Source: Acidobacteriota bacterium
GTDB lineage: Bacteria > Acidobacteriota > Terriglobia > 20CM-2-55-15
Length of the DNA: 34,505 bases
Direction of reading: 5' to 3'
Assembly (NCBI GenBank): GCA_023265365.1
Contig: JAHFTY010000014.1
Coordinates: 471-34,975 of the forward strand
Under the pieces are notes generated by a model. The model was not told the origin of the DNA and made no database searches. It saw nothing but the letters and a program-made list of their open reading frames with translations. Both the position numbers and the translations under genes were made by a program. Position 1 is the stretch's first letter. The number at the start of each line of letters is the position of its first letter. Shown one piece after another: positions 1-34,505 of the stretch.

Positions 1-768
1 ACCGTCGGGTGAAACTTCCAGGCCGCGGATGCCCCACTGAAGAATCGCCGCAATATCCTGGCGCCGGCGGTGGTTCCGGATATCGGCAGGCTCGGCGACG
101 GATTTCTTCGCCGTGTCCGGTTTGAACAGCTTCTCGATCGAGATCTCGCCCGCCAGCAGCGCACAAAGGTCTGCCCGCGAAATGCGATCCTGCATGGCGA
201 TTCCAGCTCCGGTGCGGGTTGCCGGCGAGGCGCGCAATACTTTCTGCACGCGTTTCCATTCGCGGTCTGCAACGGGAGAGAGGTCGCCGTTCATGGCCAC
301 AACCTGGGCCAGAAGGTCCTGCGCGTGGGCCAGATCGTTGGCCTCGATATAGGCCCGGGCCATCCGATATTGAAGGGGCGCGTACTTGTTGCTGACGGCA
401 AGACCGTCGTTGAAATGCTTCCGGCATCGATCCAGCCAGTCCTGCGGCTCATGCAGGATGGTATGGAGACGGATCGCCGAAGCGTGAAACTCCAGCTTGT
501 CCTCCCGTGTTCTGGCCAACATTTCTGCGGTCTTCAGATTGCCGATGGCTTGCGCCCCGTCTCCCATCGACGCCTGAACCAGCGCCAGGCCGATTCGCGG
601 CGCGGCGGAACGCACATTTTGCCGAAGGGCGAGTTCGAATTCGTGCCGCGCCTCCGCGAGTTTCGATTCTTCGAACAATTTCCAGCCATTGCGGAGATTC
701 GTGGAACCCGGCGGCGCGGCCGCCGGCGTCTGCGCGAAGGTCAGGAGAATAACGAGCAACAAACTCAT
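1..768 (-). CDS. TPR protein with SLH-like C-terminal region (3' end off the window)
   Basis: The frame opens at an ATG at 768 and stays open to the window edge, so the stop lies outside and at least 256 residues are visible. The ATG overlaps the TGA of the upstream cyclase (ATGA), and a GGAGGTG ribosome site sits about six bases before it, which suggests translational coupling. Residues 1-18 form a short hydrophobic signal-like segment. Residues 20-165 read as helical TPR-like pairs (for example NGWKLFEESKLAEARHEFEL). From about residue 195 the sequence resembles an S-layer homology module (ISRADLCALLAGE, then IAAILQWGIRGLEVSPDG). Export and envelope attachment are inferred. The specific partner is unknown. 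Last visible gene of the leftward operon. Confidence 0.75.
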   Translation of the reverse strand, partial: MSLLLVILLTFAQTPAAAPPGSTNLRNGWKLFEESKLAEARHEFELALRQNVRSAAPRIGLALVQASMGDGAQAIGNLKTAEMLARTREDKLEFHASAIRLHTILHEPQDWLDRCRKHFNDGLAVSNKYAPLQYRMARAYIEANDLAHAQDLLAQVVAMNGDLSPVADREWKRVQKVLRASPATRTGAGIAMQDRISRADLCALLAGEISIEKLFKPDTAKKSVAEPADIRNHRRRQDIAAILQWGIRGLEVSPDG

Positions 769-2414
769 TGGACACCTCCGTGGGGCTTTGCGCCAAAAGT
801 CGCAGGGCTGAAGGATTCCCGGCCTTGGCTAGCGATCGGCGCCGGTACTGAGACGGAAGGAACGGTGGGAAACGTTGGGCTGAGGATTTCCCCGCCTTGG
901 CTAAGGCGGGGTGCCGCGAAGCGGCGGGGCGGTTCGTTGAAGAAAATCAATTTCTCGAATGGCACCACCCCGGCGCTTCGCGCCACCCCTCCTCGTCGAG
1001 GAGGGGAAAACGCTTTTCCCCGATTCCGGCTGATTTGGACAGCGGTGCCTCGGTTGAGGGGAAATGTTGGGCTGAGGATTTCCCCGCCTTGGCCAAGGCG
1101 GGGTGCCGCGAAGCGGCGGGGCGGTTCGTTGAACAAAATCAGTTTCTCGAACGGCGCCACGCCTCGGTTGAGGAGGGGAAATGTTGGACTCCAGGCCGAC
1201 TTTTTGGGCAAAGCCCCTCCGTGGTTGGAAAGCCAGCGATCGAGCGCGCTCAGTGCGGAGTCTGCCAGGGCGCGATCCACCGGTTCGTTCGGTTTGAAGA
1301 GATCTTCCCTGGGGAACAGACCGTTTTCAGTCGCACTGACGGCCGCATTGAAAAAGGGCCGTCCTGTGGGAACGTCCGCAAAAGGCGAGACATCGAGGCC
1401 CAGGTGCGCAGTGGAAATCGAAGCGTCTCCGGTCGCGAGGATCATGAGGTCTTCGAGAAGGATGGCGAACTCGCCCCGCGTGACGGTCTCGTTCATGGTC
1501 TCGCCGGAAGATTCCTTGAATATCCGGAAAGACCCGGCCAGGAACGCGTCCCGCGAAATGGGCTTTCCGTTTGCGGTCAGAATCTTTTGAACGCCGTCGC
1601 GTTCCATCAGGATTTGAAGAAGGTCTCCCCGGGTCAGCGGACGGATCTCCGGTGTGGCCGGTGTTGGCAGGCTCTGGGTCTTGCCGGCCGGCTGACCCAC
1701 AGCCTGCTGCGCCGCGGGGGGAACAGGGGATTGCATCGACAATATTTTCCAGGAGACCAGGGCGAGCGCCAGACCGATGCCAAGCGCAATCATCCAATGT
1801 CGTAGTGGAAAGTCGGGAACGGCGCGCGCCTTCGACAGATCGAAGGATTCCCAGTTCAGCTTATGGAGCCGGATCGTTTCGACCTTCCCTTTCAATTCCA
1901 CAGGACCGACTTCGGTCAGCGTGAACCCGAGCGTCTGTGCAACCTCCGCCATGCTCTCGGAAATGTAAATGTGGTCCGGTTCGGATTGATGTTCAACTCT
2001 CGATGCCGTATTGACGACATCGCCGTAAACATCGTGTTCCTTTTCCAGACCCATTCCGGAATGCATGCCGATCCGAATATGGATCTGTTGATTCGGCGCC
2101 CGGTGGCCGTTGTATTCCTTCAGGGCTTTCTGCATCGCACAGGCGCCCAGGATCGCGTTCGCAGGCTTGTTGAACACCGCCATGATCGCATCGCCAATCG
2201 TCTTCACGATCCGGCCACGGTATTTCTTGATCAGCGGAAAGAGCAATGTGTTGTGACGATGGATCATGGCCATGCCTTCGACATCGCCTTCCATCGAGAA
2301 GAAACTCGTCGAACCCCGGATGTCCGTGAAGAGGATGGTCACGGGTTTCTTCCGGCTCTCGATCTGTGCTTCGGCATCGTTCCGGGCTTTGAGCAGTTCT
2401 TCTATCTTATCCAC
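765..2414 (-). CDS. Class III adenylate/guanylate cyclase with TM helix, SLH-like region and repeat-coded tail
   Basis: An N-terminal class III cyclase catalytic domain (about residues 20-190) carries both metal-binding aspartates (D31 in TILFTDIRGST, D75 in TIGDAIMAVF) and the NTASR asparagine/arginine pair (N135, R139), so it should form cAMP or cGMP in the cytoplasm. One transmembrane helix follows (about 207-225), then a linker and an SLH-like region (about 260-400; VTRGEFAILLEDL, SPFADVP, PVDRALADSAL) that should lie outside the membrane. The last roughly 145 residues are encoded by two copies of the dispersed element and read FNEPPRRFAAPRLGQGGEIL-like twice. I chose a GTG at 2414 because AGGAG lies about 11 bases upstream. 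An in-frame GTG at 2426 touches that site and is less likely. The stop overlaps the next gene's ATG. Confidence is high for the cyclase and moderate for the start. Confidence 0.88.
   Translation of the reverse strand: MDKIEELLKARNDAEAQIESRKKPVTILFTDIRGSTSFFSMEGDVEGMAMIHRHNTLLFPLIKKYRGRIVKTIGDAIMAVFNKPANAILGACAMQKALKEYNGHRAPNQQIHIRIGMHSGMGLEKEHDVYGDVVNTASRVEHQSEPDHIYISESMAEVAQTLGFTLTEVGPVELKGKVETIRLHKLNWESFDLSKARAVPDFPLRHWMIALGIGLALALVSWKILSMQSPVPPAAQQAVGQPAGKTQSLPTPATPEIRPLTRGDLLQILMERDGVQKILTANGKPISRDAFLAGSFRIFKESSGETMNETVTRGEFAILLEDLMILATGDASISTAHLGLDVSPFADVPTGRPFFNAAVSATENGLFPREDLFKPNEPVDRALADSALSALDRWLSNHGGALPKKSAWSPTFPLLNRGVAPFEKLILFNEPPRRFAAPRLGQGGEILSPTFPLNRGTAVQISRNRGKAFSPPRRGGVARSAGVVPFEKLIFFNEPPRRFAAPRLSQGGEILSPTFPTVPSVSVPAPIASQGRESFSPATFGAKPHGGVQ
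890..1006 (-). repeat. Dispersed composite palindromic element, copy A1
   Basis: A complete copy. It begins with a perfect CCCCGCCTTGG/CTAAGGCGGGG-type palindrome (890-911), passes through GCCGCGAAGCGGC and GGCGCTTCGCGCC hairpins, and ends with a CCCCTCCTC/GAGGAGGGG palindrome (986-1006). Flanks also match other copies: AAAACGCTTTTCCCCGATT on one side and the TTGGGCTGAGGATTT block on the other. It lies inside the cyclase reading frame and encodes part of its C-terminal tail. Minus is assigned because it is inverted relative to the copies further right. Confidence 0.9.
1082..1178 (-). repeat. Dispersed composite palindromic element, copy A2 (one end degenerate)
   Basis: This second copy sits 75 bases from A1 in the same orientation. 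The CCCCGCCTT/AAGGCGGGG palindrome (1082-1103) and the GCCGCGAAGCGGCGGGGCGG block are intact. The other palindrome has decayed to GCCTCGGTTGAGGAGGGG (1161-1178), and most of the second half-element is missing. A further fragment, GCCTCGGTTGAGGGG, lies between A1 and A2 near 1048. Like A1, it is read in frame as the tail of the cyclase. Just beyond it, about 1187-1211, is a block (GGCCGACTTTTTGGG) that recurs near 15114-15128. Confidence 0.85.
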
Positions 2415-2441
2415 CGAAACATCCACTCCTGGTTTGTGCGA

Positions 2442-3278
2442 TCACCGTTTGACCACCGTCGGAAGAGCCTTCGTCGCTTCGAGCATGGACTTGGCGTGCG
2501 ACTGGTCTTCCATGACGTAGTTCAGTCCCGCCAGCGTCATCATCGCGACGAGAACGAGCCACAATAGAGGATCTTTTCGCTGGAAGAGCTTGGTCCAGTG
2601 GTTCTGCCAGGCGCTTGCAAACCAGATCAACGTCGTGCACAGCGAGGTGAGTATGGCGATCAACGCCTTGGTGTTCCTGGGGAGCAGAGGCTTCAAGCGA
2701 TTCAGAATTGTTCCTTTGACGGACTCGTCCTGAGTCGCCAGCACCGAAGCGATCTGCTGCGCGACGTAGGCGGAATTGAGGGCGAAGGGCGACTGGGGGT
2801 AGTCCTTCAGAAGCGTCGTGAAATGAAAGAGCGCGACGGGAGCGTTGGCCTCCTGCACATGGATCATCCCCAGGTAGAAATGAGCGCTGTCGAGCCGGAC
2901 CTGCCCCTGGTACTGATTGATGACCGCTTGCAGAACCTCGCGCGCGTACCGCCGCGAAGACGGGTCGTTTTTCTGGAAAAGAATCTGTCCGGCCATTTGC
3001 ATCGCGCCGGCTTTGTCTGCGGGCGCCGGCCTTTCGGCGTAGACGGCGCCCAGGGCGGACACGGCGTCGTCGTATCGTTCCGCCTTGAAAGATTGATCCG
3101 CGAAATCCATCTTGTCCGTTCCGAAAGGAATCGCGACGGCCTTCGGATAGAAGAACGGGTTTTCGGCCGAGACCGCTGCCTTCGCCGGCAAGCCGGTTGC
3201 GGGAGCGCCGGGGTTCAACACAAAGTAAGCCGCGATGGCGAGGGCAGGGATCAGGACGACAAGCAGCCACGGTTTCAC
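2442..3278 (-). CDS. Membrane-anchored TPR-like protein
   Basis: A 278-residue protein with an N-terminal hydrophobic anchor (about residues 3-21, LLVVLIPALAIAAYFVL), a helical repeat region (about 55-190) of TPR or outer-membrane-assembly lipoprotein type (DFADQSFKAERYDDAVSALG, then LDSAHFYLGMIHVQ), and two further hydrophobic segments near the C-terminus (about 203-222 and 236-254). The start is a GTG at 3278. An AGGAC ribosome site overlaps the TAA of the upstream gene (TAAGGAC), so the two are probably translationally coupled. Fifteen bases or slightly more separate it from the cyclase. It is likely a scaffold protein in the same membrane complex. The family is not recognised beyond TPR-like helices. 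Confidence 0.8.
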   Translation of the reverse strand: MKPWLLVVLIPALAIAAYFVLNPGAPATGLPAKAAVSAENPFFYPKAVAIPFGTDKMDFADQSFKAERYDDAVSALGAVYAERPAPADKAGAMQMAGQILFQKNDPSSRRYAREVLQAVINQYQGQVRLDSAHFYLGMIHVQEANAPVALFHFTTLLKDYPQSPFALNSAYVAQQIASVLATQDESVKGTILNRLKPLLPRNTKALIAILTSLCTTLIWFASAWQNHWTKLFQRKDPLLWLVLVAMMTLAGLNYVMEDQSHAKSMLEATKALPTVVKR

Positions 3279-3289
3279 GGAAAACGTCC

Positions 3290-4195
3290 TTACTGTCCGA
3301 TGAGGAAGACAACCCGCGCCTTGTTCAGGAACGCATTTTTCTTGTTTGCTTCATAGACCTTCTGCGCATCGTCGTTCTTCAGAACGGCGTCGACGCCGGT
3401 CAGTGTCGAACCCCGGACGGTCAGGATCGACGTGGCGCCCATGTCTTCAAGCACTTCTTTCGCTTTCTGTTCGTTGTTCGTGTACTGCGCGGCGCCCCGT
3501 GTATTGAGGACTTCGAGCCGTACGTCTTTAGGACTGTAAACGACAGCGCCGCTGTCGGTCAGGATGCGCGGCAAGGGTGCGGGAGAAAAATCCCGCGGCA
3601 CACGGACGATCAGACCGTCCGCTGCGGGGGCCGGCGCGGGAGTCGCCTGCGGCGGCGCCGGGGCGGGCGTGGGGGCCGGCGGCGTAAAGACGGGGACCGG
3701 AGCGGCCTTGTCGCGTTTCTCGTATTCCGCCACCAGCATCGGCATCACTTCTTTGTACACGCCTTTTGGACCGGTCAGCGGAACCCGCATCGTGATTTCG
3801 ACCTTCCCGTTTTTCGAAGGGTCGGGCCCGATGAAGTCGTTCATCGAGGTTTCGCTGATGATGGTGATGCGGTCGAGGCTGAGATTCTGTGTGATCTGGG
3901 TGGTGATCAAGTCGCGGAGAGTTTCGTTTTTGGAGACGATGGTGTCTGACGTCAGCCTCATCGTTCCGATCGTTTCGGCGATGGCCCGCCTGGCGACGAC
4001 TTCCGCCGCCCGGTACGCAGTCGTGTATTGTTGCTGCGGGCTGCGCGCGTCGCTTGACGGGATTCCCAGTCCTTTCACTTCGATGTAACCGCCGTCGTAG
4101 TAATTAATGACGCCGGTTCTGCTTTGTCCCCGCGCCATGAAGGCCGCGCCCAGCAGCAGTACCAATACGAGTCTTGCTTTCTTCACCTTTTGCAT
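3290..4195 (-). CDS. Exported LPP20/FlgT-like protein
   Basis: 301 residues with a signal peptide (KKARLVLVLLLGAAFMARGQ). Residues 30-165 resemble the LPP20/FlgT N-terminal fold: a short strand (YIEVKGLGIP) followed by a long helix of alternating Ala/Arg (YRAAEVVARRAIAETIGTM) and later strands (KVEITMRVPL). A Pro/Ala-rich linker (about 178-205) leads to a C-terminal domain (about 206-301) containing LIVRVPRDFSPAPLPRI and a region ending in ARVVFLIGQ. A strong AGGAGGGG ribosome site lies four bases before the ATG. The protein is probably periplasmic or outer-membrane associated. The family assignment rests on fold-like motifs and is moderate. Relatives within the operon are the two DUF4384 proteins at 5828 and 6772. 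Confidence 0.75.
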   Translation of the reverse strand: MQKVKKARLVLVLLLGAAFMARGQSRTGVINYYDGGYIEVKGLGIPSSDARSPQQQYTTAYRAAEVVARRAIAETIGTMRLTSDTIVSKNETLRDLITTQITQNLSLDRITIISETSMNDFIGPDPSKNGKVEITMRVPLTGPKGVYKEVMPMLVAEYEKRDKAAPVPVFTPPAPTPAPAPPQATPAPAPAADGLIVRVPRDFSPAPLPRILTDSGAVVYSPKDVRLEVLNTRGAAQYTNNEQKAKEVLEDMGATSILTVRGSTLTGVDAVLKNDDAQKVYEANKKNAFLNKARVVFLIGQ

Positions 4196-4222
4196 CGTCC
4201 CCTCCTCCGCGTTTTCCGGAAA

Positions 4223-5821
4223 TCAGTTGGCCGTGGATAACTGCGCTCCGGGATAGTACGTGTTCAGAATTTTTCGGTACGGCACCTTCTGTTCGGCCAT
4301 TCCCTTGGCGCCATACTGGCTGAGGCCGACGCCATGGCCCCATCCGCCGCCTGTCATTTCAAGGGTTGCCGTGGAACCGGCGCCGGCAATTTTGATGGAC
4401 ATCAGGATTTCGGGCAGGTTTTCCGGCTGCATCTTCGATCCGGCGTACATGTTGATCGCGCGGCGGAATTCCGTTCGGGTGTGCAGCCGTTTCTGTCCGT
4501 TGGCGTGTTCGACAATGAGTTCCACGAGCCGTCCGGATGGGCAGGTTTTCACGGGAATGATCCGCCGGATGCCGGTAATGCCGTAGCCCGCTTTCTGCAG
4601 CGCCGCCTCCACGGCGGCAAGAGAGAACGTTCGTGTCCATTTGCCCCATTGCTGCTGGCTGGAATAGCTGTCCGGCACGAATTTCAAATACGGGAAGGCC
4701 TTGCCGAACACGGCTTCCGGATCGGCGGTCGTTCCTCCGTTGTTGGCCGTGAAATAGGCCAGCAACGGTTTCCCTTCATAAGTGAGGATCTCTCCGCGCG
4801 TGGCGTCCACCGCCTGACGTCCGGCCGCGGTTTCGCTCCGTGCTCCGTTGTAGGCCTGGCTGCGTGTGTCGTCGAAAACGTCGAACCGCGCCGCGTCGTG
4901 CGGGTGGGCCATGTGATAGGACGCGTAAGTTCGCGCGGCGACCGCCTGGGCCTTCAAGGCTTCGGCGGGCCAGTGCGAAGGCATCTCCGAGTTGAGGACA
5001 CTGGCGATGTAGTCTTCGAGCGGCACCTCATTCACGACGAGGATCGTCGAAGTGTCGGGCCAGAGCACGATGTCCCCGCGATAACGGATCCCGTCGACCA
5101 GAAGCGGAGCCGTGGATGCGATCCGGGAACTGCCGTGAAGATCGGGAAGGTTCACCGTCACTGTCAGTCCCGCTTCGTGACCATCCCGCGTCAGCGCCAT
5201 GGCCGAACTGACGGTCACCGATTTCGCGTTTTTCAGCGCGATACGAATGCGAGTCGATGAGACCGTCCGCGCCGGCTTCGGCCGATCGTTGCCGGGCGGA
5301 TCCACCTTCAGCGGCGGCCGGCTGTCGGGACTGGGCAAAGGGAGGTTCCTGGCAATGCGCTCCAGCATGAACGTGGCGGTCGTGGCCCGTCCGCCCCTCG
5401 GGAATTCTCTGAGATATCTCTGGAACAGCGGCGCGGCGTTCGCCGGATCGCCGGCGCTGTATCGCGCAAAACCGGACTGAAAAATCGCCGGTTCGTAAAA
5501 AGCCGTGTTCTGAAAGTTCTGGAGAATGCCGTCATATTCGCGAACCGCGGCCGGCGGATCGTCGAGGAACGTCAAAAGAAGGGTTGCCTTCTGGGAACTT
5601 GCTTCGGCGCGAATGGCCGGGTCCTGGGCGGTATCGAAGGCGGTATTCAGATCTTCGAGAGCTTCAAGGTACTTCCCGACGTCGGTCCAGTAGCTCGCTT
5701 CGTTAATGTAAAAGCGCGCCATCGCATCCGGCGGCAGTTGTTGCGCGCGACTCTCAGCCGGAAATCCGGCGGCGAACAAAAGCGTGAGGATCATCCATCG
5801 ATGTCTTGCCATAACAAGCAT
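4223..5821 (-). CDS. SpoIID/LytB-domain protein with N-terminal TPR region
   Basis: 532 residues. Residues 1-27 are a signal peptide. Residues 35-160 are TPR-like helices (YLEALEDLNTAFDTA, FARYSAGDPANAAPLFQRYL). Residues about 188-530 form a SpoIID-type domain: VNEVPLEDYIASVLNSEMP carries the glutamate (E279) at the position of the catalytic glutamate of sporulation SpoIID, followed by AEALKAQAVAARTYA and, near the C-terminus, GGGWGHGVGLSQYGAKGMA. Family knowledge: SpoIID is a lytic transglycosylase acting on denuded peptidoglycan. Whether this one cleaves glycan or only binds it is inferred. The ATG is six bases after the previous TAA. A second in-frame ATG three codons on is possible. This gene gives the operon a cell-wall remodelling activity. 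Confidence 0.9.
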   Translation of the reverse strand: MLVMARHRWMILTLLFAAGFPAESRAQQLPPDAMARFYINEASYWTDVGKYLEALEDLNTAFDTAQDPAIRAEASSQKATLLLTFLDDPPAAVREYDGILQNFQNTAFYEPAIFQSGFARYSAGDPANAAPLFQRYLREFPRGGRATTATFMLERIARNLPLPSPDSRPPLKVDPPGNDRPKPARTVSSTRIRIALKNAKSVTVSSAMALTRDGHEAGLTVTVNLPDLHGSSRIASTAPLLVDGIRYRGDIVLWPDTSTILVVNEVPLEDYIASVLNSEMPSHWPAEALKAQAVAARTYASYHMAHPHDAARFDVFDDTRSQAYNGARSETAAGRQAVDATRGEILTYEGKPLLAYFTANNGGTTADPEAVFGKAFPYLKFVPDSYSSQQQWGKWTRTFSLAAVEAALQKAGYGITGIRRIIPVKTCPSGRLVELIVEHANGQKRLHTRTEFRRAINMYAGSKMQPENLPEILMSIKIAGAGSTATLEMTGGGWGHGVGLSQYGAKGMAEQKVPYRKILNTYYPGAQLSTAN

Positions 5822-5827
5822 GCGCCG

Positions 5828-6682
5828 TTACTTACCGATGATTCGATATGTGGTGACGTTTTGCACCCAGTTGGCGTCGCCGAGTTCAAACAGTTTTCTT
5901 GCAAGGGTCTTGATGGTGCCGGTGTTGCGCGGATCGATTTGTTTCAATTTGGCTTCCATGAATTCCCTGCCGACGAGATCGACATCCTTTTTTGTCGCGA
6001 TGACGACAATCGATTCCTGGGCATCGCGCTGGTTCGGCAGCAGGCCGGCGACGAGCCGGATGCCTTGTTCCTCTTCGGCCGCGGTCGGGAACTGCAGGTC
6101 GGTATTTGCCTTGATAAACCGGCTGGGATGCTGGGAGTTCGGTATGAGCACGGTCACCGTTCCGTCCGCGAATACGTCGAAAACATGAATGTAGGCATCG
6201 GCGGACGATCGAACCGTCAGATGAAGACGGTCGCCGTCGCGGAAGATGCTGTCCTGATCGACCTTCACCAGAACGGTGAAGGTGGGGTCCTCCTTGATCT
6301 CGCGAGGCGGCGTGACCTGGGCATCGACCACGATGCTGTATTTGAGGGCCTCGCCTTCGTGGATCCAACTGCTGGTCAGGACCTTGTAGTCCTCGACCAT
6401 GCCGGTCGAATACGCCTGAACCAGATCCAGAAGAAGAGCGTTGTTGTTCACCGCCGTCAGCGATCGCACCTTGGTGCCGTTGGCCTTTTCCACGGCTCTG
6501 GCCAGCGCCGTTTGAAGCGCGCGATTCTGCACGTCCTGCTGGCTCTCTCGAGGCCCCATGACCTCATCGGCTTTGCCGAGCGCCTTTCGAAGCTCCATCG
6601 CCTGCCGATTGGCCTGTCCCGCCAGCGAAAGGGCAACGCCGCATAGGGCGATCGAAGAAAACAAAACAAACCGGCTACGCAT
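5828..6682 (-). CDS. Exported DUF4384 protein
   Basis: 284 residues from the ATG at 6682, chosen because it opens a clear signal peptide (MRSRFVLFSSIALCGVALSL) and follows GTGGAG by eight bases. The frame is open further upstream but that part looks non-coding. Residues about 35-140 resemble the FlgT/LPP20-like N-domain (RALQTALARAVEKANGTKV, then STGMVEDYKVL). Residues about 145-225 match DUF4384 (FTVLVKVDQDSIFRDGDRLH, ADAYIHVFDVFADGTVTVLI, PN). DUF4384 domains often accompany secreted caspase-like or kinase proteins, as here. The biochemical role is unknown. It is followed after five bases by the SpoIID gene. Confidence 0.82.
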   Translation of the reverse strand: MRSRFVLFSSIALCGVALSLAGQANRQAMELRKALGKADEVMGPRESQQDVQNRALQTALARAVEKANGTKVRSLTAVNNNALLLDLVQAYSTGMVEDYKVLTSSWIHEGEALKYSIVVDAQVTPPREIKEDPTFTVLVKVDQDSIFRDGDRLHLTVRSSADAYIHVFDVFADGTVTVLIPNSQHPSRFIKANTDLQFPTAAEEEQGIRLVAGLLPNQRDAQESIVVIATKKDVDLVGREFMEAKLKQIDPRNTGTIKTLARKLFELGDANWVQNVTTYRIIGK

Positions 6683-6714
6683 GATTCGAACTCCACGGTT
6701 GTGCATGAATGGGA

Positions 6715-6732
6715 ACCACCCCGGCGCTTCGC
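6715..6732 (-). repeat. Remnant of the dispersed composite element
   Basis: ACCACCCCGGCGCTTCGC is identical to the centre of one half-element of copy A1, but neither outer palindrome nor the other half is present. It lies in the 89-bp gap between the two DUF4384 genes, the widest gap within this part of the operon. It could be a decayed insertion. Because it is only 18 bases, chance or partial similarity is possible. Confidence 0.5.
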
Positions 6733-6771
6733 AAAATCTTTCGGGGGACTCGTCAACCCGGAACCCGCGCC

Positions 6772-7680
6772 TCATGGGCGTTTCGCGGATCGATGGGCGG
6801 CGGTCGCTTTGCTCATCGTGACGACCGCGACGGACGCCTCGGCCCACTGCGCCGCTGTGCTGTCGCCGGCCTTGATCTGCAAACCCCGGGTGGCATTCTG
6901 AAGGCCGCGGAGATAGCCGGCGCCCGGTTCTGTCGTTTTGGAGGTCATCAGGGCCCCTTCGAACGGCTTCGTGCTCGCGATTGCTTTGATGGCTTCGGCG
7001 CCGAACGGTTCCTGCACGACGAATTTCTGAGTGTCCGCGCTGCCGCCAAAGGTGGTGACGCGGCCGGCGCGTATGAACGCGTCGCCGGAGTAGACGTTGG
7101 GGACCAGGTGGACCACGGTTCCATCCGCCTGGAAGTAATCCAGCTTGAGAAAAACATCGCGATCGGACTGCACGGAAATCGTGATCGGGTCGCCTTCCAG
7201 GTAGGGGGCCGATTTATCCGTCCAGACCTTCAATCCAATCGTGTTCTGAGGTGAAAGCACTGCGGTCTGAGCCGCGCGGGCAACCTCGTTCGCCTTGATG
7301 CGCTGTTCGATCAGTTGATCCATCTGGGCCGGATCGATCATGCCCGTCACATTGACGCAGACCGTCCGGTCCTTCGATTCCATCTGGCTTTCCACGTTTC
7401 GCAGCAATCCGGCGCTGATGCTCTGAACGAGGTCTTCCTGAAGCTCGGAATTCCGGATTCGAGTCAGGGAATCCACATACACGCGATAGCTGCTGACCGC
7501 CTTTTCATGAGCGATGGCTTCGGCCGCTCTCTGGGCCTGCCGTGGACTCTCGTCGTCGCCGTAGGTGTAGCAGCCGCGTCCTTTGACTTCTGCCAGTCCG
7601 GACCGGGATTGGAGCGCGAAGCCGCTGACTGCGGCAGCCATAACGTACACGGCAACAACCACCAAAACACGTTTACTCAT
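6772..7680 (-). CDS. Exported DUF4384 protein (second copy)
   Basis: 302 residues from the ATG at 7680, which begins a signal peptide (MSKRVLVVVAVYVMAAAVSG). A TTG at 7692 overlapping the upstream TGA is an alternative, but GGAAG is better spaced for the ATG. The N-terminal domain (about 26-130) starts LAEVKGRGCYTYG and contains an Ala-rich helix (QAQRAAEAIAHEKAVSSYRV), like the LPP20/FlgT-type domain of the gene at 3290. The DUF4384 region follows (about 150-245: LKVWTDKSAPYLEGDPITI, DVFLKLDYFQADGTVVHLVP). The role is unknown. Together with the gene at 5828 it forms a diverged tandem pair. Confidence 0.82.
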   Translation of the reverse strand: MSKRVLVVVAVYVMAAAVSGFALQSRSGLAEVKGRGCYTYGDDESPRQAQRAAEAIAHEKAVSSYRVYVDSLTRIRNSELQEDLVQSISAGLLRNVESQMESKDRTVCVNVTGMIDPAQMDQLIEQRIKANEVARAAQTAVLSPQNTIGLKVWTDKSAPYLEGDPITISVQSDRDVFLKLDYFQADGTVVHLVPNVYSGDAFIRAGRVTTFGGSADTQKFVVQEPFGAEAIKAIASTKPFEGALMTSKTTEPGAGYLRGLQNATRGLQIKAGDSTAAQWAEASVAVVTMSKATAAHRSAKRP

Positions 7681-7688
7681 GCGCGGAT

Positions 7689-8303
7689 TCAACTTCCGGA
7701 GTATGGGAATTTGGGTTTCTCGATCTTTTGAAGCAGCGGCGCCGCCGCATCGACTTTTTTGCGTCCCCAGGCTGCGCCTTTTTTGCGGTCCAGCAGAAAA
7801 TCGGGTTCATAGTACCGCCTGTCGTACATCAGCGCTTTCTTGTATTGCTGAACGGCCTCTGTCGTCTTGCCGATGCCGAAGAGTCCCACGGCAATGCTGG
7901 CAAGAGCTTCCGGACTTTTGGAGTCCAACCGGACGCTGGCATTCCATTCGTCCAGAGCGCGCTCGGATTCGCCGCGATCGAAGAGAATGTTGCCGAGGTA
8001 CGCGCGCGCCATGGCGAAGTTCGCGTCGAGCGTCAGGCATTTCTGGAACTCTTTTTCCGCGGCGTCGAACTGGCCCACCCGGTACAGGTAGAGGCCCGAA
8101 TAGGCGTACGGGCCGGCAAGCCTGGGATCGAGGGCCTGCGCCTTCTTCGCGGATTCATACATCTTTTCAAAATTGTTGTTTCCCGCGCTCTTGATCGCGT
8201 TTTGAAGTTCCTTCTTTGCTTTCGCGGTCGATTTGGAGTCGGCGCTGAAGGCAGCGGCGGAACATGACAGAACAAGCAGGGTGATCCAGAACATTTTTTT
8301 CAT
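7689..8303 (-). CDS. Exported TPR protein
   Basis: 204 residues from the ATG at 8303, chosen for its signal peptide (MKKMFWITLLVLSCSAAAFS). The mature part holds about four TPR motifs: MYESAKKAQALDPRLAGPYA, QFDAAEKEFQKCLTLDANFA, ESERALDEWNASVRLDSKSP and KTTEAVQQYKKALMYDRRYY. It ends in a short basic/Pro segment. It is probably a periplasmic protein-protein adaptor for the adjacent protease. The ATG lies five bases after a TGA that ends the broken extension of the caspase frame. This spacing is typical within the operon and suggests the two genes were packed around a longer caspase protein. Confidence 0.82.
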   Translation of the reverse strand: MKKMFWITLLVLSCSAAAFSADSKSTAKAKKELQNAIKSAGNNNFEKMYESAKKAQALDPRLAGPYAYSGLYLYRVGQFDAAEKEFQKCLTLDANFAMARAYLGNILFDRGESERALDEWNASVRLDSKSPEALASIAVGLFGIGKTTEAVQQYKKALMYDRRYYEPDFLLDRKKGAAWGRKKVDAAAPLLQKIEKPKFPYSGS

Positions 8304-8308
8304 GGTGC

Positions 8309-8467
8309 TCACTGACTCGCTTTGACGAACAGGGGTTGGTTTTTGATCAAGCCGGGAACGGCGACGGGATTCTGCCGTCCCGACGTATCCCTGGCGACGT
8401 GCTCGCGGACAAAATCGCACACCTCGCCGGCGGTAATGATTCCGTCACGATTCACGTCGGACTGTCC
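8309..8467 (-). other. In-frame EF-hand extension of the caspase, separated by a TAG codon
   Basis: Directly after the TAG that ends the caspase frame (8468-8470), the same frame stays open for 52 codons to a TGA at 8309-8311. It encodes GQSDVNRDGIITAGEVCDFV and then VREHV, and later RQNPV. DVNRDGIITAGE (8423-8458) fits the canonical 12-residue EF-hand calcium loop at positions 1, 3, 5, 6, 8 and 12. Family knowledge: many exported bacterial caspase-like proteins continue after the FTYFLL strand with just such an EF-hand/dockerin-like tail. The stretch is therefore probably real protein sequence cut off by a recent nonsense change, a sequencing error, or a read-through stop. No independent start or ribosome site is evident. 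Confidence 0.75.
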
Positions 8468-9874
8468 CTACAGCGCCTGAAGCAGGAAATAGGTGAAAAC
8501 GCCATGGCCCGCCCCCCATTTCTCCGATTCTTCGGACAACTCGCCGATATCGCTCGCGGTGATGATCGCACGGCCGTCGGCGGAGGCGTATTTGTAGACA
8601 TACTGGTTGATCAGGTTTTTCTGATCCTCGGCCGCGCCGGCGCCGGCGCTGTGGCAGGCGTCGGCGAACGTGACGACGCGTTTCGTCTTGATTGTGCGTG
8701 CGAACAGATCGCGCATTTGCCACATCGGAAGCGCGGTGGCCGCCATGTTGGCGGGATCCGAATCGTGCGCCAGAAAATAGAGATCGTTCGGATTGTTGGG
8801 ATCGGGCGCTCCATGGCCGGCAAAGTAGATCACCACCTGATCGTTTTCCTTGCTCCGGGTCAGGAAGGTGAAAAGCGCCGTGCGCACGTTCAGGATCGTT
8901 GCGTCTTCGTCGAACAGCGTGATGACGTTGGTGGGCCGGAACTGGCCTCCCGCCTGGGAAAGCAAAAAGTCACGGAAAGCGGCGGCGTCCGCCCGCGCAT
9001 ATTGCAGGTTGGGAAAGCCGGGCCGCGCGTACCGGTAGCGCGAAACCCCGATCACGACCGCATATTTGTCGACCACGCCTTCGGTGAGTGGAACCGCTGC
9101 CGCACCCACCGGAACGATGACCGCCGCGCGGTTTCCGGCGCGGGTCTCCACTTCGACGCGCACTTCGGTTGCGCCTTCCGGAATGGAAACCTCCTGCCGA
9201 AACGGAAAGGCGTTCCCGGTCGCGCCTGGACTCACGGCGATACCGCGAGTTGTGGGGACGGCCGCGGCGGTTTCGTTTACCGATGAAAGTGGTCGTCCGG
9301 CGATGGAAAGCGTCCAGTCCCGGTCCCTGAAAACCACCACGCCTTCGAAAACGACGCGCCTGTCCTCTTTCGACAATGCGCCGGAAGGAGAAGCCAGTTT
9401 TATCTGTGGGAGGCCGGCCAGCGGATCCGTGGTCGACGTTTCGGTGCGGAGTTCCGAACCGGAGTTGCCTTCGGACCGGATGTCGACCAGAAACGTCGCA
9501 TATAAACGCCTTCCGTAGAAATCGACGGCGCTCGCTTCAACGGAGTTCCGGCCGGGTAACAGACGGAACCCGGCGCGAAGGTTCAAATCCAGCTCACACA
9601 GCATGCCGGTCGTTTCCGATTTCGTCGTCATGATGATGTTCGCGGATTCGCCATTCACCTTCAGCGCGACGCTGCCGTAGTTGATCTGCTGCGGCGTCCG
9701 GAGGACATGGACCTGCAGGCGGCTGACGAAACTGTGCGCGAGTTCGACGGAACGATTCTCGGCAACCCGGACATTGGCCTCCGAGATTTCGAGTTCAAAC
9801 GCAGCGCTGCGACGCTGCTGAGCAGCGTGGGATGCGCCGGCAAAAATCAGAAGGATGAGGGCGATTTGTTTCAT
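8468..9874 (-). CDS. Exported caspase-like (peptidase C14) protein, interrupted by in-frame TAG
   Basis: 468 residues to the TAG, or 521 if the TAG is read through. A signal peptide (1-18, KQIALILLIFAGASHA) is followed by two beta-rich regions (about 25-135 and 155-258) resembling immunoglobulin-like folds. The C14 caspase domain is about 265-468. The catalytic dyad is present: H354 in YFAGHGAPD and C407 in FADACHSAG. The end of the domain, GHGVFTYFLLQAL, matches the usual final strand. Such proteases cleave after basic or acidic residues, but the specificity here is unknown. The M48 protease is 50 bases upstream and a TPR gene is downstream. The TAG is one base from AAG, CAG or GAG, all plausible original codons. 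Confidence is high for the family and open for the true C-terminus. Confidence 0.92.
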   Translation of the reverse strand: MKQIALILLIFAGASHAAQQRRSAAFELEISEANVRVAENRSVELAHSFVSRLQVHVLRTPQQINYGSVALKVNGESANIIMTTKSETTGMLCELDLNLRAGFRLLPGRNSVEASAVDFYGRRLYATFLVDIRSEGNSGSELRTETSTTDPLAGLPQIKLASPSGALSKEDRRVVFEGVVVFRDRDWTLSIAGRPLSSVNETAAAVPTTRGIAVSPGATGNAFPFRQEVSIPEGATEVRVEVETRAGNRAAVIVPVGAAAVPLTEGVVDKYAVVIGVSRYRYARPGFPNLQYARADAAAFRDFLLSQAGGQFRPTNVITLFDEDATILNVRTALFTFLTRSKENDQVVIYFAGHGAPDPNNPNDLYFLAHDSDPANMAATALPMWQMRDLFARTIKTKRVVTFADACHSAGAGAAEDQKNLINQYVYKYASADGRAIITASDIGELSEESEKWGAGHGVFTYFLLQAL

Positions 9875-9924
9875 GGGTGATGGGCGTGCGAGCCGCGTCG
9901 TTCAACTCGCACACCCCGTCAGGG

Positions 9925-11448
9925 TTACGGCTTGGGCTGGCCGGGATTGGCCACGTTCACCACGCGCGGAACCATCCACGCGTTTTCTCCGCTCATCGAG
10001 AGATAGTCATAAATGATGTTCATGTTCTCCGGGAGCGCGCCCGCGTTGTTTCGCTGGTAGAGTTGCACGTAAGTCTTCAACTCTTTTTGAATGTCCGGAT
10101 ACAGCTTGGCGTCATTCTCCCGGATCATGGTCAGGGCCAGTTCGAGATGCGGATCCGCATAAAAGCCGCGTTCCGCGTCATATCGAATGGCCTGGAGCAT
10201 GTGGGATTGCGCCTTCTGTTTGTCTTCCGGGGTCCGGGCGGTCAGCCGGTAGACCTTCCCTAAATAGTATTGAGTCATCGGATCGGAAGACCGGATCGCT
10301 TCGGCCTGCTCGAAATTGGTCTTCGCCATTTCGAACAGATCGTAGTCGAGGGCGAGCACGCCGTTGTCGCGTTTCAGCGCGGCCATCAACAAAGCGAAGT
10401 TCGGAGACGAGCCGATCAGCGAGCCCTGCGACTTCTTCTGGACTTCCGCTTTCAGCGTTCCGTCGAGCACCGCCTGAACATGCTGTTTCCGGTCGGCGAT
10501 GTTGGCCTTGCTGCCATGGAAGCCGAAACCGGCGCGCGGATCTTTCGTCACGGTTTGTTCCATCGCGATAAGCAATTTCGGGGCTTCGCGAATGTCGTAG
10601 TTCTGTTCGAGAGCGGTCTTCAAGCCGAACTCATCGGCATCGGTCTCCTTCGCCTTGTCCCACGCCGTCGCTTTCGGCTTCGACGAGAACGAATGAACGA
10701 CCGAATAGCCGGCGAAAGCGCTGACCGCGGCAATCGTTCCGAAGTTCAATGCGCCGTTGGCGCCTCCGGCAATGCCGCCGGCGAGAGCTCCGACGCCTCC
10801 GGCGATGGCGCCGAAGATCGCGCCCTTCTTCTTTGCGGATCGTTCCTTGTCGATTTCAAGGGCATTCTCGAGGATGCTCCCGCGGACTTCTTCATAGAAG
10901 TGATTGTGTTCGATGTGGCCGATTTCGTGGCTCAGAACATAGGCCAGTTGCGCTTCGTTCTCGAGCGACGAGAGCATGCCCGTCGATATATAGACGCTGC
11001 CCGTGCTGAGCGCGAACGATTCGGGCCGCGGATCGTAGACGATTCGGAACGTATACAGGTTGACGGTGTCCTTGGGGACCAACGACTGTCCCAACTGGTT
11101 GACGTACTGCTGAAGAACGGGATTCTGGTAGATTCCATCGCGTCCCATCGTGGTGTTGAGCCGGTAGGCCTGGCTCTGATGTCCATGGCGCATCGATTCG
11201 TACATGTCATCGATGATCCGTTTGATTTCGGGTTTTTGACCGAGTTCCTGCATTTTCTCGATGTCTTTCGGCGAGAACTTGGGTTCCTTCGAATCCTTTT
11301 TGTCCTCAAGGACCGCCTGCCGCAGAGCCTCCATTTGTTTGGAGATATCGGCGTTGTCCACATCCTGTGCCATGGCCCGTATCTCGACACGGCCCAGAAC
11401 AAGAGGCAGAACGCATAAGAACACGAGCCACTTCACTGCACGCTTCAT
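9925..11448 (-). CDS. M48-family zinc metalloprotease with TPR-like C-terminus
   Basis: 507 residues from the ATG at 11448, five bases after a perfect AGGAGG. A signal peptide or N-terminal anchor spans residues 1-25. The zinc site HEIGH is at 174-178 and the probable third ligand is E268 in KETDADEFG, as in the BepA/Oma1/HtpX group. Between them lies a Gly/Ala-rich hydrophobic stretch (about 208-249) that may insert into or lie on the membrane. From about 340 to 440 the sequence is TPR-like (FEMAKTNFEQAEAIRSSDPM, YYLGKVYRLTARTPEDKQKA). This resembles BepA, a periplasmic protease with TPRs that acts on outer membrane proteins. First gene of the long envelope operon. Confidence 0.9.
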   Translation of the reverse strand: MKRAVKWLVFLCVLPLVLGRVEIRAMAQDVDNADISKQMEALRQAVLEDKKDSKEPKFSPKDIEKMQELGQKPEIKRIIDDMYESMRHGHQSQAYRLNTTMGRDGIYQNPVLQQYVNQLGQSLVPKDTVNLYTFRIVYDPRPESFALSTGSVYISTGMLSSLENEAQLAYVLSHEIGHIEHNHFYEEVRGSILENALEIDKERSAKKKGAIFGAIAGGVGALAGGIAGGANGALNFGTIAAVSAFAGYSVVHSFSSKPKATAWDKAKETDADEFGLKTALEQNYDIREAPKLLIAMEQTVTKDPRAGFGFHGSKANIADRKQHVQAVLDGTLKAEVQKKSQGSLIGSSPNFALLMAALKRDNGVLALDYDLFEMAKTNFEQAEAIRSSDPMTQYYLGKVYRLTARTPEDKQKAQSHMLQAIRYDAERGFYADPHLELALTMIRENDAKLYPDIQKELKTYVQLYQRNNAGALPENMNIIYDYLSMSGENAWMVPRVVNVANPGQPKP

Positions 11449-11611
11449 AGGTCCTCCTAAATCGTAAACGCATCCAGGGGCGATCATGTTGTCGGACGAT
11501 TATGGTGACCATCCATTCGTATGGGAAGTTATTACGCCTGCTAATTTCCGAAAAACTATGAAAGCGGAAAGCGTGTTCATCTTTCCTCGAAAGCCGGTTT
11601 GGACGCGGTTT

Positions 11612-11733
11612 CCCCTCCTCGACGAGGAGGGGTGGCGCGAAGCGCCGGGGTGGTGGAGTAAGAAATCGATTTGATTGAACGAACCGCCCCGCCGCTTCGC
11701 GGCACCCCTCCTTCGCGAAGCGCCGGGGTGCGG
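11612..11733 (+). repeat. Dispersed composite palindromic element, copy B
   Basis: It begins with the CCCCTCCTCGACGAGGAGGGG-type palindrome (11612-11632, 21 bases, described by its arms CCCCTCCTC/GAGGAGGGG), then GGCGCGAAGCGCC, a variable centre, GAACGAACCGCCCCGCC and GCCGCTTCGCGGC. The far end differs from other copies: in place of the CCTTGGCCAAGG palindrome there is CCTTCGCGAAGCGCCGGGGTG, a fragment of the other half-element. It lies between the topoisomerase VI operon and the M48 operon, in the 294-bp gap 11449-11742. The rest of the gap (11449-11611) is AT-richer and is the likely promoter and leader of the M48 operon, although I cannot name convincing -35/-10 boxes. Confidence 0.88.
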
Positions 11734-11742
11734 CGCTGCCTT

Positions 11743-12891
11743 TCAATCGAGGAAGACGGCTTCTTTCAGGCGGGCGGGAACGTACTCCTCGGTGACGTAG
11801 CTGATGTCTTTGCTGATCAGGGCTTCCACTTCGAGCTTGAAGCCGTTCCTGAGCATCAGTTCGATTTCCCTCTGCCACGGCTTCTTGTGGGCGAACCACG
11901 GATACTGCGCGATCTGCCGCGCGCGTTTGATGTCCTGCTCGTTCAGTTTGATTTGAACGCTGGGGCTGAGCTGGCATCGTTCGTAGTCGTTGCTGCGGAG
12001 GCCGAGGAACCGGGCTTCCGGAATGGCCATGCGCCGGGATTCGTACGCGAGGTTGATCGAGCCCTGTTTGATGACGCTGTAGATGTAGTATCCCCACGGA
12101 TCGTTGTCGAGCAGGCAGTACACCGGCAGCTTCAACTCGTAATGGAGCCGGTTCAGCATCCGGCGGACGCCGCGTGGAGGCTGGCCGCCGCCGTGCGTGA
12201 GGATGCAGTTGTGCTGGCGCCAGAATTTGTCTTCGTTGAAACGCCGCCAGACGGTGTCCTTTTCGACGTGAAGAACGAACGTGGCGGTGTTCTTTTTGAA
12301 CTGCACGATATCCTGCTCGACGATGGACGGGATGCTGTAGCCGCCCGATCCCATCCTCGAGCAATCGATCTCGTCGCCGCTGTCGACCAGCGTGATCGGC
12401 CCGACCATCGCTCCGGCGTTTTTGGCGTAGAGGTGGAGTTCTTCGCGCATCGAGTCCAGCGAGACCTCGACGTCCTCGATAATGGGATCGCATTCATCCT
12501 GGGTGTCGAAAGTCTCTTCGCTTGTTCCTTCGATCGTGTGCTTCAACAGATAGAACAGGCCGCGGATGCTGGTCGTCTTTCCCTGTTCGATGAGTTTTTT
12601 GCATCCCGAACCGACCAGCAGCGTCTGCATGTAGCTGCGCGCCTGCGCGAGGTTGAAGAGTTCCCGCCGGTTGGAGCCGCTCCCCATCTCGATGATCTTC
12701 CGGGACTGGTTGAATCTCACGTTCGACAACGACCGCGATGGAATCTCGACGTGCGGAGCGCGGCCGCTCTCGGCGGATTTCACGACGCCGTCCGCAAGGT
12801 CGCGGATGGAGCCGAGCGTTTTTTTGTCTTTCGCCGTCAGCGTTGCAGGCGCGGAAGAAGATGTCCTGGTCCGTTTAGTTTTCCTGGCCAT
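11743..12891 (-). CDS. top6A: DNA topoisomerase VI subunit A
   Basis: 382 residues, the usual length for the family. The cleavage subunit: Y114 in [13 protein letters not shown] is in the place of the catalytic tyrosine that forms the 5'-phosphotyrosyl link. The Toprim domain shows E210 ([11 protein letters not shown]) and the acidic pair D262/D264 ([12 protein letters not shown]), which bind magnesium. The protein works with subunit B as an A2B2 type IIB topoisomerase, relaxing and decatenating DNA. The ATG lies within the last 17 bases of the B gene, so translation is coupled. The first 20 residues are basic and Ser/Thr-rich. Identification is by motifs. Confidence 0.93.
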
Positions 12892-14875
12892 GGCCTTCCT
12901 GATTCACGATAAGAACGTTCTCGCCAAAGTCTTCGTCGCCGTCTTCGACTTTTTTGCCGCGCTCGTCCATTTTCGTATCGGCAACGGCCGTCTTGCGTTT
13001 CGCGACGTCGACGAGGCGGCCGTACAGCTCTTTCCGCGACCGATCGTCATAATCCCTGATCGACGCGACCGCCGTCGCCACCTCGCCCAGGTACCGGAGG
13101 AAAATCTCGCGGCGTTCTCCCTCCTGCCGGACCTTCTTGCGTTGATTGAGATACATGGACAGCTTGCGTCCCACCGCCTGAAGGCCGAGTCGAAGCTCTT
13201 TCAGGATTTCCGGATAGGGAGCGACGGCTTCCTTCGATTCGCTGGTGAAAGGGACCCATACGCTGGCCATGTGCACCATGAGCGTCAGAGGACCCGTCGG
13301 GAGTTGACCGCGGGATTGCGAAAGTCCGTAGGCGCGCCAGTTATTCGCGATCACGGATTGCGTGATGGCGCAGGCCGCCGGTTGGAACAGAAGAGGGACG
13401 CGATTCGCGTACCGCAGGACCTGCATGGACTGGCCTTCGGACAGGTTCACGTTTCGCATCGCGGCGTGGAGACGGACGATTTCTTCCCGGTCGAGTTTCG
13501 ACGGAGTCTGCCGGACGCCCATCCGGGCTTCCGAAAGGATCTTTTCGGCCCCGGCGGCCCCGATTCCATCGAAGGTCGTGAGCAGGAACTGCCGGAGGGA
13601 GCGCGCGTCGCTTTCCGCGAGCAGTTCCGTGAGCGCGTCCACCGAGACCTTTTGTGTGGGACTGGCCCCGCCAAAAGCCAGACCGACCTCGATCAGAAAC
13701 GGGTTGCCGCGGTACACCGAAGGGGGGCGCGTCGCCGCGCAGAAGAACTCTCCGGGCACCTGGTGGTGAAGTCCTTTCAGGATCAGCGGTTCTCCGATCG
13801 GCGAAATGCAGTCGGTCGACGGGGCGCTGATCTTCGTGACCTGAATGGCCTGGTACAAGGCGTCCGCTTCCTGACGGCCGATCCGCCGGGGATTGGCGCG
13901 GGTGCTGATTTTGGCCGTTGCGCAAATTTTCTGCGCGATGCCGGGGCTGACGCGCGAGAACGACGTGGTCAGAAACTGCGAGATCGATCCGGCCGGGTTG
14001 TCCTTCAACATCGTCACCAACTGCCCAAGCTCGATTCCATAGGGATGCGGCTTGATCTCCTGCGGCTCGGCGGGAAGCTGGGCGGTCGAACGCGAGCAGG
14101 TCGCCCTGTGACCCTCCGGATCGATGTAATGAATCGTGACGTGCGGGTTGGCAATCGCGGTCTGTTCCAGATACTCGTCCACGCTTCCGCGGCCGCGCTG
14201 ATAGCGGCCTTCCAACTCGATGGTGACTCGCGTGCCGCTTTTGACTTCGTCGCGGTGGTGCGACTCTTCGGCCGGCATCGGATAGTGCGAGACCCACTCG
14301 ATGCCGTGATCGGCGATGTATTGGTGACCTTTTTCTCCGGCCGGAATGTCTTCGCCGTCACCTTTGCCGTTGATGATTTCCGGCCGGTTCCGCTTCGTGT
14401 CGATCCGGATCTCGAAGTAATGCGCCGGCTTTCCTGGCGACGTCCTGGAGATGATTTTTACGGGTTTGCCCGTTGTGAGCATGCCGTACATGCCCGCGGC
14501 GCTGATGCCGATACCCTGCTGGCCGCGGCTCATCCGCAACCGGTGGAATTTCGAGCCGTAGAGGAGTTTCCCGAAGATCAACGGGATCTGTTTCTTCATG
14601 ATGCCGGGCCCGTTGTCCTGCACGCCAACCTTGTAGCGGTTGGTTCCCATCGTCTCGATGTGCACCCAAAGTTCCGGGACGATGCCGGCTTCTTCGCACG
14701 CGTCAAGCGAGTTGTCGACCGCCTCTTTGACGGCGGTCAACAGCGCCTTCCGGGGATTGTCGAATCCGAGAAGGTGGCGATTTTTCGCAAAGAACTCGCT
14801 GACGGAGATATCGCGTTGCTTCAGAGCCATCGACTCGGCGGTCGCGCGCTTTCGCGGTTGTTTGTGATCTTTCAT
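12875..14875 (-). CDS. top6B: DNA topoisomerase VI subunit B
   Basis: 666 residues. The N-terminal GHKL ATPase fold has an N-box ([18 protein letters not shown]51/N55), the D87-x-G-x-G motif ([10 protein letters not shown]) and the lid [15 protein letters not shown] (117-131), with [15 protein letters not shown] typical of Top6B. A helix-two-turn-helix-like middle and a transducer domain follow. The last roughly 60 residues are charged and acidic. ATP binding dimerises B and opens or closes the gate formed by subunit A. The gene is first in a two-gene operon with the A subunit and overlaps it by 17 bases. The start at 14875 has GGAAGG about nine bases upstream. Upstream are two dispersed elements. 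Confidence 0.95.
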
Positions 14876-14948
14876 CGTTCCAGCCTTCCACTTTGTCTGG
14901 CACGAAGGACAGGAGAGGTCCGAGGCGAAATCGAGGAGAAGCGTCTTT

Positions 14949-15064
14949 CCCCTCCTCGACGAGGAGGGGTGGCGCGAAGCGCCGGGGTGGTGCTTTCACG
15001 AAAACGATTTTGTTGAACGAACCGCCCCGCCGCTTCGCGGCACCCCGCCTTGGCCAAGGCGGGG
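14949..15064 (+). repeat. Dispersed composite palindromic element, copy C1 (complete)
   Basis: The best complete copy: outer palindrome with CCCCTCCTC/GAGGAGGGG arms (14949-14969), GGCGCGAAGCGCC hairpin, spacer TGCTTTCACGAAAACGATTT, then GCCGCTTCGCGGC and the outer palindrome CCCCGCCTT/AAGGCGGGG (15043-15064). Read from each end, the two halves resemble each other: GAGGGGTGGCGCGAAGCGCC against GCGGGGTGCCGCGAAGCGGC. The element is therefore an inverted pair of diverged half-elements. Conserved flanks are GCGAAATCGAGGAGAAGCG on the left and GGGGAAAAGTCCTCGTCCCA on the right. It occupies the 375-bp divergent gap between top6B and the histidine kinase. Confidence 0.92.
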
Positions 15065-15126
15065 AAAAGTCCTCGTCCCAACGTTTTTTCTCGCTTAGGG
15101 AATGTTGGATCCAAACCGACTTTTTG

Positions 15127-15204
15127 GGTGGCGCGAAGCGCCGGGGTGGTGCTTTCACGAAAACGATTTTGTTAAACGAACCGCCCCGCCGCTTCGCGGC
15201 ACCC
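15127..15204 (+). repeat. Dispersed composite element, copy C2 (both outer palindromes lost)
   Basis: Nearly identical to the centre of C1, 63 bases further right (GGGTGGCGCGAAGCGCCGGG, TTCACGAAAACGATTTTGTT, then the GAACGAACC-like and GCCGCTTCGCGGC parts), but cut on both sides exactly inside the outer palindromes. On its left is the CCAAACCGACTTTTTGGG block, also found near 1190. The remaining 15205-15250 forms the leader of the histidine kinase. I see no clear promoter in it. Confidence 0.88.
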
Positions 15205-15250
15205 GCAAGGGAATTCGGGTTCTCCTTTCTGTTGTAAACTGGGCCGGATC

Positions 15251-17698
15251 ATGGATGGACCTCACTCGGACCCGACGGCGTCTGGTCAGGAAGACTTGCA
15301 CGATAGCGCTTCACGGCTCCGGCTTGCCCTGGACGCCTCCGGCATCGCGATCTGGGAACTCGATTTCAGCACCGGCGAAGTGTTGCTCGACTCGAACTGG
15401 CCCGGATTGCCGAGCGCGGAGCCCCGCGAACGACGGATGCCGTTTCGCAAGCTCATCAAGCGTTTTGGGCCCGAGGGCAGGGACGACGCCATCCGCCAGA
15501 TGCGGGAGATCACCCGGGGCGAGCGCTCGGACTACCGCGTGGAGCAGCGCGTACGTCACCGGTCGGGGAAGTGGGTCTGGGTTGAGAGTCGCGGCCTGGT
15601 TGTGTCGCGGAACGCGAAGGGCGGGCCGCTCCGGATGGTGGGGACGGCAGTCGATATTTCCCACCGCAAGGAGACCGAAGCCGCCCACGTGCGCCAGAAG
15701 GAATTTCTGGAAGCGTTGCACCAGACGGCGCTAGATCTCCTGGCGCGTCACGAGATGGCAGACCTGCTGCAGGCCATTGTGGAACGGTCGTGCGCGCTGC
15801 TGGACGCCCCGTTTGGGGAACTGTCCCTGGTGGAAGGCGACGAATTGGTTGTCCGCGCATTCACGAAGAACCAGCCGTTCCTTCAGGGCGATCGCATCGG
15901 CCGCAACGGCGCGGCGCTGTCCTGGCGCGTCCACGACACCGGGGAGTTCGTCGTCGTCGATGACTATTCGCAACACCGCGACCGGCGCGCCATCTACGAC
16001 GAGCGTCCGGTCCGGGCCGCCGCCATTTTCCCCATTCTGCACGGCTCGCGCTGCCTGGGTGTGCTCGGCCTCAGCCGCATGCGTCCGGGCCACACGTTTT
16101 CGCCGGAGGAAATTCAGCGGGGCGCCATGCTGGCGCGACAGGCGGCGCTCGTGGTGCACAACGCCGGCATCTACGATGACGCGGTGCGCGAGACCGAGAC
16201 CCGGACCGTCGCTCTTCGGGAAAGCGAGGAGCGGTTCCGCGCCGTCTTCGACAAGAGCCCGATCATCATCAGCCTGATCACGCTTCCGGAAGGCCGGTTC
16301 GTTGAAGTGAATGCGGCCGGTCTCGCGGCTTTTGGGATCGCGCGTGAAGAGATCGTCGGGCGTACCTCCGCCGACCTGGGCCTCTGGGTGGATCCGGCGG
16401 CGCGCCGCCGGTACATCGACCGGCTGATCCTGGAGGGCGGCGTCTCAGGATTCGAAGCGGACCTGCGACGGAAGAACGGCGAAATCTTCACCGTGGTTTT
16501 CAGCGGGAATGTGATCCGGATCGGAGGTCAGTCCTACTGCCTCAATACGGTCCAGGACATCACCGTCCAGAAGCAGGCGATGGAACGATTGCGCCAGAGT
16601 CACAAGATCGAGCTGCTCGGCAATCTCGCCGGCGGCATTGCGCACGACTTCAACAACATTCTCACCGGCATTCTGAGCAACGTCGATCTCGCCCGCCTCG
16701 ACCTTGCTGAAAATCATCCCGCCCGTCCGTCGATCGACCGTATTCGGGCCACGGCCGGTCACGCGAAGAACCTCGTCCAGCAGATCCTCACCTTCAGCCG
16801 GATGGAGGAAGGCAAGCTCGTTCCCAAGCGGCTGCAATCCGCCGTGCGGGGCGCGGTTCAGTTGATGCGCACCACCATCCCGTCGATGATGCGGGTCGAG
16901 GCCGACATCAGTGAGGACTGCCCGCCCGTGATGGCCGACGAAACTCAGATCCACCAGGTCGTCATGAACCTTTGCACTAACGCCTGGCATGCGTTGCCCG
17001 AGCATGGAGGGTCCATTACGGTGAGTCTGCAACCCTCCGGTTCCAACGTTGTGCTGACGGTTCGCGACAACGGATGCGGCATGGATTCCGCAACGCTTCA
17101 GCGGATCTTCGAGCCTTTCTTCACCACGAAAGACACGGGGAAAGGGACGGGACTGGGTCTGTCCGTGACGCACGGAATCGTGAAATCGCACGGCGGCGTC
17201 ATCCACGTGGAGAGCGCTCCCGGCCAGGGATCCGTCTTTGAAATCAGCCTGCCCGCGATCGCCTCGGTTCCGTTCGACTCCGCCGACGCACCCAAACCTT
17301 CGCTGGCGCGCGGCCGGAACGAGCACCTTCTGTTCGTGGATGATGAAACGGATGTGGGTGAACCTCTGACCGAACTGCTGAAGCGTCTGGGTTACCGGGT
17401 TACTTATGAATCGGATCCGAGGATCGCCCTTTCGGTCTTCCAATCCAACCCTTCAGACTTCGATCTCGTCATTACCGATCTCGCAATGCCGGGAATGACG
17501 GGCCGGGAGTTGGCGAAAGAAATCGGCGAACTCCGCCAAGGCATGCGCGTGATCCTCCTCACGGGCCGTATTGAGCCGAAGCAACGCGAACACCTGCTGC
17601 AAACCGGTGTGTTTTCCGTGCTCACGAAACCCGCTTCGCTCAGCGAACTGCTCTCCGTTATCGCCGAAGCGCTAAATTCTGGTGTCAGTGGTGCCTGA
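15251..17698 (+). CDS. Hybrid sensor histidine kinase (PAS-GAF-PAS-HisKA-HATPase-REC)
   Basis: 815 residues with no transmembrane segment, so cytoplasmic. A PAS fold (about 20-140, with a PAC-type end GTAVDISHRKETE), a GAF domain (about 155-305) and a second PAS domain (about 322-440) precede the HisKA dimerisation helix with phospho-acceptor H465 (NLAGGIAHDFNNIL). The HATPase has its N-box (HQVVMNLCTNAWHAL), G1 (VRDNGCGMD) and G2 (GKGTGLGLSVTHGIV). A C-terminal receiver (about 693-812) has D743 (DLVITDLAMPGM) and a conserved K in LTKPASL. No separate response regulator gene is adjacent. The input signal is unknown. The last five residues and the TGA are supplied by a dispersed 22-bp palindrome. 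The start has only a weak ribosome site. Confidence 0.95.
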   Translation: MDGPHSDPTASGQEDLHDSASRLRLALDASGIAIWELDFSTGEVLLDSNWPGLPSAEPRERRMPFRKLIKRFGPEGRDDAIRQMREITRGERSDYRVEQRVRHRSGKWVWVESRGLVVSRNAKGGPLRMVGTAVDISHRKETEAAHVRQKEFLEALHQTALDLLARHEMADLLQAIVERSCALLDAPFGELSLVEGDELVVRAFTKNQPFLQGDRIGRNGAALSWRVHDTGEFVVVDDYSQHRDRRAIYDERPVRAAAIFPILHGSRCLGVLGLSRMRPGHTFSPEEIQRGAMLARQAALVVHNAGIYDDAVRETETRTVALRESEERFRAVFDKSPIIISLITLPEGRFVEVNAAGLAAFGIAREEIVGRTSADLGLWVDPAARRRYIDRLILEGGVSGFEADLRRKNGEIFTVVFSGNVIRIGGQSYCLNTVQDITVQKQAMERLRQSHKIELLGNLAGGIAHDFNNILTGILSNVDLARLDLAENHPARPSIDRIRATAGHAKNLVQQILTFSRMEEGKLVPKRLQSAVRGAVQLMRTTIPSMMRVEADISEDCPPVMADETQIHQVVMNLCTNAWHALPEHGGSITVSLQPSGSNVVLTVRDNGCGMDSATLQRIFEPFFTTKDTGKGTGLGLSVTHGIVKSHGGVIHVESAPGQGSVFEISLPAIASVPFDSADAPKPSLARGRNEHLLFVDDETDVGEPLTELLKRLGYRVTYESDPRIALSVFQSNPSDFDLVITDLAMPGMTGRELAKEIGELRQGMRVILLTGRIEPKQREHLLQTGVFSVLTKPASLSELLSVIAEALNSGVSGA

Positions 17699-17702
17699 CA
17701 CC
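17681..17702. terminator. 22-bp dispersed palindrome, likely terminator, copy 1
   Basis: Seven-base arms GGTGTCA/TGACACC around an eight-base loop, followed by TTTATTATT. The hairpin plus T-rich run fits a Rho-independent terminator in the plus direction. It overlaps the 3' end of the histidine kinase frame and provides its last codons GGT-GTC-AGT-GGT-GCC and stop TGA. The same sequence, in reverse complement, is at 28401, and a one-base variant lies at 31334. Termination is inferred from structure. Confidence 0.65.
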
Positions 17703-17717
17703 TTTATTATTCCCCTC

Positions 17718-18350
17718 ATGAAAACTTTCACGTGTATCGGCACAGTTCTGTTGGCTGCCGTCACCGCGTCTTGCCACGCCGGCCGGGTGCCGATCCTGCA
17801 GCCCGGCGCGCCCGGCGCCGCGTCCCGGGTGATTGGGCGCGAGCAGGCGGTGGACTTGTCGAAAGTGCAGGCCACAAAGGCCGACATCGAGTTCATGCAG
17901 GGAATGATCCATCATCATCTGCAAGCCATTGATATGACTAGCCTGCTGGCCGGGAACACCGTCAGTGCGGACATGCGGAAGCTTGGTCTTCGGATGTCGT
18001 TGTCGCAATCGGACGAAATCAAGATGATGCAGCGCTGGCTCGACGTTCGGGGACAGGAGGCGCCGGGGGATCACGCGCATCACATGCCCGGTGCGCCAAT
18101 GATGCCCGGCATGTTGTCCGCGGAAGAGATGACGAGGCTGGCGGCCGCGAAGGGAGCCGAGTTCGACATCCTCTTCCTCGAGGGGATGATCAAACACCAT
18201 TCGGGGGCCTTGGTCATGGTCGAGCAACTCTTCAACAGCCCGGGCGCCGGACAGCAGTCGGACATCTTCGCGTTCGCATCCGATGTGGAGGCGGACCAGC
18301 GCGCCGAAATCGATCGCATGACCGCCATGCTCAAGGAGCTTAAGAAATGA
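17718..18350 (+). CDS. Exported DUF305 protein
   Basis: 210 residues from the ATG at 17718, which starts a signal segment ending in VTASC (C19), possibly a lipoprotein cleavage site. It carries the two DUF305 repeats: FMQGMIHHHLQAIDM (about 59-73) and FLEGMIKHHSGALVMVEQL (about 153-171), each with paired histidines. A Met/His-rich linker (DHAHHMPGAPMMPGM) joins them. DUF305 proteins are often near copper-handling genes, and the His/Met richness suggests metal binding; this is inference. No clear ribosome site precedes the ATG. The stop overlaps the next gene's start (ATGA), so the two are co-translated. Confidence 0.88.
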   Translation: MKTFTCIGTVLLAAVTASCHAGRVPILQPGAPGAASRVIGREQAVDLSKVQATKADIEFMQGMIHHHLQAIDMTSLLAGNTVSADMRKLGLRMSLSQSDEIKMMQRWLDVRGQEAPGDHAHHMPGAPMMPGMLSAEEMTRLAAAKGAEFDILFLEGMIKHHSGALVMVEQLFNSPGAGQQSDIFAFASDVEADQRAEIDRMTAMLKELKK

Positions 18351-20221
18351 GACCCAGCCGTCTATTCGTTCTGATCCCGTTGTTACTTTTCGTGGCCGTA
18401 CGGGCCGGCGCCCAAAGCAAGCCGGCCGCGTCCTCTCCTTCGGATCCGCGTGTCGGATTGAAGGCGGGCATCAAGGATGCGGCGGTGGCGGCCCGCAACA
18501 TGGAACTGGTCCGGAGTCTGCCGAAGCCCGAAGGATTCTTCGATCCGAAAAGCCCGCTCGGCAAACCGACGCCTCCGGAACCTCCTCCGGGAGCCGCCAA
18601 CAACAACACCCCTGCGGCCACAACGCCCGCGGCGCCGGCGCCGCCATCGGGGCTGGACTTTGCGAACTCGGATATTGCGTTCACGCATGATCACGCCATC
18701 ATGGGAAATTTCAACGGCTTCACGGCCTACGTCGTGGAAGATGCGTCCAAGGCGAGGATCGTGGCCCAGATCGTGTGTCCCGGCGGACAAGGCGACGTTT
18801 CGGTTCACGGCAATCTGCTGTTCATGTCGGTCGAGCAGACGCGGGGCCGGATCGACTGCGGCACTTCAGGCGTGACGGAAACGGTCAGCCCGGTTCGTTT
18901 CCGCGGCATTCGTATTTTCGACATCACCGATCTGAAGAAACCGAAACAGATCGCCGCCATTCAGACGTGCCGCGGATCGCACACGCACACGCTCGTGATG
19001 GACCCGAAGGACAAAGAGAATCTGTACGTTTACGGACAGGGAACCGGCGGCGTCCGTTCAGGCGAGGAATTGGCGGGATGCACCGACGGCAAAGACGATC
19101 CCAACACGGCTCTTTTCAGCATCGACGTGATTCAGGTCCCGATCGCCGCGCCCCAGAACGCGAAGGTCGTCAACCGTCCGCGCATCTTCGCCGACGAAAA
19201 GACCGGCGCCCTCTCCGGACTCTGGAAGGGCGGTAATTACGGTCCGGGCACTCAGAGTTCGCGCGAGACCAACCAGTGCCACGACATCACCGTGTTTCCC
19301 GAAGTCGGACTCGCCGCCGGCGCGTGTTCGGGGAACGGCATCCTGATCGATATTTCCGATCCGGTTCATCCCAAACGGCTGGATGCCGTGGGCGACAAGA
19401 ACTTTGCCTACTGGCACTCCGCCACCTTTAATAATGATGGAACGAAGGTCATCTTTACCGACGAATGGGGCGGCGGCACTCGTCCGCGCTGCCGGGCCGC
19501 CGATCCGATCGACTGGGGGGGAGACGCGATTTTCGAAATCGCGGACAACAAACTGAAGTTTCAGGGCTACTACAAGATGCCGGCGCCCCAGACCGAGCAG
19601 GAGAACTGCGTCGCCCATAACGGATCGCTGATCCCGGTGCCGGGCCGGGACATCATGGTTCAGGCCTGGTATCAGGGTGGATTGTCCGTTTTCGACTTCA
19701 CCGATGCCGCCCGCCCGGTCGAGATCGCGTTCTTCGATCGCGGCCCGCTCGACGCGAAAGACCTGTACACCGGCGGGTACTGGTCCACGTACTGGTATAA
19801 CGGCCACATCTACGGATCCGAAATTGCCCGCGGCCTCGACGTGTTCAAGCTGAAACCCAGCGAGTTCCTGTCCCAGTACGAGATCGAGGCCGCACAATCC
19901 GTCCAGTTCAACGAATTCAATGTCCAGATGCAGCAGAAATATGTCTGGCCGGCGAACTCCGCGGTGGCGCGCGCCTACATCGACCAACTGAATCGCAGCA
20001 AAGCGATTCAGCCGGAACGGGCCAAAGCCGTCGCCGACGCGATGGTGAAAGCGGACAAACTCCGGTCGGGAAAGGACAAGGCGGCGCCGGCCCTGGTGGC
20101 GGAGTTGGACAAGCTGGCGGTGCAGGTCGAAAGTGATGCTTCCGCTGCCTCCGGCCGCGATGCGGACCGGTTGAAAGCCCTGGCGGGGGTCCTCAAGGAG
20201 CGTTCCTCGAAGTTGAAATAG
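18347..20221 (+). CDS. Exported LVIVD-repeat beta-propeller-like protein
   Basis: 624 residues. A signal peptide (MRPSRLFVLIPLLLFVAVRA) precedes a Pro/Ala-rich linker (about 70-102). The central region (about 105-510) is made of repeated beta-blade-like units with the LVIVD-type pattern: GIRIFDITDLKKPKQIAAIQ, GNGILIDISDPVHPKRLDAV, GGLSVFDFTDAARPVEIAFF and GLDVFKL. HTHTLVMDPKDKENLYVYG is a notable histidine-bearing segment. The last roughly 110 residues are helical. The function is unknown; such propellers are usually exported binding or oxidoreductase-like proteins. It overlaps the DUF305 gene by four bases. The operon order DUF305-LVIVD suggests a joint extracytoplasmic role. Confidence 0.85.
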   Translation: MRPSRLFVLIPLLLFVAVRAGAQSKPAASSPSDPRVGLKAGIKDAAVAARNMELVRSLPKPEGFFDPKSPLGKPTPPEPPPGAANNNTPAATTPAAPAPPSGLDFANSDIAFTHDHAIMGNFNGFTAYVVEDASKARIVAQIVCPGGQGDVSVHGNLLFMSVEQTRGRIDCGTSGVTETVSPVRFRGIRIFDITDLKKPKQIAAIQTCRGSHTHTLVMDPKDKENLYVYGQGTGGVRSGEELAGCTDGKDDPNTALFSIDVIQVPIAAPQNAKVVNRPRIFADEKTGALSGLWKGGNYGPGTQSSRETNQCHDITVFPEVGLAAGACSGNGILIDISDPVHPKRLDAVGDKNFAYWHSATFNNDGTKVIFTDEWGGGTRPRCRAADPIDWGGDAIFEIADNKLKFQGYYKMPAPQTEQENCVAHNGSLIPVPGRDIMVQAWYQGGLSVFDFTDAARPVEIAFFDRGPLDAKDLYTGGYWSTYWYNGHIYGSEIARGLDVFKLKPSEFLSQYEIEAAQSVQFNEFNVQMQQKYVWPANSAVARAYIDQLNRSKAIQPERAKAVADAMVKADKLRSGKDKAAPALVAELDKLAVQVESDASAASGRDADRLKALAGVLKERSSKLK

Positions 20222-20282
20222 TGTTTAGCTGAAGCGAACACCCGCTGTCGCAATAAAGCGAAACCGAGGAAAAGCAGTTTTT

Positions 20283-20390
20283 CCCCTCCTCGACGAGGAG
20301 GGGTGGCGCGAAGCGCCGGGGTGGTGCTTTCACGAAAACGATTTTGTTGAACGAACCGCCCCGCCGCTTCGCGGCACCCCGCCTTGGCCA
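20283..20390 (+). repeat. Dispersed composite palindromic element, copy D (right palindrome cut)
   Basis: It is identical in order to C1 from the CCCCTCCTC/GAGGAGGGG palindrome (20283-20303) to CCCCGCCTTGGCCA (20377-20390). There the match stops in the middle of the right palindrome and different sequence begins. The left flank GCGAAACCGAGGAAAAGCAG also matches other copies. The break coincides with the left side of the lower-GC metal and arsenic module and may be its insertion junction. Confidence 0.88.
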
Positions 20391-20450
20391 TCCGCAGCCC
20401 CTCGGTTCGCAGCGGATGAATCGGAAATAATGCGTGAAGGAGGAGTGCCG

Positions 20451-21086
20451 TTGGGTCGCACGATGTCCGTTGAAGCCGTTCGTCTCTCTCTGGTCTGCCG
20501 CGCGCGGCGGCTGGAACATCTGACAGTTCTGTGGAACAGCCTTGAAGGACTCGTTGCCATAGTTTCGGGGCTCATTGCCGGCAGCATCGCGCTTGTCGGA
20601 TTCGGATTCGATTCTGTGATCGAAGTATCCTCAGGTGTGATTCTGCTCTGGCGTTTGCATGAGGACAAAGATCCGCATCGCCGCGAGAAAGTTGAAGCCC
20701 GGGCACTCCGGCTCGTTGGGATCAGTTTTCTGGTCCTTGCAGCCTATGTCGCCTTTGACGCCATTCACTCCCTGGCGACAAGGCAGCCGCCAGAAACAAG
20801 CTATGTCGGAATAGGTCTGGCGGCACTTTCATTGATCGTCATGCCGGTCCTCGCCCGCGCCAAGCGGCGCGTTGCTGCACGTATCCGGAGCCAGGCCCTG
20901 CACGCCGATTCCAGGCAGACGGATATCTGCGCATATCTTTCGGCGATACTTCTATTCGGTCTGCTGCTGAATGCTATTTTCGGATGGTGGTGGTCCGATC
21001 CTGTGGCCGGTTTAGCAATGAGTCCGATCATCGCTAAAGAGGGATGGGAAGCGCTCCAGGGCGAAACCTGCTGCGATGACGAATAA
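20451..21086 (+). CDS. CDF-like cation transporter
   Basis: About 211 residues, short for the cation diffusion facilitator family because it ends just after the membrane domain. It has about six hydrophobic segments. The motif GFGFDSVIEVSSGVILLW (TM2) and ALHADSRQTDICAYLSAILL (TM5) carry the acidic and histidine positions of the CDF metal site, followed by SDPVAGL. There is no cytoplasmic C-terminal domain. It probably exports a divalent metal ion, substrate unknown. The likely start is a TTG at 20451, seven bases after AAGGAGG. An ATG at 20463 is possible. It converges on arsR, with 23 bases between the stops. Base composition is lower in GC than the operons to the left. Confidence 0.8.
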   Translation: MGRTMSVEAVRLSLVCRARRLEHLTVLWNSLEGLVAIVSGLIAGSIALVGFGFDSVIEVSSGVILLWRLHEDKDPHRREKVEARALRLVGISFLVLAAYVAFDAIHSLATRQPPETSYVGIGLAALSLIVMPVLARAKRRVAARIRSQALHADSRQTDICAYLSAILLFGLLLNAIFGWWWSDPVAGLAMSPIIAKEGWEALQGETCCDDE

Positions 21087-21109
21087 ACGGCTTCGACATG
21101 CCGGAGAAA

Positions 21110-21526
21110 TCACGCTTTTCGTTCCCCCGCGATCTGTCGGGCGATCCGAATTACTGCCGGTCTAGGCGCACGGCGGAGTCGAGGTTTGATCTTGGCCGGA
21201 GGGCAGCACGACATACTCACCAGCTTTTCGCGTTCCCGCTGCCTGGATTCGTCTGTTTCCAACGATCTCATAACAGCACTGAAGACCTCCGCTAACTGCA
21301 GATCGCTTGGCGGCGTTATGCAGTAATGCATCCATCTTCCCTCGCGACGGGCCTTCGTTAGTCCCGCCTTACGCAGATATGCAAGGTGCCGAGAGATCTT
21401 CGGCTGACTGATTTTCAGAATGTCTTCGAGGAAGCACACACACACTTCGTGACCAGTCATTAGATTCAATAGCCGAAGACGGGTGGAATCCGCCAGCGCT
21501 CTCAACAACAGGTCGACCTCTCTCAT
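21110..21526 (-). CDS. arsR: ArsR-family metalloregulator
   Basis: 138 residues from the ATG at 21526 (a TTG three codons earlier is the alternative). Winged-helix ArsR/SmtB fold: LRALADSTRLRLLNLM, then HEVCVCFLEDIL with the CxC pair C29/C31 used for As(III) sensing in the alpha-3 helix, recognition helix ISQPKISRHLAYLRKAGL and wing AREGRWMHYCI. A third thiol could come from C69, or from the vicinal pair C107/C108 (SMSCCPP) in the C-terminal tail. It is divergent from aqpS-arsC with 85 bases between the ATGs, and should repress that operon until arsenite binds. Confidence 0.92.
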   Translation of the reverse strand: MREVDLLLRALADSTRLRLLNLMTGHEVCVCFLEDILKISQPKISRHLAYLRKAGLTKARREGRWMHYCITPPSDLQLAEVFSAVMRSLETDESRQREREKLVSMSCCPPAKIKPRLRRAPRPAVIRIARQIAGERKA

Positions 21527-21561
21527 CAGCGACAATCTTAATCTGCCTTGTTGGTCACATC

Positions 21562-21603
21562 AATACATATGCCTTGACGCATGTATTTAGCTGTTCGTAC
21601 GAT
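21562..21603 (+). promoter_or_regulatory. Candidate ArsR operator and aqpS promoter
   Basis: In the arsR-aqpS gap an inverted repeat AATACAT (21562-21568) / ATGTATT (21581-21587) surrounds a possible -35 box TTGACG (21574-21579). A possible -10 box TACGAT (21598-21603) lies 18 bases further. The dyad placement over the -35 box fits repression by ArsR. If this promoter is right, transcription would start within a few bases of the aqpS ATG and the mRNA would be leaderless; indeed no ribosome site precedes that ATG. All of this is inferred from sequence. Confidence 0.5.
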
Positions 21604-21611
21604 TACTTGTC

Positions 21612-22352
21612 ATGCCTCTGAATCGGAATCAACCTGGCCTGCCCCGTCGAGTTGCTGCCGAAGCCGTGGGAACTGCCTTTCTTCTCGCAGCCATTGTAGG
21701 TTCCGGAATAATGGCCGAACGGATGGCCGACGGAAATGCAGCTCTCGCGCTGCTCGCCAACAGTACAGCGACTGGCGGAGCTTTGATTGCCCTCATTCTC
21801 ACGTTTGGTCCGGTGTCAGGCGCGCACTTCAATCCCGTGGTGACGCTTGCAGATGCCTGGCAGCACGAGATGGATTGGCGTGATGTGCCTCCATATATCG
21901 CTTCGCAAATAGTCGGGGCCATGGCAGGCGTTGTCGGCGCCAACGTGATGTTTGAGCTGACGCCGGTCAGTATGTCGCAGCACATACGGACGGGGTACGG
22001 TCAATGGATCGCCGAATTCGTCGCCACCTTTGGCCTTTTGAGCGTCATCAGGGGGACCGTTTGCGCTCGCAGCGGCGCTGTCCCGTTTGCGGTAGCTACT
22101 TACATCGCAGCCGCGTACTGGTTCACGGCCTCAACGTCCTTTGCGAACCCGGCCGTAACGCTTGCCCGCGGGTTGACAAATACGTTCGCCGGTATTCGAC
22201 TCATCGATGTTCCGGGATTTATCGCCTGCCAGTGCGCTGGCGCAGCAGCAGCAACTGCGTTTTTCGCATGGTTAATTCCCCCGTTACCGAAATCGAAATA
22301 TGCTGGCGAAGTAATCGTTCCTCATGCTCGCGAGGAAAAACATGTCCGATAA
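21612..22352 (+). CDS. aqpS: Aquaglyceroporin-like arsenite channel
   Basis: 246 residues of the MIP (aquaporin) family with six membrane helices. The two half-helix boxes are visible: HFNPVVTL (NPV variant of the first NPA box, about residues 76-83) and FANPAVTLARGLTNTFAGI (second NPA box). The placement between arsR and arsC matches the arsR-aqpS-arsC arrangement known from Sinorhizobium meliloti, where AqpS lets arsenite leave the cell after ArsC reduces arsenate. No ArsB/Acr3 pump gene is in the window. It overlaps arsC by 11 bases. Confidence 0.92.
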   Translation: MPLNRNQPGLPRRVAAEAVGTAFLLAAIVGSGIMAERMADGNAALALLANSTATGGALIALILTFGPVSGAHFNPVVTLADAWQHEMDWRDVPPYIASQIVGAMAGVVGANVMFELTPVSMSQHIRTGYGQWIAEFVATFGLLSVIRGTVCARSGAVPFAVATYIAAAYWFTASTSFANPAVTLARGLTNTFAGIRLIDVPGFIACQCAGAAAATAFFAWLIPPLPKSKYAGEVIVPHAREEKHVR

Positions 22353-22755
22353 AAAGCGCGTTCTGTTCCTCTGCACCGGCAACTCCGCACGGAGTCAAAT
22401 GGCGGAAGCTCTGTTAAGAAATCTAGCAGGCGATCGTTATGAAGTCTCGAGCGCGGGCACACACCCGAAGGGACTTCATCCGCGCGCTGTGGATGTCATG
22501 CAGGAGATTGGCATTGACGTTGGCCGACAGAGTTCAAAAGACGTGCAGGATTTTCTCGATAAGAAGTTCGATTACGTGATTACGGTCTGCGACCCCGCCC
22601 GCCAGCAGTGTCCGGTCTTTCCGGGAGCGGAACCGATCCATTGGGGCTTCGATGATCCCGCCGAGGCGCCTCCACAAAACCAGGTACAGGTATTCCGGCG
22701 CGTTCGTGATGAAATCCTCCACCGCCTTAGCCTATTTATTATTGCCGACAGGTAG
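22342..22755 (+). CDS. arsC: Arsenate reductase, thioredoxin-coupled LMW-phosphatase type
   Basis: 137 residues from the ATG at 22342, preceded by GAGG with good spacing; an earlier in-frame ATG at 22324 lies deeper in aqpS. The P-loop CTGNSAR (C11-X5-R17) begins the low-molecular-weight tyrosine phosphatase fold. The redox cysteines C83 and C90 (TVCDPARQQCPVFPG) form the disulfide cascade typical of Staphylococcus pI258 ArsC-type enzymes, which are regenerated by thioredoxin. It reduces arsenate to arsenite, which AqpS can then release. It overlaps the end of aqpS, so the two are coupled. Confidence 0.94.
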   Translation: MSDKKRVLFLCTGNSARSQMAEALLRNLAGDRYEVSSAGTHPKGLHPRAVDVMQEIGIDVGRQSSKDVQDFLDKKFDYVITVCDPARQQCPVFPGAEPIHWGFDDPAEAPPQNQVQVFRRVRDEILHRLSLFIIADR

Positions 22756-22974
22756 GTCCTCAATCCGTTCAGCCGGTCGCTGGAGCCACCGACGCGAATG
22801 TGAAACGGCGCACCAATGTTTCCAGCTGGCGATGTCGTGTACGAGTTCGGTTTCCGAACGCCGGCTGCTGGAGCGCAAGATGAGGGCATAAAGCCCGCAT
22901 CTACAGGCAGATATAGCTTGTTTGGGCGCTCCAACAGTGATTAGATGCCGGGACGCTTTGGGAACTGAGGGAGT
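22756..22974. other. Intergenic region with hairpin at the right side of the arsenic module
   Basis: No convincing gene. It contains an imperfect hairpin GATGAGGGC (22879-22887) / GCCCGCATC (22893-22901) with loop ATAAA, enclosed by GGAGCGC (22870-22876) and GCGCTCC (22926-22932). These could be terminator or element ends, but nothing identifies them. GAGGGAG just before 22975 is the ribosome site of the next gene. A search against related genomes would show whether this is the right boundary of a transferred module. Confidence 0.4.
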
Positions 22975-25419
22975 ATGTCCAAACACTTCGCCGGATTTGC
23001 TGGATTTGTTGTCGTTTGCTGGTGTCTCGGTCTGGATCCTGGAATGGCTCAACGGCCGGCGCCCGCGCCGCAGGCTGCGGCCACGGTCACGGCGCCGGGC
23101 GAGGCGCATCGCGCGCTGGTCAAACAGTACTGTGGCGGTTGTCACGGAGACTCGGCGCCCAAAGCCGGCCTTTCTCTGTCGAAGTTCGATCTGGCTCATC
23201 CTGAGCAGAATCTTGAAGTTTCCGAAAAGCTGATCAAGAAGCTGCGCGCCGGAATGATGCCGCCTCCGGGCAGTCCACGGCCGGACGCCGCGGCGCTGAC
23301 GGCTTTTGCGGCATACGTCGAAACGTCGATCGACCGTGTGGCTTCGGCCCGAGTTGAGCCGGGCCGGCGGATGTCCCAGCGGTTGAGCCGGACGGAGTAT
23401 GCGAACTCGATCCGGGACCTGCTCGATATCGACGTGGATGTCGAAGGCTTGCTTCCTCCGGACACGGTCAGCAGCGGGTTCGACAACATTGCGGACTCCC
23501 AGGTGTCCTCTCCCGCGCTGCTTGAAGGTTACGTTCGCGCCGCCGAAAAGATCTCCCGCGAGGCGCTGGGCGATCCCGAGGCCGAGCCCACCTCCGCCAC
23601 GTTCAAACTCGATCGGACCGCCTCGCAACTGCGACGCGTGGACGGCGCGCCGTTCGGAACGCGAGGGGGCCTCGTGGTGACCTACAACTTTCCGGCGGAC
23701 GGCGAGTACGTTTTCAAGATGCTGCTGCATGGCTCGCCGACCGGGAACCTGTACGGCGGCCGTCTGTTTGGAGGGCCGACGGGTCCGGAGCAGATTGAGG
23801 TTTCCATCGACGGGGAACGCAGGGCGGTCGTGGATCTCTCGCCCACCATGTCCGAGGCGACGCCCACCGGACTGACGCTTTCTTCAGGTCCCATCAGTGT
23901 CAAGGCGGGTCCGCGGAAAGTGGCTGCGGCATTCATCCAGAGAACGTCGCTGCTGGTGGACGATTTGATCGCGCCTATCGAACACACCCTGGCGGACACG
24001 CATATCGGCGTCTCGAACGACATTTCGACGCTGCCGCATCTGCGCGAATTCGAAATCGGCGGTCCGTTCAAAATCACCGGGATTTCCGATACGCCCGGCC
24101 GCAGGAAGGTGTTTGTCTGCCGGCCGCTGGCGCCGCCGGAAGAGTTGCCCTGCGCGACGAAAATCCTGGCCGAGGTTGCCGGCCGCGCTTACCGGCGTCC
24201 GGTGTCTGCGGAGGATCTGGAGGGGTTGCTCAGCTTCTACCAGGAGGCCCGGGCCGCTGGAAACTTCGAGTCCGGGATCCGGACGTCGCTGCAGGCCGTC
24301 CTCGCCAGCCCCCATTTCGTTTTCCGCTTCGAGCGCGCGCCGGCAAACGTCAGGCCGGGACAGATGTACCGGATCGGCGACCTCGAACTGGCTTCACGCA
24401 TCTCCTATTTCCTGTGGGCCACCGCGCCCGACGCCGAACTGATGAGCGCCGCCCGGCAGGGCACGCTGCGCCAGCCGCTCGTTCTCGAAAAGCAGGTGCG
24501 GCGGTTGTTGCAGGATCCTCGATCGGAACAGCTTTCGACAAAGTTTGCGTCGCAGTGGCTGCGCCTGCCCGATCTGTTGAGACTGCATCCGGACGCCTTG
24601 ATGTATCCGCAGTACGATCACACGCTGGCGTTGTCGATGAAGCGGGAAACCGAGTTGTTTTTCGACAGCATCGTTCGCGAAGATCGAAACGTCCTCGACC
24701 TTCTGACCGCCGATTACACCTTCCTCGACGAGAGAGCCGCCAAGCACTACGGAATCGGCAGCGTACGGGGACCGCGCTTCCGTCGCGTGGAAGTGACGGA
24801 CCCGAACCGCCGCGGATTGGGTTTGCTCGGGCAGGGAAGCATTCTAGCGCTCACCTCCGTCGCCGACCGGACCTCGCCGGTTCAGCGCGGCAAGTGGGTG
24901 ATGCAAGTTCTGCTGGGAACGCCTCCTCCTCCGCCGCCGCCCAATGTGCCGCCGTTCGCGGAAACGAAGGCGACCCACAACGACCGGCCGCTGACCGTAC
25001 GGGAGCGCATGGAATCGCATCGCGCCAACCCGGCGTGCCAGTCGTGCCACCGGATGATCGATCCGATCGGTCTCTCGCTCGAGAACTTCGACGTGACCGG
25101 ACTGTGGCGCACGCGCGACACCGGGATGCCGATCGACACAACAACCGAACTGTTCGACGGGACACCCGTCAACAGCGCGGCCGGTTTGCGGCAGGCCCTT
25201 CTCAACCACTCCGATGCGATTGTCCGCAATCTCACCGAGAACCTGATGACCTACGCTCTGGGAAGACGACTGGAAGTCTACGATATGCCCGCCGTCCGCA
25301 CGATCGCGCGCGACGCGGCCCGCAATAACAACCGCTTTTCATCGTATGTGTTGGGCATTGTGAAGAGCGCGGCCTTTCAGATGAGCCGGGCCGAAACCAC
25401 ATCTGAGGCAAAACACTAA
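22975..25419 (+). CDS. DUF1592/DUF1588-type exported cytochrome-like protein
   Basis: 814 residues with a signal peptide (1-25). A cytochrome-like heme motif CGGCH (C53-C56-H57) lies in the N-terminal domain of planctomycete-cytochrome type. It is followed by DUF1587 (SRTEYANSIRDLLDIDVD), a carbohydrate-binding-like beta region (about 215-330), DUF1595/DUF1592 (GRAYRRPVSAEDLEGLLSFY, ASRISYFLWATAPDAEL), DUF1588 (RRGLGLLGQGSILALTSVA, VMQVLLGTPPPPPPPNVPPF) and DUF1585. A second CxxCH, CQSCH (688-692), is in ANPACQSCHRMIDPIG. This multi-domain order is typical of the family in Acidobacteria, Planctomycetes and Verrucomicrobia. The substrate is unknown. The RBS is GAGGGAG. The DUF1552 gene follows ten bases later. 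Confidence 0.93.
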   Translation: MSKHFAGFAGFVVVCWCLGLDPGMAQRPAPAPQAAATVTAPGEAHRALVKQYCGGCHGDSAPKAGLSLSKFDLAHPEQNLEVSEKLIKKLRAGMMPPPGSPRPDAAALTAFAAYVETSIDRVASARVEPGRRMSQRLSRTEYANSIRDLLDIDVDVEGLLPPDTVSSGFDNIADSQVSSPALLEGYVRAAEKISREALGDPEAEPTSATFKLDRTASQLRRVDGAPFGTRGGLVVTYNFPADGEYVFKMLLHGSPTGNLYGGRLFGGPTGPEQIEVSIDGERRAVVDLSPTMSEATPTGLTLSSGPISVKAGPRKVAAAFIQRTSLLVDDLIAPIEHTLADTHIGVSNDISTLPHLREFEIGGPFKITGISDTPGRRKVFVCRPLAPPEELPCATKILAEVAGRAYRRPVSAEDLEGLLSFYQEARAAGNFESGIRTSLQAVLASPHFVFRFERAPANVRPGQMYRIGDLELASRISYFLWATAPDAELMSAARQGTLRQPLVLEKQVRRLLQDPRSEQLSTKFASQWLRLPDLLRLHPDALMYPQYDHTLALSMKRETELFFDSIVREDRNVLDLLTADYTFLDERAAKHYGIGSVRGPRFRRVEVTDPNRRGLGLLGQGSILALTSVADRTSPVQRGKWVMQVLLGTPPPPPPPNVPPFAETKATHNDRPLTVRERMESHRANPACQSCHRMIDPIGLSLENFDVTGLWRTRDTGMPIDTTTELFDGTPVNSAAGLRQALLNHSDAIVRNLTENLMTYALGRRLEVYDMPAVRTIARDAARNNNRFSSYVLGIVKSAAFQMSRAETTSEAKH

Positions 25420-25428
25420 GGAGCCGGA

Positions 25429-26790
25429 ATGTTCATCACAAGGAAACATCTGTCCCGCCGGACGGTCTTGAAAGGGATGGGAATCACCGTGTCGCTTCCA
25501 TTCCTGGAATCGATGCTGCCCGCAATGACCCCGGCGGCGAAACCCTCGATCCGCCTGGCTTGCGTGGAGAACGTCCATGGCGTGGCCGGAAGCGCGGTCG
25601 AAGGGATCGAGAAGAACTACTGGTCTCCCGCCGCCGAAGGGAACAGATTCGATCTGACTCCCACCAGCCTGCTTCCGCTCGAGCCGCATCGGGACTACCT
25701 GACGATCGTCAGCAACACCGACTCGCGCGGGGCCGAAGCTTACGAGGCGAATGAGATCGGCGGAGATCACTTCCGGTCGGCGGCGGTGTTTCTCACGCAG
25801 ACCCATCCGAAGCAGACCGAAGGATCGGACGTGTTTTGCGGCGCCTCGCTGGATCAGATGTACGCGCGCCGAGTCGCGGAGGACACGCCGGTTCCATCGA
25901 TTCAGCTTTCGATCGAAAGCGTCGATCAGGCCGGCGGCTGTTCCTACGGCTATTCCTGCGTTTACACGGACTCGATCAGCTGGGCGTCCGCAACCAAACC
26001 GCTTCCCCAGGTCCGGGATCCCCGCGTGGTGTTCGATCAACTGTTCGGCGCCGGCGGATCTCCTCAGGCGCGATCGGCGCGCCGCAAGACCACGGTGAGC
26101 ATCCTCGACTGGATCACCCGCGATGTGGCGCGGCTTCAGATGGAACTGGGTCCGTCCGACCGCAACCGCATGAACGAGTATCTCGACGATATTCGTGAAA
26201 TCGAGCGGCGCATTCAGAGAATCGAAGCGCATAACGCCGGCGGCGAAACTCGCGAACTGCCGGCCGCTCCGGTGGGCGTGCCCGATTCTTTCGAAGAACA
26301 TGTCCGCCTGATGTTCGACCTGCAGGCTGTCGCGTTTGCTGGAGGCATCACCAGGGTTTCATCGTTCAAGTTCAGCCGCGACGTTTCGGGAAGGGTTTAC
26401 CCGGAAAGCGGCGTCCGCACCGGTTTTCACAACGCATCGCATCACGGGTCGAAAGGCGAACCGCTGAAATCGTTCGCACAGCTGAACAAGTATCACGTCA
26501 GCATGCTGCCGTACTTCCTGGAAAAACTGAAGAAGACGCCGGACGGCGATGCGTCGCTTCTGGACAACACGGTGGTGATCTACGGATCCGCCATGGCCGA
26601 CGGCAACCTGCACAACCACCGGCGATGTCCGTTGATCCTGCTCGGACACGGCGGCGGCGCGCTGAAAGGGAACACGCACGTCAAGGCCGCTTCGGGCACG
26701 CCGATGGCGAACGCGTTTGTGACGCTGTTGAACCGGCTCGGCGTCGAGACATCGAATTTCGGCGACAGCACCGGGGAGTTGTCGTTTTGA
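25429..26790 (+). CDS. DUF1552 protein
   Basis: 453 residues. The N-terminus SRRTVLKGMGITVSLPFLE resembles a twin-arginine export signal, so the protein is probably exported folded. The body matches DUF1552 (MTPAAKPSIRLACVENVHGV, DYLTIVSNTDSRGAEAYE, HFRSAAVFLTQTHPKQTEGS, and near the end VVIYGSAMADGNLHNHRRCP), related to the DUF1501/sulfatase-like alkaline phosphatase fold. The ribosome site AAGGAG overlaps the TAA of the DUF1592 gene, so the two are coupled. DUF1592 and DUF1552 genes are habitual neighbours. The reaction is unknown. Confidence 0.92.
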   Translation: MFITRKHLSRRTVLKGMGITVSLPFLESMLPAMTPAAKPSIRLACVENVHGVAGSAVEGIEKNYWSPAAEGNRFDLTPTSLLPLEPHRDYLTIVSNTDSRGAEAYEANEIGGDHFRSAAVFLTQTHPKQTEGSDVFCGASLDQMYARRVAEDTPVPSIQLSIESVDQAGGCSYGYSCVYTDSISWASATKPLPQVRDPRVVFDQLFGAGGSPQARSARRKTTVSILDWITRDVARLQMELGPSDRNRMNEYLDDIREIERRIQRIEAHNAGGETRELPAAPVGVPDSFEEHVRLMFDLQAVAFAGGITRVSSFKFSRDVSGRVYPESGVRTGFHNASHHGSKGEPLKSFAQLNKYHVSMLPYFLEKLKKTPDGDASLLDNTVVIYGSAMADGNLHNHRRCPLILLGHGGGALKGNTHVKAASGTPMANAFVTLLNRLGVETSNFGDSTGELSF

Positions 26791-26804
26791 GGAGTCATCG
26801 AGAA

Positions 26805-28394
26805 ATGTTTCGAAGAAGAGTCGTTTCCGGCGTGGGTTTCTGCGTGACGGGCATCTGTTTGCTTTCGGTCCTGATGTCCGCAGCCCCCGCCGACACCCGT
26901 GTCCCCGACGTCGCCGGCAAAGGCGACAAGGCCGCCCTCCGCGCGCTGTTGAAGGACGGCGCCGACGTGAATGCCGCGCAAGGGGACGGCATGACCGCGT
27001 TGCACTGGGCCGCATTCAATGGCGATTCCGAAATGACGCAGCTGCTGCTGGTGGCCGGCGCGAACGTCACCTCGAAAACACGGCTCGCGAATCTGACCCC
27101 GCTGCTTCTCGCGGCCGAGACGGGCTCGGCTCCGGTTGTGGCGTCGCTGGTCAAGGCCGGCTCCGATGTGAACGCCGTCAACAGCGCCGGCATGACTCCG
27201 TTAATGCTCGCGGCAACGGCAGGCGCTGCGGATGCGATCGACGTCTTGCTCAAAGGCGGGGCGAAGCCGAACCTGAAAGAGAAGACTCACGGACAGACGG
27301 CGCTGATGTTTGCCGCGGCGAACGATCGCGCCGAAGCGATCGCCGCGCTGCTCGCCGGCGGAGCCGATTACAAGATCGCCACGGCCGTTGTGCAGCCGCC
27401 CGCCCCGCGCGGATTCGGCGGTGGCGGAGGCCGCGGCAACCGGGGGCAGCCGCCGGCTCCGGCCGCAGCGGCAGCCGCCCAACAGCAGAACAACAATGAC
27501 GACAACCCTTTCATTCCTCCCGATCCGTCGGGCGGAATGACACCGCTGCTCTACGCCGCGCGCGAAGGCCGCATTCAGGCGTCGCGCGCCCTGCTGGACG
27601 GGGGCGCGGATGTGAATGAACGGAGCGCGGACAAATCGACGCCTCTGCTGGTGGCCACCATCAACGGTCATTTCGACACGGCGATGTTTCTGCTCGAGCG
27701 GGGCGCCAATCCGAACCTTGGCAGCGGAGCCGGCGCGACCGCCCTGTACGGCGCCGTGAACGTCCAATGGGCGCCGAAGGTGTTCTATCCGCAGCCGAGC
27801 ACCCGGCTTGAAAAGAATTCTCACATCGATCTGATGAAGGCCCTGCTGGACCGGGGGGCCGATCCCAACGCGAAACTGCTGAAAGATCTCTGGTACACCG
27901 GCTACAACGGCGGCGGCGGAAGCCTCGCGGCAGCCGGGGCCACCGCGTTCTGGCGCGCCGCCCACTCCGGCGACGTCGACGCCATGCGCCTGCTGGTTTC
28001 ACGCGGCGCCAATCCCGGAATGACCAGCGCGAACGGCGTCACCCCGCTGCTGATGGCGGCCGGGGCCGCGTATTTTGGAACGGACGAGGTGGTGGTTCCC
28101 CAGGGCCGGATGCCCGCAGTCCGGTATCTGGTCGATGAACTGCATGCCGACGTGAACGCGATCGACACGCGAGGCGGTTTCTCCGCGGTGCATCACGCCG
28201 CGCATCGCGGCGACGATGACATGATCCTTTATCTGGTTTCGAAAGGCGCCAGGGTGGACATCGTTGCAAAGAACGGACAGACAACGGCCGATATGGCGAA
28301 CGGCCCCCGGCAACGCGTTCAGCCGTACCAGGAGACCATCACGCTCTTGATGGGGCTTGGCGCCAGCAACAGTCACAAGTGCGTGTCGTGCTGA
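26805..28394 (+). CDS. Exported ankyrin-repeat protein with C-terminal CxxC
   Basis: 529 residues from the ATG at 26805, ten bases after GAGGAG. A signal peptide (about 1-28, VVSGVGFCVTGICLLSVLMS) is followed by about ten ankyrin repeats, e.g. GMTALHWAAFNGDSEMTQLL, GMTPLMLAATAGAADAIDVL, GQTALMFAAANDRAEAIAAL, GATAFWRAAHSGDVDAMRLL and GFSAVHHAAHRGDDDMILYL. A Gly/Arg then Pro/Ala/Asn-rich insert (about 200-245) separates the early and late repeats. The last residues HKCVSC end the protein with a cysteine pair (CxxC). It is likely an extracytoplasmic binding partner of the DUF1592/DUF1552 proteins, in whose operon it lies. Confidence 0.9.
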   Translation: MFRRRVVSGVGFCVTGICLLSVLMSAAPADTRVPDVAGKGDKAALRALLKDGADVNAAQGDGMTALHWAAFNGDSEMTQLLLVAGANVTSKTRLANLTPLLLAAETGSAPVVASLVKAGSDVNAVNSAGMTPLMLAATAGAADAIDVLLKGGAKPNLKEKTHGQTALMFAAANDRAEAIAALLAGGADYKIATAVVQPPAPRGFGGGGGRGNRGQPPAPAAAAAAQQQNNNDDNPFIPPDPSGGMTPLLYAAREGRIQASRALLDGGADVNERSADKSTPLLVATINGHFDTAMFLLERGANPNLGSGAGATALYGAVNVQWAPKVFYPQPSTRLEKNSHIDLMKALLDRGADPNAKLLKDLWYTGYNGGGGSLAAAGATAFWRAAHSGDVDAMRLLVSRGANPGMTSANGVTPLLMAAGAAYFGTDEVVVPQGRMPAVRYLVDELHADVNAIDTRGGFSAVHHAAHRGDDDMILYLVSKGARVDIVAKNGQTTADMANGPRQRVQPYQETITLLMGLGASNSHKCVSC

Positions 28395-28400
28395 GAATTC

Positions 28401-28422
28401 GGTGTCAGGCACCACTGACACC
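28401..28422. terminator. 22-bp dispersed palindrome, copy 2
   Basis: Arms GGTGTCA/TGACACC; the exact reverse complement of the element at 17681. It lies six bases after the ankyrin stop and 28 bases before the receptor ATG. It is followed by TTGTTTGTGT, only a partly T-rich run. It could end transcription of the DUF1592 operon or attenuate read-through into the receptor gene. Confidence 0.6.
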
Positions 28423-28449
28423 TTGTTTGTGTGGATGAATGGAGGATGT

Positions 28450-31308
28450 ATGCGACTTCGTTTAGGAATAACTTTACTTCTGATCACCGCGCTCTTTGCC
28501 GCGTCCGGCTTCGCTCAGACGCAGACGACGGGCGCCATCACCGCGCGAGCCTCAGACTCGAGCGGCGCGTTGATCCCCGGCGTCGAAGTGACCATCAGCA
28601 GCCCGGCCCTGATTACCGGCTCGCGCAGCGCGGTCACCGACGAACAAGGGATCTACCGTTTCACGGAACTGGTTCCGGGAACCTACAGGGTCAGCTTCGC
28701 CCTTGCCGGTTTCAAAACGTTGAATATCGATGGCATTCCCGTCGCAGCCAACGCGACGCGAACGGTCAACGGCAGCCTCGAAGTGGCGACCGTCGCGGAG
28801 GAAGTCACGGTCACCAGCGCCGCCCCGACAATCGACGTCGAAGCGGCGACAGTGGGCGTGAACTGGAGCCAGCAGAAACTCGATGAACTGCCGTATGCGC
28901 GGAGCATCAAGAGTCTGACGACCATGATTCCCGGGCTCTATCAGACGTCCTATGACGTGGGCGGCTCCTCCTTCGGCAACGGCGCCGGCGTCTCCGCCCG
29001 GACCTACGGCAAGCAGGGCGGCAGCCTGATCTCCTTTGACGGCATCCTGTGGTCCGGTACCTATGCGGACTACGGCGCCTTCGAAGAAGTCAACTTCACC
29101 ACCGCGTCCAAAGGCGCGGACCAGGTGGCGCCCGGCGCGAGCTTTGTCGCGGTTCTGAAATCGGGCGGCAACGAGTTCCACGGCAACGCGTCGATCGATT
29201 ACGAGCGGGGCAGTTTCCAAAGCAACAACGTCACGCCGGAATTGATCGCGCGGGGTTATCCGACGGGCGGCAACAAGTTCACGAAGTACCAGAACATCTA
29301 CGGCGATATCGGCGGCCGGATCATCAAGAACAAACTGTGGTTCTACGCGGCGATCACGGACGGCTATCAGGGCACCTTTATTCCGGGCTTCATCAGCCTC
29401 AAGACCGGACAGCAGGCCGAGTCCTTTACCAAGATCATCGATCCGACCGCCAAGCTGACCTATCAGCTCACCAACAGCCAGAAACTCGACGTGTTCTGGA
29501 CGCTGAACCGGAAGTTCCTTCCCTACCGCGACGCCAGCAACCTGCTTCCCCTGGAAGCGTCGCAGGACCAGGATGCTTATTCGACAATCGGACCCTCGGC
29601 CCGATACACCTACATCATCAGCCCGAAAATGACCGCAACCGCCCAGATTGCGCGTGGCGGCTGGTGGTGGCCGATGACCGCATGGACCGAGGATGTGCGC
29701 AAGATCGACAGCACGACCAGGGCAACGCTCGGCGCTTATTTCCACAACTACTCGCGCGCGATCAACTGGAACTGGACTGCCGATGTGGCCCGCGTGGGAA
29801 CGATTGGCGGAAAGATGAACGAACTGAAGTTCGGCTACCACGGACAGTGGCACAAGAACTACGTCATCAATTTCGGATATCCGGGCCAGGCGGTTTACAA
29901 CTACAAGAGCGACAAGAGCGAAACCTGCCCGAACAACTCCATTTGCTCGAACTTCTTCAAGGTTCCCGACACGGTCACGCTCTGGGACTATCCCAACACG
30001 GTTTCGAGCGCGGACCGGTGGAAGGCGGGATTCATCAACGACAAGCTGACCGTCAACCGGAAGCTGACCGTGAACGTCGGCATCCGCGTCGACCACTACA
30101 CCACATTCCTGCCGGCGCAGGGGAACCCGGGATCGGGCCCGTTTGCAGTGAAGAGAGACTTCGCGGCTCGCGGCGACAGCGAATTCCCGATCTATACGCA
30201 GTGGTCGCCCCGCCTTTCGTTCGCCTATGACGTCACCGGAACCGGACGCCTTGCGGTCAAAGGAAGCTGGGGCCGCTACAGCAACGGCATGGGTCCGGGC
30301 GCAACGTCCAATAATGTCAACCCGAACTCCGCCAAGAGCTGCACCTACACACGTTGGGACGGAACGATTCCGTACAAACCCAATTTCGGGCCCGACGGCG
30401 TGATGGGCACGTCCGACGATGTCAATCTTTCGGGTTCCTGCACGGGCGGCGCGGGAATCATCAACTTCGACAAGAACCTTCGAACGTCGTACATGGACGA
30501 GTATGCCGCTGGAGTGGATGTCGGGTTTACCCGCGACTACTCGCTGCGCGTCAACGTTGTCCGCAAATACGACTTCGGCGGCTCGAAGCTGGTCGATGCG
30601 CTGCTGCCTTACAGCGCGTATACGGACGTCCGCAATGCGGCCGATCCGGGTCGCGACGGAAAGGCCGGAACATCGGACGACCGTGTCGTCTCCGTGTGGT
30701 CGGTTCCTTCGAACAATCCGAATCGTACGGTCGTGAACCGCCTCTTCACGAACTACGACATGAAATCTCACGAAGGCTCGGCCAACTACACGGCTTTCGA
30801 GACGACGTTCAACAAGAACGTCTCACAGGGATGGTCGGTGCTGGCGGGAATCACGATCGATATGGGACACGTCAACAGCGCCATTCCGCTGAATCCCAAT
30901 CAGGCGATCTACAACTGGCAGCTTCCCGTCTGGAGCAATTCGTTCAAGCTGAGCGGCACGTATCAACTGCCTTACGGAGCGATGTACGCCTCGACGCTTA
31001 CCACCCAGAGCGGCGACTGGTACAACCGGCAGGCCCAGGTGACGAACGCGTTGAATGCATCGGTGACTCAGGTCGTCGAAGGACAGTTCTTCCGGAAAGA
31101 CCGCGTCACCCTGTGGGACAACCGGGTCGCCAAGAAGTTCAAGATCCACGAAAAGCAGACGTTCGAAATCGGCGGAGACCTCTACAACACGCTGAACACC
31201 AACGCCGTGACTGCCATGAGCACGGTGAGCAGTTCCTCCGCTTACCTGAAACCGACGGAGATCATTCCTGCCCGGATCTTCAAGATTGGTTTGAAGTGGA
31301 AATTCTGA
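28450..31308 (+). CDS. Oar-type TonB-dependent outer membrane receptor
   Basis: 952 residues from the ATG at 28450 with GGAGG just upstream. A signal peptide (about 1-24) precedes a carboxypeptidase-regulatory-like domain (about 28-105: ARASDSSGALIPGVEVTISS, DEQGIYRFTELVPGTYRVSF). The plug (about 120-220: LPYARSIKSLTTMIPGLYQT) and a long beta-barrel follow, closing with IFKIGLKWKF, a typical terminal strand ending in phenylalanine. No distinct TonB box was identified. Two loops, GPDGVMGTSDDV and GRDGKAGTSDDR, share a D-x-x-G-T-S-D-D pattern that may bind calcium. It probably imports or binds a large ligand. Adjacency to the DUF1592 trio suggests a shared substrate, which is inference. Confidence 0.92.
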   Translation: MRLRLGITLLLITALFAASGFAQTQTTGAITARASDSSGALIPGVEVTISSPALITGSRSAVTDEQGIYRFTELVPGTYRVSFALAGFKTLNIDGIPVAANATRTVNGSLEVATVAEEVTVTSAAPTIDVEAATVGVNWSQQKLDELPYARSIKSLTTMIPGLYQTSYDVGGSSFGNGAGVSARTYGKQGGSLISFDGILWSGTYADYGAFEEVNFTTASKGADQVAPGASFVAVLKSGGNEFHGNASIDYERGSFQSNNVTPELIARGYPTGGNKFTKYQNIYGDIGGRIIKNKLWFYAAITDGYQGTFIPGFISLKTGQQAESFTKIIDPTAKLTYQLTNSQKLDVFWTLNRKFLPYRDASNLLPLEASQDQDAYSTIGPSARYTYIISPKMTATAQIARGGWWWPMTAWTEDVRKIDSTTRATLGAYFHNYSRAINWNWTADVARVGTIGGKMNELKFGYHGQWHKNYVINFGYPGQAVYNYKSDKSETCPNNSICSNFFKVPDTVTLWDYPNTVSSADRWKAGFINDKLTVNRKLTVNVGIRVDHYTTFLPAQGNPGSGPFAVKRDFAARGDSEFPIYTQWSPRLSFAYDVTGTGRLAVKGSWGRYSNGMGPGATSNNVNPNSAKSCTYTRWDGTIPYKPNFGPDGVMGTSDDVNLSGSCTGGAGIINFDKNLRTSYMDEYAAGVDVGFTRDYSLRVNVVRKYDFGGSKLVDALLPYSAYTDVRNAADPGRDGKAGTSDDRVVSVWSVPSNNPNRTVVNRLFTNYDMKSHEGSANYTAFETTFNKNVSQGWSVLAGITIDMGHVNSAIPLNPNQAIYNWQLPVWSNSFKLSGTYQLPYGAMYASTLTTQSGDWYNRQAQVTNALNASVTQVVEGQFFRKDRVTLWDNRVAKKFKIHEKQTFEIGGDLYNTLNTNAVTAMSTVSSSSAYLKPTEIIPARIFKIGLKWKF

Positions 31309-31325
31309 AGTAAGTCTGCGGCGGA

Positions 31326-31363
31326 ATGAATTTGGTGTCAGTGGTGTCTGACACCAAATTCAT
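31326..31363. terminator. Bidirectional terminator built on the dispersed palindrome, copy 3
   Basis: A perfect 16-base inverted repeat (ATGAATTTGGTGTCAG, 31326-31341, with its complement at 31348-31363) around a six-base loop. The core GGTGTCA/TGACACC (31334-31355) is the third copy of the dispersed palindrome. It lies between the converging receptor and DUF1028 genes and touches the stop of the latter. Its long stem with AT-rich base suits termination in both directions. Confidence 0.75.
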
Positions 31364-32337
31364 CATCCGACGATTCGCTTGAACTCGGGATCGCCGGCCA
31401 GCGGCTCAAACGTCTTATTCAACGGAAGCTGTTTCTTGTTTGCGGGATTCAATTCCACGGCTTTTTTCACGGCCGCCAGCGCATCCGCTTTCTGACCCAT
31501 CGCCAGGTAAACCTCAGCCAGTGTGACGTAGTTGTTGTCGATTTCCGGAGACTTGTCTCTCGCCTTCATCGCGGCTTCGAGGGCGCCCTTGAAATCCTTC
31601 GCGCCGAGTTTACGTGACGCTTCCGAGCGCAGATCGCCGGAGCGGACGGCGTTGAGGATGCGGCGAAGTTCTCCGAACGGGTCTTTGTGTTCGTCGACGC
31701 GAAGGTCCAGCGCGCGGTCGCCGTAGCCCGCGATGGTGAGCGGTTTGAGAATCATCAGCCCCGCCGATTCGACGCCTCGCTTGTCGCCGCCGCCGCGCTG
31801 GCCCGCTTCGAGCGCGTCGAGCAGTCGTTCGGCGAGAGGTCCGGTGGAGGACTCAAACGACCTGGCCATGTTTTCCACGACCTCCGGGCCGGCGAGCGTG
31901 TTTCCCTGTGCGCAATAGTTGATGCCGCATTTGTGGCCTTTCCAGTCGGTAATGGTGGGACTGGTGTATGCGGCCGTTCTTCCCTGGATGTCCAGGATTG
32001 CCACCTGACGCTGGTTTCGGCCGTCATCGGCGCGGACCATGTAGTCGAGCGCCTGCTGCGGGGTCATGCCGGCTTCGAGCAGCTTGACGCCGACGTCGCT
32101 GTACATCGGGTTCGAGCCGGACTGGTGCGCAAACACAGCCACTCCGCCTTTGCCGCCCCGGACGCGGCTGCCGACGGCGATCGTCTTGGAGTGGACGGCG
32201 ATTCCCAACTCGCCCGTCGCGGGATCTCGGCCGATGATCGAGAACGTTCCTTCTTCCCCCGGCGCGTAGACCTGCGCCTCGGCCGTAACGGCGAGCGCCA
32301 GCATGGTCAGCACCAACCCGAACATTCGTGAACGCAT
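31363..32337 (-). CDS. Exported DUF1028 protein with C-terminal TPR
   Basis: 324 residues with a signal peptide (1-21). DUF1028 (about 28-225), a family with an Ntn-hydrolase-like fold: FSIIGRDPATGELGIAVHSK, AVGSRVRGGKGGVAVFAHQS, ALDYMVRADDGRNQRQVAIL and NTLAGPEVVENMARSF are characteristic. The C-terminal part (about 245-310) is TPR-like (GALEAAMKARDKSPEIDNNY, YLAMGQKADALAAVKKAVEL). The enzymatic activity is not established. AGGAGGG lies four bases before the ATG. A promoter is visible upstream. It is a single gene, divergent from glutamine synthetase. Confidence 0.9.
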   Translation of the reverse strand: MRSRMFGLVLTMLALAVTAEAQVYAPGEEGTFSIIGRDPATGELGIAVHSKTIAVGSRVRGGKGGVAVFAHQSGSNPMYSDVGVKLLEAGMTPQQALDYMVRADDGRNQRQVAILDIQGRTAAYTSPTITDWKGHKCGINYCAQGNTLAGPEVVENMARSFESSTGPLAERLLDALEAGQRGGGDKRGVESAGLMILKPLTIAGYGDRALDLRVDEHKDPFGELRRILNAVRSGDLRSEASRKLGAKDFKGALEAAMKARDKSPEIDNNYVTLAEVYLAMGQKADALAAVKKAVELNPANKKQLPLNKTFEPLAGDPEFKRIVG

Positions 32338-32357
32338 AAGCCCTCCTGACGCGGCGA

Positions 32358-32389
32358 ATTATATACGCAGGAGAATCGTGCGCCCTCAA
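32358..32389 (-). promoter_or_regulatory. Candidate sigma-70 promoter of the DUF1028 gene
   Basis: On the minus strand TTGAGG (32384-32389) is followed after 18 bases by TATATA (32360-32365), within TATATAAT. The predicted start is about 14 bases before the ATG, with AGGAGGG in between, so the leader would be very short but functional. The remainder of the 163-bp divergent gap should hold the glutamine synthetase promoter, which I cannot place. Confidence 0.55.
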
Positions 32390-32500
32390 ACGTTTTGGAA
32401 TGGCTCGAAGCGCTCGCGGGGCTGGGTCAATACGCCTTCGTTTCGATCCTACATTTTTGTCTATTGTTCCCGGGGCCCAATTTTTCTATCCTCCCAAGCC

Positions 32501-33955
32501 ATGAATACTAATGACAAGTCTTCCCATTCGCCGCTCCGGGATTTCCTGGAGATTCCATACGACCAACTCGAGGAGATGAACCTCGAAGTCAAGGCTGAGC
32601 GTGAGTCCAACGCCGATGCGGGACAGATCCGTGAAAAGCGCCTCAAGTACCTGCGCGATGAAAAGCGTCTTAAAGCGGTCACGGTTTGCTTCACCGATCT
32701 TGAAGGCCGGCTGCACATGCTCGACTATGACAAGAAGTTCCTCCTGGGTTCGGCCGACAACCTGACATTTGACGGTTCCTCCATTCGCGGATTCACCGCG
32801 CAGCAGGAATCGGATCTTCGACTTGCGATCGACTGGCCGGCTTTTTACTGGCTGCCCTCCGACGTTTTCGGGCCCGGCAAAGTGCTTGTCTTTAGTGAAG
32901 TCCTCGATCGCGACGGCACGCCCTACGCTGCCGACATGCGCGCCATTCTGAAACGATACACCGAGGGCCTCTATGCCAGGGACGGGACCGTCTGCAACGC
33001 TGCCAACGAAATCGAAGGCTTCCTGTTCAAGGGCCGCGATGCCGAACGCCGCTATTACGAAACGAACAAATTCGAATTCATCTCCACCGGCGGCTATTAC
33101 CACTCCCTTCCCGGCGACACGCTTCGCCAGTTCATCGACGCGGCGGCGGAAGTCCAGCGGGCCATGGGTTTCAAGAACGAAAAAGACCATCCGGAAGTGG
33201 CGCCATCGCAGTTCGAAATGAACTACTCCTACACGAACGCCCTCATCGGCGCCGACCAGATCCAGCTCTACAAGCTGCTCTGCCGGCAGGTGGCCCAGCG
33301 TTTCGACATGACCGCATCCTTCCTGCCGAAGCCCGTCACGGGCGTGAACGGCAACGGGATGCATACCAACATGTCGATTTCAAACAAGGGGAAGAACGCC
33401 TTCTATGACGAGAAGGGCGAAGACATGCTGTCCGCGTCAGGATGGGATTTCATTCAGCGTATTCTGTCCAGCGCGAACGACATCTGTCTCATCCTGAATG
33501 CCAGCGTCAACGCCTACCGGCGCCTCGATCCGCACTTCGAAGCGCCGAATCAGATCAAGGCATCGGCCATCGACCGGGGATCCATGGTGCGCATTCCGCT
33601 CGGCAACCACCGCAGCAAGCGTGTCGAAGTCCGTTCGGTGGGGCCGGACGCGAATCCATACATGGCGATTTACGCGATGTTCAAGACCGGTCTCGAGGGT
33701 CCGGCCGCCGCCAGGGCCGCCGGCAAAGGCGAGTCCCTCGGCGACCTGCCGGATAACATTTACGATGCCATCGACAACTTCAGGTCCAGCGAGTATGCCA
33801 GGAAACTTCTCGGCGAAGATGTCCGCAACAAGTATGCGGACCTGAAACTCGGTTCGGCGGATCGTTGCCCGAAGGCGCTCGGCACCTTCATCAAACCTTC
33901 GGAAATTCAGTTCCATCACGAAGTCACCAACCAGTTCCTCTGGAATCAGTTCTGA
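32501..33955 (+). CDS. glnA: Glutamine synthetase (type I-like)
   Basis: 484 residues from the ATG at 32501. The frame is open upstream but that part does not look coding, and no clear ribosome site precedes the ATG. N-terminal beta-grasp domain with FDGSSIRGFTAQQESDLRL, then the catalytic domain: EIEGFLF (metal glutamate), PEVAPSQFEMNYSY, NGNGMHTNMS (active-site His), NAYRRLDPHFEAPNQIKASA and RGSMVRIPLGN (substrate arginines), VEVRSVGPDANPY. It ligates ammonia to glutamate with ATP. An N-terminal extension of about 45 residues is helical. The NLYDLP tyrosine motif that is adenylylated in enteric GS is not seen, which suggests a different regulation. No PII or adenylyltransferase gene is adjacent. 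Confidence 0.9.
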   Translation: MNTNDKSSHSPLRDFLEIPYDQLEEMNLEVKAERESNADAGQIREKRLKYLRDEKRLKAVTVCFTDLEGRLHMLDYDKKFLLGSADNLTFDGSSIRGFTAQQESDLRLAIDWPAFYWLPSDVFGPGKVLVFSEVLDRDGTPYAADMRAILKRYTEGLYARDGTVCNAANEIEGFLFKGRDAERRYYETNKFEFISTGGYYHSLPGDTLRQFIDAAAEVQRAMGFKNEKDHPEVAPSQFEMNYSYTNALIGADQIQLYKLLCRQVAQRFDMTASFLPKPVTGVNGNGMHTNMSISNKGKNAFYDEKGEDMLSASGWDFIQRILSSANDICLILNASVNAYRRLDPHFEAPNQIKASAIDRGSMVRIPLGNHRSKRVEVRSVGPDANPYMAIYAMFKTGLEGPAAARAAGKGESLGDLPDNIYDAIDNFRSSEYARKLLGEDVRNKYADLKLGSADRCPKALGTFIKPSEIQFHHEVTNQFLWNQF

Positions 33956-34010
33956 GAACGGACCGCTTATGCTGCTGTCCCCATAGGGCGAAATCGAGGC
34001 AAGGCGTTTT

Positions 34011-34127
34011 CCCCTCCTCGACGAGGAGGGGTGGCGCGAAGCGCCGGGGTGGTGCTGTTCAAGAAATGGATTTTGTTGAACGAACCGCCCCGCCGCTCGG
34101 CGGCACCCCGCCTTGGCCAAGGCGGGG
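34011..34127 (+). repeat. Dispersed composite palindromic element, copy E (complete)
   Basis: Both outer palindromes are intact (CCCCTCCTC/GAGGAGGGG, 34011-34031; CCCCGCCTT/AAGGCGGGG, 34106-34127). The centre differs slightly from C1 (GTTCAAGAAATGGATTTTG) and one hairpin has lost a base (GCCGCTCGGCGGC). The conserved flanks GCGAAATCGAGGCAAGGCG and GGGGAAAAGCCTTCGTCC are present. It lies between the converging glutamine synthetase and RapA-like genes and, with its strong hairpins, may help end both transcripts. I see nothing else in the gap 33956-34198. Confidence 0.92.
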
Positions 34128-34198
34128 AAAAGCCTTCGTCCTGCGACCCGCGTTGCACTTGGAATCCACGACCATCGTGCATATCCGGTCAGCGAAGA

Positions 34199-34505
34199 TC
34201 AACGAGCAGGGGCGGCGCCGCGCTGAATGACGCGAATCGCATCGAGGCGGATCCGGGAATGAAGCAAATGCTCATCCAGCGCGCGGCGCTGCGCGACGAG
34301 CGAGTCGATCTCCTCCTGGCGGACGCTCCGATTGACTTTTTTCAAATCCCGGAGCCGTTCGATTTCGTGTGCCAGTTGCGCATGCATTTCCTTGCGGGCT
34401 GCGGCCACCATCGTCTTCACTCGAGCGTTCGCCACGGTTTTGGAAGCATCGATCAGAGCGGGTAGGAGGTTTTCGCGAAAGGCCTGCCGTTCGAGAAGCG
34501 TGTGG
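34199..34505 (-). CDS. C-terminal end of a RapA-like SNF2 helicase (5' part off the window)
   Basis: The last 101 residues of a protein whose start lies beyond the right edge. The visible part is a long charged helix: QAFRENLLPALIDASKTVAN, EIERLRDLKKVNRSVRQEEI, then SRIRLDAIRVIQRGA. The pattern EIxRLxxLxxVNxxVRxEEI...LRLDAIRVI is that of the extreme C-terminus of RapA (HepA), the RNA-polymerase-associated Swi2/Snf2 ATPase that recycles stalled polymerase. Without the helicase motifs this stays tentative. A standalone coiled-coil protein is the alternative. Confidence 0.6.
   Translation of the reverse strand, partial: HTLLERQAFRENLLPALIDASKTVANARVKTMVAAARKEMHAQLAHEIERLRDLKKVNRSVRQEEIDSLVAQRRALDEHLLHSRIRLDAIRVIQRGAAPAR

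Follow-up and report, generated by a model that had tools for sequence, protein, structure and literature searches.

Prokaryotic caspase homologues of peptidase family C14 carry a caspase domain with a His-Cys dyad, and the same domain is found in an open reading frame (ORF) of an acidobacterial draft genome, for which NF047832 (Caspase, EACC1-associated) is the nearest NCBIfam model. Unlike the family, this ORF lacks the EF-hand part of the domain, owing to an in-frame TAG. Among the nonsense-interrupted bacterial genes surveyed in PMC7918605, to which the gene described here can also be compared, a lone in-frame TAG is likewise found in an otherwise conserved, in-frame gene; the present stop differs in that it is found in no second species. 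A full-length homologue is encoded in the Acidobacteriota MAG PL23a_bin.88 (L060/L209, JANQFM010000776.1), with 46-49% identity over its full length. It shares the gene order M48-caspase-TPR, but has a sense codon at the corresponding site, an intact EF-hand tail and a stop codon overlapping the TPR start.

The window, by which we mean the whole stretch of 34,505 nucleotides that was analyzed, lies within contig 338 of a draft genome, apparently a MAG, with a total of 4.72 Mb in 362 contigs. Direct reading of the minus strand gives a caspase-like ORF of 468 codons running from the ATG at 9874 to the TAG, at the position where an earlier note, made from the sequence alone, had placed it. The features of the locus are as follows.

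9925..11487, minus strand: M48 metalloprotease (BepA-like), upstream gene (PF01435, 3.4e-17; NF052400 below cut-off)
8468..9874, minus strand: caspase-like protease (C14 domain), truncated ORF of 468 aa (PF00656, 8.4e-12; NF047832, 2.2e-26)
8468..8470, minus strand: in-frame TAG, a sense codon in homologues
8312..8467, minus strand: 52 open codons after the TAG, remainder of the caspase domain, untranslated unless read through
8423..8458, minus strand: EF-hand loop DVNRDGIITAGE, residues 473-484 of the read-through frame (weak EF-hand_1 match)
8309..8311, minus strand: TGA closing the caspase tail, 5 nt ahead of the next ATG
7689..8303, minus strand: TPR protein of 204 aa, next gene in the run

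The tail following the TAG reads GQSDVNRDGIITAGEVCDFVREHVARDTSGRQNPVAVPGLIKNQPLFVKASQ, and direct reading leaves a gap of 5 nt (8304-8308) between its TGA and the ATG of the TPR gene at 8301-8303. The 52 open codons, the canonical EF-hand loop, the motifs VREHV and RQNPV and the stop five bases before the next gene are thus all as the earlier note had described them, with every coordinate correct. Separate translation of the tail was considered and rejected: the sole in-frame start codons are GTG 474, GTG 485, TTG 509 and CTG 515, none of which yields the whole EF-hand. The gene is present in one copy with this architecture in its own genome, where the two other matches are distant (27-32% identity).

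Identity and fold of the caspase-like protein

Both the truncated ORF and the read-through frame pass the cut-off of the Peptidase_C14 model (PF00656, 21.4 bits), with 45.7 and 55.8 bits, respectively. The annotated ORF leaves the C-terminal part of the model incomplete, stopping at position 191 of 233, while the read-through frame covers positions 2-223 and gains 10 bits. Neither form reaches the 140-bit cut-off of NF047832 (92.7 bits truncated, 104 read through), of which the truncated ORF covers the part up to position 184 and the read-through frame positions 2-210 of 211. The catalytic residues His354 (in AGHG) and Cys407 (in DACHS) are present, and are invariant in the alignment of 34 homologues.

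The AlphaFold model of the protein shows two predicted beta-sandwich domains followed by a caspase fold from about residue 268, and the N-terminus resembles, by eye, a Sec signal peptide. Among solved structures, the closest folds are those of the MALT1 paracaspase (3v4o, 1.6e-12), GSU0716 and metacaspases, and the best sequence match in the PDB is metacaspase-4 (3.2e-07). At about 20% identity, the match to the MALT1 paracaspase and the metacaspases, the best of these folds, is a likeness of fold only, and membership of either group is not claimed. The PADLOC caspase model also matches the protein (7.7e-17), with no other defence-system gene among the four neighbouring genes scanned.

Conservation of the tail beyond the stop

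Homologues were collected from relatives, the class, the phylum and named genome contigs, resulting in 139 distinct sequences from many phyla, none of them from the same genus. Neither an order search (11 genomes) nor a single-protein scan of the genome contigs revealed close orthologues, the genus having no other genome; an alignment-based scan of the contigs added 80 more distant homologues. In none of the 139 is there a stop at the TAG site or within the next 20 codons. The residue at the site is K in 40, E in 23, R in 22, N in 20, S and Q in 12 each, G in 5, H and D in 2 each and M in 1; this set includes L265, which is frameshifted just before the site, with no stop there and the tail in another frame. 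The earlier note had held that in relatives the frame normally runs on into a tail that binds calcium, and had looked to orthologues for a sense codon here; the homologues agree on both points, and the first was, if anything, understated.

In the alignment, the C-termini of the homologues match the tail position by position. Of the 27 invariant columns of the 34-protein alignment, six fall in the tail (D473, E484, V493, T497, Q501 and P503) and 21 in the rest of the protein. D473 and E484 correspond to positions 1 and 12 of the EF-hand loop, in which D1, N3, D5, G6, I8 and E12 are all in place, and with them the ligand positions 1, 3, 5 and 12. The remaining ligand positions are near-fixed among homologues as well, position 3 being N or D and position 5 being D in 32 of 33 sequences, while position 6 is not confined to G. 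The match to the Pfam model EF-hand_1 (14.4 bits, E=0.027) remains under the cut-off of 25.4. Since reading through extends the family matches to position 223 of 233 in PF00656 and 210 of 211 in NF047832, the EF-hand-like segment looks like the end of the caspase domain, an integral part of it rather than an optional sensor. Given the putative Sec signal peptide, the predicted site for calcium would be exposed to the periplasm or to the exterior and would probably be structural.

Comparison of the tail with the core of the protein provides no sign of relaxed conservation. In a regression of tail identity on core identity over pairs of intact homologues, the window protein has a residual of -0.026, against per-protein means from -0.084 to +0.069, placing its tail identity within the range of intact homologues. 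The tail scores as coding, with a position-specific GC that agrees with the rest of the gene. Neutral simulations, judged on stops, indels and the six invariant tail residues, indicate that less than about 0.07-0.1 neutral substitutions per site have accumulated since the stop appeared; the stop is thus recent in rough terms and not tightly dated. Regression and simulation both uphold the view of the earlier note that the tail has suffered neither frameshift nor decay. With a sense codon in relatives and an undecayed tail, the change is therefore either recent or an error, two of the three options that the note had offered.

Gene neighbourhood and predicted effect of the truncation

The M48 gene adjoins the caspase gene, in co-directional or divergent orientation, in 18 of 20 Acidobacteriota-type loci (L209-L220, L229, L238, L251, L254, L257, L261 and L262), the exceptions being L213, where a contig end cuts the locus, and L253. 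No M48 gene was seen beside the caspase homologues of other phyla in the neighbourhood set examined, and a literature search on the pair returned nothing useful. M48 and caspase genes are a conserved protease pair in Acidobacteriota. G553/L109 also has the TPR neighbour, and there the stop of an intact caspase gene and the TPR start overlap. As the order M48-caspase-TPR is kept in G553 along with this overlap between stop and start, the ancestral caspase gene ended at 8309. The genes neighbouring the caspase gene look intact, so that there is no sign of decay of the pathway as a whole.

Three further observations concern the surroundings of these loci. Subunits A and B of DNA topoisomerase VI, an enzyme known best from archaea and eukaryotes, are encoded by adjacent genes at 11743-14875 on the minus strand. 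One contig labelled Rhodanobacteraceae (L215, CAJCHN010000141.1) shows the M48-caspase arrangement of Acidobacteriota, with 50% identity, and is possibly from a mislabelled bin. A G+C-rich repeat of the form PPRRFAAPRLGQGGE / AKAGCREAAGRFV occurs repeatedly in the window, both in intergenic stretches and within genes, as an interspersed repeat family, for example around 900-1300, 15100-15200, 20300-20400 and 33900-34100.

Translation halting at the TAG would produce a protein without the final EF-hand loop, the helix that follows it and the last strand of the caspase domain. We predicted the structure with and without the tail using the same homologues. Block means of the confidence for residues 441-468 fall from 76/90/96 with the tail to 44/51/78 without it, and the pTM falls from 0.60 to 0.50 for the 468-aa form. 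AlphaFold confidence does not measure stability, and it may be depressed for technical reasons when the query is shortened; because of this, the drop hints only faintly at impaired folding of the 468-aa form. Given a tail that is almost universal among homologues, with invariant calcium ligands, the truncated protease is probably unstable or poorly active, as judged from conservation and model, although it might keep some activity, His and Cys being untouched. The distance from the caspase stop to the TPR start is now 164 nt, compared to 5 nt for the TGA of the tail, and this gap may have weakened translational coupling to the TPR gene.

Alternatively, the loss of the tail could be adaptive or neutral, with the 468-aa form working as a protease independent of calcium. 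The catalytic His354 and Cys407 and the entire p20-like core are indeed intact in the short form. However, the tail is missing in no other homologue of the 139, it is included in both family models, and the truncated model is less confident precisely beside the cut. We consider such a functional short form extremely improbable.

Origin of the stop

To place the stop in the context of codon usage in the same genome, we surveyed 1.12 Mb of sampled stretches with 701 scored ORFs. TAG terminates 169 of them, and an in-frame coding continuation follows TAG in 10 of 169 cases, TGA in 12 of 322 and TAA in 12 of 210. Most of the continuations inspected are simply the next gene, as for ruvA, which ends in TAG ahead of ruvB; in another, an rpsF-like gene is followed by an S18-like gene (names assigned by reading the translations). 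TAG is also an ordinary stop at 20219 and 22753 in the window, where the earlier note had read it as such. Genome-wide reassignment of TAG was therefore rejected, as the codon ends genuine genes and coding continuation is no commoner after it than after TAA. PylS was likewise rejected, the best matches in the genome reaching 21.4 bits against a cut-off of 178.15, which one control genome passes. A tRNA with a CTA anticodon is absent from the 38 tRNA genes found; this is suggestive only, since several ordinary tRNAs, among them those for Phe, Asn and Ile, are also missing from the draft.

Two further homologues, in other MAGs, are broken as well. The caspase gene of L289 (G227:C133:8000-13500) is interrupted by a pair of in-frame TAGs, of which one falls in the EF-hand tail region, and its upstream sequence looks shifted. 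It is followed by a long stretch of open TPR sequence and is probably a pseudogene, or else sequence of poor quality. In L265 (CP070673.1), the reading frame shifts at a stretch of A immediately ahead of the EF-hand tail, probably through a long-read homopolymer error. A match with an inner TAA in G019 could not be traced to a broken gene, and the frame inspected there (L290) is open. Three broken genes among some 140-150 would be as expected from sporadic pseudogenes and draft-genome errors.

The intact frame and sequence of the tail are just what would be left by a single-base error in the consensus or assembly of the MAG, including the case of a minority strain allele, in which case the living population would carry an intact gene. 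The fragmented state of the 362-contig, 4.72-Mb draft is compatible with such an error, and the frameshift in the A run of L265 is typical of long-read error; a literature search on stop errors in draft genomes returned nothing useful. On the other hand, contamination is 0.22%, and the 1.12-Mb scan revealed no clear second gene with a lone stop and coding sequence beyond it, although one or two cases were ambiguous. The assembly thus shows no visible abundance of errors. An error is the second most likely explanation, a possibility to be taken seriously, but we doubt that it is the right one. The undecayed tail would also fit readthrough of the stop, by chance or under regulation, with two products, a short protease and a full-length one that binds calcium. 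The base directly after the TAG is a G, in a context that is G-rich just downstream; such a context increased readthrough in a study with E. coli reporters (PMC11126739) and, by that analogy, would favour some basal readthrough. In-frame stops common to several bacterial species have been reported, with readthrough suggested (PMC7918605), although the authors assumed that the majority of the detected events are not functional recoding. Neither study supports readthrough specifically in the window gene.

Against readthrough stand the genuine gene ends marked by TAG, the incomplete tRNA set without a CTA anticodon, PylS scores under the cut-off, and a stop common to none of the 139 homologues. 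The RNA after the stop has no stimulating structure either (z = -0.18 versus shuffles). Readthrough of any kind is thus quite improbable, regulated readthrough is unlikely, and suppression of the TAG at a useful rate, yielding short and long proteases that differ in the EF-hand-bearing end of the caspase domain, is hardly to be expected. The second, calcium-sensing form of the protease, the remaining option of the earlier note, is not supported by these results, the tail moreover being apparently integral to the domain. The reading that we favour, and judge probable, is a recent nonsense mutation in the gene of a putatively exported C14 protease, resulting in a truncated and probably impaired enzyme. 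The mutation would be a single-base change, recent on an evolutionary time scale and present in the sequenced population, and it would have made the caspase gene either a pseudogene of very recent date or an allele attenuated by nature.

By itself, the truncation of one gene in a single draft genome carries little weight. If readthrough were true, the gene would be a rare example among bacterial proteases of two forms determined at translation. A useful by-product of the comparison is the EF-hand-like end that is near-invariant in prokaryotic caspase domains across phyla, the role of which in calcium binding and folding becomes a clear question for the bench.
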